DNA of 64,000 nucleotides from an uncultured Gemmata sp. GTDB taxonomy: Bacteria > Planctomycetota > Planctomycetia > Gemmatales > Gemmataceae. Each line of letters opens with the position of its first letter. Position 1 is the stretch's first letter. This document shows positions 1-64,000 of this stretch, in pieces. The DNA is taken from NCBI GenBank assembly GCA_937924775.1, contig CALDUT010000003.1, positions 1-64,000 on the forward strand. Reading direction: 5' to 3'. Below the pieces are notes generated by a model, which was given only the letters and a program-made list of their open reading frames with translations, had not been told where the DNA came from and made no database searches. A program made the position numbers and the translations under genes.

Positions 1-1
1 C

Positions 2-175
2 GAAGGGGGCAGGCTGACGCTGCGTTGCGAGAAGAACCGCTACGGGGCCTTGGCTGACATCCCGACCAAGTTTGACGCCGAGATTCAGAAGTTCACGTTG
101 CCACCGGCCGGACTGGAAGCGTTCGACGCCGTGACGCCGGCCGCCACGATGGGCAGCAAGCCGAAGGGGGGCTGA
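2..175 (+). CDS. C-terminal end of a replication-type ATPase (partial)
   Basis: An open frame enters from the left edge and ends at TGA 173-175, giving 57 residues of a protein whose beginning lies outside the window. The piece contains LTLRCEKNRYGAL. This resembles the last strands of RecA-like AAA_25/RepA-type helicases, where a basic K-N-R-x-G segment follows the ATPase core. Its stop is one base from the start of the next gene, and a recombinase lies just downstream. That order (ATPase, helix-turn-helix protein, integrase) is common in planctomycete integrative elements. Family assignment rests on one short segment and is tentative. Confidence 0.45.
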   Translation, partial: EGGRLTLRCEKNRYGALADIPTKFDAEIQKFTLPPAGLEAFDAVTPAATMGSKPKGG

Positions 176-176
176 C

Positions 177-539
177 GTGCGAGAACTGACGCTGCGTGAA
201 GTCAACGAGCAGTACGGGGGCATTCTGCCGCCGGACGCCGTGCTGCGGCCCGACGACGCCGAAATCACCCCTTCGGCGGTGCCGCAACCGCACCGCCCGA
301 AGGGGGCCTCCTCGACGCCGAAACGCCGCAACCGCTCGGAACGGTTCGCCGTGCTGAATACCTTCGTCGACTTCGGGATTGTCGACTCAAAGCTGACACC
401 GGCCGAAGTGGTTGTGTGGCTCGTGCTGTACCGCGACACGAAGGGCGACGGGACCGCCCGCACGGCACAAGCCGACATCGCTCGCCGCGCCGGGCTGAAC
501 GTTCGCACCGTTCGTCGCGCTGTGGCAGTGGTGCGCTGA
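177..539 (+). CDS. Helix-turn-helix protein of an integrative element, apparently truncated
   Basis: This 120-residue product starts at GTG 177, one base after the upstream stop, so the two were probably co-transcribed. Residues about 55-118 form a winged-helix/helix-turn-helix domain: LTPAEVVVWLVLYRDTK, then the recognition part AQADIARRAGLNVRTVRRAV. Such proteins in mobile elements usually act as replication or excision regulators. The protein stops immediately after the recognition helix, where family members normally continue with a wing and a short C-terminal tail. The next bases, in another frame, encode the N-terminal segment of an integrase. A deletion joining the two genes would explain this. 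It is probably not functional in its original form. Confidence 0.6.
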   Translation: MRELTLREVNEQYGGILPPDAVLRPDDAEITPSAVPQPHRPKGASSTPKRRNRSERFAVLNTFVDFGIVDSKLTPAEVVVWLVLYRDTKGDGTARTAQADIARRAGLNVRTVRRAVAVVR

Positions 540-696
540 CATCACCGACGAAAACGGCCGCCGTCGACGGGTCTATCTCTCCGCCGTCAAAGATGCGGCC
601 CAAGCGATGCTGGCTGAGTTACTCAGAAAAATTGAGCTGCGGAAAGCGGGGGTGCTCGATCGCTACGCCGACCACCGCCGGCGTGCCTTAACTTGA
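538..696 (+). pseudogene. Detached N-terminal segment of the tyrosine recombinase (frameshifted)
   Basis: Read from 538 in the frame ending at TGA 694-696, this stretch encodes DITDENGRRRRVYLS followed by a helix ending DRYADHRRRALT. The pattern fits the arm-type DNA-binding N-terminus of planctomycete integrases, where a G-R-x-R-R-V-x-L-S strand precedes a helix and then the core-binding domain. Dropping one T near 693-694 joins it directly to the downstream frame as ALT-ELLAEYRQHL. The recombinase therefore looks broken by a +1 insertion. There is no start codon of its own. Upstream it runs into the truncated helix-turn-helix gene. Confidence 0.6.
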
Positions 697-697
697 G

Positions 698-1726
698 TTG
701 TTGGCTGAATATCGCCAACACCTGAACGCTATGGGGACCTCACCCCGCGAATCCGACCAAATCATCCACCGCTGCGAGCGGACTTTCACCGACTGCGGGT
801 TTGTGTTACTGTCGGACCTCGACGCCGGGGCGGTGGAACGTTGGCTGGCTGAGGGGCGAGCGTTACCTAAGACCGCGGGCGGTTTCGGCCCCATGACCAG
901 CAACCACTACCGCCGCAGCTTAGTAGCGTTCGGCAATTGGATGGTCAAAGCCCGCAAAATCGCCGAAAATCCGTTCCGGCACATCCCCCGAGTGAATACC
1001 CAAACAGACATTCGGCACCAGCGGCGGGCCCTTTCCCACGAAGAGTTTGCCCGCTTACTCGAAGCCGCCCGGACCGGCAGGACCTATTACCGCTTGTCCG
1101 GCCCGGACCGCCACATGTTGTTCCTAGTAGCCGCCCTGACCGGGCTTCGGGCTAAGGAGTTGACTAGTCTGACGCCGGAATCCTTTCGCTTGAAGGACGA
1201 CCCGCCCGTGGTGATTGTGGAAGCGGCCTATTCCAAACATCGCCGGCGGGACGAAGTGCCGTTGCACCCGGACTTGGTGGCCGAGCTGCTTCACTGGCTG
1301 GCCGACAAGCCCGCAGGGGTTCCCCTGTGGCCCGGCAACTGGGCGCGATACACTGCGGCCGTGGACCTAATCCGGCACGACCTGGGCGTGGCCCGTGCTC
1401 GATGGCTCCAAGAAGCCAGTTCCCCCTCAGTTCGGAGTGAGCGGGAAGCGTCGGACTTCTTGGCTTATCAGGATCGGGAAGGGCGCTTCGCCGACTTTCA
1501 CAGCTTACGGCATCGGTTCATCACGGAGTTAGCCCGGGCGGGAGTGTCGCCCAAGGATGCCAAGGAACTGGCCCGGCATTCGACAATCACGTTGACGATG
1601 GACTGCTACGCCCACGTCGGGTTGAAGGATACGGCCGCGGCCGTGGCCCGGCTGAGTGTGCCGACCGGCCCCCGCGGACTGCCCCATCGGCAGGTTTCCC
1701 GGGCCACCGGGACCGCTGACGCGTAG
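698..1726 (+). CDS. Tyrosine-type recombinase/integrase (main part of a frameshifted gene)
   Basis: The 342-residue frame, opened by TTG 698, contains a SAM-like core-binding domain (about residues 1-95) and the full catalytic domain. The active-site set is visible: R151 in TGLRAKEL, K180 in YSKHRRRDE, H268 and R271 in HSLRHRF, H294 in LARHS and the nucleophile Y304 in MDCYAH. It would carry out site-specific strand exchange for an integrative element. The N-terminal arm-binding part lies in a different frame just upstream, so this is probably a C-terminal remnant and not a native start. Its 3' end faces a tRNA-Arg gene about 175 bp away, a usual attachment target for this family. Confidence 0.8.
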   Translation: MLAEYRQHLNAMGTSPRESDQIIHRCERTFTDCGFVLLSDLDAGAVERWLAEGRALPKTAGGFGPMTSNHYRRSLVAFGNWMVKARKIAENPFRHIPRVNTQTDIRHQRRALSHEEFARLLEAARTGRTYYRLSGPDRHMLFLVAALTGLRAKELTSLTPESFRLKDDPPVVIVEAAYSKHRRRDEVPLHPDLVAELLHWLADKPAGVPLWPGNWARYTAAVDLIRHDLGVARARWLQEASSPSVRSEREASDFLAYQDREGRFADFHSLRHRFITELARAGVSPKDAKELARHSTITLTMDCYAHVGLKDTAAAVARLSVPTGPRGLPHRQVSRATGTADA

Positions 1727-1732
1727 CGAGTA

Positions 1733-1786
1733 TGTAGCGTCCTGCGCAGCAGAAATTGCTGCGTGTAGCGTCCTGCGCAGCAGAAA
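1733..1786 (+). repeat. Two 23-bp direct repeats downstream of the integrase
   Basis: Identical 23-bp copies occupy 1733-1755 and 1764-1786, beginning TGTAGCGTCCTG and ending CAGCAGAAA, with a 31-bp period. Each contains the 8-bp palindrome CTGCGCAG. They lie between the recombinase stop and the tRNA-Arg 3' end, where arm-type binding sites of an attachment region are expected. A simple slippage duplication is equally possible. Confidence 0.8.
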
Positions 1787-1901
1787 GCAGTGACGAACGG
1801 GTACGTTTGGCCACTGTCGAGGAATCAGACAGTTGCCCGGAAGTGCTTGTGATTCAAGGAGTTGGGGATAATCAAGGGGGATTGAGGATGTTTGAGGAAG
1901 T

Positions 1902-1974
<73 letters not shown>

Positions 1975-2211
1975 AAGCTAATCAAATCCTATCCACAGAC
2001 TACACCCGCGTCAACTTTAAGCAGGGAGAGTTTCATAGCTTCGAGAAATGACCGAATGCTGGGTGTAATCAACTTCTTTGAGCCTATAAGAGCGAGGAAA
2101 CCACCGGTTCCCAGATCGGTCCATTCTTCACTACTAACGTTGTACATCCGCTGGTTGGTCGCGTAAATTGATAGGTGAGAGATGATAAGTCCCACGCGGG
2201 GATGGTAGGCC

Positions 2212-4533
2212 ATGACTCGCATCGTACTGCTTGTGACCGGATTGCTGGGTTGGTTGTTCCTCCTCCGACCGGTCGATGGCCAAGAACGCTACCACGAACG
2301 GGAAGTGAAGCTCGCGGACCGCGACCATTGGGCTTACCAACCCCCCCAACGTCCGGAAGTGCCGCGAGGATACCGAAATCCCATCGACGCTTTTGTGCAA
2401 AACCGATTGGCCGAGAAAGGACTCAGGCCTTCGCCGGCGGCGGATAAACTCACCCTTCTACGACGTGTGACGTTGGATCTCACCGGGCTTCCGCCGACAC
2501 CCGCTGAGGTGGAGGCCTTCTTGCGCGATGAATCCCCAAATGCTTACGAGAAAGTGGTGGAGCGGTTGCTGGCCAGCCCACACTTTGGGGAACGGTGGGC
2601 CACCCACTGGCTGGATGTTGTTCGCTTCGCCGAAAGCAACGGCTTCGAACTGGATAAAGAACGGCCCCATGCCTGGCGTTATCGTGACTACGTCATCCAA
2701 AGCTTCAACGATGATAAACCTTACGATCAGTTCGTTCGGGAACAGATCGCGGGTGATTTGCTCTGGCAGTCCCAACGGCCACACGGCAGCGGTTGGCGCG
2801 GGCTTTTTCAACATCTGATCCATCCCCCGCCGGCCGAACTGCTCATTGCCACCGGCATGCACCGGTGCGGCCCGGTTCACATCGTCAGTGGTAATCTGGA
2901 TGCCGATGTTCTGCGACAAGAGGTGCTGACAGAGATTGTCAACGGAGTCGGGGCCACCTTCCTCGGTTTGACCTTCGCGTGTTGTCGCTGTCACGATCAC
3001 AAATTCGACGCCCTGTCCTTGGGTGACTACTACCGGTTGCAGGCCTTCTTTGGTGGTGCTACGTATGTCGATGTTGATATTGCAACTTCCCGCGAGAAGG
3101 ACGATCACAAACGCAAAGCCGATGCCATCCAGGCTCAAATTGCACCCCTGAAAAAGCAAATCCAAGCCTTGGATGAACCGGTGCGTGCCCGTGTCGCCCA
3201 AGAGAAACGGAACAAGCTCGAACCGAAATACCGCGACGCTCTCGACACACCTGTGGAAAACCGCACACCCGAACAGAAGATGCTGGCAGCCCATGCCAAA
3301 ACCCTAATTCAAGTGCGGTGGGATGAAATTCTGGCGGCCATGGCCCCCGAGGATTTAGCCCGCCGCACCCAATTGCGGCAGCAGGTGCATCAGCTCGAAG
3401 CGACTTTGCCGCCGCCGCCAGCCACGGCCTGGGCCATTGCCGAAACTCAGCCAGACGCAAAAACGTTCGTGCTGAAACGCGGTGACCCCCACCGCAAGGC
3501 CACCGAGGTTCGCCCCGGTTATCCGCGGGTCATCGCGGGGGATTCCCCCCCTCCGCAGTCTCGCCTGGATTTGGCCGCATGGCTGACACGGCCCAACCAC
3601 CCACTCACAGCCCGTGTCATCGTCAATCGCTTGTGGCACTATCATTTTGGTCGTGGCATTGTCGCCACGCCCAACGACTTCGGCGTCCGGGGGGAACCGC
3701 CAACACATCCCGAATTGCTCGATTGGCTCGCCTGCGAATTGATGGAACCCACCATCCAGAATGATGTTCCAGCCGCGAAGTGGTCCCTGAAGCACATTCA
3801 CCGCCTGATCGTGACTAGCGACACTTATAAGCAATCCGCGACGACCACCCACGGGGCTGGCGTTGATCCCGACAACAAACTCCTCTGGCGGATGAACCGG
3901 CGGCGGCTGGAAGCCGAAGCCATCCGCGATTCCATCCTGGCCGTGGCCGGGACCCTCACCCGCGACATCGGCGGACCCTCGGTCAAAGTTCCTTTGGAAC
4001 CCGAGGTGTACGATCTTATTTTCACGGAAGGAGAACCCGACGGCCTGTGGCCGGTCACTCCCGATGCCCGGCAGCACACGCGGCGGTCCATTTATCTGTT
4101 CAACAAACGTAACGTCCGCCTGCCGATACTCGAGGCCCTTGATCAACCGGATACGCTCAACTCCTGCGCGGTTCGGCCCATCAGTACCTTCGCCCCGCAG
4201 GCCCTGATTCTCATGAATAGCCCGTTTGTCCTCACTCAAGGAAAAGCTATGGCCGTCGCATTGGTTCGCGACGTTGGCCACGATCCCCAAAAACAGTTAG
4301 AGGAACTGTATCGCCGTGCGGTGGGGCGATTGCCCAATCCCACCGAACGGGAACTGGCCCTGGAATTTCTTCGCGAACAGACTACAACCATCCGCCAGCG
4401 GATTCACAACGATCTACCCATCGGCCTCGACGCGGCCGATCTCCCACCCAAGGCCGATCTGGCCGCGGTGCGGGCCTTGGCCGATTTGTGCGTGGTCATT
4501 TTCAATACGCACGAATTCGTCTACTTACCTTAA
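2212..4533 (+). CDS. Secreted DUF1549/DUF1553 planctomycete protein
   Basis: The 773-residue protein begins with a signal peptide (MTRIVLLVTGLLGWLFLL, cleavage near VDGQ). A DUF1549 domain (about residues 55-270) holds the typical LTLLRRVTLDLTGLPPTPAEV and FGERWATHWLDVVRFAESNGFE blocks and a CCRCHDHKFDAL motif, formally CxxCH and a possible heme or metal site. A Lys/Glu/Gln-rich helical linker follows (about 285-400), then DUF1553 with RLWHYHFGRGIV and DFGVRGEPPTHPELLDWLA. Proteins of this type are numerous in planctomycetes and are usually paired with a DUF1501 gene, which is absent here. No N-terminal PSCyt1 cytochrome domain is present. The biochemical role is not known; an extracytoplasmic place is likely. 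Confidence 0.85.
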   Translation: MTRIVLLVTGLLGWLFLLRPVDGQERYHEREVKLADRDHWAYQPPQRPEVPRGYRNPIDAFVQNRLAEKGLRPSPAADKLTLLRRVTLDLTGLPPTPAEVEAFLRDESPNAYEKVVERLLASPHFGERWATHWLDVVRFAESNGFELDKERPHAWRYRDYVIQSFNDDKPYDQFVREQIAGDLLWQSQRPHGSGWRGLFQHLIHPPPAELLIATGMHRCGPVHIVSGNLDADVLRQEVLTEIVNGVGATFLGLTFACCRCHDHKFDALSLGDYYRLQAFFGGATYVDVDIATSREKDDHKRKADAIQAQIAPLKKQIQALDEPVRARVAQEKRNKLEPKYRDALDTPVENRTPEQKMLAAHAKTLIQVRWDEILAAMAPEDLARRTQLRQQVHQLEATLPPPPATAWAIAETQPDAKTFVLKRGDPHRKATEVRPGYPRVIAGDSPPPQSRLDLAAWLTRPNHPLTARVIVNRLWHYHFGRGIVATPNDFGVRGEPPTHPELLDWLACELMEPTIQNDVPAAKWSLKHIHRLIVTSDTYKQSATTTHGAGVDPDNKLLWRMNRRRLEAEAIRDSILAVAGTLTRDIGGPSVKVPLEPEVYDLIFTEGEPDGLWPVTPDARQHTRRSIYLFNKRNVRLPILEALDQPDTLNSCAVRPISTFAPQALILMNSPFVLTQGKAMAVALVRDVGHDPQKQLEELYRRAVGRLPNPTERELALEFLREQTTTIRQRIHNDLPIGLDAADLPPKADLAAVRALADLCVVIFNTHEFVYLP

Positions 4534-4557
4534 AGACGCTACCGGGAATCAGGAGTA

Positions 4558-5964
4558 TTACTCGATCACGAAATTCGCGACCCGATCCAGGTTGACGTGA
4601 TCCGGGGGATAATCCTTCCGCGCTGGCATGCGCGGATAAACTTCGGGAAATATATAACGGCCACTGGGCCATTCCAATGGCCAATCATCTGGCAATTCCG
4701 AGGTGGTGAAGCGTTGTTCCGCCCCTGGTGGGATTTTCCGCCCACTCGCATCACGCAGCGGTACACCCACCATCACTCGCGGGCCGTTGGGCGGAGCGGG
4801 CAACGCTCTCGTCGAAACCACCGAAGCAATATTAAAGAAGTCGTACTTCAGACCATCGCGATCGGCGGCCAACCGTTCAACCATCCGCCGCATCAAGAGG
4901 TTCATCCGGTCGCGGTCATTCGGATGGATCAAATCCAATTTGGGGGCACAAAAGGCCATACGGGTGATCCATCCCGGTCGCAACTGATGCGGAAGCAGTA
5001 GCTTACTCAAGCCGCGAGCCAGCGGACCGAACACGGTATGTTCCCCAGGCGACAGAACGTCAAACAGATCGCGTACGATCTGCCGGTTGTCGTCATACAT
5101 CCCCACACCGCCAGCTAACAGCATGGTGACATCCACCAACAGCACCAACGCCGTACAAGAACGAAACGCCGCAATCGTGGGTACAACAACGGTTTTCACA
5201 TAATGGTTATAACGCGACGTAAAAGCTTGCACCAAACCGGGTTGGTTGTGCCGCAGTGTCTCCGAAAGGGGGCAAAATTGCTGCTCTTCATCCAGACCAC
5301 AGTAGCGGAGAGCGGCGAGTTCTTCCGCCGATGCGGGCCGAGCCGGTTGCCCTTTCAGATCGAGCAAGAATGTGGATGGCGAAATCAGGGGCTTGTAGTT
5401 CAAAATGAGGTTGGCCAAAGCCAGCCGATAGGTGGCCAGCAATTCCACTTCCGAAACTTTCGGTTGGCGAAGTACGTCGAGAAAGGGCACGCAGCAGGTC
5501 CGATACGCCGTATCGTTCACCAACAGGTTCAACATCCGGTCCGACCAAGCGGTGAAGTCACACCCTAGCATCGCAGCGTCGGCAATACGTTCACCGGGGA
5601 GATCGTAGAGTTTCAACAGGCAGTCGCTGAACTTCCAATCTGACCGCTCGAATTGACAGACGAATTGTGAGCGGTCCTTGGTCTTTTCCGGCCAACGGCC
5701 GTAGTTCACCAACGAATCGCGGTAACCGTTGTAGTTGAACGCAGCCCAGCCAGCATCCGGTTCGCGGACACGGAAACGGCGAATGGTCGTTCCCGGCTTG
5801 CCGATGGGGAAGCGATCCGGGTCGTGGTCTTGCAAATGGTTAATGAGCGAGGTGAGCAAAACGGTTTTGCCAGCGTTATAAAGACCGACCACGCCCACGC
5901 GGGCTTCGGTCGTTTTCCATCGGAGAATGTTGTTCATCGTCGCATAAACTCCCTCGCCGGCCAT
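4558..5964 (-). CDS. YcjX-like P-loop NTPase
   Basis: A 468-residue cytosolic protein. It has a Walker A motif GLYNAGKT at about residues 27-34 inside GVVGLYNAGKTVLLTSLINHL, and downstream the KLYDLPGERIADAAM and WSDRMLNLLVND blocks typical of the YcjX/DUF463 family. YcjX proteins are stress-linked GTP-binding proteins of unclear role. The usual partner, a YcjF/TIGR01620 membrane protein, is not adjacent. ATG 5937 (MNNILRWKT) is an equally good start that shortens the protein by nine residues. It converges with the DUF1549 gene (24 bp between stops) and diverges from the VOC gene. Confidence 0.75.
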   Translation of the reverse strand: MAGEGVYATMNNILRWKTTEARVGVVGLYNAGKTVLLTSLINHLQDHDPDRFPIGKPGTTIRRFRVREPDAGWAAFNYNGYRDSLVNYGRWPEKTKDRSQFVCQFERSDWKFSDCLLKLYDLPGERIADAAMLGCDFTAWSDRMLNLLVNDTAYRTCCVPFLDVLRQPKVSEVELLATYRLALANLILNYKPLISPSTFLLDLKGQPARPASAEELAALRYCGLDEEQQFCPLSETLRHNQPGLVQAFTSRYNHYVKTVVVPTIAAFRSCTALVLLVDVTMLLAGGVGMYDDNRQIVRDLFDVLSPGEHTVFGPLARGLSKLLLPHQLRPGWITRMAFCAPKLDLIHPNDRDRMNLLMRRMVERLAADRDGLKYDFFNIASVVSTRALPAPPNGPRVMVGVPLRDASGRKIPPGAEQRFTTSELPDDWPLEWPSGRYIFPEVYPRMPARKDYPPDHVNLDRVANFVIE

Positions 5965-6095
5965 GCGGGAATGGCCATCCGCGGCTTCCCGCCGTTACTA
6001 GGCCGATACCAGCCCCGGCTTTGCCCGCGGTCACGTTGAGCGAAACTCATTCCTACAATGATGAAAAGCCCACAAAATCTAGCCGGTAAATTTTT

Positions 6096-6503
6096 ATGCG
6101 TACCCTGCAGTTGAGTCGGCTCGATCATTGTTCGGTCATCATAACCGATATTGCCAAAGCCCGCAGCTTTTACCGGGATGTGTTGGGTCTGCGGGAAATT
6201 CCCAAACCAAAAACATTCGATTTTGTGGCGTTGTGGTTTCAATTAGACGATGGCCAGACAATTCACCTATTGCAAAAGCCACAAGCCGATCCGCGCAGCC
6301 CGCGGCACTTCGCCTTGCGTGTGGCCGACGCCCAAGCAGCGCGCAAACATTTCCGCGCCTGCGGTATCGACATCCTAGAAACCGGCCCGATTCCCCACTG
6401 CGATCGCTTTTTCGTGATGGATCCAGATGGCAACCGTATCGAAATCATTCAATGGTTACAGCCTTATGACCCGGCCACCAGTGGGGCAACGGCACTTGAC
6501 TAA
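6096..6503 (+). CDS. VOC-family (glyoxalase/bleomycin-resistance fold) protein
   Basis: At 135 residues this is a single vicinal-oxygen-chelate domain. It starts with the LDHCSVIITDIAKARSFYRDVLGL strand-helix unit and ends with FFVMDPDGNRIEIIQW, which carries the usual metal-ligand glutamate near the C-terminus. H11 (LDH) and the H in HFALRV are candidates for the other metal ligands. Such proteins include glyoxalases, ring-cleaving dioxygenases and antibiotic-binding proteins, and the substrate cannot be read from sequence. It is divergent from the YcjX-like gene and 44 bp upstream of uvrC, so it may be co-transcribed with uvrC. Confidence 0.85.
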   Translation: MRTLQLSRLDHCSVIITDIAKARSFYRDVLGLREIPKPKTFDFVALWFQLDDGQTIHLLQKPQADPRSPRHFALRVADAQAARKHFRACGIDILETGPIPHCDRFFVMDPDGNRIEIIQWLQPYDPATSGATALD

Positions 6504-6547
6504 CCCGCGACAGGAACGCTACAATGTAGTGAACGGGAGAACACTCG

Positions 6548-7894
6548 ATGAAGGAAGAACCCTCACCCGTCGTCAGTGAGCAAACGCCCGATCCGCGAGA
6601 CCCTGCGGCCAAAGTGCGGACTTTTCCCCCCACTCCGGGTGTGTACCTGATGAAAGACGCCGCGGGTAACGTCATTTATGTCGGCAAGGCGAAAAATCTC
6701 CGCAGCCGGGCGTCGTCCTACTTCAGCAAAGATGCCGTTAATGATGTTCGCATACGCGATTGGATTCACCTGGTCCGCGACGTGGATTACATCGAAACCG
6801 CCGACTCCATCGCCGCGGTCTTCTTGGAAGCGCGGATGATCAAAGACCTCCGCCCCAAATTCAACAAAGAATTGAAGGACGACAAAACCTTCCCCTATCT
6901 CCAGATTCGTACGCGCGAGGAATTCCCCCGCGTTGAGATCACGCGGAAACCTCGTCGCCACGGGGTGCGGCTTTATGGCCCGTTTACCAGCACCAAGAGT
7001 TTACGCCTTGCGGTCAATGTACTCCAGCGGTTGTTTCAGTTCCGTACCTGCACGCTCGATATTCGCTCGGACGAAAACCGCTGGAAATGGTTTCGGCCAT
7101 GCTTGCTCCACAGCATTCGCCGTTGTACAGCCCCGTGCAACTTGCGTGTGGGGCGAGAGGAATACCGCGCGCAGATCCAGAAACTCATCTTCGTTCTGGA
7201 GGGTAAAAAAGACAAACTCCTTCGCCACATGGAGCGGGAGATGCTCGCCGCCAGTGAAGCCTTCCACTTCGAGAAGGCCAAGCGACTGCGCGACGAGATC
7301 AGCGCGTTGCAAAAATTGGACCTGCGCGGGGATGTTCAGACCGATGCCCAACCGGAAGTGTTTCCCATCGACCCCAAGAAGGGCCTCCGCGGATTGCAAA
7401 AAGTCCTGGGATTGGCCAAGCCGCCGCGCACCATCGAGGGCATCGACATTGCCCACCTCGCCGGGCAGGATACGGTCGCGTCGTTGGTGTCGTTTCTCGA
7501 TGGGCTGCCGTTCAAACCGGGCTACCGGCGGTTCAAGATTCAATCCGTTGATGGGATCGACGACTTTGCCAGCATGCGGGAAGTGGTGACGCGGCGGTTC
7601 CGCCGTCTCCGCGACGACGACGAGGTTTTTCCTGACATTTTGCTTATCGACGGCGGCAAAGGGCAGCTCAACGCGGCCCGCGATGCCTTCGCGGCGCTGG
7701 GTATTGAACCGCCGTGTTTGATTTCCTTGGCCAAACAGCAGGAGGAAATTTTCCGCCCTGGTGTGGCGGAACCGATTAAGCTGAGCCGGCACTCCGCGGC
7801 CCTGCGGCTTCTGCAATACGTCCGCGACGAGGCTCACCGCTTTGCCCAGCATTACCACCACATGCTCCGACGCAAGCGCATCACGGACGAGTGA
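6548..7894 (+). CDS. uvrC: UvrC-type excinuclease lacking the C-terminal HhH domain
   Basis: UvrC makes the dual incisions in nucleotide excision repair. The 448-residue product has the GIY-YIG nuclease (about residues 25-105: TPGVYLMKD, YVGKAKNLRSR, EARMIKDLRPKFN), then a UVR motif (EAFHFEKAKRLRDEISALQ, about 240-260) for UvrB contact. An RNase H-like nuclease follows (about 295-448) with acidic residues in EGIDIAH and LLIDGGKGQL and the His in RDEAHRFA. Full-length UvrC proteins are nearer 600 residues and end in a tandem helix-hairpin-helix DNA-binding domain. Here the protein stops just after the RNase H fold, with no frameshift visible downstream. An alternative label is a UvrC-homologous (Cho-like) endonuclease. 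Confidence 0.85.
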   Translation: MKEEPSPVVSEQTPDPRDPAAKVRTFPPTPGVYLMKDAAGNVIYVGKAKNLRSRASSYFSKDAVNDVRIRDWIHLVRDVDYIETADSIAAVFLEARMIKDLRPKFNKELKDDKTFPYLQIRTREEFPRVEITRKPRRHGVRLYGPFTSTKSLRLAVNVLQRLFQFRTCTLDIRSDENRWKWFRPCLLHSIRRCTAPCNLRVGREEYRAQIQKLIFVLEGKKDKLLRHMEREMLAASEAFHFEKAKRLRDEISALQKLDLRGDVQTDAQPEVFPIDPKKGLRGLQKVLGLAKPPRTIEGIDIAHLAGQDTVASLVSFLDGLPFKPGYRRFKIQSVDGIDDFASMREVVTRRFRRLRDDDEVFPDILLIDGGKGQLNAARDAFAALGIEPPCLISLAKQQEEIFRPGVAEPIKLSRHSAALRLLQYVRDEAHRFAQHYHHMLRRKRITDE

Positions 7895-7956
7895 TCATGG
7901 GCGTTACTTCCAAGCGGAACGCTCCACAGTGCCGCAGGACCGACCCGTGACGAAGC

Positions 7957-8859
7957 TCATTGCCGCGCGGCCCCGCGCACACGCATCGGGATCGCGTATA
8001 ATCCGGTACTGGCTGTGATGAACAACGTCTTTTTGTCTTTGCCACCAAAGCAGACGTTGGACGTCCAACGCTCGGGAACGTCGATGTGCCCGATTCTCCC
8101 TCCTGCTTTGTCGAAAATCGTCACTCCGCTACCGGTCAGATAGACATTGCCGCGCTCGTCGATGGTCATGCCGTCGGAACCTTGTTCGCAGAATAGCTTG
8201 CGGTTTTTGAGCGCGCCATCAGGAGCGATGTCGTACTGATAGGTCTTTTTGGCTCCGATGTCGGCCACATAGAGCGTTTTGCCATCGGGTGTACCGATGA
8301 TGCCGTTGGGTTGTTTCAGCTCACCCGCATCTGCCCGGCTCAGCCGACCATCTGTACTCCGGAAGTAGACCGCGTTCTGGTCTTGTTCTGGGCCGCCCCG
8401 TTTCCAATAGGGGCGTTTGTAATACGGATCGGTAAAAAAAGCACTGCCGTCGTCGCGAACCCAAATATCGTTGGGGCCATTGAGCAGTTTGCCGCCGTAA
8501 TCTTTCACCAACACGGTGATTTTCTTCGTTTTTACGTCAATCTTCCACAGCTCGTTCTTCTCATCAGCGCAGGCCCACAGGTGGCCATCTTTGTCGAATG
8601 CCAGACCGTTAGCCCGGCCCGACGGTTCCATGAAAACACTCAGTTGGCCATCGATGCTCCACTTCCAAATGCGATTGTTGGGTTGATCGGTGAAGTAAAC
8701 ATTCCCCTCGGCATCGGGTGCCGGACCTTCGGTGAATCGGAAATCCCCGGCGATTTTCTTGACCTTCGCCCCAGGTTCGACAGGGGATGCATCCTCGGCT
8801 GCCACTAAGGCCGTCGTGGCTGTGGCGAATGCGACCAGAAGGGTAATTCCGCGCATCAT
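7957..8859 (-). CDS. Secreted SMP-30/gluconolactonase-like beta-propeller
   Basis: A 300-residue protein with a signal peptide (MMRGITLLVAFATATTALVAAED) and a six-bladed SMP-30/gluconolactonase/LRE fold. Blocks include FTEGPAPDAEGNVYFTDQPNNRIWKW, NGPNDIWVRDDGSAFFTDPYY, QPNGIIGTPDGKTLYVAD and GSDGMTIDERGNVYLTG. The Glu in TEGP, the Asn in NGPND and the Asp in SDGM match the divalent-metal ligands of this family. It probably hydrolyses a lactone or a similar sugar derivative outside the cytoplasm. The open frame extends to 9081, but that would place a poor extension across ruvX. ATG 8859 immediately before the signal peptide is the better start, with a GGAG about 9 nt upstream. It is last in the minus-strand run. 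Confidence 0.85.
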   Translation of the reverse strand: MMRGITLLVAFATATTALVAAEDASPVEPGAKVKKIAGDFRFTEGPAPDAEGNVYFTDQPNNRIWKWSIDGQLSVFMEPSGRANGLAFDKDGHLWACADEKNELWKIDVKTKKITVLVKDYGGKLLNGPNDIWVRDDGSAFFTDPYYKRPYWKRGGPEQDQNAVYFRSTDGRLSRADAGELKQPNGIIGTPDGKTLYVADIGAKKTYQYDIAPDGALKNRKLFCEQGSDGMTIDERGNVYLTGSGVTIFDKAGGRIGHIDVPERWTSNVCFGGKDKKTLFITASTGLYAIPMRVRGAARQ

Positions 8860-8929
8860 CAGTGTGGCTCCAGATTCAGGAAAGAACATGCCGGAGAGTG
8901 GGCGAGGAGGAAACGATCCCGAGTGGCTT

Positions 8930-9457
8930 TCACCCACTGTCCGGGGTCGGGGAACCGGCCTCAATAAACGTCTGCAAGAGCATTTGCGCGGCGATCCGGT
9001 CGACCCGGACACGGCGTTGCCCTTTCGTGAGGTGGGCTTCGAGCAAGGCCGACTCGGCCGCCGCGGAGGTGTAGCGTTCATCCCACATCACCACAGGCAA
9101 CTGCGTTTGTTCCGAAAGCCACGTGGCAAACCCTCGGGCTTCCGCGGACATTTCACTTTCCTGACCGTTGGCGTGCAGAGGTAAACCCACCACCATCCCC
9201 ACCACGGCGTTTTCGGCGACCAGTTTGCGAAGCCGTAGAATCATCTGCGGGTTATTGGGTATCGTTTCGAGCGGCGAGGCGATCCGTCGGTCGGGATCGC
9301 AGAGGGCCAAACCGATGCGTTTGCGGCCATAATCGACGCCGAGCAATCGCCCGTGCCGAGGGAGGGGGCGGGCTGGGGCCGACCCCGCCGTTTCATCGCG
9401 TGGTGGTGGTGCGGCGGAGCCGTGCTGGTTGGGCGTTCCGCCGACAGTTTCACTCAT
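8930..9457 (-). CDS. ruvX: RuvX/YqgF putative pre-16S rRNA nuclease
   Basis: A 175-residue RNase H-fold protein. Motifs in order are LGVDYGRKRIGLALCD (first catalytic Asp), GMVVGLPLHANGQESEMSAEA, VVMWDERYTSAAAESAL and RVDRIAAQMLLQTFIE (last Asp). The family includes YqgF/RuvX, needed for 5' maturation of 16S rRNA in E. coli and once proposed as a Holliday-junction resolvase. An N-terminal extension of about 37 residues rich in Pro, Arg and Ser precedes the first strand; ATG 9457 overlaps the upstream guanylyltransferase stop by 4 bp. The overlap implies translational coupling. Confidence 0.9.
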   Translation of the reverse strand: MSETVGGTPNQHGSAAPPPRDETAGSAPARPLPRHGRLLGVDYGRKRIGLALCDPDRRIASPLETIPNNPQMILRLRKLVAENAVVGMVVGLPLHANGQESEMSAEARGFATWLSEQTQLPVVMWDERYTSAAAESALLEAHLTKGQRRVRVDRIAAQMLLQTFIEAGSPTPDSG

Positions 9458-10542
9458 GTGTACTCCCCGCGACCGGTGCTTTTCAGCTTCTCGACAATTT
9501 CTTTCACCTTGTCCTCATACTGCCGGGCGGCGACCAACACTGCGTTACCATCCTGGATGATGAGTAGATCGCTGACGCCATAAGTCGCGATCAGCCGATC
9601 CGGGTCGCCAACAATCACGCAGCGTTGCGTCTGCAAGCCGCAATGGTTGGCCAGGATGGTATTGTGATCGGCATCCTGAGGGTTGCGGCGCTCCAGCGCC
9701 AACCAACTGCCGACATCATCCCATGTGAAGGGGGCCGTCAGGACGAGGACTTTGCCTTCCCGAGCCGCGTCTTGCATGACCGCGAAGTCGATACTGATTT
9801 TCTCGGCGGTGGGATAGTCGGTGCGGAAAATCCGCTCGAAATTCGGGGAATCCCAGGCCTCGGCGATGCGAATCACCAATTCATGGATGGCCGGTTTGCG
9901 GGCATGCAATTCGGCCAGAATAGTGCGGGGTTTCCACACGAAAATACCGCTATTCCAATCGTATTGCCCACTGGCAACATAACGTTTGGCGGTTTCTGCC
10001 GGAGGCTTTTCCGCGAACTCGACGACCTGATACGCCACGACGTTTTGCCGGGAACCGACGGAAGCCCCGCGTTGAATATACCCGTAGCCGGTAGCCGGAA
10101 AGCTGGGACAGATACCAAACGTGATGAGTTTATCCGGATGATCGTGGACGAATTGTTCGGCCGCATGCACGGCGCGGCGAAATTCTTGCACCGGTTCGAT
10201 GACGTGATCGGCGGGCATAACGGCAATCGTCGCGTCGGGATCGACTTTCCCGATAATCGCGGCCCCCAACCCTACACATGGCGCGGTATCACGCCCTTGC
10301 GGTTCGCCGATGACGTTATGGGCCGGCAGTTCGGGCAATTGACGGCGTGTTTCGGCAACGTAGGCTCCCCCGGTGATCACCCACGTTCGTTCGGGTGGAA
10401 TTTGGGCTGCCACGCGATCGATGGTCGCTTGAAGCAATGTCCGATCGCCGCTGAAGGTGAGAAATTGTTTGGGCCGGCGTGAGCGGCTCCGGGGCCAAAA
10501 ACGGGTTCCGCCGCCACCGGCCATGATCATTGCATGGAGCAT
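9454..10542 (-). CDS. manC: Mannose-1-phosphate guanylyltransferase
   Basis: It makes GDP-mannose from mannose-1-phosphate and GTP. The 362-residue product opens with the nucleotidyltransferase signature AMIMAGGGGTRFWPRSRSRRPKQFL, followed by EPQGRDTAPCVGLGAAII, VMPADHVI and YGYIQRG, then FAEKP and the sugar-binding WNSGIFVWKP. Length fits the single-domain enzyme without the C-terminal phosphomannose isomerase domain seen in bifunctional forms. ATG 10542 follows the stop of the UDP-sugar pyrophosphorylase by 7 bp, and ATG 10530 (MIMAGG) is an alternative. Two activated-sugar genes side by side point to surface polysaccharide or glycoprotein synthesis. Confidence 0.9.
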   Translation of the reverse strand: MLHAMIMAGGGGTRFWPRSRSRRPKQFLTFSGDRTLLQATIDRVAAQIPPERTWVITGGAYVAETRRQLPELPAHNVIGEPQGRDTAPCVGLGAAIIGKVDPDATIAVMPADHVIEPVQEFRRAVHAAEQFVHDHPDKLITFGICPSFPATGYGYIQRGASVGSRQNVVAYQVVEFAEKPPAETAKRYVASGQYDWNSGIFVWKPRTILAELHARKPAIHELVIRIAEAWDSPNFERIFRTDYPTAEKISIDFAVMQDAAREGKVLVLTAPFTWDDVGSWLALERRNPQDADHNTILANHCGLQTQRCVIVGDPDRLIATYGVSDLLIIQDGNAVLVAARQYEDKVKEIVEKLKSTGRGEYT

Positions 10543-10549
10543 CCGTGAG

Positions 10550-11941
10550 TTACCTCAGCATCTGGGGCCCAGAAAGAGCCGTTTCGATGGGGACTGTTTG
10601 GGTGAGTATTTTTTCCGTCAATTCCTCGGCATCCAACGCCAACAGAGGGGAAATCTCCACCGGATGCCCACGCGTGTCGATGCCAGCCTGTGCCAGCCAT
10701 TGGGCGTGGAGGGCGATCATCGCGGCCCGGGCGGTTTCAGGCGAATCCGGACCGGTGGCGTTTTTGATCGGCGCGAATTCCTCGGCCCGCGACGTTTCCA
10801 CCACCAACCACCGTTCAGCGTGGGGTAGAGCATCGAAGATGAACCGTTCGAATTTCACTGCGTTGGGCTGACCGGCGGGTTTTACCATTTCCCCCCGCTG
10901 AGGGTCGAAATGTTCGACTTCCTTGAACGCGGGTCGGTAGGGCAAACTGTCAGCCGCGATTTGCGTCACACGATCAAGATAGTCGAGGCGGAACACATGA
11001 ATCGCAGGGCTGCCGGCCCGGAAACGCAATGCGCCACTGGCTTCCCGAGCCTCGGCCAATTCCGCGGGCAGCAGTGAATATTCGATGATGGAGCAACGTC
11101 CCCGGCTGGCCACCAACACCCCCACCTTCTCCGCCGGGTCGGTTTTCGCCACCACTTTGGACGACGCTTCAGAGCCGGTCGCGATGTGCCGGCCAAGAAA
11201 GCCCGGATCGGCGATTTTCACCAGCGGATTGTCCACTTGGAAGTAGAAGAGGTGTTTCACGCCCCGGTCGGCCAGTTCGCCCAACAAGCCGGATTCCGCC
11301 AAGGCGGTTAAGGCTCCACCATGGCCGTTGGGGCTGAGCAAGAGTTTCCCGGGGGTTTCCAAGAGCAATTGGCCGGTTTGGACGCTGACTGCAGGCATGG
11401 TACCTTGCTGAAAGAATCGCACTTGCTCTCGCGACAGCCCAAAGTAGTTGTTCTCCTCGAAATAGGCCCGGGTGGCGGCGTCGGTGGCCGGGCTGGTCAT
11501 GATGAGAAACAGAAGTGGGGTGCGGTAGCGGCGGCTGAGGGCCAGGACCTTCTCGGCATGAATCTGATAAAGTGTCGCCCCGGAAACGGCCCCCACGGGG
11601 AACATCCCCTTGGGCTCGGGTGTTTTCAAGCGGGTGGCCTGCCCCCCCGCCACCAGCAACACCGCGACTTCCCCTTGCCGCAGGGCGTCTTCGCCCCGGG
11701 CTTTTTCCTCCGTGCTGAACTGAGGCGCGGAGATGGGAACCGGCTCGATATCCTCAGGCAGTGTGACTTTCGACTTAAGTACTTGCCGGTAAAGCTCTTC
11801 CAGCTCGACCAAGTTGATCTTGAGCAAATGCTGGATGAGTTCTGCACGCTGCGAAGAGTCCAATTGTTCCCACCCGTACAAAACGTGGTGCTGTTGGTGA
11901 TGGCGGAGGCGATCGAGAAGTTCTGTGGGTGGGGTCTGCAT
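10550..11941 (-). CDS. UDPGP-family UDP-sugar (UDP-GlcNAc type) pyrophosphorylase
   Basis: The 463-residue enzyme resembles eukaryotic UAP1 and type-1 UDPGP enzymes more than bacterial GlmU. It has VAVLLVAGGQATRLKTPEPKGMFPVG (uridine-binding, catalytic Lys in PKG), LLFLIMTSPATD, FFQQGTMPAV, SPNGHGGALTAL, HLFYFQVDNPLVKI and a C-terminal KFERFIFDALPHAERWLVVE block. It would form a UDP-sugar plus pyrophosphate from UTP and a sugar-1-phosphate; UDP-GlcNAc is the likeliest product but substrate is not certain. It lies 53 bp downstream of the MBL hydrolase and directly upstream of manC on the same strand. Confidence 0.85.
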   Translation of the reverse strand: MQTPPTELLDRLRHHQQHHVLYGWEQLDSSQRAELIQHLLKINLVELEELYRQVLKSKVTLPEDIEPVPISAPQFSTEEKARGEDALRQGEVAVLLVAGGQATRLKTPEPKGMFPVGAVSGATLYQIHAEKVLALSRRYRTPLLFLIMTSPATDAATRAYFEENNYFGLSREQVRFFQQGTMPAVSVQTGQLLLETPGKLLLSPNGHGGALTALAESGLLGELADRGVKHLFYFQVDNPLVKIADPGFLGRHIATGSEASSKVVAKTDPAEKVGVLVASRGRCSIIEYSLLPAELAEAREASGALRFRAGSPAIHVFRLDYLDRVTQIAADSLPYRPAFKEVEHFDPQRGEMVKPAGQPNAVKFERFIFDALPHAERWLVVETSRAEEFAPIKNATGPDSPETARAAMIALHAQWLAQAGIDTRGHPVEISPLLALDAEELTEKILTQTVPIETALSGPQMLR

Positions 11942-11994
11942 GACGTACTCACCTTTCTTGATGCGATCCGTCCCCTCCGCGAGGATACACCAAG

Positions 11995-12798
11995 CTAGAA
12001 GGGAAACTTTAAGCCATCGTAAGCCGGTTCAACGCCGGGTGGTAATATTTCCATCAATTCGTCGTAATCCATCGTATGGGCCATATGGGTTAAATATGCC
12101 CGCTGGGGTTGCAGCCGGGCGATGGTTTCCAGGGCTTGTTCCAAACTGAAATGAGCGGGGTGGGGCTTGCCGGGGCGTAAAGCATCAATCACCAACACGT
12201 CCAAACCTTCCAATAGCGGCCAGCTCCGTTCGGGAATCGCGCTGACGTCTGTACAATACGCCACATTTCCCACGCGAAAACCCAAGACGTTGAACTTCCC
12301 ATGATGTAAGGGAATAGGGGTGAATCGTTCCCCCAGAACCTCAAAGGGCCGTTCGTCAATGCGCCGGGGTTCCAACCGCGGCACAATTCCCATCGGCAAG
12401 CCATCGTTCAGGGGGTCGAAAGCATACGAAAAGGCTTGCCGGATAACCGCTTCCACTTCGTCAGTACAGTAAATCGGCAGCGGCCCGTTCAACTTCAGAG
12501 GAAAGATCCGCAAATCGTCTAAACCGTACAGATGATCCACATGATAATGCGTGTAAACCACGGCGTGGATAGACTTTACGTTCTCACGCAGCAGTTGGAG
12601 CCGCAGCTCCGGCGTGGTGTCGATGAGGATATTCCCGCGGGGGCTGCTGATGAGGACCGAACAGCGGTAACGGTGGTTTTTGGGATTGGTGGAGGTGCAC
12701 ACGCGACAATCACACCCTAGCATCGGTACTCCCATCGAAGTGCCGGTGCCCAAAAAGGTGAAGGTTCGCGTACCGGTGTGCGGATCGTGCATTCCCAC
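11995..12798 (-). CDS. PhnP/RNase Z-like MBL-fold hydrolase
   Basis: A 267-residue metallo-beta-lactamase-fold protein. The N-terminus TFLGTGTSMGVPMLGCDCRVC resembles the phosphodiesterase subgroup around PhnP, which has a Cys-rich zinc site after the first strand. The metal motif is THYHVDHLYGLDDLR (HxHxDH), with further ligands in PLHHGKFNVLGFRV, YCTDVSAIPE and the final THMAHT. Family members cleave cyclic phosphodiesters or process RNA 3' ends; here the substrate is unknown. It heads the minus-strand run continuing into the sugar-nucleotide genes. ATG 12792 (MHDPH) is a possible alternative start. Confidence 0.85.
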   Translation of the reverse strand: MGMHDPHTGTRTFTFLGTGTSMGVPMLGCDCRVCTSTNPKNHRYRCSVLISSPRGNILIDTTPELRLQLLRENVKSIHAVVYTHYHVDHLYGLDDLRIFPLKLNGPLPIYCTDEVEAVIRQAFSYAFDPLNDGLPMGIVPRLEPRRIDERPFEVLGERFTPIPLHHGKFNVLGFRVGNVAYCTDVSAIPERSWPLLEGLDVLVIDALRPGKPHPAHFSLEQALETIARLQPQRAYLTHMAHTMDYDELMEILPPGVEPAYDGLKFPF

Positions 12799-12856
12799 GC
12801 GGCTATTTCATCGTTGGTGGGGGATTCCGACAAGATGAACGGCGTGTTGAGTCACC

Positions 12857-12905
12857 GAAAAACAAAAACTCCGGGGTTCGGTCGCTGACCGATGCCCCCG
12901 GAGTT
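12857..12905 (-). terminator. Intrinsic terminator of the MFS gene
   Basis: On the minus strand a 10-bp perfect stem (AACTCCGGGG at 12867-12876 with CCCCGGAGTT at 12896-12905) encloses an inner GGTC/GACC hairpin. It is followed by a T-rich tract (TTTTTGTTTTT). It lies 82 bp past the MFS stop and before the MBL gene, so it should separate the two transcripts. Confidence 0.8.
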
Positions 12906-12986
12906 CAGAAGCAAATGGGGTGTCGGAAAATCCGACAGTTCCGCCCGAGAGACCCGGAGACTACAGAGTTCAGGACCGCGACAGGC

Positions 12987-14846
12987 TTACCGACCCCACG
13001 CTTCCGCCGGAGCGCCTCCGACCGGTCGCGGTTGGGGCTCCGGTTTGTTCAAGTGGACTTGTCGATACCCTCCGGTGGCCAGGAAGTAGAGGATCAACAG
13101 TAAGAAGCCGACTGCCAACGTCGCCGGTACTGCCGCGGTGTACAGCAACGCTTGCTTGGCCCCGTAAAGCCGGGCTTCATTGAGCGGGTCTTTATCTATT
13201 TGGTAGTTGGGTTCCCCCTCCTCATCCCACCATTTCTTGAGTTTCAGAAGGTTCTCTTTGAGCTTGGCCTCCACCGGTTTACCTTCTTTTTCCAGACGGG
13301 CGATGGTTTCGAGGTCAGATTCTAACGTTGTTTTCTGATTGGGTTTGCGATAACCTTGCTCGTCAAGAAGGTTAGTCCAATCGTCGAAGACCTTCAGTTT
13401 GGCGTTGTCCAAGCCGGCAACTTTGGGGGCATACTCCCCAGCGTACTGCGACACCACCGGGAAACCGCGGAGGCTGGGTTGGCCGTCGTCGTCGCGGGCC
13501 ACATAACGGTTGTAGGTGTTGGGTGCGGTCTGTTGCAGTTTTTCCACTGCGAAGTAGTCTTGCTTGTAGCCGATACCAGGACCGCCGAAGAGGCCCGCGG
13601 CCATCATACCGACACCGCCGCTGAGGCCCAACGCCAAAGCCCCGCCTTTGGGGAACCGTTCCGAAATCAAGCCCAAGAGGGTCGGCCAATAGTACGTTTT
13701 ACCCAACGCATACACGGTCACGCCGATCATCCACGGCCACATCGCGTTGGTGAAGTCCTGGCCAAGCATCCACAAGCCGATCGTACCCAAAACCGCCGTT
13801 GCAAACAGTAACCCCACTGGATTGATCTTGTGAGCAATCGGCCCTGCGAAGAACCGCAGGGTGAACATTAACGCATTCGTCCACAGGAAGGCATAGAGCG
13901 CCAGGGTTTCGTTACCCAACACGCGGTCGGTGATGTTGCCGATCCAGCTATCGGTCCCCAGCTCGACATAACCGACCAAAGCATGCATCAGATACAAAAA
14001 CGCGATGATGATACTACCCAGCGCAAAGCGGGTCATCAGGCCATATCCCACCCACACGGCGCCGGCGATAGCCCAGCCGATCCAATCCATGTTGGTGATG
14101 CCGGCTTTTGCCAGTAAGGGTGGCAATTCGTTGTTCAACAGAACACCGAACAGCCCCACCGCAACCGCCACGCCGATCATCCCGACGGTGCGCATCATTT
14201 CCGGAATCGTCACACCGGCGGTCTTGGCTTCCGAGTGCGGAAACGGTCGGTTGAACATCATCAACCCGTACAGCACCACCGGGATGAGGAAGACCCCCAG
14301 TTTGAACTCCCAGCGTGTTTCGGGAGCAAATTCCTTGAAGCCCAAAACAATCAGAGCTCCAAGGATCAGCCCCAAGGGCCAGCCGGCGTGCAAGATGTTG
14401 AGCCAATGGGTTTTATTCTGAGGGAAAAGTGTGGCGGTTAAGGGGTTGATGACCGCTTCACAGGTGCCATTACCCAAAGCAAATAGCCACATGCCAATGT
14501 ACAAACACCAATACGCCCCTTCCTTGCCCATCGAGTTATAAAGCGGAGTCGCCGCAAACGTAACCCCCGCGCTGGCTGCATGCAACAAAAACGCGACAAG
14601 CATCAGTTTTCCGTAACCGAACTGATCCGCACAAAAGCTGAAGAAAATGATGGCGATACCAAAGCCGATCAACCCGCCGCCGGTGATTGTACCCAATTCG
14701 CTTTGGGTAAAACCAAATTGATTGCCCCAATCCTTCAGGATGAAGGCCCGGACGGAAAAGCCGATGCCCGCAGCGATCAGGGTGAAAAAGCTGGCCCAAA
14801 AGAGGATTTTGTCGTTCAACGAGGGTGAACTGGAAGAAGAACTCAC
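12987..14846 (-). CDS. MFS transporter with a long soluble insertion before the last helix
   Basis: A 619-residue inner-membrane protein of the major facilitator superfamily. The first helix is ILFWASFFTLIAAGIGFSVRAFILKDW, and about twelve hydrophobic segments follow. The substrate is not recognisable. Between the eleventh and last helices (about residues 425-560) lies a hydrophilic insertion rich in Lys, Glu and Asp that no standard MFS protein needs. The chosen start is GTG 14846, with GGGAG 7 nt upstream, directly before the Ser-rich tail and first helix. The open frame reaches 14984, but the extra 46 residues look untranslated. It ends in an intrinsic terminator. Confidence 0.8.
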   Translation of the reverse strand: MSSSSSSPSLNDKILFWASFFTLIAAGIGFSVRAFILKDWGNQFGFTQSELGTITGGGLIGFGIAIIFFSFCADQFGYGKLMLVAFLLHAASAGVTFAATPLYNSMGKEGAYWCLYIGMWLFALGNGTCEAVINPLTATLFPQNKTHWLNILHAGWPLGLILGALIVLGFKEFAPETRWEFKLGVFLIPVVLYGLMMFNRPFPHSEAKTAGVTIPEMMRTVGMIGVAVAVGLFGVLLNNELPPLLAKAGITNMDWIGWAIAGAVWVGYGLMTRFALGSIIIAFLYLMHALVGYVELGTDSWIGNITDRVLGNETLALYAFLWTNALMFTLRFFAGPIAHKINPVGLLFATAVLGTIGLWMLGQDFTNAMWPWMIGVTVYALGKTYYWPTLLGLISERFPKGGALALGLSGGVGMMAAGLFGGPGIGYKQDYFAVEKLQQTAPNTYNRYVARDDDGQPSLRGFPVVSQYAGEYAPKVAGLDNAKLKVFDDWTNLLDEQGYRKPNQKTTLESDLETIARLEKEGKPVEAKLKENLLKLKKWWDEEGEPNYQIDKDPLNEARLYGAKQALLYTAAVPATLAVGFLLLILYFLATGGYRQVHLNKPEPQPRPVGGAPAEAWGR

Positions 14847-15114
14847 GGAGGAACTCCCGGCAAAGGTTGACAGGGGATCCAACAGACACTGCGGGGGGAG
14901 TTTAGCAATCCCCGCACGCTGATTCCAGCGAAAAGCGGTCGAGCCGTGCCTCAGGGGCCATACTTTCCATCCTCCAACCCCCACCGCGACAGGGTTCGAC
15001 CGTCCCCAGTTCTCATCGCTTCGTGCGTGACAAACTCGCGATCATCGGGTTTAATGAGCTCGAGAGTTTGCAATCGCCCGTATCCTTTCCCACCATCCTG
15101 CCGGAGAGTGAATC

Positions 15115-16158
15115 ATGCGTCCCACCGACAACACCCCCTCTTGCCCGGAATGCGAATCGGGACTCCCCCTCGACCGCCGCGATTTCATCCGCGTCGTGGG
15201 TTCGACCGCCACGGTCGCGGCCGTAGGCTTGACACCCCTTCAACAGGCGCGGGCCGCCCGAGCGGAAAAGCAAGCCCAAGCGGAAGCCCTGGTCTTCGAA
15301 CTGTACCAAACCCTCACCCCAGAACAAAAAAAGAAGCTGACCCGCCCGTGGGACCACAAACCCTCTGCGACCGACAAAGTCACCAGCCGCTTGTCCACCG
15401 GCAACGCCGCCGTCGATAAACTCATGATTGGTCTGGAGTACAACAAAAAGCAAATCGAACTGCTCGACAGGATTTTCCGAGCCATCGCCAACGGCGAGGA
15501 AGGCTACAAACGCCTCAGTCGCAATGGCAGGTTCGATAATAGCGGCGACTTCGAAAGCATCAGCGCTATCATCTACGGGGAAGCCGTCGAAGGGAAGAAA
15601 TTCTCCTTGGTGTTCACCGGCCATCACCTAACGGTCCGCTGCGACGGCAACTCGGAAGAAGCCACAGCCTTCGGGGGCCCCCTCTATTATGGCCACAGCC
15701 CCAGCGGATTTGCGACAACCAACGTCTTCTACCACCAGACCCAAGCCGCGATGGAGCTGTTCAACGCCCTCGACAAATCCGCCAAACAAGTCGCTCTCAT
15801 CACCGATGAGAAGAAGAAATGGCGGGATGAACATGGCGGTATCAAGGTGCCCAAGAAAGGGGACCCGGTTCCTGGCCTGTACTTCAAGGACATGTCATCC
15901 CCTCAAAAGGAACTGACCGAAAAGCTCATGAAAGAGTTGATTTCCCCCTATCGCAAGGAAGACGGCGACGAAGTCATGGAGTTGATCAAAGCCACCGGGG
16001 GCATGGAGAAAATCGCGATGGCTTTCTACACAGAAGGCCGCGTCAGTGAGAAGGAACCCTGGACGTACTGGCGGCTGGAAGGCCCCGGGTTTGTTTGGAG
16101 CTTCCGGGCGTTACCGCACATTCACACCTTCGTCCATGTGAATGGCAATCTGGCCTAA
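15115..16158 (+). CDS. Tat-exported DUF3500 protein
   Basis: A 347-residue protein with a twin-arginine signal, DRRDFIRVVGSTATVAAVGL, at residues about 20-40, so it should be exported folded. The rest matches DUF3500: LYQTLTPEQKKKLTRPWDHK, FSLVFTGHHLTVRCDG, AFGGPLYYGHSP and a C-terminal EGPGFVWSFRALPHIHTFVHV block, where conserved His residues could bind metal. The family's function is unknown. A CPEC pair at residues 10-13 precedes the signal. The gene stands alone, converging on the BBP7-like gene. Confidence 0.85.
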   Translation: MRPTDNTPSCPECESGLPLDRRDFIRVVGSTATVAAVGLTPLQQARAARAEKQAQAEALVFELYQTLTPEQKKKLTRPWDHKPSATDKVTSRLSTGNAAVDKLMIGLEYNKKQIELLDRIFRAIANGEEGYKRLSRNGRFDNSGDFESISAIIYGEAVEGKKFSLVFTGHHLTVRCDGNSEEATAFGGPLYYGHSPSGFATTNVFYHQTQAAMELFNALDKSAKQVALITDEKKKWRDEHGGIKVPKKGDPVPGLYFKDMSSPQKELTEKLMKELISPYRKEDGDEVMELIKATGGMEKIAMAFYTEGRVSEKEPWTYWRLEGPGFVWSFRALPHIHTFVHVNGNLA

Positions 16159-16200
16159 GTGCTTGGCATAGAAGCGGTTAAGCTGACAACACCGCCCACC

Positions 16201-16220
16201 GACCCGCGCTTCTGCGGGTC
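16201..16220. terminator. Hairpin between convergent genes
   Basis: GACCCGC (16201-16207) and GCGGGTC (16214-16220) form a 7-bp perfect stem with a 6-nt loop midway between the converging DUF3500 and BBP7-like genes. No T tract follows on either strand, so a termination role is only suggested by position. Confidence 0.4.
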
Positions 16221-16261
16221 AGAGCGGCAGGAACCTCACTGGCTTCCCAAGAACAACAGTT

Positions 16262-17392
16262 TCAAAAATTCAAACCAGCTTGAATAAACAGCCCTTCGAG
16301 TGTCAGGTTCGAAGGCCGGGTATTGACCTTGCCGGGCGATACATCGTCAAGAAATCGCGGTCGCTCAAACATCCCTTGCCAATGCGTCACTTCGAACCCG
16401 GCCCGCAGCGCCAGCGTCCGGTATTGCCAACCGCCGCCGATGGCGAGGCTACCCATCGGCACCACTTTCTGCACATCGTAACGGGTATTGACGTAAGTTG
16501 TTGCGCCATTGTCATTTGTTTCGATGAGGGCATTGGAATTCCGCCCTGTGATCAGCCCGGCGGTGGCCCGTGAGTACAAGTGGAAACCGTACCACGCCAC
16601 CATCACCCCCTCAATCCCCAGGATCGGGCCGAAACCTTGGAACCGCGAACGGGTGTTGACGCGGGCCAGCCGGGCATCGGCTCCGTCGTAGAAGGCATTG
16701 AGGATCTGTTTGGTGTCGTTGAACCGAAAGCCCCCAAGCAACCGCAGCCCGAAGTGTTCGTCGAGCCGGACGCGGCGAGCCGCCAGCATGTCGTAATTGT
16801 TGTAATCCAAGTCAGCATCAGCCGTTGCGCTGAAGGCTCGATCGATTAAGCCGGGGCGTGTCAGCGTTGGGTATAACACCCCGCCGCCGGCGAACACGGT
16901 GCTGTTATCGCCGCTGGTGAAGTACGTGTACGCGAACGCGGCATCCCACCGGCCATCCCCGAAGTGATAACCGGTTTCGATGCGGAAACCCGTGCCAACG
17001 CCATACTTGAGCGATTCGATGGGCCCGTTGATGGCCAAGCCAGTGTCCAAATTCCGAACAACATAGTCGAAATCCGAATTGCGGGGCCGCATCAACAAGA
17101 ATTCCCCGTTGACATACCACCCAGGATGGTTCGGCAAGAAGGGCGTCAGATAGGGCGGAATCTCCTCGTGCCCGGCGTGGTGACCCAAACCGGCATGACT
17201 GGCGAAGCCGTGTTTTCCATGACCGTTGACCGGAATGAGATCGTCGAGCCCCGGTAGCTCCCGGAGCGGGGGATGGTCGTTGGGTGCAGCCCCCAGGAGC
17301 GGATGAGCTGGCGGTTGAGCGAATCCCCCCGACGCCCCCCCCAATCCGACCACTACTCCCAGCAAGCTAGCCGCCCACCACTTCTGCGCCAT
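16262..17392 (-). CDS. BBP7-like outer-membrane beta-barrel protein
   Basis: A 376-residue exported protein whose signal peptide reads MAQKWWAASLLGVVVGLGGASGGFA. After a His/Gly/Pro-rich linker (about 25-85) comes WYVNGEFLLMRPRNSDFDYVV, the entry strand of the planctomycete BBP7/Lpg1974-like barrel family. Alternating aromatic strands follow, and it finishes in FIQAGLNF with a terminal Phe, as expected for outer-membrane insertion by BamA. It is probably a porin-like barrel. ATG 17392 is preferred over an upstream ATG at 17440 because it starts the signal peptide. The upstream region is AT-rich and contains an inverted repeat ATTGTTG-N10-CAACAAT at 17446-17469. Confidence 0.85.
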   Translation of the reverse strand: MAQKWWAASLLGVVVGLGGASGGFAQPPAHPLLGAAPNDHPPLRELPGLDDLIPVNGHGKHGFASHAGLGHHAGHEEIPPYLTPFLPNHPGWYVNGEFLLMRPRNSDFDYVVRNLDTGLAINGPIESLKYGVGTGFRIETGYHFGDGRWDAAFAYTYFTSGDNSTVFAGGGVLYPTLTRPGLIDRAFSATADADLDYNNYDMLAARRVRLDEHFGLRLLGGFRFNDTKQILNAFYDGADARLARVNTRSRFQGFGPILGIEGVMVAWYGFHLYSRATAGLITGRNSNALIETNDNGATTYVNTRYDVQKVVPMGSLAIGGGWQYRTLALRAGFEVTHWQGMFERPRFLDDVSPGKVNTRPSNLTLEGLFIQAGLNF

Positions 17393-17504
17393 AGCCGGTC
17401 CCCCCACAGCCTTGCGCGATTCCAGCAATGACGCGGGCAATAGCGATTGTTGTCGAACTGTGCAACAATATTTGGGGGAAATTTTCTCTGCAGATTTTCG
17501 AGCC

Positions 17505-17535
17505 CTTGGCTCCCCAAAAACACCATGGAGCCAAG
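17505..17535 (-). terminator. Inverted repeat downstream of the PhyH gene
   Basis: CTTGGCTCC (17505-17513) and GGAGCCAAG (17527-17535) make a 9-bp perfect stem 29 bp past the stop of the minus-strand dioxygenase gene. No U-run follows. It may end that transcript or belong to the BBP7-like leader region. Confidence 0.4.
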
Positions 17536-17563
17536 TTCAGAAAATTCATTAGTGAACTCAAGT

Positions 17564-18415
17564 TTATTGGGACTCTTTCAACAGTGATCGGGCGCTGGAA
17601 TCGCGGTGGTCTTCCAACCACGCCACATTGCCACTGTCCGCGAAGCGTTTGATGCCGACTTCTTTGATGGCCGAATCGGGTACCACCGACAGCGGCGTAT
17701 AGCGGGGATGGTGGCTGTCTTTGTAGGGATCGTTCGCTTTGGCGTTGTAGCAGCAGATCATGGCCCACCGCGGTTGGTCGCTTCTGTTTTGATCGCTGCG
17801 ATGCAGTAAGTTGGAATGGAAAAAGAGAGCATCTCCAGGGTTCATCAGCACATACACCAGGGGGAATTGCTCGGGCCGTTTGAGAAGCTCCTCAACCCGC
17901 TCCCGATCCGCCCCGGCTTGATCCCCGGTGAGAACGTGATTGATCCGCCCACAGTGGTGGGAATTCTCGATCACTTGCAAACAGCCGTTCTCCTTTGTGC
18001 AAGGATCAACTGCGATGAAAACACTGGTGAGATTGGGGGTAAGAACGCCGTTTTGGTACCAATAGCCGTAATCCTGATGCCAAGCCCACGCCCCGCCAAC
18101 TTTGGCATCTTTCAGGATCATTTTGGAGTGGTAGTGGTACACCTCACCTCCCAACAGCTTTTCGGCACTGCGGACCATCCGTTCGCAGCGGGCGAACATC
18201 CCGTAGATGCCATCACCGGGATGATTCCACAGCGACAGCCGCACCACACCGCCTTCGCCATCGGCCCGGCCAAAAGAGCGGCGATCGAGTTCGTTGTCTT
18301 CTTTGGCCGCTCGGCGGAGCAGGTCCATCTCTTCTGAGTCGAAGAACTCTCGGGCCAGGTAATAACCGCGGCTGTGGTACTCGCGAACTGCTGCATCGGA
18401 GAGAGGAGATGCCAT
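17564..18415 (-). CDS. Phytanoyl-CoA dioxygenase-family oxygenase
   Basis: A 283-residue Fe(II)/2-oxoglutarate-dependent oxygenase of the PhyH family. The HxD iron motif is in AWHQDYGYWYQNG, the distal His in FFHSNLLHRSDQNRSDQPR, and the following Arg would bind 2-oxoglutarate. It starts with the usual VREYHSRGYYLAREFFDSEEMDLLRRAA helix. PhyH relatives hydroxylate fatty acyl-CoA, ectoine or secondary metabolites; the substrate here is unknown. It is divergent from the large heme protein gene, with 93 bp between starts. Confidence 0.9.
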   Translation of the reverse strand: MASPLSDAAVREYHSRGYYLAREFFDSEEMDLLRRAAKEDNELDRRSFGRADGEGGVVRLSLWNHPGDGIYGMFARCERMVRSAEKLLGGEVYHYHSKMILKDAKVGGAWAWHQDYGYWYQNGVLTPNLTSVFIAVDPCTKENGCLQVIENSHHCGRINHVLTGDQAGADRERVEELLKRPEQFPLVYVLMNPGDALFFHSNLLHRSDQNRSDQPRWAMICCYNAKANDPYKDSHHPRYTPLSVVPDSAIKEVGIKRFADSGNVAWLEDHRDSSARSLLKESQ

Positions 18416-18508
18416 CGTTGAACCTCCACAAAAGGTGATCGCATCAACGCCGTTTTGCGGTTACCATATCCCAAACTCGGCTTTTTCCCAACCCGCGTTG
18501 TGGCGACT

Positions 18509-21463
18509 ATGAGACGAATTACTGTTCTGAGTCTGTTTCTCCCCTTCTGGGCGACGCTGACCGCTGTAGCGGCCGACCGGCCGATCCCAACCTACCAAGC
18601 GGCTGCCAAAATGGCAGTCCCCGCTGGATTCACGGTCACACTGTTCGCGGGTGAGCCGGACATTGTGCAACCGATCGCGTTCACGTTCGACGATCGTGGC
18701 CGCATGTGGGTAGTGGAATGTCTCAGTTACCCGAAATGGAGCCGCGACGGTAAGGGCCACGACCGAGTCGTGATTCTGGAAGATACCAACGGCGACGGTA
18801 TTCACGACAAGAAAACCGTGTTCCTCGATAAGGGTTCGAATCTCTCGGGGATCGAAATTGGTTTCGGCGGGGTTTGGCTCTGTTCATTACCCCAGCTGCT
18901 GTACGTCCCGCTTCTCGAAGGCGATCAACCGGGCGAGCCACAAGTGATCCTCGACGGATGGAACCTTCTCGAAACTAAGCACAATGTCTTCAACTCCCTC
19001 ACGTGGGGGCCAGATGGTTGGCTGTACGGGTGCAATGGTATTCAGTCTAAGTCGTGGATTGGCCCACCCGGAAGCCCTCGCGACCAGCGTACCTATATGG
19101 ATTGCGGGGTGTGGCGCTACCATCCGACACGCAAGGTTTTTGAAGTGGTGGCCCATGGAACGACTAACCCCTTCGGCCTCGATTTCGACGATCACGGCGA
19201 GTTATTCATCACCAATTGCGTGATCGACCATCTGTTCCACTTCGTCCCCGGGGGCCACTATGAGCGGATGTACGGCCAGGATGCCAACCGTTACGCCTAT
19301 CAACTTATGAAAAGCTGTGTCGATTATAAACACTGGGCCGGCGGGGATTGGACCAGCTCCCGCAGCACCGGCGTGGGCGGAAAGCCCGAACACTCCGACT
19401 ACGGCGGCGGTCATGCCCACAGTGGCTGTGCGATCTACCTGAGCGACAATTTCCCGAAGGAATACCGCAATACGCTCTTCACCTGCAATATCCACGGCAA
19501 TCGCGTCAATAACGATGGCATAGAACGCACACCCCAGGGGATGAAAGGGATCCGCCGGCCTGATTTTCTCTTCGCGAACGACTCCTGGTTCCGTGGTGTC
19601 TGCGTGAAAGTCGGCCCCGAGGGAGCTTTGTACGTCAGCGATTGGTGCGATACCGGGGAGTGCCACAACTACGATAAAGCCGATACCAGCAATGGGCGGA
19701 TTTACCGCGTCGTTTACCAGACAGCCAAGCCATTCACGGGCAACGTGGCGACGATGACCGACGCGGAATTGGTGAAGCTGCATCGGTCGTCCAACGAGTG
19801 GTTGATACGAAAAGCCCGACGCGTGTTGCAGGAGCGGGCCGCTGCGGGAAAGCTAGCCCCCGATACACCCGCAGCTTTACGCAAGCTCCAAAACACTGCC
19901 GCTGAAGTGGGGACACGCCTCCGGGCCACCTGGACACTGCTGGCGACCGAGCATTTCACCCTCGATGATGCCCAAACTCTTCTGGCGGCCGACGACATAT
20001 CTTTGCGGGCCTGGGGTGTCCGCGGGGCCTTCGCCTGCGGTGCCCAACCTGAGAAAGTCGGCCTCTTGATGGCCGATTTGTTACAGAAAGAGAATTCCTG
20101 GTTCGTCTTAATGCACTTGGCTTCCGCGTTATCCCGCTCACCAGCTCACAGGGCGATGATTCTGGAAGTCGCGAAACAGCTCAACGGTGGTGAGCCCCAG
20201 AATCTCACTTGCTTGACGTGGTACCGAATGGCCGAGTGGTTGGCGCAAGAGCCGCATCAGGCTTCGGTGATCCTGTCGCAATTGCGCAGCCAACGGCTGC
20301 GTCAAAATACTGTGCGTTTTCTGCTCAACAGAACGCAAGATGAAGCGCAAAAAGAACTTGCACAACTTTTGCGTTGGCTCCAGAATGCCGAACCGGCAGA
20401 AGCGTACCCGGTGTTACAGGCGATGCGGGAAACTCTAACCGGTCGCCGCTGGGTCGCTTTACCAGCGGAATGGGCGGATGTGCAGAAGCACTTCCGCAAC
20501 GCTAATGCGGACCTTCGGCGGGAAATCGAAGCACTCTCTGTGATTTTGGGTGACATGGCGGTGATCGCGGAACTTCACAAACGTATCACGGATGCGAAGG
20601 CCCCGGTCGACGAACGCCAGTTCGCCATCGAACTGTTGGCTTTCCAGAAACCATCCGATTTCGCGAAAACGCTACACATCCTGCTCAACGATGTGTCACT
20701 GCGGCGTACCGCCCTCCGGGCCCTCGCGGCTGTGCCGGACCCCAACACCCCCGCCGTGATTCTGAAGGCCTATCCGCAATTCACTCCTGACGAGAAACGG
20801 GACGCTGTCCAAACTTTGGCCAGCCGCCCCGGGTATGCCAAAGAACTTCTCACCGCTATCGAGCAAGGCAGGTTTCCGCGAACCGATCTGCCCGTGGCCA
20901 CCGCGCGGCAACTGTTGGCCTTCAACGATCAGGAATTGTCGGCCCGATTGGAGCAAGTGTGGGGCAAAATCACCCCGGTGGCTAAAGAACGGGTCGCTCG
21001 TATCGCGCAGTGGAAACAGATCCTCACCGAGGATTTCCTCCAGAAAGCTGATGTGGTCAACGGTCGGCGGCTCTTCACCCAACATTGTGCCTCATGTCAC
21101 AAGATGTTTGGCGAAGGGGAGGCTGTGGGGCCGGAACTCACCGGTTCGCAACGGGCCAACCTCGATTACATTCTCGAAAATCTCATCGACCCCAGCGCGG
21201 TCGTTCCCCGCGATTTCCGCGTGATCAACTTCCTGACGACGGATGATCGGGTTGTGGCCGGGATCATTGTGCGGGAAACCCCTGACGCGGTCACCATCCG
21301 CACTGCAACCGAGCAAGTGATTCTGCCCGTCCCGGATATTGTCAGTCGGAAACCGACGAACCTGTCGATCATGCCGGAGGGAATCCTCGACAGCCTGAAA
21401 CCGGAGGAGGTCCGCGACCTTATCGCCTATCTCCGGGTCCAAGAGCAAGTGCCCAAAAAATGA
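18509..21463 (+). CDS. PVC-type membrane-bound dehydrogenase with HEAT repeats and CxxCH heme domain
   Basis: A 984-residue secreted protein with three parts. After the signal peptide (MRRITVLSLFLPFWATLTAVAAD) comes a glucose/sorbosone-dehydrogenase-like propeller (about 25-420: FTVTLFAGEPDIVQPIAFTFDDRGRMWVVE, ESLSYP-type and GPDGWLYG blocks). An alpha-helical HEAT-like region follows (about 430-830), then a c-type cytochrome domain with CASCHKMFGEGEAVGPELTGS. That domain ends in the planctomycete heme-binding tail (ENLIDPSAVVPRDF, LKPEEVRDLIAYL). It should oxidise a sugar-like substrate in the periplasm and pass electrons to heme. ATG 18509 is chosen because it starts the signal peptide; an upstream ATG at 18455 adds 18 unlikely residues. 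Confidence 0.9.
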   Translation: MRRITVLSLFLPFWATLTAVAADRPIPTYQAAAKMAVPAGFTVTLFAGEPDIVQPIAFTFDDRGRMWVVECLSYPKWSRDGKGHDRVVILEDTNGDGIHDKKTVFLDKGSNLSGIEIGFGGVWLCSLPQLLYVPLLEGDQPGEPQVILDGWNLLETKHNVFNSLTWGPDGWLYGCNGIQSKSWIGPPGSPRDQRTYMDCGVWRYHPTRKVFEVVAHGTTNPFGLDFDDHGELFITNCVIDHLFHFVPGGHYERMYGQDANRYAYQLMKSCVDYKHWAGGDWTSSRSTGVGGKPEHSDYGGGHAHSGCAIYLSDNFPKEYRNTLFTCNIHGNRVNNDGIERTPQGMKGIRRPDFLFANDSWFRGVCVKVGPEGALYVSDWCDTGECHNYDKADTSNGRIYRVVYQTAKPFTGNVATMTDAELVKLHRSSNEWLIRKARRVLQERAAAGKLAPDTPAALRKLQNTAAEVGTRLRATWTLLATEHFTLDDAQTLLAADDISLRAWGVRGAFACGAQPEKVGLLMADLLQKENSWFVLMHLASALSRSPAHRAMILEVAKQLNGGEPQNLTCLTWYRMAEWLAQEPHQASVILSQLRSQRLRQNTVRFLLNRTQDEAQKELAQLLRWLQNAEPAEAYPVLQAMRETLTGRRWVALPAEWADVQKHFRNANADLRREIEALSVILGDMAVIAELHKRITDAKAPVDERQFAIELLAFQKPSDFAKTLHILLNDVSLRRTALRALAAVPDPNTPAVILKAYPQFTPDEKRDAVQTLASRPGYAKELLTAIEQGRFPRTDLPVATARQLLAFNDQELSARLEQVWGKITPVAKERVARIAQWKQILTEDFLQKADVVNGRRLFTQHCASCHKMFGEGEAVGPELTGSQRANLDYILENLIDPSAVVPRDFRVINFLTTDDRVVAGIIVRETPDAVTIRTATEQVILPVPDIVSRKPTNLSIMPEGILDSLKPEEVRDLIAYLRVQEQVPKK

Positions 21464-21545
21464 ACACATCCTGAATGACGATGGAGCTTCGGGAATCGTG
21501 TTTACACCGCGATACTGCAAGAGACTCGTTTGCCGAGGAAATGTC

Positions 21546-23243
21546 ATGCTCCGCTGTGGGATAGCTTGCATAATGGCACTCGCGCTCACGACACTGGCCA
21601 GTCCGGCTGAACGTCCGGTCACGGAAGCGGGGAAAGCCGGCCGTTCGGTGGTTGTTGCCAATAACGGCATGGTGGCCACGAGCCACCCTCTCGCCGCCCA
21701 AATCGGCTTAGACATTCTCAAAAAAGGTGGGAATGCCGTCGATGCCGCGATTGCGACCAGTGCGGCCATCGGTCTGATGGAGCCAATGTCCTGCGGGATC
21801 GGCGGTGATTTGTTCGCGATCGTCTACGATGCGAAAACGCAACGGCTTTATGGCCTGAACGCCAACGGGGCCGCGCCGCAGCAAATGACGCGGCAACTCT
21901 TTGCCAAGAAAGGACTTCGGGAAATCCCGGAACGGGGGCCGCTGACTTGGTCGGTTCCTGGCTGTGTCGATGGCTGGGACGAACTCCGCCGCAAATTCGG
22001 CACCCGGAGCTTCAAAGAGTTGCTCACTCCCAGTATCGAGTACGCGGAGAACGGTGTGCCGGTGCCGGAAGTCATCGCCCGGTACTGGCGCAGTGCCGAA
22101 ACCAACACCGACGACGACTTCCGCCGTATCTATTTGATCAACGGCCGAGCCCCGCGCGAGGGTGAACTCTTCAAAAACCCGGCTCTGGCCAACACCTACC
22201 GCCTCATCGCCAACGAAGGACGCGAGGCCTTCTACAAAGGCACGATTGCCCAGCGCTTGGTGGCCTTCAGCGAGAAAAAGGGCGGGCTGTTCACTCTCGA
22301 CGACTTCACCCGGCATCGCTCAGAATGGGTTGAACCGGTGAAGACAACCTACCGCGGCTACGAGGTGTGGGAGTTGCCGCCGCCCGGCCAGGGTATCGCG
22401 GTTCTGCAGATGCTCAACCTACTGGAACCGCATGATATTGCGAAAATGGGGCCACGGTCCGCGGATTATTGGCATCTGTTCATCGAAGCGAAGAAACTCG
22501 CGTATGCCGATCGGGCAAAATACTACGCTGATCCGAAATTCGCACAAGTTCCGGTGCCGGAATTGATTTCCAAACAGTACGCGGCCCAACGAGCCAAACT
22601 CTTCAATCCCCAAAAAGCCCTTGTGAGCGTTCCGGCAGGCGATCCCAAATGGGGAAAAGCCGACACCATTTACTTGTGCGTGGTCGATAAAGACCGCAAT
22701 TGCGTCTCTCTGATTCAGAGTAACTACTTCGGCTTTGGCTCGGGTTTGGCCCCCGCCGACTTGGGCTTCGCCATTCAAAATCGGGCCCATCTCTTCACCC
22801 TCGACGAAGAACACGCCAACCGTCTAGAGCCAGGGAAACGCCCCTTCCACACCATCATCCCCGCGATGGTGACTCGCAACGGACAACCGTTTTTCACCTT
22901 TGGAGTCATGGGGGGCGACATGCAACCGCAAGGGCATGTTCAAATTCTGGTCAACCTCATCGACTTTGGGATGAACGTCCAAGCCGCCGGGGAAGCGCCG
23001 CGGATCGAGCATGTGGGAAGTGCCACCCCCCGCGGCGAAGCGGAGAAGGCCCACGGCGGTACCGTGCGTGCGGAACCAGGAATTCCCGACGAGGTGGTGG
23101 CGGAATTACAACGCCGTGGCCATGTCGTAGAGCGTGTGAAGGTTAACGGTGGCGGTTTTCAAGGCATTCTCATCGACCCGAAAACGGGGGTATTGCAGGG
23201 TGGCAGTGAAGCCCGCAAAGACGGGGCCGCCGTCGGTTATTAA
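21546..23243 (+). CDS. ggt: Gamma-glutamyltransferase-family protein
   Basis: A 565-residue Ntn-hydrolase precursor with a signal peptide (MLRCGIACIMALALTTLASPAE). The large-subunit part carries GMVATSHPLAAQIGLDILKKGGNAVDAAIA and GIGGDLFAIVYD. The predicted autocleavage site is the Thr of ADTIYLCVVDKDRNCVSLIQSNYFGFGSG, which becomes the nucleophile of the small subunit. PFHTIIPAMV and GVMGGDMQPQGHVQILVNLIDFG follow. The spacing matches the YwrD-like branch of the family rather than E. coli Ggt. It would cleave gamma-glutamyl bonds in the periplasm. ATG 21546 is preferred over GTG 21498 since it opens the signal peptide. It lies 82 bp after the heme protein gene on the same strand. Confidence 0.85.
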   Translation: MLRCGIACIMALALTTLASPAERPVTEAGKAGRSVVVANNGMVATSHPLAAQIGLDILKKGGNAVDAAIATSAAIGLMEPMSCGIGGDLFAIVYDAKTQRLYGLNANGAAPQQMTRQLFAKKGLREIPERGPLTWSVPGCVDGWDELRRKFGTRSFKELLTPSIEYAENGVPVPEVIARYWRSAETNTDDDFRRIYLINGRAPREGELFKNPALANTYRLIANEGREAFYKGTIAQRLVAFSEKKGGLFTLDDFTRHRSEWVEPVKTTYRGYEVWELPPPGQGIAVLQMLNLLEPHDIAKMGPRSADYWHLFIEAKKLAYADRAKYYADPKFAQVPVPELISKQYAAQRAKLFNPQKALVSVPAGDPKWGKADTIYLCVVDKDRNCVSLIQSNYFGFGSGLAPADLGFAIQNRAHLFTLDEEHANRLEPGKRPFHTIIPAMVTRNGQPFFTFGVMGGDMQPQGHVQILVNLIDFGMNVQAAGEAPRIEHVGSATPRGEAEKAHGGTVRAEPGIPDEVVAELQRRGHVVERVKVNGGGFQGILIDPKTGVLQGGSEARKDGAAVGY

Positions 23244-23305
23244 CCTGGTAACTCTGCACCCCTTGACCGAGTCGGCCGGTTGATTTTCCTACGCTCTCCG
23301 CGGAA

Positions 23306-24334
23306 TCAGTCCTTCATCTTGGCGATGATCGCATCCACAAACGCAGAGGTCGTGGCCGTGCCGCCGATGTCGCGAGTGCGGACCTGTCCCTCAGTCAGTA
23401 CGGCTTCAACAGCATGACGAATCCGCTCCGCTGCTGCGACCTCGCCAATATCGCGTAATAGCTCCGTCGCGGGCAGAATCAGTGGCAGTGGGTTCGCGGT
23501 ATCGGGGGGGACTTGCTCGTGGCTGGCCCCATAGACCGCTTCGTACACCGTTATACCATCCCCGACATTGATGGCTGCGGAGGTGCTCACGCCCCCGACT
23601 AACCCCGTACCAAGGTCCGACAACAAATCGCCGTAAAGATTTCCGGCCGCGATCACCTCGAACTGTTGTGGCCGGCTGACAAGTTGATTGCAGGCATTGT
23701 CGACAATCAAATCCTTCGCGGTGATGCTCGAGAATTCCTGCGCCACGCGGTAAAAGCAATCGAGAAACAATCCATCAGCCATCTTGAGAATATTGGCTTT
23801 GTGAACACAGTGAACGGTTTTGCGGCCCATCTTGCCGGCCAGCTCAAACGCCAACCGAAAGAAACGCAGGCAAGCCTTTTCAGTGACGATTTTGAAACTT
23901 TGCACCACGCCGGGCACGATTTCATGTTCGCTGGCGGTGTATAAGTCTTCTGTGATTTCGCGAACCAAGAGAAAGTCGACCCCGGTGAACCGGCTGCGAA
24001 CACCGGGCAAGTTGTGAACCGGGCGAATCGATGCAAACAGCCCCAACGCGCGCCGGAACGCCACGTTGTAGTTGGTCGGAACGTTAGGACCATGCGCGGT
24101 GGGGAATCCCACGCCCTTGGGCTGCAACAGCTTCGTTTTCAGGGCTAAACCGCAGGCACGGATCGCGGCTAAGGTCGACTCGGGCAGCGCCTCGTGGCCT
24201 AACTCCAACGAGGCCCGGCCTGCGGTGTGAACGTCGAATTCCACTGGCACCCGGGCCGCCTCAAACAAGCGCCGAACCGCCAACTCTTGATCGTGCCCGA
24301 GCCCGCCCCCTTGAACAAAGACCACTTGGCGCAT
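23306..24334 (-). CDS. Isocitrate/isopropylmalate dehydrogenase-family enzyme
   Basis: A 342-residue NAD(P)-dependent beta-decarboxylating dehydrogenase. Blocks include the substrate-binding FASIRPVHNLPGVRSRFTGVDFLLVREITEDLYTASEH, the catalytic VHKANILKMADGLFLDCFYRVAQEF, the metal-binding FEVIAAGNLYGDLLSDLGTGLVGG and EAVYGASHEQVPPDTANPLPLIL. RDIGGTATTSAFVDAII closes the protein. The ITEDLYTASEH segment suits NAD-isocitrate dehydrogenase more than LeuB, but substrate is not certain. It converges with ggt and stands alone. Confidence 0.85.
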   Translation of the reverse strand: MRQVVFVQGGGLGHDQELAVRRLFEAARVPVEFDVHTAGRASLELGHEALPESTLAAIRACGLALKTKLLQPKGVGFPTAHGPNVPTNYNVAFRRALGLFASIRPVHNLPGVRSRFTGVDFLLVREITEDLYTASEHEIVPGVVQSFKIVTEKACLRFFRLAFELAGKMGRKTVHCVHKANILKMADGLFLDCFYRVAQEFSSITAKDLIVDNACNQLVSRPQQFEVIAAGNLYGDLLSDLGTGLVGGVSTSAAINVGDGITVYEAVYGASHEQVPPDTANPLPLILPATELLRDIGEVAAAERIRHAVEAVLTEGQVRTRDIGGTATTSAFVDAIIAKMKD

Positions 24335-24481
24335 GAATCCGATTCTCCCGCAAACTCTAATCCGGTCCGGCTATCATAGCTGCTGAGGGCCCTTTCCGCT
24401 GGTAGCTCCACCGCGATTTCCACGCGGAGAAGCCGCTGCGTCGATAAACGACCAACCATGCCACCCCACCACGGAATCTCT

Positions 24482-24955
24482 TCACAACGTCGCGAAGACC
24501 TCCTTCAGAGATGGGAAGTTGAAGGCGAGAACCTGCCAGCCGGTAGGGCTATCGTAAACGACAATCACCCACGCCACGCACCCCCGTTGATACTTTTCGA
24601 GATAAGTCAGGCGAACCAGAGCCGGACTGATGCTCGTTTCGCGACAAAATTCCAATTCCCCGGCTTCACCATAATTGGTGACGAACTGTTGGCGTGTCGC
24701 CAAAACGCCTTCGCGGAGTTTCTTGAAGTCATCGTCGGGTAGCTCGCCAAAACCTGGGCGGAGTAGGCCAAAAAATTCGTCATACTTCCCGGTTTTGAGC
24801 AATTGCACCACCTCATCGGCAAACACCCGGGCAGCACTGGGCGGCGGAGGCGACCCACCAGCAGCTGGCGCGGGCAGCACCCGCGCCATGACAAAACTCA
24901 ACACCGCCCCCATCACGCCACCAAATAAACCAGCCCACCATACCGTTCGCGACAC
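24482..24955 (-). CDS. Membrane-anchored hypothetical protein
   Basis: A 157-residue protein of unknown function. Residues about 4-25 (TVWWAGLFGGVMGAVLSFVMARV) form one membrane anchor or uncleaved signal, then a Pro/Gly linker, then a roughly 110-residue domain. That domain starts FADEVVQLLKTGKYDEFFGLL and ends GWQVLAFNFPSLKEVFATL. The helix-then-strands pattern recalls small extracytoplasmic domains such as DUF3887/DUF4019, though I cannot confirm either. GTG 24955 with GGGGAG 6 nt upstream is the likely start. The longer frame to 25192 overlaps the neighbouring gene and has a low-complexity N-terminus. Confidence 0.6.
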   Translation of the reverse strand: MSRTVWWAGLFGGVMGAVLSFVMARVLPAPAAGGSPPPPSAARVFADEVVQLLKTGKYDEFFGLLRPGFGELPDDDFKKLREGVLATRQQFVTNYGEAGELEFCRETSISPALVRLTYLEKYQRGCVAWVIVVYDSPTGWQVLAFNFPSLKEVFATL

Positions 24956-25078
24956 ACCATTCTCCCCAAAACATACAGAGACAATCCCCGTAAGACATCG
25001 ACCTACGCCCGCCCGGCCCCACCCCGGGCTCGAACCCTCTATGCCGCCACCATCGCCCGGCCCACCGCTCGACGGAAG

Positions 25079-25111
25079 CCTGTGAACCGATCCGTTGTGG
25101 CGGTTCACAGG
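25079..25111 (-). terminator. Strong hairpin over the stop of the SMP-30-like gene
   Basis: CCTGTGAACCG (25079-25089) and CGGTTCACAGG (25101-25111) form an 11-bp perfect stem with an 11-nt loop. It spans the stop codon of the minus-strand gluconolactonase-like gene. No U tract follows, so it could act as a U-less terminator or as an RNA-stabilising 3' structure. Confidence 0.5.
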
Positions 25112-26079
25112 TTCGGGAACCGCACCGATTCGGGCATAGGGCCGCTGCTGAAGGTGGTGGGTGCCACAAACACGCACCCGGCATGGGGGCAATAGGCCCG
25201 TATCTCTGGCGGCATACCCTCAACAGCGGTTGTAAGAATCAGTTTGACGCCTTCTGGCCGCGGAACCAATAGCGGGCAGGTCACCCGCGGCGAACCCGGT
25301 GTCGTCCATTCCTCAATCGCTTCTCCGGTATCCAGACGGTAGCGTACCGCACGGCCGTGGGGCGCGCACTGGGGGTTATAAAACGCAATAATCACGCTCC
25401 CATCGCCACCATCACACATACCATCGGGGAATCCCACTTCGTGAGACAAATCGATGGCGACCCCCTCGGGATTCAGCGCCCGTGCTGCGACATCCAACCG
25501 GTAGCGGCGCACTTGCCGCGTAGGGGTATCAATATCCCACAGCACAAACCCGCCGTCGTCACGGCGGATCACTTTGCCATTCGAGCAGGTTTGTTGGTCG
25601 GCCAGTATCGAAACGCGGTTGTCATCGACCGTGTATAAGTACAAGTGGCCGAGTGGCTCGCGAAATTGTACATCTTTGGTGCCAAAAACAATCGCCTGGC
25701 CGCCAGGCACCACCTCGCCATCATTGATGATCGTTCGCGGGTGGCCGTCGGGTATCGCTACGAGGGGATCAGACCATGTGCCTTCCCAGGCATCGAGAAG
25801 GCGAAGGACTTTGTCCATGCCGACGATGGCACGATGAGGCGTTGTTAAAGGCAGTAGAAAGCCGGGCCGGCCGGGACAAGCGATGGCATAATCGTCGCTT
25901 CCGTCGCTGTCGGGAAAGTGGACATGAATTTCCCCCTCTGTGGCTTCCGCATCCGATTGGATGTTGACCCACACCAGCGCATCGCGACCATCGAGTGTCA
26001 TCCATCGGGGGCCTTCGGGCAAAAAGCGGTCGCTTTCACTCTCGAAGTCGATATAAACTTGGGCCGGAGTAGAATGCAT
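25105..26079 (-). CDS. SMP-30/gluconolactonase-like cytoplasmic propeller protein
   Basis: A 324-residue protein without a signal peptide. The SMP-30/LRE pattern is visible in FLPEGPRWMTLDGRDALVWVNI (metal-ligand Glu in PEGP), GHPRTIINDGEVVPGGQAIVFGT, CSNGKVIRRDDGGFVLWDID and VGFPDGMCDGGDGSVIIAFY (Asp in PDGM). The FGTKDVQF segment is typical of the third blade. It may hydrolyse a sugar lactone; substrate is unknown. It is divergent from the SDR gene, with 89 bp between starts. Confidence 0.8.
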   Translation of the reverse strand: MHSTPAQVYIDFESESDRFLPEGPRWMTLDGRDALVWVNIQSDAEATEGEIHVHFPDSDGSDDYAIACPGRPGFLLPLTTPHRAIVGMDKVLRLLDAWEGTWSDPLVAIPDGHPRTIINDGEVVPGGQAIVFGTKDVQFREPLGHLYLYTVDDNRVSILADQQTCSNGKVIRRDDGGFVLWDIDTPTRQVRRYRLDVAARALNPEGVAIDLSHEVGFPDGMCDGGDGSVIIAFYNPQCAPHGRAVRYRLDTGEAIEEWTTPGSPRVTCPLLVPRPEGVKLILTTAVEGMPPEIRAYCPHAGCVFVAPTTFSSGPMPESVRFPNL

Positions 26080-26168
26080 GCTCGCTCTCCATCGCTTCTT
26101 GACCTAAGTTAGTCGAAGACCCAGACCAACACCAGATCGCCTCGGTAGGGAATCTGTAAGGATCGCCT

Positions 26169-26975
26169 ATGTTGCACGGAAAAACCGCTCTTATCACGGG
26201 CAGTAGTCAGGGCATCGGGCTGGGGGTGGCCCAGGCGTTCGCCGCCCATCGAGCCAAAGTGGTGGTGACCTCCGAAAAACCTCTCGCCCAATGCCCGGAG
26301 GTTCAGCGGCTGTTGAGCGACTACGAACACACCCGCTACATCCAAGCGGATTTGCTCGCCGAGGGCGAACCCGAACGCCTGGTGGCTGAGGCATGGGACA
26401 CCTTCGGGGGAATCGACATCCTCGTGAATAATCTGGGAACCTACAAGGAACCGCCCCTGACGGAAATCAGACGCGAGCATTTCGATTTCATCTTTCGGCT
26501 CAACGTGTGGGTGCCCATCGCCATCACCCGGGAAGTGGTGCGCCGGGCCAAAGCCGCGCACCGCGGCGGGCGGATTCTCTTCAGTTCCTCTCTCAATGCG
26601 ATGCGTTCCGAGCCACAGCACACGTTGTACGACGCGAGCAAAGGGGCCATCAACGCCCTGACACGGCAACTGGCGATTGAACTGGCCCCGCATGGGTTCA
26701 CCACCGCCGCAGTCGCCCCAGGTCTTGTCGAAACTCCCCTGACCGACTTTGGACTCAAATCCAGCCCCGCAGAACGGGCCGCCATCATCGAACAAATCCC
26801 CCTGCGCCGCATCGCCACGGTGGACGATGTCGCGTGGTGGTATGTCTTTTTGGCCAGCGACCGGGCTTCGTACAGCACCGGTACCATCGTCACGGTCGAT
26901 GGCGGACTGGATGCCCAACAAATGGCGGTTCGCCCCATCACCGCGGCGGAGCAACACGGAAAGGTCGTTGGCTGA
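26169..26975 (+). CDS. Short-chain dehydrogenase/reductase
   Basis: A 268-residue classical SDR. It has the NAD(P)-binding TGSSQGIGLGVAQAF (GxxxGxG), NNLGTYK, catalytic Ser in ILFSSSLNAM, YDASKGAINALTRQLAIELAPHG with the Tyr-Lys pair, and PGLVETPLTDF. The end SYSTGTIVTVDGGLDAQQM is the usual SDR closing block. It is probably a 3-oxoacyl or sugar/alcohol dehydrogenase; the substrate cannot be read. It lies next to a lactonase-like gene and converges on the amidohydrolase with 9 bp between stops. Confidence 0.9.
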   Translation: MLHGKTALITGSSQGIGLGVAQAFAAHRAKVVVTSEKPLAQCPEVQRLLSDYEHTRYIQADLLAEGEPERLVAEAWDTFGGIDILVNNLGTYKEPPLTEIRREHFDFIFRLNVWVPIAITREVVRRAKAAHRGGRILFSSSLNAMRSEPQHTLYDASKGAINALTRQLAIELAPHGFTTAAVAPGLVETPLTDFGLKSSPAERAAIIEQIPLRRIATVDDVAWWYVFLASDRASYSTGTIVTVDGGLDAQQMAVRPITAAEQHGKVVG

Positions 26976-26984
26976 AGTCGTTCG

Positions 26985-28652
26985 TCACTTTCGCTCGTAA
27001 ACCACTTGGCCGCCGACGATGGTGAGCAGGACGCGCGTATCGGTGATGCGGTCGCGTTGGGCCGGGTCGAAGATATCCCGCGACAGCAGCACGAAATCCG
27101 CGAGTTTGCCAACTTCGATAGTGCCGCGATCCGTTTCCTGAAAAGCCGCATAGGCACTCCCGAACGTATAAGCCCGCACGGCCTCTTCCACCGTGATCCG
27201 CTGCTCGGGAAACCACCCTTGGGGGTGTTTGCCGTCGAGCGTGCGGCGGTTGACCGCAGCATCAATCCCCGCCATCACATCGAGCGGAGCCACGGGCCAA
27301 TCGGAGCCGAACGCCAGGATCGTCCCGTGGTCAAGCAGAGAGCGAAACGCGTAGGAACTGGCACAGCGTTTCGCGCCGATGCGGCCTTCGGCCCACCGGC
27401 CATCGTCGATGGCATGATACGGTTGCATGGAGGCAATCACCTTCCCCTCTTGGAAACGCGGATAATCCTCGGGCCGCAGGTGCTGAACGTGCTCGATGCG
27501 AAAGCGGCGATCGCGAGGTCCGTTTTGCCGGGTCACATCGGCATAAAGGTCGAGGAGTACGCTATTGGCTTCATCCCCAATCGCGTGGATACACACGTTG
27601 AGTCCAGCCGCATCGGCCGAGCGGATGTAGCTGCGCAGGGTATCTGGTTCGGTGAGATACACTCCGGTGTTCTTCGGGTCCTTCTCGTAAGGGGCGAACA
27701 TCTTGGCCGTGCTGCTGCCCAATGAGCCATCCAGAAAGCCTTTCACTCCGCCGATGCGGACAAAATCGTGGCCGAAATCGGCCATCACCCCGGTGGTGCT
27801 GAGTTCCCGGTACAAGGCGATCGGCCAGCGCAGGTCGATGCGGCAGGTGAGTTTCCTTTGGCGTGCCAGCCGTTGGTAGATGCGAAACAACTTCCGCCGG
27901 GTTTCCGGGGCGCTGCCGTCGAGGTCTTGCACACTGGTGACGCCGTGTTCAGCGCAGGCTTTCTGAGCCGCGAGAACCGCTTCGAGAATCTCTTCGTCGC
28001 TTGGCTCGGGAATCAGCCGATCCACAAGCGCCATGGCGTTGTCTTTGAGAATTCCTGAAGGCGTTTGGCCGTCGGCCAAGCGGTAAATGACGCCACCGGG
28101 TGGGTCTTTCGTTTCGGCGGTGATGCCCGCGAGTTTGAGCGCCGCGGAATTGGCCAAGCCCATGTGGCCGTCGTAGCGGCGGATGAACACAGGGCGATCT
28201 TTCACATACTTGTCGATCGTGGCTGCCGTCGGCAGTTGGCCTCCGAAGGTGCGGTCGTGGTCCCACAATCCCCCCACGATCCAGCGTTCGCGCGGGGTTT
28301 TCTGGTCGAATTCGCGGAGCCGCTGGCCAAACTCGGCTTCGTCTTTGGCATCTTTCAAGTCAATCCGCGCCAGCGACAACCCACCGTTGAGGAAGTGCAA
28401 GTGGCTATCGTAGAAGCCCGGCACAAGCCGCCGGCCGCCAAGATCGATGAGGCGGGTCTTGGGCCCGGCGAGGGCCTTCACCTCGCCATCAGTACCGACA
28501 CGAAGAATCCGATCCCGCCAGACGGCGACCGCTTGGGCTTCAGGTTGTTGGGCGTTCCCGGTCCAGATACGGCCATTGAAGACGATCAGATCGGCCATCC
28601 CCGCAACCTCGGCCTGCGGAGTCAGGAGTGTGAGCCCAAGCAGCATCGCCAT
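26985..28652 (-). CDS. YtcJ-like amidohydrolase
   Basis: A metal-dependent hydrolase of the amidohydrolase_3 group, about 555 residues with an N-terminal signal-like segment (MAMLLGLTLLTPQAEVA). Motifs include LVPGFYDSHLHFLNGG (HxH), KGFLDGSLGSSTAKM (candidate carboxylated Lys), CIHAIGDEAN, RFRIEHVQHL and LAFGSDWPVAPLDVMAGI (last metal Asp). The relatives hydrolyse N-acyl or exocyclic amide groups. ATG 28652 fits best, with GGGGG 6 nt upstream. The ATG six bases earlier (28658) sits inside a hairpin stem. Confidence 0.85.
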   Translation of the reverse strand: MAMLLGLTLLTPQAEVAGMADLIVFNGRIWTGNAQQPEAQAVAVWRDRILRVGTDGEVKALAGPKTRLIDLGGRRLVPGFYDSHLHFLNGGLSLARIDLKDAKDEAEFGQRLREFDQKTPRERWIVGGLWDHDRTFGGQLPTAATIDKYVKDRPVFIRRYDGHMGLANSAALKLAGITAETKDPPGGVIYRLADGQTPSGILKDNAMALVDRLIPEPSDEEILEAVLAAQKACAEHGVTSVQDLDGSAPETRRKLFRIYQRLARQRKLTCRIDLRWPIALYRELSTTGVMADFGHDFVRIGGVKGFLDGSLGSSTAKMFAPYEKDPKNTGVYLTEPDTLRSYIRSADAAGLNVCIHAIGDEANSVLLDLYADVTRQNGPRDRRFRIEHVQHLRPEDYPRFQEGKVIASMQPYHAIDDGRWAEGRIGAKRCASSYAFRSLLDHGTILAFGSDWPVAPLDVMAGIDAAVNRRTLDGKHPQGWFPEQRITVEEAVRAYTFGSAYAAFQETDRGTIEVGKLADFVLLSRDIFDPAQRDRITDTRVLLTIVGGQVVYERK

Positions 28653-28656
28653 TGCC

Positions 28657-28694
28657 ATCCCCCACCGTGGACTTGTGAAAACACCGTGGGGGAT
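28657..28694 (-). promoter_or_regulatory. Hairpin covering the ribosome-binding site of the amidohydrolase gene
   Basis: ATCCCCCAC (28657-28665) and GTGGGGGAT (28686-28694) form a 9-bp perfect stem with a 20-nt loop. In the mRNA the 3' arm contains the G-rich ribosome-binding stretch just before the ATG at 28652. It could lower translation unless opened. No known riboswitch or thermometer class is recognised. Confidence 0.4.
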
Positions 28695-28823
28695 AGCTTA
28701 CCGCGCTGTGCGGACCTGCGACACACCCTCGTGAGGAATGTCGAACAAGCCGCGTAAAGGAACCAGGACACCAAGCCTGTTCCAATATAGGAAACTGAGG
28801 CCCCGCGGCCCTCGTTGCTGGGG

Positions 28824-30272
28824 CTACACCGTGTCGGGCACGACAAACGGCTTGCGATAGTCGCGGCTCAAGAGGGCGTCGGCCTCTTTGTCGTTAACAA
28901 AGCGCTCCGCCTTGCCATCGAAGGTGAGTTTCCGACCGGCGATGAAGTTCTTGCCGTTGAACTGAATACCGCTGTCTTTCAGGTGGGCGGCCATCCGTTC
29001 CAAAGCGTCGGTGGCGTAATCATCCCCCAGCACTTTCCCCAACTTCGGGTCGTAGCTGGCCGGAGTTCCCAGCCGGTAGCTGATATTGCCCAAATGGCAC
29101 AACCCGCTGGAATAGTGGCCCACTTCAATATCGGCATGCAGTTTCGAGGCATCGCGACTGCGAACGCATTGGATGAAATTGGTGAAGTGATCGCCGCCGC
29201 GCTTCTCACCAAGCACCTTGGGGATCGGTTCGCCGTCACCCTGCCCTTTCGGATAAAACTTGTTCCCGGCAACGATACCTTCCTCAAAGTGCAGAATGTT
29301 GCCGATCGACAATCCGCGAAACGCCGGGGATTTCAACCCACGTGTTTCAAATATGAGCAATGTTTCGCCAAAATCAAATATGCTGACCAAGGCATTGGGG
29401 GTTTGGCCTTGATCGTTGTTGGCGTAGCGGCCCCCGAAGCTAACGACACTGCGGGGCCAGGTCGCGTGGGGAATGACCCACCGGGCTTTGTCCATTTCGT
29501 GAACACCTTGGTTGCCCATGTCGCCATTGCCAAAGTCCCAGAACCAGTGCCAACGGTAGTGAACCAAGTTGTCGTGGTATTTTTGTTCCCGGGCCGGGCC
29601 CAGCCAGAGGTTCCAATCCAGGTCCGCCGGAGGGTCCTTCTCTGGTTTATGACCGATGTCGCCCCGGGTGCTGCCCCCGGTACCACCATCTTTGTAACAG
29701 AGGCCGCGCGATACCAACAATTTCCCGAGTTTGCCACTGCGCACCAACGCCGCCAGATCGGCCCATTGCTGGCTGCTACGGCTTTGAGTCCCGTGTTGAA
29801 CAATCCGTTTGTGCTTCCGAGCCATGGCCACCGCGATCCGCCCTTCGTGAATGTTGTGGGAACACGGTTTCTCGACGTACACATCCTTGCCGGCTTCGCA
29901 GGACCAGATGGTCATCAAGGCGTGCCAATGGTTCGGTGTGGCAATGGAAACGACGTTGAGTTCTTTGTCTTCCAGGGCGTGGCGAATGTCAGCGAGGGTT
30001 TTGGGAGCCGGGGCATTTTTGGAGGCGATGGTATCGAGATGTTTCTTGAAGGTTCTCTGGTGGGGATCGACCAGGTACGCGATCTCCACATTCGGCATGT
30101 TGAGATACGCCCCAACGTGGGCCCCGCCACGGCCATTCAACCCGGCAACGGCCACACGAATCCGGTCATTGGCTCCGCGGACCCGGGCTGAGGATTTCGT
30201 ACCGCCGATAGTGATAGTCGCCGCCGCTGCGATAGAACCATGGAGAAACTGACGACGATTCACGCGAGTCAT
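28824..30272 (-). CDS. Tat-exported Gfo/Idh/MocA-family oxidoreductase
   Basis: A 482-residue protein with a twin-arginine signal NRRQFLHGSIAAAATITIGG and then the Rossmann fold RIRVAVAGLNGRGGAHVGAYL (GxGxxG variant). It continues with VVSIATPNHWHALMTIWSCEAGKDVYVEKPCSHNIHEGR, the family's EKP cofactor/substrate motif, and a C-terminal alpha/beta domain. The C-terminus, including HFTNFIQCVRSRD, is typical of planctomycete periplasmic sugar oxidoreductases. It probably acts on a sugar or inositol-like substrate outside the cytoplasm with a tightly bound cofactor. ATG 30272 opens the Tat signal; ATG 30320 would add 16 unlikely residues. Confidence 0.9.
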   Translation of the reverse strand: MTRVNRRQFLHGSIAAAATITIGGTKSSARVRGANDRIRVAVAGLNGRGGAHVGAYLNMPNVEIAYLVDPHQRTFKKHLDTIASKNAPAPKTLADIRHALEDKELNVVSIATPNHWHALMTIWSCEAGKDVYVEKPCSHNIHEGRIAVAMARKHKRIVQHGTQSRSSQQWADLAALVRSGKLGKLLVSRGLCYKDGGTGGSTRGDIGHKPEKDPPADLDWNLWLGPAREQKYHDNLVHYRWHWFWDFGNGDMGNQGVHEMDKARWVIPHATWPRSVVSFGGRYANNDQGQTPNALVSIFDFGETLLIFETRGLKSPAFRGLSIGNILHFEEGIVAGNKFYPKGQGDGEPIPKVLGEKRGGDHFTNFIQCVRSRDASKLHADIEVGHYSSGLCHLGNISYRLGTPASYDPKLGKVLGDDYATDALERMAAHLKDSGIQFNGKNFIAGRKLTFDGKAERFVNDKEADALLSRDYRKPFVVPDTV

Positions 30273-30457
30273 GCTATCAACTCCAAGGGGGAGAGTGAAA
30301 AAACAACCATTCCTGCACATTACCGGTAGTGGCGGTCTGGTTCAAATGCTTTCTGGTGTCGGCTTCGAGTCCTTTTTTCGGCCCCCTCCGACGAGATCAC
30401 TGTTCGCGTTCATGATCGGGTTTGTTACATTGAAGCATCGTTCCGCGAGGGTTGCCG

Positions 30458-32917
30458 ATGAGTCGTTCCCCCAGTCGTTCCGATTTAGCGTCGCAATACA
30501 TCGACCAACTGCCCTACCCCCCCTATCCGGTACAGGAAGAAGCGTTGCTGGCCTGGTTCGACTCCGACCATGGGGTGATGGTCTGCGCGCCGACGGGTAC
30601 TGGGAAAACGCTTATCGCCCACGCGGCCTTGTTTGAAGCCCTGCACACTAACACGATCGCGTATTACACAACCCCGCTGATTGCCCTCACCGAGCAAAAG
30701 TTCGCAGAAATGCAAGCCGCGGCTGTCCGCTGGGGGTTCCGGGCCGATGACGTTGGCTTGGTGACCGGCAACCGCCGGGTCAATCCCCACGCCCGCATCC
30801 TCATTGTGGTGGCCGAAATTCTGCTCAACCGCTTGCTGCATCCGGAAGGTTTCGATTTTTCCAACGTCTCCGCGGTGGTAATGGACGAATTTCACAGCTT
30901 CGCTGACCCGGAGCGCGGGATTGTGTGGGAATTGACCCTCAACATGCTACCCAAGCGCGTTCGGCTGCTGTTGTTGTCGGCGACTGTCGGCAATGCTCTG
31001 GAATTCGTCACATGGCTTGATCGCGTTCATGGCCGGCAGTTGCAGCTTGTCGAAAGTCACGAACGCAAAGTCCCTCTTACCTACCGCTGGGTTCCCGACA
31101 CTTTCTTGCACGAACTGCTTGTCGAAATGGCCAAAGGGAGTGAAGCGGAACGAAAAACCCCGGCCTTGGTCTTCGCCTTCAACCGCGACGAATGCTGGAG
31201 CATTAGCGAGCAACTCAAAGGGTTGGACCTCATGAATGCCGAGCAGAAAGCGGCCCTCAACCGCTATTGCGACAAACTCGATTGGCCGCACGGCGCTGGG
31301 CCGAAACTGAAGCAGATGCTCCGCCGCGGCGTGGGGGTTCACCATGCGGGGCTGTTGCCGAAATACCGCCGCGTGGTCGAGGACTTATTCGAAAAGAAAC
31401 TCCTTTCGGTAGCGTTGTGTACAGAAACTCTCGCGGCCGGGATCAACTTGCCTGCCCGGTCCGTGGTGCTGACGAAACTGGTCAAAGGGCCGTTCGGCAA
31501 AGAAAAACTCATCGATCCTAGTACGGCCCATCAAATCTTTGGTCGCGCCGGCCGCCCCCAGTACGACAAGGAAGGTTTCGTTTTCGCATTCCCTGACGAA
31601 GACGACGTTCGCCTGTTGCGCTGGAAGCAACAGTACGATCAGATTCCCGAAAAAACCAAGGACCCAGTACTGCTGAAGAAAAAGAAAGACCTCGAACGCA
31701 AAAAACCCACCCGGAATAGTCAAAAGAAATACTGGACCGAGGCCGACTTCGAGCGGCTAAAGAACGCGGCTCCAGCACGGCTGTACAGCAAAGGTCCCTT
31801 GCCCTGGCGGCTGTTGGCGTATTTGCTGAAAGTTTCGTCTGATGTCGAGAAAATCCGCAGTGTCGTGCGGAAGCGCTTGCTTGATCAACCGCGCGTCGAA
31901 GCGGGGATGAAGCAACTGACGCGGATGCTGATCACACTGCACACGCATGGCTTCGTTCGCCTCGAGCCAGCCCCCCCCGCCGAGCAGAACCTTGCGGCGG
32001 CGGCGACGGCCGCCGCACCGGAGGCGAACCGCCCACGCAAACCAACGCTCCTCGAAGAAGCTTTGGCTTTGCAAGCCGGCGCACTCAACCCGCAGCCCAC
32101 ACCCAGTAGTGCTGTCGAACGCCCTTCGGCGGTTTATCAACCAGAATGGGCCACTCCCACGCCGCTACTCGATCAATTGTTGGTCTTTCGTGCGTGTCCG
32201 CCGCTTTACGGAGCTTTTCTCATCAGCTTGCTGGGCATTGCCAACCGCGACGAGCGGATTCAGTTGCTGGAAAGTGTCTTGGAACTCCCGCGGCCGATGC
32301 TCAAGTCGGTGCGAGTGCCATGGGACATGCCCGCTGGTCCCCTCCAAACCGAAAAAGTCGATCCGGCGTTAGTTGCCAAAGGCCTCATCGTGGCCAAACC
32401 GCCCCCCACCGATGAGGAAGACGCCGACGAGTGGGTTCCGTGGGAGCAACGGCCACCGGCGCTCGCGGAGAAGGTCCGCATGCTGTTCGATGCCGCGTAT
32501 CCCGATGTCGGCGACTTCGTCACGCAGAGTGTTTGGGCCGCGGGCGAAGTCCTCAAGTATGGAAATTTCAACACTTACGTCACCAGCAAAGACCTCATCA
32601 AGCAAGAAGGTTTGATTTTCCGCCACCTACTGCGGCTGATTCTCCTGACCCAAGAATTTGAACAGCTGACCCCGCCGGAGTTAACACCCGACGAATGGAA
32701 ACACGAATTGCGCGAAATTTCCGACAAATTGACGGAGATCTGCCGCGCGGTCGATCCCACCAGCACCGAACAAGCGATTCAACGGGCCCACGCCGCCGAC
32801 GTGGTGGAGGGCGAAGAACACGCCACCATCGCCACTGCGACCGAGCCCATCCAACCCACACCCCCCAGCGAACCTGAAGAAGACGCCGACGCGTTCTCCG
32901 CCGGCATTCTCGATTAG
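30458..32917 (+). CDS. Ski2-like DExH-box helicase
   Basis: An 819-residue SF2 helicase. Motif I is APTGTGKT near residue 46, motif Ia YYTTPLIALTEQKF, motif II VVMDEFHSFAD, motif III LLSATVG. The C-terminal helicase lobe has GVGVHHAGLLPKYRRVVEDLF, TETLAAGINLPARSVV and the motif VI region HQIFGRAGRPQYD. These spacings are those of Ski2/Mtr4-type RNA helicases. After residue 400 come a Lys-rich stretch, a winged-helix-like region and an acidic C-terminus without a recognised domain. A role in RNA turnover is likely. ATG 30458 with GAGG upstream is preferred over the TTG two codons earlier. Confidence 0.85.
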   Translation: MSRSPSRSDLASQYIDQLPYPPYPVQEEALLAWFDSDHGVMVCAPTGTGKTLIAHAALFEALHTNTIAYYTTPLIALTEQKFAEMQAAAVRWGFRADDVGLVTGNRRVNPHARILIVVAEILLNRLLHPEGFDFSNVSAVVMDEFHSFADPERGIVWELTLNMLPKRVRLLLLSATVGNALEFVTWLDRVHGRQLQLVESHERKVPLTYRWVPDTFLHELLVEMAKGSEAERKTPALVFAFNRDECWSISEQLKGLDLMNAEQKAALNRYCDKLDWPHGAGPKLKQMLRRGVGVHHAGLLPKYRRVVEDLFEKKLLSVALCTETLAAGINLPARSVVLTKLVKGPFGKEKLIDPSTAHQIFGRAGRPQYDKEGFVFAFPDEDDVRLLRWKQQYDQIPEKTKDPVLLKKKKDLERKKPTRNSQKKYWTEADFERLKNAAPARLYSKGPLPWRLLAYLLKVSSDVEKIRSVVRKRLLDQPRVEAGMKQLTRMLITLHTHGFVRLEPAPPAEQNLAAAATAAAPEANRPRKPTLLEEALALQAGALNPQPTPSSAVERPSAVYQPEWATPTPLLDQLLVFRACPPLYGAFLISLLGIANRDERIQLLESVLELPRPMLKSVRVPWDMPAGPLQTEKVDPALVAKGLIVAKPPPTDEEDADEWVPWEQRPPALAEKVRMLFDAAYPDVGDFVTQSVWAAGEVLKYGNFNTYVTSKDLIKQEGLIFRHLLRLILLTQEFEQLTPPELTPDEWKHELREISDKLTEICRAVDPTSTEQAIQRAHAADVVEGEEHATIATATEPIQPTPPSEPEEDADAFSAGILD

Positions 32918-32945
32918 CCGACCGCCCACAATCCGGTTCCCATCA

Positions 32946-32968
32946 TCAGCACCGGTTTTTGGTGCTGA
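32946..32968 (+). terminator. Hairpin downstream of the helicase gene
   Basis: TCAGCACC (32946-32953) and GGTGCTGA (32961-32968) pair as an 8-bp perfect stem. The T-rich GGTTTTT lies in the loop, not after the stem. It is 29 bp past the helicase stop and 34 bp before the permease start. Confidence 0.45.
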
Positions 32969-33001
32969 CTTCTGCAAGCCTGGGGATTATAACGCTGCTT
33001 C

Positions 33002-34495
33002 ATGCAACTATCACAATCGTCGTTACCACGGGTATTAGGACCGTGGATTGCGACCGCTATTATCGTCGGTACGGTCATCGGTTCCGGCGTTTTTAAGAAA
33101 GGCCGGAATGTCGCCGATGATGTACCAGAAATCGGCTTGGCAATGGCCGTTTGGGCCTTGGGCGGCGTACTGACACTTCTGGGCGCTTTGGCCCTTGCGG
33201 AAGTGGCCGTGTTGTACCCGCGTGCTGGCGGGAATTACGTGTTTTTGCGGGAAGGCTATGGCCGGATGGCCGGATTTTTGTGGGGGTGGGTGGAATTCTG
33301 GATCATTCGTTCAGCCTCTATCGGCGCACTGGCCACGATGTTTACCGATTCCTTCCACGACATCCTCAAGCAGATGTACTATCCCAATCAGAATGTGGAC
33401 GTGTTGCCGTTTACCGCGCGTGCGGCCTTCACCGTGTTGGTGATCGTGGTATTGGCCGCGGTCAATGCTCGCGGCACACGGCTGGGGGGTGGCGTACAGT
33501 TGGCCATCACCTTACTGAAGGTTTTTTCTCTGCTTTTCATTATCGCTTTACCCTTTGGTGTCTACGCCTACAACGCGGAACCCACACTGCCTCCGAATCG
33601 CGCCAATCTGTCGCCGTTTTGGCCGGACGATTGGAGTGGTGTGAATTGGAGCGGTTTCGGCGTAGCCCTGGTGGGCGTGCTGTGGGCTTATCACGGATGG
33701 ATGAATATTGCCCCAGTCGCGGGCGAGATCCGCGAACCGCAGCGGAACATCCCGCTGTCGTTGTTTGCCGGCGTGCTGATTCTGATTCTCCTGTACTGCG
33801 GGGCCAACCTCGCTTACTACTACGTTGTGCCGCACGAGCTGGTTGTGGCCAAGGTCGATAACAAACTGACCGATACCCCTCTGGCCACGGAATTCTGCCG
33901 CGGACTTCTAGGGCCGATCGGAGCGATTATCGCTTCAGCGATCATCATGACTTCCGTCTTTGGGTCACTGAATGGCAATCTGCTAGTTGGTCCGCGGTTG
34001 CTCTATGCCATGGCCCACGACCGCCTAGCTCCCCGAGTTCTGGGTCGTGTGCATGTGAAATTCCAAACACCTCTACCGGCGACAGTCGTTCTCACGGGGC
34101 TATCGTGTTTGCAGGTGGTGGTGTTGGGCGTTTTGCTGCAGAGCGATCTGCCGCTTTTCGACACCGGCGAATTCACGGCCGATGGCCAGCCGATCAAGAA
34201 TTCTCCCTTTGACGTACTAACCAACTTCGCCGTGTTTGGCTCAGTGACATTTGAAACACTCGCCGTCGCCAGTATCTTCATGTTCCGCTGGCATATGCCG
34301 GTGACCGCGGCGAATCGCCCCTACCGCTGCTGGGGTTATCCGCTGGTGCCCCTGGTCTATATTGCGATCATGGCCGCGGTGTTGGTCAACTTCTTCGTGA
34401 ACCCCAAACAACGGTGGGAAGCGATGGTCGGTCTGGGATTCATCGCCACCGGAGCGGTCATTTACCTGACCTGCCTACGCGAGAAAAAGGCATGA
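33002..34495 (+). CDS. APC-family amino-acid permease
   Basis: A 497-residue inner-membrane transporter with about twelve hydrophobic segments. The first helix holds the APC substrate-binding glycine motif IIVGTVIGSGVFKKG. Helix 3 begins LAEVAVLYPRAGGNYVFLREGYG, and GEIREPQRNIPLSLFAGVLIL is the consensus loop before helix 7. Closest in layout to LAT-type amino-acid exchangers. Which amino acid it carries is unknown. Its stop overlaps the next start as ATGA, so the two are translationally coupled. Confidence 0.9.
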   Translation: MQLSQSSLPRVLGPWIATAIIVGTVIGSGVFKKGRNVADDVPEIGLAMAVWALGGVLTLLGALALAEVAVLYPRAGGNYVFLREGYGRMAGFLWGWVEFWIIRSASIGALATMFTDSFHDILKQMYYPNQNVDVLPFTARAAFTVLVIVVLAAVNARGTRLGGGVQLAITLLKVFSLLFIIALPFGVYAYNAEPTLPPNRANLSPFWPDDWSGVNWSGFGVALVGVLWAYHGWMNIAPVAGEIREPQRNIPLSLFAGVLILILLYCGANLAYYYVVPHELVVAKVDNKLTDTPLATEFCRGLLGPIGAIIASAIIMTSVFGSLNGNLLVGPRLLYAMAHDRLAPRVLGRVHVKFQTPLPATVVLTGLSCLQVVVLGVLLQSDLPLFDTGEFTADGQPIKNSPFDVLTNFAVFGSVTFETLAVASIFMFRWHMPVTAANRPYRCWGYPLVPLVYIAIMAAVLVNFFVNPKQRWEAMVGLGFIATGAVIYLTCLREKKA

Positions 34496-35217
34496 GTTGG
34501 CGGGAACAACTCGACGCCGAAGGTTTTTGCCTGCTGCCCCATGCGGTGGCCGCCCAAGCCGTGACGGCGGCCATCCACCACTGGCATGCCCTCACGCAAT
34601 CCCTTCGCGATCATCCGTCGCTGTTGGTCAGTGAAGAAGGCTCGACCTACGGTGCGCGGAACCTTCTGGACTTGTGGCCGCAAGTGGTTGACCTGTTACG
34701 CGCGCCGGTTATCCGCGATGCGGTCCGGCTGGTTTTGGGAGCGTCCGCCCGCGTCGTTCGCGGATTGTACTTCGACAAACCACCAGGGCACTCGTGGGCG
34801 TTACCCTGGCACAAAGATTACACCCTCGCGGTGCAAGCCCACCGCGATTCCAGCATACTGACGAAGCCGACGATCAAAGCCGGGGTGCCGCATGTCGTGG
34901 CCCCGCAATGGATTCTTGAACAGATGCTGACGGTGCGAATCCACCTCGACCCAATGACTCCAGACAACGGCCCCCTGCGGCTCATCCCTGGTTCACACGG
35001 TAGCTATCGCGCCGTCGACGATCCGCCGCGGCCTCCCCGTGTGCTGCTGTGCAATGCTGGGGACGTTCTCATCATGCGCCCGTTGGTCACGCATGCCAGC
35101 GGGCATTCCACAAATCGCACTTCGCAGCACCGCCGCATCCTGCATTTCGAGTGTGCGGCGGACTTTCCGCTGCCCGATGGCTTCGTCTGGAAATGGTCGA
35201 TTCCGCTGGACGAATAG
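34492..35217 (+). CDS. Second phytanoyl-CoA dioxygenase-family oxygenase
   Basis: A 241-residue Fe(II)/2-oxoglutarate oxygenase. Iron ligands are expected at the His and Asp of LPWHKDYTLAV and the His of LVTHASGHSTNRTSQHRR, whose final Arg would bind 2-oxoglutarate. The block VRIHLDPMTPDNGPLRLIPGSHG is typical of PhyH proteins. Start ATG 34492 overlaps the permease stop by 4 bp (ATGA). Coupling to an amino-acid permease suggests it could act on an imported amino acid or derivative; that is inference. It is distinct in sequence from the PhyH gene at 17.5 kb. Confidence 0.9.
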   Translation: MSWREQLDAEGFCLLPHAVAAQAVTAAIHHWHALTQSLRDHPSLLVSEEGSTYGARNLLDLWPQVVDLLRAPVIRDAVRLVLGASARVVRGLYFDKPPGHSWALPWHKDYTLAVQAHRDSSILTKPTIKAGVPHVVAPQWILEQMLTVRIHLDPMTPDNGPLRLIPGSHGSYRAVDDPPRPPRVLLCNAGDVLIMRPLVTHASGHSTNRTSQHRRILHFECAADFPLPDGFVWKWSIPLDE

Positions 35218-35343
35218 CGCGACGGATACTGTGTCGATCCGGCCCAGCTAACTGGTTCTCCGCGTCCCCTTTTCCGCGACCGCTGGGCGCCACAAGCCCC
35301 GCCACGACCCCCGAGGGGACGGTCCACATCCGTCAGAAAGTGA

Positions 35344-35796
35344 TTAATCCTTGATTTCTTCCTTCACCAAATTGATGTAAAAGGTGCCTTTCTTCTCCTC
35401 AAGTTTTTTGGCCAGAAACGCTTCCGCTTCGGCTTTTTGGTTGAAGGGGAATTTCTCAACGACTTTGCTGGCGTTATCGAACACCACCCAGACAGCCCGG
35501 GTGCGCACTTCTTTGGGAACACGGGCGCGTTTGGTCGCGAGTTTTTTCGCTGCGGCTTTCTTCAAGCCTTTCTTCTTCTTGCGGCGGGGTTCACCGTCTT
35601 CGTCGTCGTAATCTTCCTCTCCCTCACTGTTGAGATCAAGGTCGTCGTCCAGTTCGATGTCTGCTTCGTCATCGAGTTCCCCGTCGTCGTCCCCCTCCTC
35701 GTCGTCGATTTCCTCCAATTCTTCTTCTTGTTTGCGGGCTTCCAAAGCCTCTGCTTCACGCCGTAAGTCCATGCGGCTCCGTCGTCCTTTAGCCAT
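35344..35796 (-). CDS. Highly acidic/basic low-complexity protein
   Basis: A 150-residue protein with three zones. There is a helical charged start (about 1-28), an acidic tract dominated by Asp and Glu (about 28-70), then a basic linker GEPRRKKKKGLKKAAAKKLATKRAR (Lys/Arg-rich). A short folded-looking C-terminal domain follows, with AVWVVFDNASKVVEKFPFNQKAEAEAFLAKKLEEKKGTFYINLVKE. I do not recognise a family. The charge pattern recalls nucleic-acid or ribosome-associated proteins, but this is only resemblance. It diverges from the small gene at 35,919. Confidence 0.7.
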   Translation of the reverse strand: MAKGRRSRMDLRREAEALEARKQEEELEEIDDEEGDDDGELDDEADIELDDDLDLNSEGEEDYDDEDGEPRRKKKKGLKKAAAKKLATKRARVPKEVRTRAVWVVFDNASKVVEKFPFNQKAEAEAFLAKKLEEKKGTFYINLVKEEIKD

Positions 35797-35918
35797 ACCA
35801 ACACCCCTCAGGAACCAATTGAATGCGTAGCGGCTACTCTAGTTGAGCCGCGAACGGCTGACAAGATTAGCTCCAATCTCTGGGGACCGGCTCAGATTGT
35901 CCTCAGCCCGTCCATTTC

Positions 35919-36185
35919 GTGGCACGATTTGTTCGTAAACTCACTACAAAAGAAGGAAGTCAGAAACCCCCACGCTGGGCACGCGAGGATGGTACCGTGT
36001 TGAACGCGGATCAATTGTTAGCTAGGTTGTATGCACTCCGCAAAGACTACGCCGACGACCCTGAGGATGAAACGTACCAAGCGCTTCATCATGCATTTAT
36101 GTTCATCAGCTATAATATGGCTGATTTTCGGGAATATGTCAAATCAGAAACGGAAAAAAAAGAAGAAAAGGAAGAAAAAAAATAA
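35919..36185 (+). CDS. Small hypothetical protein with a Lys/Glu tail
   Basis: An 88-residue protein from GTG 35919. The middle (DQLLARLYALRKDYADDPEDETYQALHHAFMFISYNMADFREYV) looks like two helices. The tail is almost pure Lys and Glu, encoded by runs of A. No family is recognised. The poly-A runs near 36151-36182 could allow frameshifting or reflect sequencing difficulty. A downstream start is possible. Confidence 0.55.
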   Translation: MARFVRKLTTKEGSQKPPRWAREDGTVLNADQLLARLYALRKDYADDPEDETYQALHHAFMFISYNMADFREYVKSETEKKEEKEEKK

Positions 36186-36294
36186 GCTGGAGCTTTGTAA
36201 GGCGTGGCCGCTGCTGGGGTATTATCAGCGCCCCCCAACGACTTGCTACCAATCAGCGGCAGGTTAAGCTCCTGTGGGATTCGCAGGGTACTTC

Positions 36295-37581
36295 ATGAAC
36301 CTCGCCATTGCCGCATCGGGCGAAGCGATTGAGGCGCCTCTGGAGCGTCTGCGGCAGTTATTGGCCGCGATACTGCCCACCAACGGGTTCTACGCGCGAA
36401 AATTTGGCACCACAACGCCCTCCTCGATCCGCTCGTGGGCCGACTTCCAACAGTTGCCCTTCACCACGAAAGCGGAACTTTTCGCCGACCAACAGCAGCA
36501 CCCCCCCTACGGAAGTAACCTTACTTACCCGCTGGAACGATATTCCCGGCTGCACCAAACCTCCGGCACCAGCACCGGGCAACCGCTGCGGTGGCTGGAT
36601 ACGCCGGCATCGTGGGAATGGATTCTCCACTGTTGGCAACAGCATTATGATCGGATGGGTTTGACCGCGAACGATCGGGTCTTCTTTCCGTTTTCGTTTG
36701 GGCCCTTTTTGGGGTTCTGGAGTGCGTTTGAGTCGGCCGCCCGCCGGGGGGCATTGGTGGTGCCTGGCGGCGGCATGAGCAGCCTCGCCCGGCTGCGTTT
36801 CATCCTCGACCACGCCATCACAGTGGTCTTCGCTACACCCACCTACGCTCTGCATTTGGCGGAGCTGGCCAGCCAGGAAAAGATCGAGCTGGCCGCCGGC
36901 CCAGTGCGGGCCTTGGTGGTGGCCGGAGAGCCGGGGGGGAGTATCTCCGCGACACGGCAACGGATCGAAACCGCCTGGGGAGCCAGGATTTACGATCACT
37001 TCGGCCTCACGGAAGTGGGTCCGGTGGCCATCGAGCCGGACAATCGCCCCGGCGGCCTGGACCTTCTAGAAAACGAATATCTGGCCGAAGTGGTGAATAG
37101 TTCTACTGGCGAACCGGTCGCTCCAGGTGAAGTGGGCGAATTGGTGTTAACCAACTTCGGACGGCTCGGCAGTCCGTTGATCCGCTACCGCACAGGCGAT
37201 CTGGTCCGTTTGAGCTCTCCCGCCCACGTTGGTGACCGGCCCCAGCAGCGACTCGACAGTGGAATCCTCGGCCGGGTGGATGATATGATTCATGTACGGG
37301 GTAACAATGTTTACCCCAGTGCTATTGAAGCGATTGTCCGGCGTTTTCCGGAGGTGGTGGAGTTTCGCTTGCATGTGGATCAGAGCCGTCCATTGGCCGA
37401 TCTGCGGCTGGAAATCGAGCCGACCCCGGGGGCCGAAGGCACGATCGCCGAGACGATCAGCCGGGCGATCCGCGATGAATTGTTATTTCGCGTGGACGTA
37501 ACGCTCGCTCCCCCCGGTACCTTGCCACGATTTGAAATGAAGGCCCGCCGCGTAGTCCGAACACCTCCGGTCGCGACCTGA
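36295..37581 (+). CDS. PaaK-like AMP-forming ligase (phenylacetate-CoA ligase family)
   Basis: A 428-residue adenylate-forming enzyme. The P-loop-like motif is HQTSGTSTGQPLRW, then YDHFGLTEVGPVAIE, PLIRYRTGDLVRL and the hinge GRVDDMIHVRGNNVYPSAIEAIV. A complete C-terminal lobe follows (FRLHVDQS and RFEMKARRVV, with the Lys in the usual catalytic place). It would activate an aromatic or other carboxylic acid as acyl-AMP and probably form the CoA thioester. ATG 36295 has AGGG 6 nt upstream and is preferred to GTG 36274. It stands about 5.6 kb upstream of a second, shorter ligase-like gene. Confidence 0.8.
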   Translation: MNLAIAASGEAIEAPLERLRQLLAAILPTNGFYARKFGTTTPSSIRSWADFQQLPFTTKAELFADQQQHPPYGSNLTYPLERYSRLHQTSGTSTGQPLRWLDTPASWEWILHCWQQHYDRMGLTANDRVFFPFSFGPFLGFWSAFESAARRGALVVPGGGMSSLARLRFILDHAITVVFATPTYALHLAELASQEKIELAAGPVRALVVAGEPGGSISATRQRIETAWGARIYDHFGLTEVGPVAIEPDNRPGGLDLLENEYLAEVVNSSTGEPVAPGEVGELVLTNFGRLGSPLIRYRTGDLVRLSSPAHVGDRPQQRLDSGILGRVDDMIHVRGNNVYPSAIEAIVRRFPEVVEFRLHVDQSRPLADLRLEIEPTPGAEGTIAETISRAIRDELLFRVDVTLAPPGTLPRFEMKARRVVRTPPVAT

Positions 37582-37652
37582 TTGATACTAGGGGTCGCGC
37601 CTCCGAGGTTCATTCCTCCCCCAATGTATAGCTCTGGAAGATGGAGAAAATT

Positions 37653-40010
37653 ATGAGAGACGGCCGCTGGTTCTTAGGCCTGGTCGCCCTCGCGCTGCTG
37701 AGTGCCCCCGTGGCCGCACGCGACTGGATTCACTGGCGTGGGCCGGAGCAAAATGGTTACTCGCGTGAGAAGAACCTGCCCGGGGAATTCGATCCCAAAC
37801 TCAAGGAAAAAGGCAACGTCCTGTGGACTCAGCCGTACGGTGGGCGGTCGTCGCCCTTGGTGATGGAGGGCCGAATTTATATCAACCGCGGCACCGGGGA
37901 AGGCATCCATGAGGGGGAGGAAATCGTTTGCCTCGATGAAAAGACCGGCAAAAAGCTGTGGGATTATAAGCTCAGTGTCTACCACACCGATATTGTTTCC
38001 AGCCGCTTGGGCTGGACGTCCATGACCGCGGATCCTGAAACCGGCTACATCTATTGCCAAAGCACGGCCGGTGAACTGGTCTGTTTGGATAAAAACGGCC
38101 GACCGGTCTGGAATCGACAACTGACCGAGGAATTCGGCCGGGTCACCGGTTACGGAGGTCGGATCGTTTCCCCGTGCTTTGATAGCGGTTTGGTTATCGT
38201 CGGCATGCCCAACGCCACTTGGGGCGACCACGCCCGCGGACAGATCCGCTTTGTCGCGTTCGATGGCAAAACTGGGCAAGTGGTGTGGTGGCAGACTGTG
38301 GGCACGCAATTGTACGGAACGTATTACTCCAACCCGGTCATCGCGGTTATCAATGGGCAGCGGTTACTCATCAGTGGGGGCGGCGATGGCGGCTTGCACG
38401 CCCTCAAGGTGCGTACCGGCGAGCATGTCTGGAGCAAAACCTTCGCCAAGGGGGTGATCAATGGTTCGCCCATCGTCAGCGGTAATCTGGTCTACTGCAC
38501 CCATGGCGAAGAAAACCCCGAAGGCCCGCCCATCGGCCGGGTTTTCTGTGTCGATGGCTCCCAGGTGGATCCGCAAACCAAGGAACCCAAAGTGGTCTGG
38601 GATAGCTTCCGGCGGCCCTACAAAGCCAACCGCAATCAGCCCCTGGCCGAGCGGTTCGGCCTGGCCTCCGCGGCCTTGGCGGATGGCTTGCTCTACTGCC
38701 CCAGCGATACCGGGGAACTTTACTGCTTCCGTGCCAAAGATGGCGAAATGCTCTGGAAATACCGCTACGCTACCGAAGTGCGGGGGTCGCCCCTGGTGGC
38801 GGATGGAAAACTGTACATCTTTGATGTGAAAGCCCGCCTTCTCATCCTCACCCTCAATGGCGAAAAAGCCCCCGACCCAGACGAAACCTTCATCTACCGT
38901 TTCCCTGGAGAAGGCGGGCTCTTGAACGAAACCAACGGAACCCCAATCGCAGTCAATGGCCGCGTCTACTTCACCACGCGGACCGACCTGTTCTGCCTCG
39001 GTGACCCGAACGCGAACGTTGAACCGGTCACCTACCCCCCCCTGCCCCCAGAAACGCCGTACAAACCCGACGCCATTGCCGGCATTCGGCTTTTCCCCGC
39101 CGACGCGACGCTCACCCCCGGCCGCAAACAGGAATTCCGAGTGATCTACCACGATGCCAACGGCCGCGAAGTGAACGCCCCCGCCGCAGCGGCCACCTTG
39201 ACGTGGAGCCTGCCCTTGCCGCCGAAAACCCCTACCGGGGCTCAACCCCCCGCTCTCCAAGGGACCATCAGCAACGGTATCCTAACGGTCGCTGCAAGCC
39301 CCGCCAGCCAACACGGGTATGTGGAAGTGGAAACCAACGGCTGGAAAGCCCACGCCCGGGTGCGTGTCGTGTCTTATCCCCCGTACAGCCAGAACTTTGA
39401 TAAAATTCCTGAAGGCAGTGTTCCGGGGGGTTGGGTCAACTGTGCCGGCAAGTTCTTCGTCACCAAACATCCAGACGGCAACATTGTTCTCAGCAAAGTG
39501 AATACGGATTCCCGACCGCCGATTTCCCGTGCCAACGCCTACTTCACGCCCCCCGATGCCAGCAACTACACCATTCAAGCCGACCTGTGGGGCGAACTGA
39601 TGCGTGATAAGACCCCCGACATGGGGTTGGTCAACAGCCGCTACACACTCATTCTCGATGGCAAGATCGATCCTGAAACCGGTCAACGTTCCGTGCGGAT
39701 CGCCTCGTGGGAAGCCCGCCCGCGGATCAACCACACGGTGGTGTTCGACTGGAAACCGAACACCTGGTACACGGTCAAATTCATGGTGGAACCCAAAGAA
39801 AAGACCGCGCTACTGCGCGGTAAAGTCTGGGAACGCGGCACCCCCGAACCCGATAAGTGGACCATCGAATTCGAAGACCCTATGCCCACCCGTAACGGGG
39901 CTGCGGCCCTCTACGGCTATGTCCCCAATATCGCTCCCCGGGACGACGGCACCGTCTTGCCCGGCAGCGCGATCTACTACGATAATGTGATTCTGACACC
40001 CAATAAATAG
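37653..40010 (+). CDS. Secreted PQQ-type beta-propeller protein with C-terminal Ig-like and LamG-like regions
   Basis: A 785-residue protein with a signal peptide (MRDGRWFLGLVALALLSAPVAA). An eight-bladed PQQ/WD-like propeller follows, seen as repeated G-x-L-x-x-L-D-x-x-T-G-x-x-x-W units such as IVCLDEKTGKKLWDY and LHALKVRTGEHVWSK. After about residue 475 comes an Ig-like segment (LFPADATLTPGRKQEFRVIYHDANGREV), then a jelly-roll/LamG-like end (YSQNFDKIPEGSVPGGWVN). Planctomycetes carry many such proteins of unknown enzyme activity; PQQ itself may not be bound. ATG 37653 has GGAG 6 nt upstream; ATG 37641 would add MEKI. Confidence 0.85.
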   Translation: MRDGRWFLGLVALALLSAPVAARDWIHWRGPEQNGYSREKNLPGEFDPKLKEKGNVLWTQPYGGRSSPLVMEGRIYINRGTGEGIHEGEEIVCLDEKTGKKLWDYKLSVYHTDIVSSRLGWTSMTADPETGYIYCQSTAGELVCLDKNGRPVWNRQLTEEFGRVTGYGGRIVSPCFDSGLVIVGMPNATWGDHARGQIRFVAFDGKTGQVVWWQTVGTQLYGTYYSNPVIAVINGQRLLISGGGDGGLHALKVRTGEHVWSKTFAKGVINGSPIVSGNLVYCTHGEENPEGPPIGRVFCVDGSQVDPQTKEPKVVWDSFRRPYKANRNQPLAERFGLASAALADGLLYCPSDTGELYCFRAKDGEMLWKYRYATEVRGSPLVADGKLYIFDVKARLLILTLNGEKAPDPDETFIYRFPGEGGLLNETNGTPIAVNGRVYFTTRTDLFCLGDPNANVEPVTYPPLPPETPYKPDAIAGIRLFPADATLTPGRKQEFRVIYHDANGREVNAPAAAATLTWSLPLPPKTPTGAQPPALQGTISNGILTVAASPASQHGYVEVETNGWKAHARVRVVSYPPYSQNFDKIPEGSVPGGWVNCAGKFFVTKHPDGNIVLSKVNTDSRPPISRANAYFTPPDASNYTIQADLWGELMRDKTPDMGLVNSRYTLILDGKIDPETGQRSVRIASWEARPRINHTVVFDWKPNTWYTVKFMVEPKEKTALLRGKVWERGTPEPDKWTIEFEDPMPTRNGAAALYGYVPNIAPRDDGTVLPGSAIYYDNVILTPNK

Positions 40011-40108
40011 TTGTTCCTGCCCACCCGCGGCGGGGCATTGCGTCCCGCCCCCACGACTGGAGTCCCGCACAGAATTTCCACCATCTACCCGACAGAGGGC
40101 CTCGACTG

Positions 40109-41815
40109 ATGCCTCGTTCTTTCACCAAACAGTTCATTTTGGGCAGCGCCGCGGTGGTTGTCTTCGGTCTGGCCGCGGTTTTCTCGATGGGTTTGCCCTC
40201 GGCTGACGAATCCAGTGCCGCTCCCGGCGCGGGTGGCCCCAGCGACCACGTCATGATGGGCGGTACGATCTTCCGCAACATGATCAACACGATCGACAAA
40301 GGCGTTGCGGACCAATTCGACCCCGAAGGCGATCAACTGCTGTGGAAAGCCAGCCTCGGCAGCCGTGCGTATGGCGGCCCAGTCATCGCCGGTGGCAAAA
40401 TCTTCGTTGGCACCAACAACGAACAACCCCGCAACAAACGCGACGTGGACAAAAACGGCCAACCGATCGACCGCGGCATTCTCATGTGCTTTGAGGAAAA
40501 AACTGGCAAATTCCTCTGGCAAGCTGTGCACGACAAATTGCCCAGCGGCCTCGTCCACGATTGGCCGAAAGAGGGCATCTGCTCAACCCCGCTGGTCGAA
40601 GGCGACCGGGTGTACTACGTCTCCAATCGCTGCACGGTGGTTTGTGCCGATGTGGAAGGGTTTGCCAACGGCAACCAGGGCATCCAAACCGAAAAGTACA
40701 AAGACCCCATCGATGCCGACATCATCTGGGAATACGACATGATGAAAGAACTCAACGTGTTCCCGCACAACATGTCGGCCTGCTCGCCGCTGATTGTCGG
40801 CGACATTCTCTACATTGTGACGGCCAACGGGGTCGATGAGGGGCACATCAATATCCCCTCGCCGGAGGCCCCGAGTTTCATCGCTCTAGACAAGAAGACC
40901 GGCAAACTCCTGTGGAAGAGTGCGGCCCCGGGCAAAAACATCATGCACGGGCAGTGGTCAAACCCGGTGTACGCGGAGATCGACGGCGTTCGCCAAGTGA
41001 TCTTCCCGGGGGGCGATGGTTGGCTGCGGTCGTATGTTCCCGAAACCGGAGAAGAATTGTGGCGTTTCGACTGCAACCCCAAAGACGCGGTGTATGAACT
41101 CGGCGGCACTGGCACTCGCAACGACTTCATTGGTACCCCTGTGGTGGCCAACGGCAAAATCTACATTGGTGTCGGCCAGGACCCCGAACACAGCACCGGT
41201 ATTGCCAACTTCTTCTGTATCGCCCCCAAAAAAGACAAACGCGGCGACATTTCCAAATACCTCGAAACCCGCGAAAAAGGCCCGGACGGCAAAGATAAGA
41301 TCGGAGAGAAGCCCAATCCCAATTCCTGCGAATTGTGGCGCTACGGCGGTGTCGAGGACCGCAACCACGCCCCCCGCGACTTCAAGTTCGGCCGGACCAT
41401 GTCCACCGCCTGTGTCATCGATGGCCTGGTGTACATCTCCGAGTTGCAGGGCTTCCTACACTGTCTCGATGCGGAAACCGGCAAACACTACTGGTATTAC
41501 GACACCAAGGCGTCGATCTGGGGTTCGCCGTACTATGTCGATGGCAAAGTCTTCCTCGCCACCGACTCGGGCGACCTCTTTATCTTCAAACACGACAAGG
41601 ACAAAATGGTTTACGACCCGATCGAAGCCGGCAAAAACGCCGCGACCCAAAAAGAAGCCCGCGCCCGGCAGCGCGAGGTGCAAAAGAAGGTGGAAGAGCG
41701 ATTCCTGCTCTCCAAAGCCGAGTTCGACGCCCCGATCCGCTCCACACCGGTGGTCGCCAACGGGGTGCTGTACGTCATGACTGAGAAATCGCTCTATGCC
41801 CTGAAAATCAAATAA
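40109..41815 (+). CDS. PQQ-type beta-propeller protein, membrane-anchored or secreted
   Basis: A 568-residue protein starting with FILGSAAVVVFGLAAVFSMGLPSA, a signal or anchor. Propeller blades read LMCFEEKTGKFLWQA, FIALDKKTGKLLWKSAAPG, LRSYVPETGEELWRF and LHCLDAETGKHYWYYDTKASIWGSPYYVDG. A charged helix (about 510-540) precedes the last blade, LYVMTEKSLYALKIK. Two Cys-containing segments (ICSTPLV, NRCTVVCADV) could form a disulfide. It follows the larger PQQ gene by 98 bp on the same strand and is likely co-transcribed. Enzymatic activity is not inferable. Confidence 0.85.
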   Translation: MPRSFTKQFILGSAAVVVFGLAAVFSMGLPSADESSAAPGAGGPSDHVMMGGTIFRNMINTIDKGVADQFDPEGDQLLWKASLGSRAYGGPVIAGGKIFVGTNNEQPRNKRDVDKNGQPIDRGILMCFEEKTGKFLWQAVHDKLPSGLVHDWPKEGICSTPLVEGDRVYYVSNRCTVVCADVEGFANGNQGIQTEKYKDPIDADIIWEYDMMKELNVFPHNMSACSPLIVGDILYIVTANGVDEGHINIPSPEAPSFIALDKKTGKLLWKSAAPGKNIMHGQWSNPVYAEIDGVRQVIFPGGDGWLRSYVPETGEELWRFDCNPKDAVYELGGTGTRNDFIGTPVVANGKIYIGVGQDPEHSTGIANFFCIAPKKDKRGDISKYLETREKGPDGKDKIGEKPNPNSCELWRYGGVEDRNHAPRDFKFGRTMSTACVIDGLVYISELQGFLHCLDAETGKHYWYYDTKASIWGSPYYVDGKVFLATDSGDLFIFKHDKDKMVYDPIEAGKNAATQKEARARQREVQKKVEERFLLSKAEFDAPIRSTPVVANGVLYVMTEKSLYALKIK

Positions 41816-41939
41816 CTGGCAACGCCGGTGGCGTGGGTGGTTCCCACGGTTACGCCCGCGCCGCCGCTGCGGTTAAAAACCGTGTTCATTCCCTTTGTGA
41901 GAATCCCCCCACCATTTGACTTGCACGGGAGAGAAGGTC

Positions 41940-43124
41940 GTGAAAGACACGCCCGGAAAGCCGGCCCCTGTCACCGGCGCGACACTTGAAGAAAAGATTA
42001 AAAACGCCAAAGCTCAACTCGATGCCCACATCCGGGAGGTAGTGCGCTGGCACTTCAGCCCCGACACCGGTACCCCATTTTGGCTCGAAAAAGCCAAAGA
42101 ATTCGACTTCGACCCTCTCAAAGACATCAACTGCTGGGAAGACATCAAGAAATTCCCTATCTTTCAGGACGATTGGCTCCGCGGCGGACCGGTCCGCCGG
42201 TGGGTGCCTAAAGGTTATGCCGACCGGCCCATCTACGTCTTCGAAACCGGCGGAACCACCGGGCTACCCAAAACCCGCGTTGTCATCGACGATTTCCGCA
42301 TCGACTACGAGATGATGTCGGACACGCTGCCGGACGAATACTTTCCCCGCGGCTCAAACTGGCTGATGCTGGGCCCCAGCGGCCCCCGCCGCTTGCGACT
42401 GGCTATCGAACACCTAGCGCAATACCGCGGCGGGATTTGCTTCTGCGTCGACCTCGACCCGCGTTATGTTGTCCGCTGCCTCAAGGACCGCAAAATCGCC
42501 GAGGCCCAATACTACAAAGACCATGTGATCGATCAGGCCCTGACCATCCTGGCCGGCGGGCACGACATCAAGTGCATGTTCACCACACCCAAGCTGCTGG
42601 CCGGTTTGGATGAGGCCCTGCGTGCTGGTAAGCTGGAAGACAAATACCGGTCTTTGGGCAAACCGATTCCTCCCGGCGGGCTTCGGTCGATTCGCAGCAC
42701 GGGGATTACCGGCATCTTCTCCGGAGGCACGGAATTCACCCCGCAATTCACCCGGGAAGCCTACGAGGAAATGCTCGACAACGGCGCAGTCTACATGACG
42801 CCCACCTATGGCAACACGTTGATGGGGCTGGCGTGTTCCAAGCCCATCGGCCCACACGACAACTTCAAAATCACCTACTACGCGCCGCAACCCCGGGCCG
42901 TGATCGAAGTGGTCAACCCGAAAAACTACAACGAATTGGTGCCCTACGGTTGCACCGGGCGTGTTCTTCTCAGCACCTTCACCAAGGAATTCTTTGTGCC
43001 GCGTTTCCCCGAACGCGATGAAGGGGAGCGCGAACCGCCCTACGAAAAGTACCCGTGGGATGGCGTCAGCGGTGTCCGGCCATTCAGTGAATTGGCCGCG
43101 ACCACAGTGGTGGGTGTCTATTAA
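41940..43124 (+). CDS. Short LuxE/PaaK-like AMP-forming enzyme
   Basis: A 394-residue member of the adenylate-forming superfamily. The P-loop is ETGGTTGLPKTRVVI, and the aromatic-turn motif is MTPTYGNTLMG. The typical YRTGD and hinge motifs and the C-terminal lobe with the catalytic Lys are absent; the protein ends in a Pro/Glu-rich segment and SGVRPFSELAATTVVGVY. LuxE-type acyl-protein synthetases are similarly short and pass an acyl group to the reductase LuxC. With an aldehyde dehydrogenase next door, a comparable role is plausible but unproven. GTG 41940 has GGGAG 8 nt upstream; TTG 41916 is the alternative. Confidence 0.7.
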   Translation: MKDTPGKPAPVTGATLEEKIKNAKAQLDAHIREVVRWHFSPDTGTPFWLEKAKEFDFDPLKDINCWEDIKKFPIFQDDWLRGGPVRRWVPKGYADRPIYVFETGGTTGLPKTRVVIDDFRIDYEMMSDTLPDEYFPRGSNWLMLGPSGPRRLRLAIEHLAQYRGGICFCVDLDPRYVVRCLKDRKIAEAQYYKDHVIDQALTILAGGHDIKCMFTTPKLLAGLDEALRAGKLEDKYRSLGKPIPPGGLRSIRSTGITGIFSGGTEFTPQFTREAYEEMLDNGAVYMTPTYGNTLMGLACSKPIGPHDNFKITYYAPQPRAVIEVVNPKNYNELVPYGCTGRVLLSTFTKEFFVPRFPERDEGEREPPYEKYPWDGVSGVRPFSELAATTVVGVY

Positions 43125-43134
43125 CGTCCCTCTG

Positions 43135-43157
43135 GCCCCGTCCAGGCGGGGCTTTTT
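43135..43157 (+). terminator. Intrinsic terminator between ligase and aldehyde dehydrogenase genes
   Basis: GCCCCG (43135-43140) pairs with CGGGGC (43147-43152) around a 6-nt loop, followed by TTTTTCTTT. It lies 10 bp past the ligase stop and 33 bp before the dehydrogenase start. It could end the first transcript or cut expression of the downstream genes without isolating them. Confidence 0.7.
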
Positions 43158-43184
43158 CTTTAACTCTTTGAGAGCAAACTACTT

Positions 43185-44621
43185 ATGATTCAAATACCCG
43201 CTCTCCGCTTCGGCAAAACCTATACCAGCCTCGATAAAGCCCAATTGGTTCACCACGTCACCGGCGAGCCGATCGCGGAAGTCAGTCAGGTGACCGGTTC
43301 AATGATCGCCCGCGATCTGGCGAATATGGAGCGGGCACATCGCGAACTGCGCTCGATCCCCATGCGCGACATTTTGGCGATGTACACCAAAGCCGCGGAT
43401 TACTTCCTCAACGCCGCACTGCCTTGCGGCGATACGGAATTGACCTACGATCAGTACATCCGCCATTTGTCCGCCACCACCGGCAGCCCCATCGTGTTCT
43501 GCGACCGGAACGCCCGCAAGGTTCACTACGTCCTCTCTCACATCGAGGAAGTGATCGGCGGCCTGACGCGCGGATTAGCCCTGGAGGTTTTCGACAAAGG
43601 CTACACCACCACCGGCGGACGAATGCAGGCCTTTTTCCCTACCACGGATGTGTTCGGGGCTGTGTTGCCGTCGAACTCGCCCGGGGTTCACTCGCTGTGG
43701 GTACCCACGATTGCCTTCAAAATCCCGCTTTTACTCAAACCGGGGCGTGAGGAACCGTGGACCCCATATCGTGTCCTTCAAGCGTTCATCAAAGCGGGGA
43801 TACCGGCCACCGTCCTGGGCTTTTTGCCCACCGACCATGCCGGAAGCGCTGATATACTAAGGCTTTGCGGACGCAGCATGGCCTTCGGCGACGACCGCAG
43901 CATGGCCCCCTACAAAAACGATCCCCGCGTGGAAATCCATGGCACCGGCTACTCCAAGGTTCTCATCGGGGCCGATCAAGCCGATCGGTGGCAAGACCAT
44001 CTCGACCTGCTGGTAGAAGCCGTCGCGGCCAATGGCGGCCGGGCGTGCGTCAACACCAGTGCGATTTGGACACCCAAAAACGCGGATGCGATCGCCTGGG
44101 GGCTGGCCCAGCGCTTCGCCACGGTGAAGCCCCGCCCCTGGGACGATCCGCAGTGTGAAATCAGCGCTTTTGCCAAACCGGAAGTGGCGGAAGCGATCAA
44201 CAATATGGTCGAGGAAGGGTTAAAAACCCCGGGGGCTCGCGATGTGACGCAGGAAGTCCGCGGAACCCCCCGTTTGGTGAAGGAAGGTCGCTGTGCGTGG
44301 CTGTTACCGACTGTCATCCGCTGCGACTCCCCCGATCATCCCCTGGCGAATAAGGAGTTTTTGTTCCCCTACACGAGTGTTATAGAATATCCCCACGCGG
44401 ATCTGCTGAAGCGGATCGGTTACACCCTTGCGGCCACAGCACTAACCGAAGACCCCGCGTTCATCGCGGAGTGTATGGGGTGCGCGAATATTGAACGACT
44501 GAATATCGGGCCGCTCCCCACCAACCGGTTGACTTGGGACCAGCCGCATGAAGGGAATTTGTTCACCCACCTTTACAAACAACGAGCCCTCCAGTTTGCT
44601 CGTTCCCTCGCCACGGCTTAG
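43185..44621 (+). CDS. Aldehyde dehydrogenase-family reductase
   Basis: A 478-residue ALDH-superfamily protein. The cofactor part has AVLPSNSPGVHSLWVPTIAFKIPLLLKPG, and the nucleophile is C288 in NGGRACVNTSAIW. The Glu that deacylates in oxidising ALDHs is not obvious: the usual glycine-rich ELGG motif is missing, and MAFGDDRSMAPY and IHGTGYSKVLIGAD occupy that region. That would suit a thioester-forming reductase such as LuxC or an acyl-CoA reductase, not an oxidising dehydrogenase. It lies between the LuxE/PaaK-like gene and an iron alcohol dehydrogenase whose start overlaps its end by 74 bp. Confidence 0.75.
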   Translation: MIQIPALRFGKTYTSLDKAQLVHHVTGEPIAEVSQVTGSMIARDLANMERAHRELRSIPMRDILAMYTKAADYFLNAALPCGDTELTYDQYIRHLSATTGSPIVFCDRNARKVHYVLSHIEEVIGGLTRGLALEVFDKGYTTTGGRMQAFFPTTDVFGAVLPSNSPGVHSLWVPTIAFKIPLLLKPGREEPWTPYRVLQAFIKAGIPATVLGFLPTDHAGSADILRLCGRSMAFGDDRSMAPYKNDPRVEIHGTGYSKVLIGADQADRWQDHLDLLVEAVAANGGRACVNTSAIWTPKNADAIAWGLAQRFATVKPRPWDDPQCEISAFAKPEVAEAINNMVEEGLKTPGARDVTQEVRGTPRLVKEGRCAWLLPTVIRCDSPDHPLANKEFLFPYTSVIEYPHADLLKRIGYTLAATALTEDPAFIAECMGCANIERLNIGPLPTNRLTWDQPHEGNLFTHLYKQRALQFARSLATA

Positions 44622-45762
44622 TTTTCCGCCGTTCGATTTCCAGCCGCTGGGTCGCGTCATTTTTGCCCCCGGAGCGATCGAGCGACTGGGCGAGGCGGTT
44701 CGCTCGGTGGGCGGTACCCGGGTTCTCTTGGTCACCGATCCGGGGTTGGAGCAAGTTGGCCACCCGCAACGGGCCATGGCCGTGCTGCGGGAAGCCGGTG
44801 TCGAAGTCTTTGTATTTGATGGCGTCAAAGAAAACCCCACCGAACGCGAAGTCGATGCGGGCGTGATCGCAGCACGTTCGCACCGCGTCGATTGCTTGGT
44901 CGCAATCGGCGGCGGCAGCTCGATGGACTGTGCCAAGGGCATCAACTTCATCCTGACCAACGGCGGCCGCATGGCCGATTACAAAGGCCATGGCAAAGCC
45001 ACCCAACCGATGCTGCCCTCCATCGGAGTACCGACGACCGCGGGCACCGGTAGCGAAGCCCAAAGCTACGCTCTGATCACCGACGAACGCACCCACCTGA
45101 AAATGGCCTGTGGGGACAAGAAAGCGGCCTTCCGCGTCGCGATCCTGGATCCGGAACTGACTCACTCCCAACCCCGCTATGTCACAGCTGTCACCGGGAT
45201 CGACGCCATCGCCCATGCGATCGAGTCGTATGTTTGCACCAAGCGGAACGCGGTTTCGGCCATGTGTTCCCGGGCCGCTTTTGCCTATTTGGAGCCGAAC
45301 TTTGAACGGGTTCTGAAGTCGCCCACCGATGCCACAGCCCGGGCCGCGATGCAAATCGGCTCGCATTTGGCCGGAATGGCGATTGAAAATGCCATGCTTG
45401 GCGTCTGCCACAGCTGTGCTAACCCGCTCACAGCCCACTACGGCATCACCCACGGGATCGCTATCGGCTTGATGCTCCCCCATGTCATCCGATTCAACGC
45501 AGCCGTGGTGGGCCCGCTTTACGCTGATCTGATCCAAGATAGTGGCTTAGCCACGAGTTTGCCCGCGGGAGAAGCTCTCGCCAACCGCATCACCGAACTG
45601 ACGGTGGCCGCTGGACTGCCGCAATCGCTCAAAGAATGCGGCGTTAGTCACACGATTCTCGCATTACTCGCCGAAGAGGCGAATCAACAATGGACCGCCC
45701 GGTTTAACCCCCGGCCGGTGAGCGAAACCGACATTCTCCAACTTTATCAAGCCGCATGGTAA
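44548..45762 (+). CDS. Iron-containing alcohol dehydrogenase
   Basis: A 404-residue type III ADH. The NAD(P)-binding part carries LVAIGGGSSMDCAKGI (GGGSxxD), then PTTAGTGSEAQ. The metal-binding segment includes AILDPELTHSQP, GIDAIAHAIESYV and THGIAIGLMLPHVIRFN, giving the expected Asp-His-His-His set. It would reduce an aldehyde to an alcohol or the reverse. ATG 44548 overlaps the aldehyde dehydrogenase by 74 bp, more than usual. A later start near the FDFQPLGRVIFAPGAI strand is possible, but no good ATG or GTG is present there. The overlap implies co-expression with the ALDH. Confidence 0.85.
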   Translation: MKGICSPTFTNNEPSSLLVPSPRLSFPPFDFQPLGRVIFAPGAIERLGEAVRSVGGTRVLLVTDPGLEQVGHPQRAMAVLREAGVEVFVFDGVKENPTEREVDAGVIAARSHRVDCLVAIGGGSSMDCAKGINFILTNGGRMADYKGHGKATQPMLPSIGVPTTAGTGSEAQSYALITDERTHLKMACGDKKAAFRVAILDPELTHSQPRYVTAVTGIDAIAHAIESYVCTKRNAVSAMCSRAAFAYLEPNFERVLKSPTDATARAAMQIGSHLAGMAIENAMLGVCHSCANPLTAHYGITHGIAIGLMLPHVIRFNAAVVGPLYADLIQDSGLATSLPAGEALANRITELTVAAGLPQSLKECGVSHTILALLAEEANQQWTARFNPRPVSETDILQLYQAAW

Positions 45763-45832
45763 CGGGTCGGGCAGTGCTGGCCACACGCTTCGCCGGGGGG
45801 TTCGCCGAACCGCAGGCTCTCAGGAAATCGCC

Positions 45833-46936
45833 ATGAGTCGGGTACTGATCGCTTTTCTCGTCGTTGTTGTCAGCAGCGTCGATCCCAGCGCCACCCGGGG
45901 CGATTGGCCGCTTTTCCGCGGCGACCCACTCATGACCGGAACTCGTCCCACGGCCAAACTACCCGATCCGTTAGAGATCCGGTGGGAATTCAAAACCGGG
46001 GATGGCATTGAAGGAGCCCCGGCGATTGTCGATGGCGTTGTCTACATTGCCTCACTGGATCGGCACCTGTACGCTCTCGACCTCGCCACCGGCCAGCAGA
46101 AGTGGAAAGTGCGACTCGGGGCCATGAAAGCCCCCCCGAGTGTTCGTGGTGACCGCGTCTATGTCGGCAATCTCGACGGTATCTTTTACTGCCTGAAAAC
46201 CCGCGATGGCTCCAAGGTGTGGGAATTCGAGACGATGGGTGAAATCGTTGCTGGCTGCAATTTCCACGGGGACAATATTCTGATCGGTTCCCACGATTCC
46301 ACCTTCTACTGCCTCAATAACGAAGGTAAGAAAGTGTGGGAGGTGAAGACGGATGGACCGATCAACGGGGCTCCCGCGGTGGTCGGTGACACCACCTTCG
46401 TGGCCGGGTGCGATAGCATTTTGCACATTTTGGATGCACGAACTGGTCGGGAATTAGGCACTGTGGAACTCGATGGCCAAGCCGCCGCCACCGCGGCCGT
46501 CGCCAACGATCACGCATACATCGGGACTATGGCCAATACCGTGGTCGCGGTTGATCTGAAAACCAAGAAGAAAGTCTGGTCGTTTGAAGCTCCGGTGCGG
46601 CAGCAGCCGTTCTATGCCTCGGCCGCCGCAGCCGAGCTGATCGTGGCCGCCAGCCGCGATAAAAAGGTGTATGGTTTGGACCCCAAGACCGGTAAAGCTC
46701 TCTGGAGTTTCATGACCGCGGGCCAAGTCGATGCTTCGCCAGTGGTCGCCGGAGGGCGAGTGTATGTTGGCTGCCTCAACGATGAGGGGAATTTTTACGT
46801 TCTCGATCTCAAAACCGGCAAAAAACTCCAAGAACTGGAACTGGATGCCGCGGTGACGGGTTCGGCCGCTGTCGGCCCGGATTGTTTGGTGGTGGGCACG
46901 GATCGCGGCCGCGTTTACTGCCTGGGCAAAAAATGA
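45833..46936 (+). CDS. Secreted PQQ-type beta-propeller protein
   Basis: A 367-residue propeller with a signal peptide (MSRVLIAFLVVVVSSVDPSATRG) and then DWPLFRGDPLMTGT, a start shared by many planctomycete PQQ-like proteins. Blades are LYALDLATGQQKWKV, FYCLKTRDGSKVWEF, FYCLNNEGKKVWEV, LHILDARTGRELGTV, VVAVDLKTKKKVWSF, VYGLDPKTGKALWSF and FYVLDLKTGKKLQEL. It is shorter than the two at 37-41 kb and lies 70 bp after the iron ADH on the same strand. It may belong to the same expression unit, but an extracytoplasmic propeller's role beside cytosolic enzymes is unclear. Confidence 0.85.
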   Translation: MSRVLIAFLVVVVSSVDPSATRGDWPLFRGDPLMTGTRPTAKLPDPLEIRWEFKTGDGIEGAPAIVDGVVYIASLDRHLYALDLATGQQKWKVRLGAMKAPPSVRGDRVYVGNLDGIFYCLKTRDGSKVWEFETMGEIVAGCNFHGDNILIGSHDSTFYCLNNEGKKVWEVKTDGPINGAPAVVGDTTFVAGCDSILHILDARTGRELGTVELDGQAAATAAVANDHAYIGTMANTVVAVDLKTKKKVWSFEAPVRQQPFYASAAAAELIVAASRDKKVYGLDPKTGKALWSFMTAGQVDASPVVAGGRVYVGCLNDEGNFYVLDLKTGKKLQELELDAAVTGSAAVGPDCLVVGTDRGRVYCLGKK

Positions 46937-47055
46937 GAATTTGCGGAGAATAATGACCCCCGAGCATGTTGGCCCCCTGATCCCAACCCACCACCGCGTG
47001 CTGCACTGTCTCCGGCATCCCCGAAGCTCTTGATCCTCTACACTACAGACCCGCT

Positions 47056-48435
47056 ATGACTGTCAGCGCTGCCGAACAAGAAAAAACCGGGCTGGGTAAC
47101 TATTTCATTGCCAACTACCCGCCGTTTTCCTTCTGGAAGAATACCTTCCTGCCCGAAGCCTACGCCGCCCTCGAACGCCCGCCGCGGCCCAAGGTGCCCC
47201 TAGGGCTTTATTTGCACATCCCCTTTTGCCGAAAACGCTGCAAATTCTGCTACTTCCGCGTTTACACCGACAAAAACGCCAGCGACATCGCCACCTACCT
47301 CGACGCCATCGTTCGCGAAGTGCAACTTCTGGCCAACACCCCCTGCGTCGGCGGGCGGCCACTCGATTACGTCTATTTCGGCGGCGGAACGCCTTCGTAC
47401 CTCAGTGCCGCCCAACTCGACGACCTGATGACCCGGCTGCGGGTCATCCTGCCGTGGGATGCCGCGCGCGAAGTCACGTTTGAATGCGAACCGGGCACTC
47501 TGCAGAAGCACAAATTAGAAACGCTCCGCCGCCACGGGATTACTCGTTTAAGCCTGGGTGTGGAGAATTTCAACCCGGAAATTCTTCAGTATAACGGCCG
47601 CGCCCACCTGGAGGAGGAGATTTATCGGGCCTACGGCTGGGCCCGGGAATTGGGCTTTCCTCAAATCAACATCGACCTCATCGCCGGAATGGTGGGGGAA
47701 GATTGGGACAACTGGAAACGCTGCGTCCAAAAAACGCTCGCATTGGCCCCCGATTGCGTCACGATCTATCAGATGGAGTTGCCCTACAACACCGTCTTTT
47801 CCAAAGAAATCCAGCAGTTTCAGGCAAACTCCGACCGCTCTGCCCGAATGACTCTCGAATTGGCCGCGCCGCCGGAAACCCCGGGTTTAGACCTCACGAT
47901 CGCCGATTGGCCCACCAAACGGGCCTGGGTGCGATACGCCTTCGACGAATTTGTGAAAAACGGTTACGAAATCTCCAGTGCCACCACCGTGGTGAAAAAC
48001 AAAGCCACGACTCGCTTCATTTACCGCGAAGCCCTCTGGCGCGGAGCCGACATGTTCGGCACCGGGGTGGCCTCCTTTGGCCACATCAACGGCGTTCACA
48101 TTCAAAATGTCGATACCTGGGAGGCCTACATTGAGAAATTACAAAACGGCCAATGGCCCTTCGGCCGCGCCTTCCCCACCACCGAACGCGACCGCCTGAT
48201 CCGCGAAGTGGTATTGCTCCTGAAAACCGGCCATCTCGATGTCGCGTATTTCCAAGACAAATACGGCGTCGATATTCGCCGCGAGTTTGCGGATGTTCTG
48301 GACCAACTGACCCGAGATGGTTGGCTCACAATCCGCGGCGAGAGTATCGATTGCACCCCGGAAGGACTGATTCAGATCGATCGCCACTTACCGGTGTTCT
48401 TCGATCCCCAATATATCAGCTCCCGATACACATAG
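47056..48435 (+). CDS. HemN-like radical SAM protein
   Basis: A 459-residue radical SAM enzyme. The cluster motif is C58-x3-C62-x2-C65 in IPFCRKRCKFCYF, followed by YVYFGGGTPSYLSAAQLDDLM, EVTFECEPGTL, RLSLGVENFNPEIL and INIDLIAGMVGE, the HemN/HemW core. A winged-helix HemN C-terminal domain is present (about 385-440: VVLLLKTGHLDVAYFQDKYGVDIRREF). Such proteins include coproporphyrinogen dehydrogenase, heme chaperones and class C radical SAM methylases. The fourth Cys of true HemN (CxFCxC) is replaced (CYF), so a heme-pathway role is less likely. The next gene, a lipoyl-domain protein, starts 29 bp on. Confidence 0.8.
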   Translation: MTVSAAEQEKTGLGNYFIANYPPFSFWKNTFLPEAYAALERPPRPKVPLGLYLHIPFCRKRCKFCYFRVYTDKNASDIATYLDAIVREVQLLANTPCVGGRPLDYVYFGGGTPSYLSAAQLDDLMTRLRVILPWDAAREVTFECEPGTLQKHKLETLRRHGITRLSLGVENFNPEILQYNGRAHLEEEIYRAYGWARELGFPQINIDLIAGMVGEDWDNWKRCVQKTLALAPDCVTIYQMELPYNTVFSKEIQQFQANSDRSARMTLELAAPPETPGLDLTIADWPTKRAWVRYAFDEFVKNGYEISSATTVVKNKATTRFIYREALWRGADMFGTGVASFGHINGVHIQNVDTWEAYIEKLQNGQWPFGRAFPTTERDRLIREVVLLLKTGHLDVAYFQDKYGVDIRREFADVLDQLTRDGWLTIRGESIDCTPEGLIQIDRHLPVFFDPQYISSRYT

Positions 48436-48464
48436 CCGCTGCAACGGCACGTTCAGCGAGGGTG

Positions 48465-48938
48465 ATGAAGCCTATGCCCGCGTCGCGGACCTTCCTGATG
48501 GGCCAGTACCCGGCCGAACTGCCGGGAGAACTGCGGTATTGCAAAAATCATATGTGGTGTCGCGTCGGCCCCGACGGCATCCACACCTTTGGATTCACCG
48601 CATATGCGGTGCGGCTCATGCAGGATGTGTATTTTCTGGAATGGCGCATCGAGCCGGGATGGGTGAGTGCGAAGCAAGAAATCGGTTTCATCGAAACGCA
48701 GAAAGCCACCTCCGGGCTTTACGCTCCCCTGAGTGGCCGGATCGTGCAGTTCAACGCCGCCTTACTCACCGACCCCGGCACCATCAACCTCGATAATTAC
48801 GGCGCAGGCTGGCTATTTCAACTGCAAGGCGATATCCGCGAAACCTTGGATGTAGATGCATACTACAGCCATCTCGAAACCGGCTGGGAGAACACCCAAC
48901 GGCTCCTGAAAGGCCAAATCAACGCCGCCGGCGACTGA
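48465..48938 (+). CDS. Orphan GcvH-like lipoyl-domain protein
   Basis: A 157-residue protein with the glycine-cleavage H-protein fold. Matching blocks are LRYCKNHMWCRVGPDGIHTFGFTAYAV, VYFLEWRIEPGWVSAKQEIGFIE, TQKATSGLYAPLSGRIVQFN and NLDNYGAGWLFQLQG. K80 in ETQKATSG is at the lipoylated-lysine position. No gcvP, gcvT or lpd is nearby. In a run with a radical SAM protein and a ferredoxin it may serve as a swinging-arm carrier in another reaction. The start is uncertain: ATG 48465 has a purine-rich GAGG only about 3 nt upstream, and ATG 48474 has wider spacing. Confidence 0.75.
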   Translation: MKPMPASRTFLMGQYPAELPGELRYCKNHMWCRVGPDGIHTFGFTAYAVRLMQDVYFLEWRIEPGWVSAKQEIGFIETQKATSGLYAPLSGRIVQFNAALLTDPGTINLDNYGAGWLFQLQGDIRETLDVDAYYSHLETGWENTQRLLKGQINAAGD

Positions 48939-49063
48939 TCCAACTGAAAACAGGGGTTCCTGAGACGACAAATCAATACGGCTGGCGAGTCCATGGTTGT
49001 TCCTTCGCCTCGCGGTGGATACGATCAACTCCAGATTTGCACGCCCCACCCACCGGAGTTCCT

Positions 49064-50137
49064 ATGGCCCGTTCGCGTGTCACGGTTGTTCTTTCGCAAG
49101 CCCCCGGCAAGCATCCCGGCAAGCGGGCTTTGGAAGAAAGCATCGTTGCCGCCCTCCTGATGGAGCCGGACCTCGAGGTTTCAGTCGTCCCCAATCTGTA
49201 CGATCTTCACCCGGATCACACCGGCTTGCTGTTTCTAGGGTCGGTTCGCGGCGACATGGTGGTACTATCGTGGTTGTACCCCCGGGCCGCCTTCTGGCTG
49301 TTGGATCGCAACGGCATTAAAGGTCGCTTCGGAGCCACGCAACTCAAACCGCCGTCCGACGACGAGGACGAGGCCGACGTCGAAACCGACACCCCGGTGG
49401 AGAAACCCGAACCCATCGGCGCCAGCGGCAACATCCCGGAACGCTATATCTACACCCTCGATCTGCGGGATTCCAACAAATATGAAGACTACATCGCCGA
49501 AGTGAAACGGATTGCCGCCGAGTGCCGCGAACGCTGGGAAGCGCAAGCTCAAACCTCAGCCGCGGCAAGTCCCACACTCTTACAATTGGGTTTGGCCAAA
49601 CCGACTTCCGCCGCCCCCGCAGCCGCGAATGAACCGTCTCCGGAAGCTCCCCGGGCCTTCACGCCGGAAGCCCTCCTAGCCCCCACCGGCCGCCGCTGGT
49701 ACCCGGTGATCGACTACAACCGCTGCACCAACTGCCTCGAATGTCTCGACTTCTGCCTCTTTGGCGTCTATGGGGTCGATGCCTTCGATCGGATCATCGT
49801 GGAAAACCAAGATCAATGCAAAAAAGGTTGCCCGGCATGCAGTCGCGTGTGCCCTCAGCAGGCCATCATGTTCCCCGAATACAAGTCGCCGGCCATCGCT
49901 GGGGCCGACACCGGGCCCGTCGGCGGGCTGAAAATCGACCTCAGCCGGCTTTTCGGTGGCGATTCGGGCGATGCCTTGGCACTAGCGGTGCAAGAACGTG
50001 ACCGCGAACTGGTCAACGACGGTCGCGCCGCGGTGGGTATGACCGTCGGCATTCCCAAACGCCAAGCTCACAAACCTTCAGGCCCCCAGGATGAACTCGA
50101 TAAACTTGTCGCTGACCTCGACAACCTCGAGCTGTGA
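49064..50137 (+). CDS. 2x[4Fe-4S] ferredoxin-type protein with an N-terminal domain
   Basis: A 357-residue protein. An N-terminal domain (about 1-155: VTVVLSQAPGKHPGKRALEESIVAALL, GLLFLGSVRGDMVVLSWLYPRAAFWLLD) is joined by an acidic then an Ala/Pro-rich linker. The ferredoxin domain has two cluster motifs, C221-x2-C224-x2-C227-x3-C231 and C252-x3-C256-x2-C259-x3-C263. It should carry electrons, plausibly to the radical SAM protein two genes upstream. I do not recognise the N-terminal domain. ATG 49064 has GGAG 5 nt upstream; an upstream ATG at 49037 lacks one. Confidence 0.8.
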   Translation: MARSRVTVVLSQAPGKHPGKRALEESIVAALLMEPDLEVSVVPNLYDLHPDHTGLLFLGSVRGDMVVLSWLYPRAAFWLLDRNGIKGRFGATQLKPPSDDEDEADVETDTPVEKPEPIGASGNIPERYIYTLDLRDSNKYEDYIAEVKRIAAECRERWEAQAQTSAAASPTLLQLGLAKPTSAAPAAANEPSPEAPRAFTPEALLAPTGRRWYPVIDYNRCTNCLECLDFCLFGVYGVDAFDRIIVENQDQCKKGCPACSRVCPQQAIMFPEYKSPAIAGADTGPVGGLKIDLSRLFGGDSGDALALAVQERDRELVNDGRAAVGMTVGIPKRQAHKPSGPQDELDKLVADLDNLEL

Positions 50138-50206
50138 ATCAGACCCGGCTGTGTGTGGGTGTGGTTCTCACTGGTTCCTCATCGTTTGGCTTCAGATTGA
50201 TGGTGT

Positions 50207-52111
50207 GTGTCGGGAGAGCCATTCCACCCCGGAAAGATGCTCTCCGGCTCTGAATCCCCCCAGTTTATGATGATCGCTCCACACCGCCTGGCCGCAGCCT
50301 ATCAGACAGCTCGGGCAGCGCTTCTCGCCGAACGGGTTGCGTCGGGCTATTGGATCGGGGAACTCTCGACGTCCGCCCTCTCGACAGCCACCGCGATCAT
50401 GACCTTGCACACAGTCGATCCTTTCGCTTATCGCGATCTCATCGATGGCGGGCTGCGCTGGCTAGTTCGTCATCAAAACGCCGACGGCGGCTGGGGCGAC
50501 ACCCCCTTGAGTTTCTCGAACATCTCCACCGCCATGCTGTGCCGCGCGGCCTTCGCCCGGCTGGGGGAAAAAGACTACCCGGAAGCGGTCGCCAAGCTCG
50601 AAAACTATCTGACCACGCATGCTGGCCCAACGGCCGCGGCCCGGGCCGCGGCCATCCGTGCTCGCTATGGCTCAGACCGCACGTTCTCGGTGCCCATTCT
50701 GATGACTTGCGCGCTAGCGGGATTGGTGACGTGGGAAGAAGTTCCCCGCTTGCCATTCGAATTGGCTTGCTTACCCCAAAGCTGGTACCGGTTCGCTCGC
50801 TTACCGGTCGTCAGCTATGCCTTGCCGGCTCTCATCGCTATCGGCCAATGCATTCATCATCATCGTGGTTCGTGGAATCCGATCCGCACTACGGTTCGCG
50901 GGTTCGCCCGCCGGCCGTCGCTGAAGGTGCTGCGGCGGATCCAACCTGCCACTGGGGGTTACTTGGAAGCGACGCCCTTGACCAGTTTCGTCGCCATGGC
51001 GTTGGCGTCGATCCAGCGCCGGCGTTCTTCGGCAGAACTAGAGGTTCTCGACCATGCGGTACGGTTCCTCGTTCAGTCTGTTCGCGACGACGGCAGTTGG
51101 CCGATTGATACCAACCTCGCGACCTGGGTGACGACGTTGAGCGTGAATGCCTTGGCCACTGCGGGCGACCTCGATTCACTCGACTCCGCCGACGCGATCC
51201 GCACATGGCTTTTGAACCAACAGTATAAAGACCGCCATCCCTACACCGGAGCCGATCCCGGGGGCTGGGCATGGACCGACCTTCCCGGGGGGGTTCCCGA
51301 TTGTGACGACACCCCGGGAGCTTTACTCGCCCTCCGCGCTTTGCAGTTGGCGAATACGACTGTGGCTCACCAGGGTCTGAAATGGCTACTTTCCCTGCAA
51401 AATCGCGATGGGGGGTGGCCCACCTTCTGCCGCGGCTGGGGGGCCCTGCCCTTTGATCGCAGTGGAACCGATTTGACGGCTCACGCCCTACGGGCCCTTC
51501 ATGCCTGGCAAGCGCAATCCCCTAGCCTGCCAACCCGCGACGCCGTCGCTCGGGGGCTGGCCTATCTGGCCCGGCAACAGCGGGCGGATGGCTCGTGGCT
51601 GCCCCTGTGGTTCGGCAATCAGCACGCTCCGGACGACATCAACCCGGTCTACGGTACCGCTCGTGTGTTGGCGGCCTACCGCGACTTGGGGCTGGGCGAT
51701 TCGCCAGAATGCCGGCGTGGGGTAGCGTATTTGCTGGCTGTTCAGAATCCGGATGGCGGCTGGGGGGGAGCCCAGGATTGCCCATCGAGCACTGAAGAAA
51801 CCGCTTTGGCAGTGGAAGTCTTGTTGGATTTAGTGGATGGTCCCAAGCCTGAAGCGTCTGCCCATGCAACACCGCCACAAGCCGAAGCGGGCCGAACACG
51901 CTGGCCGGAGGCTGTTGCAAAAGGGGTGACTTGGTTGGTCGAAGCGGTCGAAAGTGGCCGTTTCTGCAAGCCCAGCCCGATCGGGTTCTACTTCGCCAAG
52001 TTATGGTATTACGAGAAGCTCTATCCGCGGATTTTCACCGTCGCAGCCCTTGGGCGAGCGTTGCGGAAGACCACCGATGGCCCGCGCCGGGTCGCGTCTG
52101 GGGATTTATAG
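50207..52111 (+). CDS. Squalene-hopene-cyclase-like class II terpene cyclase
   Basis: A 634-residue protein with the double alpha-barrel pattern of squalene-hopene/sporulenol cyclases. QW-type repeats recur (QNADGGWGDTP, RDDGSWPIDTNLATW, QNRDGGWPTF, QRADGSWLPLWFG, QNPDGGWGG). The protonation motif appears as D365-C-D-D in WAWTDLPGGVPDCDDTPGALLAL, where relatives have DxDDT. GYWIGELSTSALSTATAI near the N-terminus matches the family's first helix. It should cyclise a linear isoprenoid at a membrane surface. No squalene-synthesis genes are in the window. The start is uncertain: GTG 50207, ATG 50237 and ATG 50267 all lack a convincing ribosome-binding site. Confidence 0.8.
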   Translation: MSGEPFHPGKMLSGSESPQFMMIAPHRLAAAYQTARAALLAERVASGYWIGELSTSALSTATAIMTLHTVDPFAYRDLIDGGLRWLVRHQNADGGWGDTPLSFSNISTAMLCRAAFARLGEKDYPEAVAKLENYLTTHAGPTAAARAAAIRARYGSDRTFSVPILMTCALAGLVTWEEVPRLPFELACLPQSWYRFARLPVVSYALPALIAIGQCIHHHRGSWNPIRTTVRGFARRPSLKVLRRIQPATGGYLEATPLTSFVAMALASIQRRRSSAELEVLDHAVRFLVQSVRDDGSWPIDTNLATWVTTLSVNALATAGDLDSLDSADAIRTWLLNQQYKDRHPYTGADPGGWAWTDLPGGVPDCDDTPGALLALRALQLANTTVAHQGLKWLLSLQNRDGGWPTFCRGWGALPFDRSGTDLTAHALRALHAWQAQSPSLPTRDAVARGLAYLARQQRADGSWLPLWFGNQHAPDDINPVYGTARVLAAYRDLGLGDSPECRRGVAYLLAVQNPDGGWGGAQDCPSSTEETALAVEVLLDLVDGPKPEASAHATPPQAEAGRTRWPEAVAKGVTWLVEAVESGRFCKPSPIGFYFAKLWYYEKLYPRIFTVAALGRALRKTTDGPRRVASGDL

Positions 52112-52146
52112 GCACAAATGTCTAGTTAGCGAGCATTTTCCACGGC

Positions 52147-52176
52147 ACTTTTGTATACTTTTGTCTACTTTTGGTG
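52147..52176 (+). repeat. Three 10-bp phased ACTTTTG repeats
   Basis: ACTTTTG occurs at 52147, 52157 and 52167, exactly 10 bp apart (units ACTTTTGTAT, ACTTTTGTCT, ACTTTTGGTG). One helical turn per unit puts the same bases on one face of the DNA. They lie in the AT-rich gap between the cyclase gene and the ThuA gene, ending six bases before the parS-like site. Confidence 0.75.
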
Positions 52177-52181
52177 AAAAA

Positions 52182-52197
52182 TGTTCCACGTGGAACG
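52182..52197. promoter_or_regulatory. parS-like ParB-binding site
   Basis: TGTTCCACGTGGAACG contains the perfect 14-bp palindrome GTTCCACGTGGAAC. It matches the general bacterial chromosomal parS consensus TGTTNCACGTGNAACA at all specified positions except the last. It is also the core of the parS sequence known from Pseudomonas. It lies in non-coding, AT-rich DNA between converging genes, as an intergenic parS would. ParB bound here would spread and load SMC. No parA or parB gene is in the window. Confidence 0.75.
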
Positions 52198-52268
52198 TCG
52201 GCAAATGTCAGAATGTCTATCATCAGAATATGATCTATTAGAATGGCCGGTCCGCTGTGGTGGGACGG

Positions 52269-53225
52269 CTACGGCTTCGCACCGGGTGGAAGAATGGGTT
52301 TGAACTCACCTTTCCCCTTGCGGTCGAGATTCTTGTTCAAGTCGGCGGGGTTGAAATCGACCTTGGCTCCGGTTTCGGGCACGTCCTCTTTCGCGCACCA
52401 TAAAATCGCGTTGACCACAATGCGGCGAAAGTTTTCATCGGCCCAATTGCGGTGGAAATGCCCCCCGGTGAAGCCGAAGCCGCGACCTTGGGCTTTGTCG
52501 TCGCGTTCATACGCCCACGCCAGCGTTTCGATCTGCCCTAAGCGACTTTTGGTGTATGCGGTGCGGCGTGTGGCATCCGGCGGAATAGCTTGCAGAATGG
52601 GTATGACGCCCTTCATATCGTCGACAAAGCGCATGCCGTAGTACCATTCATCGCGGAGGGTGAACGGCCGGACCCCGCGGGTGATCGGATGTTTCGGCAA
52701 ACTGCGAATTTCGGCATCCCAATGGGGATTGATCGAGTAGTCAGGTTCGTAATAACCGCCCATCCAGCCCAAAACCTGTTGGCCATGTTTGGGCAGGTAA
52801 TCCACGGCGTAGTGCAGATTTACCCAGCCTGCGCCGCGGTCGATCTGCTTTTGGAGAAACTCCAACCGCCGTCCTTGTACTGCAGGATGCCCGCCGCGGC
52901 CATCCATATACAGGACAATACAATCCGCGGTTTCGAAGAGTTTTTCATTTTTCGGCCAGCCGTCGCGAGCCATGATGGGAAAGACGTTCGGATTCTGACG
53001 CAGCAGATCACACAGGATGGCGCAACCAGCGAAAAATTCATGCTCTCCGGGACTGTGACTGGCCCGCCCAGCCACCACCAAAATCCTCTTGCCGCGAAAA
53101 TCCGCCGGCGGTTCCACCTCCAATTTCACCTGCGACTGATCGAAAGGGTCCAGCTTCCGCGGTTCTTGACCAGCCCCAGGTAGCGTCGATGTCAGGATCA
53201 CAGCCACTGCGAAAAAACGGCTCAT
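52269..53225 (-). CDS. Secreted ThuA-domain protein
   Basis: A 318-residue protein with a signal peptide (MSRFFAVAVILTSTLPGAGQ). It has a ThuA-like/class-I glutamine-amidotransferase-like fold: KRILVVAGRASHSPGEHEFFAGCAILCDLL, ADCIVLYMDGRGGHP, LHYAVDYLPKHGQQVLGWMGGYYE, HPITRGVRPFTLRDEWYYGMRF and GRGFGFTGGHFHRNWADENFRRIVVNAILWCA. ThuA proteins are linked to trehalose and other sugar use, with no settled reaction. ATG 53225 opens the signal peptide; ATG 53324 adds an unlikely 33 residues. It is the only minus-strand gene within the 42-56 kb stretch. Confidence 0.85.
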   Translation of the reverse strand: MSRFFAVAVILTSTLPGAGQEPRKLDPFDQSQVKLEVEPPADFRGKRILVVAGRASHSPGEHEFFAGCAILCDLLRQNPNVFPIMARDGWPKNEKLFETADCIVLYMDGRGGHPAVQGRRLEFLQKQIDRGAGWVNLHYAVDYLPKHGQQVLGWMGGYYEPDYSINPHWDAEIRSLPKHPITRGVRPFTLRDEWYYGMRFVDDMKGVIPILQAIPPDATRRTAYTKSRLGQIETLAWAYERDDKAQGRGFGFTGGHFHRNWADENFRRIVVNAILWCAKEDVPETGAKVDFNPADLNKNLDRKGKGEFKPILPPGAKP

Positions 53226-53438
53226 GGTGTAAGACTCCGAGGCGCTGGGGGTATATGGCGGGAGTGCGTATATTCCACGAAAATCTGATGAGATAGGCAA
53301 TGCCCGTGCGGTTTTTGATTGCATCGCGCATCGCTTGACGTCAAACTAGCACGGGCTTGCTCAACTTCTCATACCTTAACCTAACCATCCTCCGCGAGTT
53401 TCGCTCGCGCTTCTGGCTGAGCGTGAAAGGTAAACACC

Positions 53439-55241
53439 GTGCCGACTGTTGCTGAGATAGAGAGGGAAGCGGCCGGCGAGCGTATGCCGACCAAACCACC
53501 GAAAGTCAATTCCGCAGCATTCAAAGAAGTCCCCCAAGACCGTGCGGTTCGCGATCGCATCCGAGCGGCGGTCGAAGAATTCGTCCGCCCCTTGGATAAA
53601 ACCAAACCGTTGACGAAGGAATCCACCCGCGAGATGGCCGAAACCGTGCTGAAGTCGCTGGGTTTGAGCGAATCGGTCCTTGGCTTCACTATGGTGATGC
53701 TCACCAACGCCTTTTGGCGGGAGCAGGTCGCGGCCATCCCGTTCCACCGTCGTTTGTTGCTATTGCCGCATTGCCTGAAAAATGCGGAGGGTTGCCCCGC
53801 GGAATACGACGAATTTGGGCTGGATTGCAAAAAATGCGGGGCCTGCGATGTGGGGGATTTTCGCACCAAAGCCGAACAACTCGGTTACAAAGTACTGGTC
53901 AGCGAAGGCACCCCGATTGTCCTGAAGATCATCGTCAGCGGGCATGTCGATGCAATTGTCGGTGTCGCGTGTTTGAACGTTCTGGAGAAAGCGTTCGACA
54001 AGGTGCTACTGGCCGGGATTCCGTGTCTGGCGACCCCGCTTCTTTCCAGCAATTGCAAAAATACCTCGGTAGACAACGACTGGGTTTTCGAATCCATCGG
54101 GGTTCACACGCCGCCGCCAGAACAGAAGACGAAAACCTACGTTCACTTGATGCGGGCGGCCAACCAACTGTTTGAAGAGCCGGAACTCTCCCGGTTGGTA
54201 CCCCGGCCCCGGGCGGGTTCTCCCGAAGGCGATCCGTTGCGCACGCAGGAACAGATTGCCTACGATTTCCTAGCCCGTGGCGGCAAACGCAGCCGGCCGT
54301 TTATCACCCTGGCCGCTTACGATGCCCTCAAGGGCGCACCGGCCACACGCGCGGAAACAGGGTGGGAATTGCCGGAGGCCGTCAAACGGGCAGCCATTGC
54401 CATCGAAACGTTTCACAAAGCCAGCCTGATCCACGACGACATCGAAGACGACGACGCGTTCCGCTACGGGCAACAAACCCTTCATCGTGTCTACGGCGTG
54501 CCGACGGCGATCAACGTCGGCGATTACCTCCTGGGTTTGGGCTACCGGTGCGTGTCCCGCGATCGGCACGCGCTGGGAGCGGATGTTGCCGCGGACATTC
54601 TCGATAAACTGGCCGAAGCGCATGTGAAATTGTCGGAAGGTCAGGGAGCCGAGCTTCTGTGGCGGGAAGCCAAGGACAAATCGCTGACCACGCTCGATGC
54701 GCTCAAGATTTATGCCCTCAAGACAGCCCCCGCGTTTGAGGCAGCTCTCTACACTGGCGTGCGGCTGGCCAGCGACGCGACCGCTTACGAAAAAATGCTC
54801 GCGGATTTCAGTCGCAATCTCGGTGTCGCCTTCCAAATTCTCAACGACATCAAAGACTGGACCGGCGACGACGACAACAAACTCCTCCGTGGTCAGGATG
54901 TTCTAGCGGCCCGACCCACTCTGCTTCTCGCCCTGGCTCTCGAAGGCCTCACACCCGCGCCGCGGGAAGAATTGCTGCACTGGATTGGCCAAGCGCAAAG
55001 TGCTACCGGTGAAACAGCCGAAGAGATCGTCGCCCGGGTGCGACAGTTGTACTTCTCCGCCAAGGTCTTTGAAAAAGCTGACAAACTGGTGGACAAGTTC
55101 CGGGCCAAAGCGGAGGCCCTGGCCGATGAGGTTGAACCCACAGAATTCCGCGAACTGCTGTACTACCTTGTGGATAGCGTACTGGAGAAAGGTGAACTGC
55201 CGCAACCCGCGGTCGTACAATTCATCGAATTAGGGAAATAG
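53439..55241 (+). CDS. DUF116-polyprenyl synthase fusion protein
   Basis: A 600-residue two-domain protein. Residues about 30-250 form a DUF116 domain whose Cys cluster (C112, C119, C130, C133, C136 in the LPHC, EGCPAEY and DCKKCGAC segments) looks like a metal or Fe-S site. GVACLNVLEKAF and SSNCKNTSVDN follow. Residues about 265-600 are a trans-isoprenyl diphosphate synthase: GGKRSRPFITLAAY, the first Asp-rich motif HDDIEDDD at 332-338, GVPTAINVGDYLLGLGYR and the second motif as ILNDIKDWTGDD, with Asn replacing the first Asp. It would elongate an allylic diphosphate with IPP. GTG 53439 has AAAGG 8 nt upstream. Confidence 0.85.
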   Translation: MPTVAEIEREAAGERMPTKPPKVNSAAFKEVPQDRAVRDRIRAAVEEFVRPLDKTKPLTKESTREMAETVLKSLGLSESVLGFTMVMLTNAFWREQVAAIPFHRRLLLLPHCLKNAEGCPAEYDEFGLDCKKCGACDVGDFRTKAEQLGYKVLVSEGTPIVLKIIVSGHVDAIVGVACLNVLEKAFDKVLLAGIPCLATPLLSSNCKNTSVDNDWVFESIGVHTPPPEQKTKTYVHLMRAANQLFEEPELSRLVPRPRAGSPEGDPLRTQEQIAYDFLARGGKRSRPFITLAAYDALKGAPATRAETGWELPEAVKRAAIAIETFHKASLIHDDIEDDDAFRYGQQTLHRVYGVPTAINVGDYLLGLGYRCVSRDRHALGADVAADILDKLAEAHVKLSEGQGAELLWREAKDKSLTTLDALKIYALKTAPAFEAALYTGVRLASDATAYEKMLADFSRNLGVAFQILNDIKDWTGDDDNKLLRGQDVLAARPTLLLALALEGLTPAPREELLHWIGQAQSATGETAEEIVARVRQLYFSAKVFEKADKLVDKFRAKAEALADEVEPTEFRELLYYLVDSVLEKGELPQPAVVQFIELGK

Positions 55242-55257
55242 CGCCCCCCACCGATGC

Positions 55258-55287
55258 AGGAGCCGGGAATCCTACACCCCGGCTCCT
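55258..55287 (+). terminator. Perfect 10-bp hairpin after the polyprenyl synthase gene
   Basis: AGGAGCCGGG (55258-55267) and CCCGGCTCCT (55278-55287) form a perfect stem with a 10-nt loop, 17 bp past the stop. There is no U tract. Position suggests a terminator or mRNA 3'-end structure. Confidence 0.5.
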
Positions 55288-55370
55288 CGTAAGTCTCCCG
55301 CCACGTTGCGGTATCATCCACTAGCCACGCCCGCGAAAATGTCCCACTTGCCGAACATCGAGGGCCTGCT

Positions 55371-55937
55371 TTGCTGACGACTGCCCCCACGTTCGACCAC
55401 CTCTACCAATTGTTCCCTGATTCCCCGGATCGACCGGCGGCCGTCGAAATCGCGCCGCATGAAGTCCCGGAACCGTACCATCAACTCCTGGTACACACCC
55501 ACCATATGACGGTAACCGTGGAACGATTCTACGGCGCTCCTGTCAGCGTTGAGGTGCTGGCCTGCCGACGTAACGGCCAGGAATACGCCCGCAAGATTCT
55601 TCTGAAATTGGATAACGCTACAAGCCAAGTGGTGCAATTTGGTTTGGTGCGGATCAATCTGGTCGTCTGCCCGGAAGGGGTCCGCCAGGCCATTCTCGCG
55701 GGGAAGACCCCGTTGGGGCGGATTCTGATCGACCATGACATGCTTCGGCGAATTGAGCCGGTCGCTTTTTTGCGGGTTCAGCTCTCGCCGGTAATGGCCG
55801 AGTGGTTCCACGCGCTTCCAGGAACGGTCACCTATGGCCGTGTGGGTGTCATCTACACCGGTGATCGCCCCGCGGTGGAGGTGCTGGAGATTCTCGCTCC
55901 GATTCCCGCCGCCTCCCCCACCGCAACCGCTTCCTGA
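55371..55937 (+). CDS. Chorismate lyase-like (UbiC/DUF98 fold) protein
   Basis: A 188-residue protein resembling the chorismate pyruvate-lyase/UTRA fold, in particular the DUF98 (Rv2949c-like) branch. Visible blocks are LLVHTHHMTVTVERFYGAPVSVEVL, YARKILLKLDNATSQVVQFGLVRINL and VRQAILAGKTPLGRILIDHDM. AFLRVQLSPVMAEWFHA follows. Such enzymes make 4-hydroxybenzoate from chorismate. I see the fold signature but cannot verify catalytic residues. It starts at TTG 55371 with GAGGG 6 nt upstream, 129 bp after the polyprenyl synthase gene. An aromatic acid beside a prenyl chain recalls quinone-like pathways. Confidence 0.6.
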   Translation: MLTTAPTFDHLYQLFPDSPDRPAAVEIAPHEVPEPYHQLLVHTHHMTVTVERFYGAPVSVEVLACRRNGQEYARKILLKLDNATSQVVQFGLVRINLVVCPEGVRQAILAGKTPLGRILIDHDMLRRIEPVAFLRVQLSPVMAEWFHALPGTVTYGRVGVIYTGDRPAVEVLEILAPIPAASPTATAS

Positions 55938-55970
55938 GCCAGTCGTTCACAGCCGGCAGACAGCCGATGG

Positions 55971-56753
55971 TCATCCTAGGGGAAGATGGTCTTTCCCTGG
56001 CAACTGCACCGGCGCGATCGAACCTTTGCTACCGTGAACCAGTTGAACCAAATCCGGTGCACCCACGGGCGTGGGCAGTGCAAACAACTCGCCGTACAAG
56101 TAACCGCAACGAGCCCCGTGAAAGCCATTGGCCGAGCGGATCATATGCTCGACCCGTTGAAAACGGTGGGCATCGAATTGGGATTCATACGCCCGCACCG
56201 CGGCCAGCTTCACCTCGATGGTATCGCTGATGTCGGTCACAAATTGGCTGTGCCAATGGCGAACTTCTGCGTCGAAGGGAAACGGGGCGTAGACCAGGTG
56301 CGGTACTCGGTAGGGCGCGGTGCCTTCGAAGCGATCGTCCCATTTGGTCAGTTGTGAGTAAAACCGAGCCGCTTCGCCAATCAGGCCACCTTGCCAGTGA
56401 TCGGGCGACGCCGCAGGAGTTCGCCCTATCGCGACAATCACAATGCTGGGCCGATATTGACGCAAGAGCGTAGCGAGGGCGAAGCGAGCTTCTGGCCCGT
56501 CCATCAGCACACGGTTGGGCAAAGCGACATTGACGCGTACCTGCACACCGAGAATCTGCCGAGCGGCTTCGGCTTCTTGTTGGCGAATCTCGAGAGATCC
56601 GCGTGGCGTTGGTTCTCCGCTGGTGAGGTCGAAGATCCCCACGCGGTAGCCTTGGCGAACAAGTTTGGCGAGAGTGCCGCCGCAGAGAATCTCCAAATCA
56701 TCCGGATGCGGGGCCACTGCGACCACATCCAAGCGTTCGAGCAGTTCGGTCAC
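55971..56753 (-). CDS. PIG-L/BshB-like N-deacetylase
   Basis: A 260-residue zinc-dependent deacetylase of the LmbE/PIG-L family. The metal motif is VVAVAPHPDDLEILCGGTLAKL (AHPDD-type), with FDLTSGEPTPRGSLEIRQQEAEAARQILG and the second-site SPDHWQGG. It most resembles BshB1-type enzymes that remove an acetyl group from GlcNAc-malate in bacillithiol synthesis. No bshA or bshC is in the window, so this specific role is open. GTG 56753 has AAGGAG 8 nt upstream. It converges with the chorismate lyase-like gene, 33 bp between stops. Confidence 0.85.
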   Translation of the reverse strand: MTELLERLDVVAVAPHPDDLEILCGGTLAKLVRQGYRVGIFDLTSGEPTPRGSLEIRQQEAEAARQILGVQVRVNVALPNRVLMDGPEARFALATLLRQYRPSIVIVAIGRTPAASPDHWQGGLIGEAARFYSQLTKWDDRFEGTAPYRVPHLVYAPFPFDAEVRHWHSQFVTDISDTIEVKLAAVRAYESQFDAHRFQRVEHMIRSANGFHGARCGYLYGELFALPTPVGAPDLVQLVHGSKGSIAPVQLPGKDHLPLG

Positions 56754-56882
56754 GAGCGTTTCTCCTTCAGATCAGGCCTTACTTTTCGTGTTAGCAAACG
56801 CCCCCCCCGCGGCGAAGATTCTTCACTGTCATCAGAGAACTCTTGCTCTTTGTGGCCGAGGCGTCTATTGTAAACTAGAGTT

Positions 56883-56963
56883 GGCCAAGTGGCGGAATGG
56901 CAGACGCACTCGACTCAAAATCGAGCGCCGCAAGGCGTGTGGGTTCAACTCCCACCTTGGCCA
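56883..56963 (+). tRNA. tRNA-Leu (anticodon CAA)
   Basis: The 81-nt sequence has acceptor GGCCAAG/CTTGGCC, anticodon stem CTCGA/TCGAG around CTCAAAA (anticodon CAA), a class II variable arm GCGCCGCAAGGCGT and T-arm GTGGG-TTCAACT-CCCAC. The discriminator is A, as expected for Leu. CCA is not encoded. It reads UUG codons. Confidence 0.95.
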
Positions 56964-56992
56964 CTCACCTTCCCCCAACACTCCTCCAGGTC

Positions 56993-57709
56993 ATGCCAAA
57001 ATATCGCTACGCGGATCAGCCCTCTTATCCTGCTCATCCTGCACCGTTGTCGGCCAACGGACAGTGGATTTTCGGCTCGATTTTCGGTTTTTTGCTGATG
57101 TCTGGGTTGGCGTTCGGGGTCTGGTTGGGAGCCGCCAAACCCAAAGTCCTGGAAGTTGCGGAGAAGCCCAAAGCCAACATCCCCAACGACGAAACCACCA
57201 AAACTCCACCATCCGGCCAACCAAGCCCGGCGCCACAACCACAACCGACGCTTGCTCCGGCACCCCAACCGCCGCTGACCGAGCCAAAGCCGGAACCCCC
57301 AACGAAACCTAAAGAACCTGAACCGCAACCCAAGATCCAGGATCCGGAACCCAAACCTAAAGAACCCGAGCCCAAGAAAATGGAGCTCCGGGCGGTGTCA
57401 TTTAAGCAAGTGGAACCGATCTTGCGGGCGTATTGCAATAATTGCCACGGAGCCGCGGGCCGAGCCAAAGGCGGTGTCGATCTGACAACGCTCGCGGCGA
57501 TTCGCAAAGGGGGCCGCGGAGGCGATCCGATCATCGTTCCTGGCGATCCAGAGAAAAGCCCACTGTACGAATCCATCACGTCTGGCCGTATGCCAGATGA
57601 AGGCCGGCCGCCGCCACCCAAAGAACAGCTCGAAATTATCAAAAACTGGATTCTCGGCGGCTGCAAAGAACGGCGACGGATCCTTCAGCGCCGGCACTCC
57701 CCGGCTTGA
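56993..57709 (+). CDS. Membrane-anchored c-type cytochrome with a Pro-rich stalk
   Basis: A 238-residue protein. WIFGSIFGFLLMSGLAFGVWLG (about residues 23-44) is a membrane anchor, then about 80 residues of Pro/Lys/Glu-rich stalk with KPKEPEP-type repeats. The planctomycete cytochrome domain has VEPILRAYCNNCHGAAGRAKGGVDL (CxxCH heme site) and ITSGRMPDEGRPPPPKEQLEIIKNWI, whose Met is the likely axial ligand. It should carry electrons on the outer face of the cytoplasmic membrane. It starts 29 bp after tRNA-Leu(CAA) at ATG 56993. Confidence 0.85.
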   Translation: MPKYRYADQPSYPAHPAPLSANGQWIFGSIFGFLLMSGLAFGVWLGAAKPKVLEVAEKPKANIPNDETTKTPPSGQPSPAPQPQPTLAPAPQPPLTEPKPEPPTKPKEPEPQPKIQDPEPKPKEPEPKKMELRAVSFKQVEPILRAYCNNCHGAAGRAKGGVDLTTLAAIRKGGRGGDPIIVPGDPEKSPLYESITSGRMPDEGRPPPPKEQLEIIKNWILGGCKERRRILQRRHSPA

Positions 57710-57733
57710 CGTTCTATCCCAGGCTTTTAAGAT

Positions 57734-57763
57734 ACGATAACAACTGCTGGGAGTTGTTATCGT
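57734..57763 (+). terminator. 11-bp hairpin between cytochrome gene and tRNA-Leu
   Basis: CGATAACAAC (57735-57744) pairs with GTTGTTATCG (57753-57762), extended by one A-T pair outside, around an 8-nt loop. It is 24 bp past the cytochrome stop and has no U tract. It may end the cytochrome transcript or act as an operator upstream of the tRNA. Confidence 0.45.
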
Positions 57764-57808
57764 TCCCAACAACGATTGGACCGTCGAGACTTCCGGCATT
57801 ACAGCCAC

Positions 57809-57892
57809 GCCGAGGTGGCGGAATTGGCAGACGCACCAGATTCAGGTTCTGGCGCCCGCAAGGGCGTGGAGGTTCAAGTCCTCTCCTCGGCA
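57809..57892 (+). tRNA. tRNA-Leu (anticodon CAG)
   Basis: The 84-nt class II tRNA has acceptor GCCGAGG/CCTCGGC, anticodon stem CCAGA/TCTGG around TTCAGGT (anticodon CAG), a long variable arm GCGCCCGCAAGGGCGT and T-arm GGAGG-TTCAAGT-CCTCT. The discriminator is A. It reads CUG codons. It is separate from the CAA isoacceptor 0.85 kb upstream. Confidence 0.95.
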
Positions 57893-57904
57893 CTGACTGC
57901 ATCC

Positions 57905-57936
57905 ACCGGTGTGGGACCCCATCCCTACCGGTTTTT
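57905..57936 (+). terminator. Terminator of the tRNA-Leu(CAG) gene
   Basis: ACCGGT at 57905-57910 pairs with ACCGGT at 57927-57932, with an inner GTGGG/CCCAT pairing, followed directly by TTTT. It lies 13 nt past the tRNA 3' end. Confidence 0.65.
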
Positions 57937-58235
57937 ATGTTTCCATTAGCCTAAATTCATCGGCCTATACTTCTTGAACAAGCTGTTAGGAAGCCTCTCT
58001 TGGCCGATTTTATTAGTTTTTCTTTATGGCTCAATTCGATTAACCCCTCCAGTGAAAAAACCGGTCCTCTGAAAAAACCGGTCCTCTCCCGACTGAGCCA
58101 TCGGCGGCCCGTGAGTGTCTTCGCGAACGACAAGCCTTTGTCACTCCCATCGGCAAAGTCGGTCAGTTTTTCGTAGTCGGTCCACAAGCAATGGAGTATC
58201 CTGTCCGCTAATCCACATGTTTGGGAGTCGCTGCC
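57937..58235. other. Gene-free stretch before the BNR/PDZ gene
   Basis: No credible gene is seen on either strand here. The left half is AT-rich for this genome. The only structure found is a 17-bp tandem duplication at 58053-58086. GGGAG at about 58223, 8 nt before ATG 58236, is the ribosome-binding site of the next gene. A promoter for that gene is expected, but no clear -35/-10 pair stands out. Confidence 0.5.
58053..58086. repeat. Tandem 17-bp duplication
   Basis: The unit TGAAAAAACCGGTCCTC occurs twice head-to-tail (58053-58069 and 58070-58086). Each carries an A-tract next to ACCGG. It lies in non-coding DNA. It may be recent slippage or a pair of protein-binding sites one and a half helical turns apart. 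Confidence 0.8.
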
Positions 58236-61200
58236 ATGATCTGGAGATTCTCTCGTTACGCGGTGGGCTGTTTTGCCTTTGTGGTGGGTGTGGGGCTGCT
58301 GACCACGACCCCCGATCACCAATTGTCGGCCCAACCCAAAGGCAAAGGGAAAGCGCGGGAGGAGAAAGACACGCCTCCGCCGCGCTTCACCCTGCCGGAA
58401 GAATGGGTGAAAGCCTTCAGTTGGCGGAACATCGGCCCGGCGAATATGAGTGGCCGCATCACAGCCATTGCGGTTTACGAGGCCGACCCGTCCACCTACT
58501 ATGTCGCAACGGCGTCCGGCGGTTTGGTGAAAACGACGAACAACGGCGTGACTTTCCAGCATCTGTTTGACAAAGAGGCAACTGTTTCGATCGGCGATGT
58601 GTGCGTCGCCCCATCGGACCGGAACATTGTGTGGGTCGGTACTGGGGAAAACAACCCGCGAAACTCCGTTTCGTATGGCGACGGTGTTTACAAAAGCACC
58701 GATGGGGGCAAAAGCTGGAAACACATGGGTTTGAAGAAGATCTTCCAAACGGGCAAAATCCTCATTCACCCCAAAAACCCGGATATTGTGTACGTTGGTG
58801 CCTTGGGCCGACTCTATGGGCCCAACGAAGAACGCGGACTTTTCAAAACCACCGATGGTGGCCAAACGTGGGAGAAAATCTTCTATCTCGATGAAAATAC
58901 CGGTGTCATCGACGCCCGGATGCACCCGACCGATCCCGATACGATCTATGTCGCCATGTGGGAGCGCCGCCGCGACGAATACGACTCTTGGCCCGGCGGC
59001 GGCATCCCCGACGGCTACGACACCTACGACCCGGTGAAAAAATGGGGCAAAAATGCCGGCATCTACAAAACCACCGACGGCGGCAAAACTTTCCAGAAGC
59101 TCACCCAGGGCTTACCCACCAACGACATGGGCCGCATCGGGTTGGACATTTACCGGAAAAATCCCAACGTTCTCTTCGCGATCGTCGATTGCTCCAAAAT
59201 CGGTATGGGTACACCTCCCAAAAAAGGGCCAGCCCCGGGGAATGCCTACATGGGCATTTTGGGCGAAGATGCGGAAGGCGGTGCGGGGGCCCGGCTCATT
59301 CGCGTCGTCGCCGATGGCCCGGCAGACAAAGCCGGACTGAAAGTCGATGACATCGTGACCAAAATGGGGGACAACCGCATTCAAACCTATGACCAGATGT
59401 TGGAAGTCGCCGGCAAGGCCAAACCCAACGACAAGGTAACCATCGAGGTGATCCGCGATGGTAAAACCGTCACGATGGAACTTACCTACGGCGAGCGGCC
59501 GCAGCCGATGGGTGGGTTTGGTGGCCCCGGCGGCGGCACCGCCACCCGCCCCTACAGTGCCACCTACGGCGGGCAAGCCGCGAACGTTCAAGACCGCCAA
59601 GGGCCCAACAGCCACGAATACGGTGGCGTGTACAAATCCACTGACGGCGGCGAAACGTGGACGCGGATCAACAGCATCAACCCGCGGCCCATGTACTTCA
59701 GCCAAATTCGCGTCGATCCGAGCGATGAGAACTACGTTTACGTCCTGGGGGTGAACCTCGCCGTCTCCCGGGATGGCGGGAAAACCTTCCAAACCGCCGG
59801 TCGCGGCATCCATGCCGACCAACATGCCCTCTGGATCAATCCCAAAGACGGCCGTCATCAAATCATCGGCACCGACGGCGGCTTCTACACCACCTATGAC
59901 CGCGGCCAGAACTGGGACCACCACAACAACCTGTCCTTGGGGCAGTTCTACCACGTCGCGGTGTGCAATAAGAAGCCTTACTGGTGCTACGGCGGCCTGC
60001 AAGACAACGGCTGTTGGGGTCTTCCGAGTATCAAACTCGGTCGTCCTGGGCCGGTGAACGAAGATGTGATCTCCCTCAACGGCGGCGATGGTTATGTGTG
60101 TCGCGTCGATCCCAACGATCCCGACCAGATTTATGCCGAAAGCCAAAACGGTGGTATGATTCGCTACCACCTACGCACCGGCGAGCGAGCCTCGATCAAA
60201 CCGGTTCCGCCCCCCGGCGGTCCGCGTTACCGCTTCAACTGGAACACGCCTTACATCCTGTCGCATGCCAATTCACACATACTCTACTGTGCGGGCAACT
60301 ACGTCTTCAAATCCGTCAAAAAAGGCGATGATCCGAAGATCATTTCGCCCGAAATCACCCGCACCAAGCACGGTAGCGCCACCGCGTTGGCCGAATCGCC
60401 CAAAAACCCGGATGTTCTGTGGGTGGGTACCGACGATGGCTATTTGTGGATCACCCGCAATGGTGGCAAAGATTGGACCAATGTGACCGAGAAAGTCGGG
60501 CTGAAGAAACCAACTTGGGTCGCCACCATCGAAGCTTCGCGTTTCGCCGAAGGCCGGGCCTACGTCTGTTTCGATGCCCACCGGCTCGACGACGATAACC
60601 CATATCTGTACATGACCGACGACTTCGGCCAAACGTGGAAGCCTATCACCGCGAACTTGCCTTACGGCTCAACCCGGTGCTTGCGGGAAGACGTGGTCAA
60701 CCCCAATCTACTGTATTGCGGCACCGAATTCGCCCTCTTCGTGTCGCTGGATCGCGGCGGCTCGTGGACCAAACTCAACAACAACCTGCCGACTGTCGCG
60801 GTTCATGAAATCGCCGTTCATCCCACCGCCGGAGAAATCGTCGCGGCGACGCATGGCCGCAGTTTGTGGATTCTCGATGTCACCGCCCTGCGACAGATGG
60901 TCAGTGACAAAATCGCCACGGAGCCGACCTTGTACCGCCCCAACACCGTCACCCGCTGGCAACCGCTGCCGCGACACGGTTCGTCGGGCCGGCAGTTTGT
61001 CGGACAAAACCCGCCGCCGGGGGCCCACATCTACTACTCACTGCCCCAAAAAGCCGCGAAAGTGACGCTGGAATTCCAAGATGTCGAGGGCAAAAAGATC
61101 GCGGAGATGACCGGGCCCACCACCCCGGGGCTGCACCGCGTCACATGGAGTACCCGGGCAGCAACGGCTCGCCCGGGTGTTCTGCCCCCACTGGTTCCCG

Positions 61201-61343
61201 CGGGCACCTACCGTGTGGTTCTTAATGTGGACGGTCAGACGCAGGTTCGCGGTTTCAGCATCGAAGGCGACCCGGTACCGGAACGGAGTCTGCGTGCCGA
61301 AGAGGAGGACGATGAGGACCAGGAAGCCGAAGCCATCCAATAA
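58236..61343 (+). CDS. Secreted BNR/sortilin-type propeller protein with an inserted PDZ domain
   Basis: A 1,035-residue protein. After a signal or anchor (IWRFSRYAVGCFAFVVGVGLL) come BNR/VPS10-like blades with recurring Asp-box motifs (VYKSTDGGKSWKHM, LFKTTDGGQTWEKI, IYKTTDGGKTFQKL, VYKSTDGGETWTRI, LWITRNGGKDWTNV, LFVSLDRGGSWTKL). A PDZ domain is inserted at about residues 348-420 (GARLIRVVADGPADKAGLKVDDIVTKMGDNRIQTYDQM). A C-terminal beta domain (KVTLEFQDVEGKKIAEM, GTYRVVLNVDGQTQVRGF) precedes an acidic tail. It probably binds polymers or acts as a glycosidase/peptidase accessory. ATG 58236 has GGGAG 8 nt upstream. Confidence 0.85.
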   Translation: MIWRFSRYAVGCFAFVVGVGLLTTTPDHQLSAQPKGKGKAREEKDTPPPRFTLPEEWVKAFSWRNIGPANMSGRITAIAVYEADPSTYYVATASGGLVKTTNNGVTFQHLFDKEATVSIGDVCVAPSDRNIVWVGTGENNPRNSVSYGDGVYKSTDGGKSWKHMGLKKIFQTGKILIHPKNPDIVYVGALGRLYGPNEERGLFKTTDGGQTWEKIFYLDENTGVIDARMHPTDPDTIYVAMWERRRDEYDSWPGGGIPDGYDTYDPVKKWGKNAGIYKTTDGGKTFQKLTQGLPTNDMGRIGLDIYRKNPNVLFAIVDCSKIGMGTPPKKGPAPGNAYMGILGEDAEGGAGARLIRVVADGPADKAGLKVDDIVTKMGDNRIQTYDQMLEVAGKAKPNDKVTIEVIRDGKTVTMELTYGERPQPMGGFGGPGGGTATRPYSATYGGQAANVQDRQGPNSHEYGGVYKSTDGGETWTRINSINPRPMYFSQIRVDPSDENYVYVLGVNLAVSRDGGKTFQTAGRGIHADQHALWINPKDGRHQIIGTDGGFYTTYDRGQNWDHHNNLSLGQFYHVAVCNKKPYWCYGGLQDNGCWGLPSIKLGRPGPVNEDVISLNGGDGYVCRVDPNDPDQIYAESQNGGMIRYHLRTGERASIKPVPPPGGPRYRFNWNTPYILSHANSHILYCAGNYVFKSVKKGDDPKIISPEITRTKHGSATALAESPKNPDVLWVGTDDGYLWITRNGGKDWTNVTEKVGLKKPTWVATIEASRFAEGRAYVCFDAHRLDDDNPYLYMTDDFGQTWKPITANLPYGSTRCLREDVVNPNLLYCGTEFALFVSLDRGGSWTKLNNNLPTVAVHEIAVHPTAGEIVAATHGRSLWILDVTALRQMVSDKIATEPTLYRPNTVTRWQPLPRHGSSGRQFVGQNPPPGAHIYYSLPQKAAKVTLEFQDVEGKKIAEMTGPTTPGLHRVTWSTRAATARPGVLPPLVPAGTYRVVLNVDGQTQVRGFSIEGDPVPERSLRAEEEDDEDQEAEAIQ

Positions 61344-61373
61344 TCGCTTAGCGGCATTCCATCAAAGTCGCCC

Positions 61374-61401
61374 TTGACAGAGGGCGGTGGCAAGCTAAGC
61401 T
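61374..61401 (+). promoter_or_regulatory. Predicted promoter of the cimA leader
   Basis: A perfect -35 hexamer TTGACA (61374-61379) is followed after 16 bp by TAAGCT (61396-61401), which keeps the important T1, A2 and T6 of a -10 box. Transcription would start near 61408, some 25 nt upstream of the leader peptide. Confidence 0.5.
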
Positions 61402-61432
61402 ATTTAGCGTCAAAAAATTTGGGTATCGAACC

Positions 61433-61519
61433 GTGTTGACCCGAGTCGCGATTTCTGCCGTTCGCTCGACCACCGCCGTGGCAGTCGCGTGCGTTATCGT
61501 GATTATTACCATCGGGTGA
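61433..61519 (+). CDS. Branched-chain leader peptide of the cimA attenuator
   Basis: A 28-codon frame from GTG 61433 to TGA 61517-61519. It has six Val, five Ile and four Thr, one Leu, and near its end the run CVIVIITIG (V21-G28). It is too short and biased to be an ordinary protein. Such runs just before a terminator are the signature of ribosome-mediated attenuation, as in the E. coli ilvGMEDA and thr leaders. Ribosomes short of Val- or Ile-tRNA would stall at V21-I25, upstream of the antiterminator. The ribosome-binding site is weak; TTG 61436 is an alternative start. Confidence 0.65.
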   Translation: MLTRVAISAVRSTTAVAVACVIVIITIG

Positions 61520-61521
61520 AC

Positions 61522-61579
61522 GCGGGGTCGGCCTGGACATGAGCGACAACGACCCCGAAGCACCGCTTCGGGGTTTTTT
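61522..61579 (+). terminator. Attenuator: antiterminator and intrinsic terminator upstream of cimA
   Basis: The terminator is CCCCGAAGC (61553-61561) paired with GCTTCGGGG (61565-61573), 9 bp with a 3-nt loop, followed by six T. CGGGGTCG (61523-61530) is an exact complement of CGACCCCG (61550-61557) and would open the terminator by pairing with its 5' arm. CGACCACCGC (61467-61476) in the leader can also pair with 61522-61530 with one bulged A. A ribosome at the leader stop codon would cover the antiterminator arm and allow termination; one stalled at V21-I25 would leave it free. Confidence 0.75.
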
Positions 61580-61675
61580 CGTTGGTCCGTTGGCTGAGGA
61601 CGAACTGGCGGCTCACGGCACTCGGGAAAACATCGCAACCGACCCACGGCCTCCACCACCGAACTGGAATTTCCC

Positions 61676-63286
61676 ATGCGAATCGCCATCTACGACACCA
61701 CCCTCCGCGACGGCAGCCAGGGGGAAGGCGTCAATTTCTCATTGCAAGACAAATTGCTGCTGACCAAACGCCTTGATGAAATCGGGATCGATTACATCGA
61801 AGGGGGCTACCCGCTCTCCAACCCCAAGGATGCGGAGTATTTCCAGGCGGTGAAAGAGTTACCGCTGACCCATGCCCGTGTGGTCGCCTTTGGGATGACG
61901 CGCAAAAAAAACTCCGCGGTCCACAACGATACCGGACTGAAAGCGCTGCTCGCCGCACAAACCTCGGTGGTAACAATCGTCGGCAAAACGTGGGATTTCC
62001 ACGTCACGAACGTCCTCGGGACGACCTTGGACGAAAACCTCCAGATGATCGCCGATTCCATCACCTTCTGCCGCGACCATGGCCGGGACGTGTTCTACGA
62101 CGCCGAACACTTCTTCGATGGCTACCGTGCCAATCCCGACTATGCCCTGCGGACGCTGCAAACCGCCGCCGCCGCCGGAGCCGGTGTGGTCATTCTGTGC
62201 GACACCAACGGTGGCACTATGCCCGAACGGATTGCAGAAGTTATCCAACAGGTTCGCCGCGAGTTGCCCTGCGAAGTGGGGATCCACTGTCATAACGATT
62301 GTGATTTGGCTGTGGCCAACTCGCTAGCCGCAGTTCGAGCCGGGGCCACGCAAGTGCAAGGCACTATCAACGGCCTGGGTGAACGGTGTGGCAATGTCGA
62401 TTTGATCAGTGTTATTGCCAATCTCGCCTTGAAATATCAGTACGAGGTGTTGAAACCCGGCAGCCTGCAGCGGCTCACGGAAACGTCGCGCTACGTTTAC
62501 GAACTGGCCAACATGAATTTCCGCACAGGGCAGCCGTTTGTCGGGCAAAGCGCCTTCGCCCACAAAGGGGGTATGCACACTCACGCCGTCGCCAAAGACC
62601 CCAGCACCTACGAACACATCAACCCCGAAGCGGTGGGTAACGAACGGCGGATTCTCGTTTCCGAACTCTCTGGGCAATCAACCATTCTCACCAAAACGGC
62701 CAAGTACGAAATACAGCACGATAAAGCCCTCATGGCGAAAATTCTGCACGAGGTCCAGGAATTGGAAAATAAGGGTTACGAATTTGAAGCGGCCGAAGCC
62801 TCATTCGATCTGCTGGTGCGGAAAATCGCCAAGCTCCACAAGCCATGGGAAGTCCAAAACAAGCTCCGATTATACAAGCCATGGTTTGAACGGATCAGTT
62901 ACCGTGTCAATATCGAAGCCCGTGAGGATGGGGAACCGGTGACGGAGGCCACGGTGCGGCTGAGGATCAACGGGCAGATCGAACACACCGCCAGTACCGG
63001 TGATGGCCCGGTCAATGCCCTCGACGGAGCGTTGCGCAAAGCGCTGGTGCCATACTTCCCCCGCTTGCAAGAAATGCAATTGGTGGATTACAAGGTGCGG
63101 GTGGTGAACCCGCGGGCCGGCACCGCGGCGCGGGTCCGCGTCGTGATCGAATCCCGCGACCCAACCGATGTCTGGGGCACGGTCGGCGTCAGTGAGAACG
63201 TGATTGAGGCCTCATGGTTGGCACTGGTCGACAGTATTGAGTACAAACTGTTCAAGGATGTCGAACGCCGCTCCGGGGAACAGTGA
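61676..63286 (+). CDS. cimA: (R)-citramalate synthase
   Basis: A 536-residue enzyme of the LeuA/CimA family that condenses pyruvate and acetyl-CoA to citramalate, the threonine-independent entry to isoleucine. The HMGL-like TIM barrel has YDTTLRDGSQGEGVNFSLQDKL (metal Asp and catalytic Arg) and IEGGYPLSNPKD. It continues with CDTNGGTMPERI, the HxH metal site in VGIHCHNDCDLAVANSLAAVRAGATQVQGTINGLGERCGN, and AHKGGMHTHAVAKDP. The C-terminal LeuA-type dimer/regulatory domain (about 390-530) should bind isoleucine. FSLQDKL and the EGGYPLSNPKD block favour CimA over 2-isopropylmalate synthase. A leader-peptide attenuator lies upstream. Confidence 0.9.
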   Translation: MRIAIYDTTLRDGSQGEGVNFSLQDKLLLTKRLDEIGIDYIEGGYPLSNPKDAEYFQAVKELPLTHARVVAFGMTRKKNSAVHNDTGLKALLAAQTSVVTIVGKTWDFHVTNVLGTTLDENLQMIADSITFCRDHGRDVFYDAEHFFDGYRANPDYALRTLQTAAAAGAGVVILCDTNGGTMPERIAEVIQQVRRELPCEVGIHCHNDCDLAVANSLAAVRAGATQVQGTINGLGERCGNVDLISVIANLALKYQYEVLKPGSLQRLTETSRYVYELANMNFRTGQPFVGQSAFAHKGGMHTHAVAKDPSTYEHINPEAVGNERRILVSELSGQSTILTKTAKYEIQHDKALMAKILHEVQELENKGYEFEAAEASFDLLVRKIAKLHKPWEVQNKLRLYKPWFERISYRVNIEAREDGEPVTEATVRLRINGQIEHTASTGDGPVNALDGALRKALVPYFPRLQEMQLVDYKVRVVNPRAGTAARVRVVIESRDPTDVWGTVGVSENVIEASWLALVDSIEYKLFKDVERRSGEQ

Positions 63287-63331
63287 ATGTTCCTCCACGG
63301 CGACGGCTTTCAGAGCATAGGAAAGGCACCC

Positions 63332-64000
63332 ATGGCGATTGAACTGCCGAAAACCTACGATCCCCAAGCGGCGCAGCAAAAGTGGCTCGCATTTTGGAAA
63401 AAGAAGGGTTATTTTCACTCCGATCCAACCCCGGACAAAACACCGTTCACCATTGTCATCCCCCCGCCCAACGTCACCGGGGCGCTGCATATGGGGCATG
63501 CGCTCAATAACACCCTTCAGGATGTTCTCATTCGCTGGCGGCGGATGCAGGGGTACAACGCCCTGTGGATTCCCGGAACTGATCACGCCGGGATCGCCAC
63601 ACAATCCGTGGTAGAACGGCTCATTTTCGCACAAGAGAAGAAAACTCGGCACGATCTGGGTCGCGAGGAACTGGTCCGACGCATCTGGGCCTGGAAAGAC
63701 AAATACGAAGCCCGCATTCTCGAACAACTTCAGGCTTTGGGGTCCAGCTGTGATTGGCGGCGGACCCGGTTTACTCTCGATCCCGTCTGTGCCCGTGCGG
63801 TGCGAGAAACCTTCTTCCGCATGTTCCGCGATGGCTACATCTACCGGGGCAAACGGCTGGTCAACTGGGATACGCAACTGCAAACCAGTGTCGCCGACGA
63901 TGAAACGTACACAGAAGAAACCCCCGGCAGCTTCTGGACCTTCCGCTATCCGGTTGAAGGAGAACCCGGGGTATTCATCGCCTTCAGCACCACGCGTCCG
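63332..64000 (+). CDS. valS: Valyl-tRNA synthetase, N-terminal part (runs off the window)
   Basis: The first 223 residues of a class I synthetase. Present are LPKTYDPQAAQQKWLAFWKKKGYF, the HIGH-type motif PPPNVTGALHMGHALNNTLQDVLIRWRRMQGYNALWIPGTDHAGIATQ, and SSCDWRRTRFTLD. The start of the editing domain is also seen (RGKRLVNWDTQLQTSVADDE, ending FSTTRP at the edge). The NVTGALHMGH wording is typical of ValRS and not IleRS or LeuRS. ATG 63332 is 45 bp after cimA on the same strand, so both may be under the Val/Ile leader attenuator. Confidence 0.95.
   Translation, partial: MAIELPKTYDPQAAQQKWLAFWKKKGYFHSDPTPDKTPFTIVIPPPNVTGALHMGHALNNTLQDVLIRWRRMQGYNALWIPGTDHAGIATQSVVERLIFAQEKKTRHDLGREELVRRIWAWKDKYEARILEQLQALGSSCDWRRTRFTLDPVCARAVRETFFRMFRDGYIYRGKRLVNWDTQLQTSVADDETYTEETPGSFWTFRYPVEGEPGVFIAFSTTRP

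Follow-up and report, generated by a model that had tools for sequence, protein, structure and literature searches.

A probable leader-peptide attenuator in front of the citramalate synthase gene of Gemmata and other planctomycetes

Leader-peptide attenuators of amino-acid operons

The leaders of ilvGMEDA, ivbL, leuL and thrL in Escherichia coli combine a short ORF that contains control codons in runs with mutually exclusive hairpins, and each belongs to its cognate pathway. The leader reported here, which precedes the citramalate synthase gene (cimA) of an uncultured Gemmata sp., resembles them in all these respects. It departs from them in its phylum and its genes, as well as in a peptide of Ile and Val with almost no Leu, and the planctomycete split between cimA (Ile/Val) and leuA (Leu) is likewise foreign to the E. 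coli leaders.

The attenuator of the Corynebacterium glutamicum ilvBNC operon (PMC11857589) shares with the Gemmata unit a short leader ORF near the promoter, an overlapping antiterminator and terminator, and a place before a branched-chain operon. However, it controls acetohydroxyacid synthase and not cimA, and its hairpin H1 acts as an anti-antiterminator, whereas in Gemmata the antiterminator arm (B) lies just past the stop codon and no blocking arm was found; unlike in C. glutamicum, ilvB of the Gemmataceae lacks such a leader. Candidate leaders of trp, ilvB, trpS and leuS, together with the LEU element of leuA, have been described in Actinobacteria (PMC1262725). That work is likewise a comparative prediction of attenuators outside the Proteobacteria, with other genes and sequences, and its abstract covers neither cimA nor planctomycetes; the leuA unit of planctomycetes, for its part, consists of a simple Leu leader and a hairpin. 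For Planctomycetes, a table in PMC2864571 lists the candidate structured RNA Rhodopirellula-1; the text of that paper mentions no leader peptide.

The window, that is, the whole stretch of 64,000 nucleotides analysed here, was searched against Rfam together with ten sources from relatives, and nothing equivalent was returned. An earlier note on this DNA knew of no case in planctomycetes or for cimA, and the open-licence literature searched agrees, holding no description of attenuation in planctomycetes, in Gemmata or for citramalate synthase, an earlier report elsewhere being possible.

The cimA leader and its recurrence in Planctomycetota

By nearly every feature examined, the unit (Table 1) appears to work like a classical leader-peptide attenuator. 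Direct reading of the window bears out three elements named by the earlier note: the TTGACA promoter, the exact complementarity between arms B and C, and a 9-bp terminator followed by six T. The -10 element is weak (3/6 matches), and the promoter scores 9/12, the best in the leader region; a generic scan of the window detected the terminator and, at its stricter threshold, no promoter. Control codons for Ile and Val lie close to the end of the leader ORF, with Ile at codons 22, 24, 25 and 27, and its last 25 codons contain 5 Ile and 6 Val, the mean of dinucleotide shuffles being 1.05 Ile (p=0.01). The 28-codon leader had been said to end in a Val/Ile/Thr run; the ORF and its Ile/Val part stand, while Thr proves specific to the genus, and what the leaders share is first Ile and second Val.

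Table 1. Elements of the cimA leader and adjacent genes (positions in the window)
Feature	Position	Strand	Description
Sigma70-like promoter	61374-61401	+	TTGACA 61374-61379, 16-nt spacer, TAAGCT 61396-61401
Leader peptide ORF	61433-61519	+	GTG start 61433, 28 codons, MLTRVAISAVRSTTAVAVACVIVIITIG, stop TGA 61517-61519
Small in-ORF hairpin	61467-61487	+	CCAC-CGCC-GTGG core 61470-61481; folds; synonymous-codon control z ~0
Antiterminator arm B	61523-61530	+	CGGGGTCG, exact reverse complement of CGACCCCG 61550-61557
Arm C	61550-61561	+	common to antiterminator (61550-61557) and terminator (61553-61561)
Intrinsic terminator C:D	61553-61579	+	CCCCGAAGC-ACC-GCTTCGGGG 61553-61573, TTTTTT 61574-61579
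cimA, citramalate synthase	61676-63286	+	TIGR00977, 705.6 bits (cut-off 450)
valS, valyl-tRNA synthetase, N-terminal part	63332-64000	+	runs off the window; best NCBIfam models are valine--tRNA ligase

Folding of the window sequence gives -15.7 kcal/mol for C:D and -14.6 kcal/mol for the B:C hairpin, an alternative pairing of exactly 8 bp that excludes the terminator. Since the two energies are close and the minimum-energy fold of the full-length leader favours the terminator, kinetics would have to decide between them, as in all such systems. In this GC-rich genome, the 8-bp B:C match of the window is not significant alone (p=0.29). The pairing gains support from comparison among relatives: over 82 leaders, each arm B binds its own C at -17.1 kcal/mol versus -14.4 for a foreign C, a difference reached in 0/5000 permutations, although shared ancestry inflates this figure.

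From the elements observed we infer the following course of events. Transcription would start just downstream of 61401, with a ribosome trailing the RNA polymerase through the leader. When charged tRNA-Ile or tRNA-Val is short, the ribosome would stall at the codons around 61496-61507 and arm B would be left exposed, free to pair with C before D is made, which would permit read-through into cimA-valS. Under good supply the ribosome would instead arrive at the stop codon, its front would cover B (stop codon plus ~11 nt), C would pair with D, and transcription would end at the T-run. The spacing fits this scheme, since B begins 4 nt past the stop codon, so that a ribosome at the stop should cover it and a ribosome at Ile codon 24 or 25 should not; the masking itself is deduced from the general size of the ribosome footprint. 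Such a three-arm design would be the simplest form of attenuator, in which the terminating ribosome masks B and no separate protecting arm is needed.

The genes that the earlier note had placed under this control are indeed cimA and valS, as their TIGR00977 and NCBIfam profile matches confirm. CimA catalyses the first committed step on the route from pyruvate to isoleucine, and the two structural genes fit the pathway of the leader amino acids. In the majority of relatives, some Omnitrophota included, valS lies shortly downstream of cimA. Elsewhere in the window, two tRNA-Leu genes (56883-56964 and 57809-57893, with CAA and CAG anticodons) stand less than 1 kb apart, a few kb upstream of cimA, and ARAGORN calls a 93-nt tRNA-Asp on the minus strand (24834-24926) that is not found by Rfam at gathering score and is possibly spurious.

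Within the family, 92 of 95 genomes yielded a homologue, these matches including the sister enzyme leuA, and 80 further homologous loci, mostly from Planctomycetota, were added. Upstream of cimA, the relatives show a constant succession of a promoter, a short ORF, a segment that complements the terminator's 5' arm, and the terminator itself. A promoter, an Ile/Val-rich short ORF and a terminator precede cimA in most Gemmataceae, and also in Planctomycetales, Pirellulales and Phycisphaerae; the arrangement is found in dozens of planctomycete genera. Leaders were called by detecting terminators automatically and taking, ahead of each one, the short ORF richest in Ile, with dinucleotide shuffles scored identically. 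The 84 leaders so obtained average 4.0 Ile in their last 25 codons versus 0.91 in the shuffles, and 61 of them are individually below p=0.05, shared ancestry being uncorrected in these values. TTGAC-N16/17-TANNNT occurs at the matching place before most of them, with a mean promoter score of 8.5/12 versus 4.1 in mononucleotide shuffles (p<=0.05 in 49/83). The leader stop codon usually lies ~20-50 nt before the terminator. Most relatives keep this terminator, as a rule at a distance of 22-180 nt upstream of cimA. Leaders from outside the family include ...VGAIVIIIGRHT (L048), ...ESAIITAIIIGDDA (L050), ...VGVRAGIIIGIIIVSCAP (L102, Phycisphaerae) and MTTANASIIAIAIIITYPM (L111). In four loci (L146-L149) the ATG stands so near the -10 element that the peptide might be made from a leaderless RNA. 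One genome (G061) has two copies of cimA (L146 and L196); both have an Ile/Val leader and a terminator, and these differ between the copies. A point against the attenuator reading is that several Gemmataceae lineages, for example L124, L125, L132, L134-L137, L140, L141, L143-L145, L151 and L191-L195, show no visible leader or terminator before cimA, which suggests losses or another control in these lineages.

The amino-acid signal is confined to the reading frame: Ile makes up 15-22% of leader residues, Val 11-23% and Leu only 0.6-4%, with 0-2.4% Ile in the other two frames and 5.2% Ile in CimA of the window genome. Leader Ile codons are preferentially ATT (168/265), and cimA of the window prefers ATC (19/28).

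The reading of the region as leader-peptide attenuation, put forward in the earlier note, is thus supported by the recurrence of its elements (leader ORF, Ile/Val codons, promoter, spacing from stop codon to terminator, and terminator) in many genera, by codon content and by gene context. The spread through the phylum, the parallel Leu leader of leuA and the in-ORF hairpin of the Gemmatales, both described below, go beyond what that note had seen. With high confidence, we regard the unit as an attenuator of transcription that is mediated by the ribosome, responds to charged tRNA-Ile (and tRNA-Val) and governs cimA, probably together with valS; as judged from sequence, the cimA leader is very probably a starvation-sensing switch in planctomycetes.

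A hairpin within the leader ORF, and alternative readings

The small hairpin in the ORF of the window is a diverged one, and the nearest relative also has another small hairpin at this site, where most Gemmatales relatives carry GCGCA-GGGAG-UGCGC. This latter hairpin is nearly invariant in 36 relatives from two families (L011, L019, L021, L023-L027, L030, L031 and many of L112-L190, with L180/L181) and is almost confined to cimA leaders of the Gemmatales. In a set of 39 Gemmatales leaders, GCGCAGGGAGTGCGC or a close variant directly follows two Ile codons, commonly ATC GCN ATT; the set was picked by a pattern requiring resemblance to the hairpin, which inflates any count taken within it. Across the 95 genomes of the family, the exact 15-mer has 28 occurrences; 26 belong to cimA leaders from ~13 genera. 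It appears again in the cimA leaders of two genomes of the second family (L180, L181). No spread to other genes is apparent, since exact matches outside cimA leaders are few, isolated and in unrelated sequence.

A general synonymous-codon test of the in-ORF hairpin over the leaders was weak (mean z -0.6). In three leaders (L020, L126, L128) the loop-closing A-U pair has become G-C with the loop kept and the peptide changed from AQGVR to ARGAR, and in three others (L004, L007, L008) the loop-closing pair is broken. The near-constant third positions and the A-U to G-C exchange with an intact loop favour an RNA element, but just one pair varies on both sides. A search of the leader RNA for a partner of the GGGAG loop gave none beyond chance (mean z -0.2 and +0.07). 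The most economical reading would be a hairpin that makes the RNA polymerase wait for the ribosome, with CsrA or another factor as a possible alternative. The loop matches ANGGA, the CsrA motif, in most leaders, and CsrA-family genes are present in 95/95 Gemmataceae genomes; a genome has between 1 and 9 matches, in many cases several. A two-input switch in the Gemmatales, in which the ribosome would read Ile/Val and the hairpin a second signal (CsrA or another factor, for instance), so that isoleucine synthesis would be tied to a global regulator, is a speculative extension that we consider quite unlikely.

The same hairpin bears on the idea that the leader works by nascent-peptide arrest and not by codon starvation. 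AQGVR, in many cases with A or AG next to it on the C-terminal side, appears in ~30 leaders and is reminiscent of GIR in the SecM stall motif, but in that pattern-selected, upward-biased set of 39 leaders the fourfold-degenerate third positions within the hairpin are near-constant (0, 3, 0 and 4 changes), while neighbouring Ala third positions are free, and the three leaders with ARGAR keep hairpin and loop at the expense of the peptide. The remainder of the SecM motif is missing, the complete FxxxxWIxxxxGIRAGP being absent from the leaders of the 84-case set, and the window leader has none of it, AQGVR included; arrest therefore seems very improbable. The unit could be real and yet respond chiefly to Val or Thr in the genus of the window, where Val reaches 23% and Thr 17.7% of leader residues (about 18%) and where valS follows cimA. 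Nevertheless, Thr falls to 3-7% outside this genus and Ile stays at 15-22%, and in the Gemmatales the Ile codon directly 5' of the hairpin is constant (ATT in 38 and ATC in one of the same 39 leaders, the selection of which favours uniformity), so we hold a main signal other than Ile to be unlikely.

Two further readings dispense with the leader peptide altogether. The hairpin is a normal intrinsic terminator, and the gene directly upstream (58221-61343), whose large product contains sortilin/BNR repeats along with a PDZ domain, lies on the same strand; the hairpin might accordingly be only the terminator of this gene and the short ORF an accident. Only the nearest relative (L003) has a homologue of this gene at the corresponding place, however, and other relatives have a different upstream gene with leader and terminator still kept before cimA, so that the unit travels with cimA. 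Moreover, a promoter and an Ile/Val-rich ORF, the latter not expected in shuffled sequence, sit between the upstream gene and the hairpin, and a mere terminator is scarcely credible. As for a T-box or a metabolite riboswitch, T-boxes commonly control valS and branched-chain genes in other phyla, but the Rfam search, T-box family included, gave no match in the window or the ten sources from relatives, and only the ORF, arm B and terminator are common to the relatives; we give this explanation practically no weight.

A possible division of labour with leuA

If the proposed attenuation holds, the mechanism would extend to a phylum and a gene on which no such report exists in the open-licence literature searched, and the conserved in-ORF hairpin of the relatives would be a concrete new element. 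It would also imply close coupling of transcription and translation in planctomycetes, a debated point on account of their unusual cell plan. A division of labour would emerge as well, where the sister enzymes CimA and LeuA each have a leader rich in the amino acid of their own product and ilvB, trpE and hisG do not: for these three genes, which served as negative controls, no cognate leader with terminator was found in 14 Gemmataceae genomes each.

In the Gemmataceae, leuA (L199, L200-L219) is preceded by a separate leader peptide rich in Leu and by a hairpin, a T-run not being required for the latter. These leaders contain 6.6 Leu codons versus 1.5, with 16 of 18 at or below ~p=0.05, as exemplified by MANLLLLLGLLLTLG and MRNNPLLGLLLLLQP. 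In the genome of the window, the leuA leader is MFLPLRFLNLRLLRPPRGGCASRFGE (L199, G000:C3:128900-129700), with a hairpin devoid of a T-run. Across the genus to which the window belongs, leuA leaders continue in frame beyond the Leu run with a conserved tail resembling PPRGRSSSRFG.
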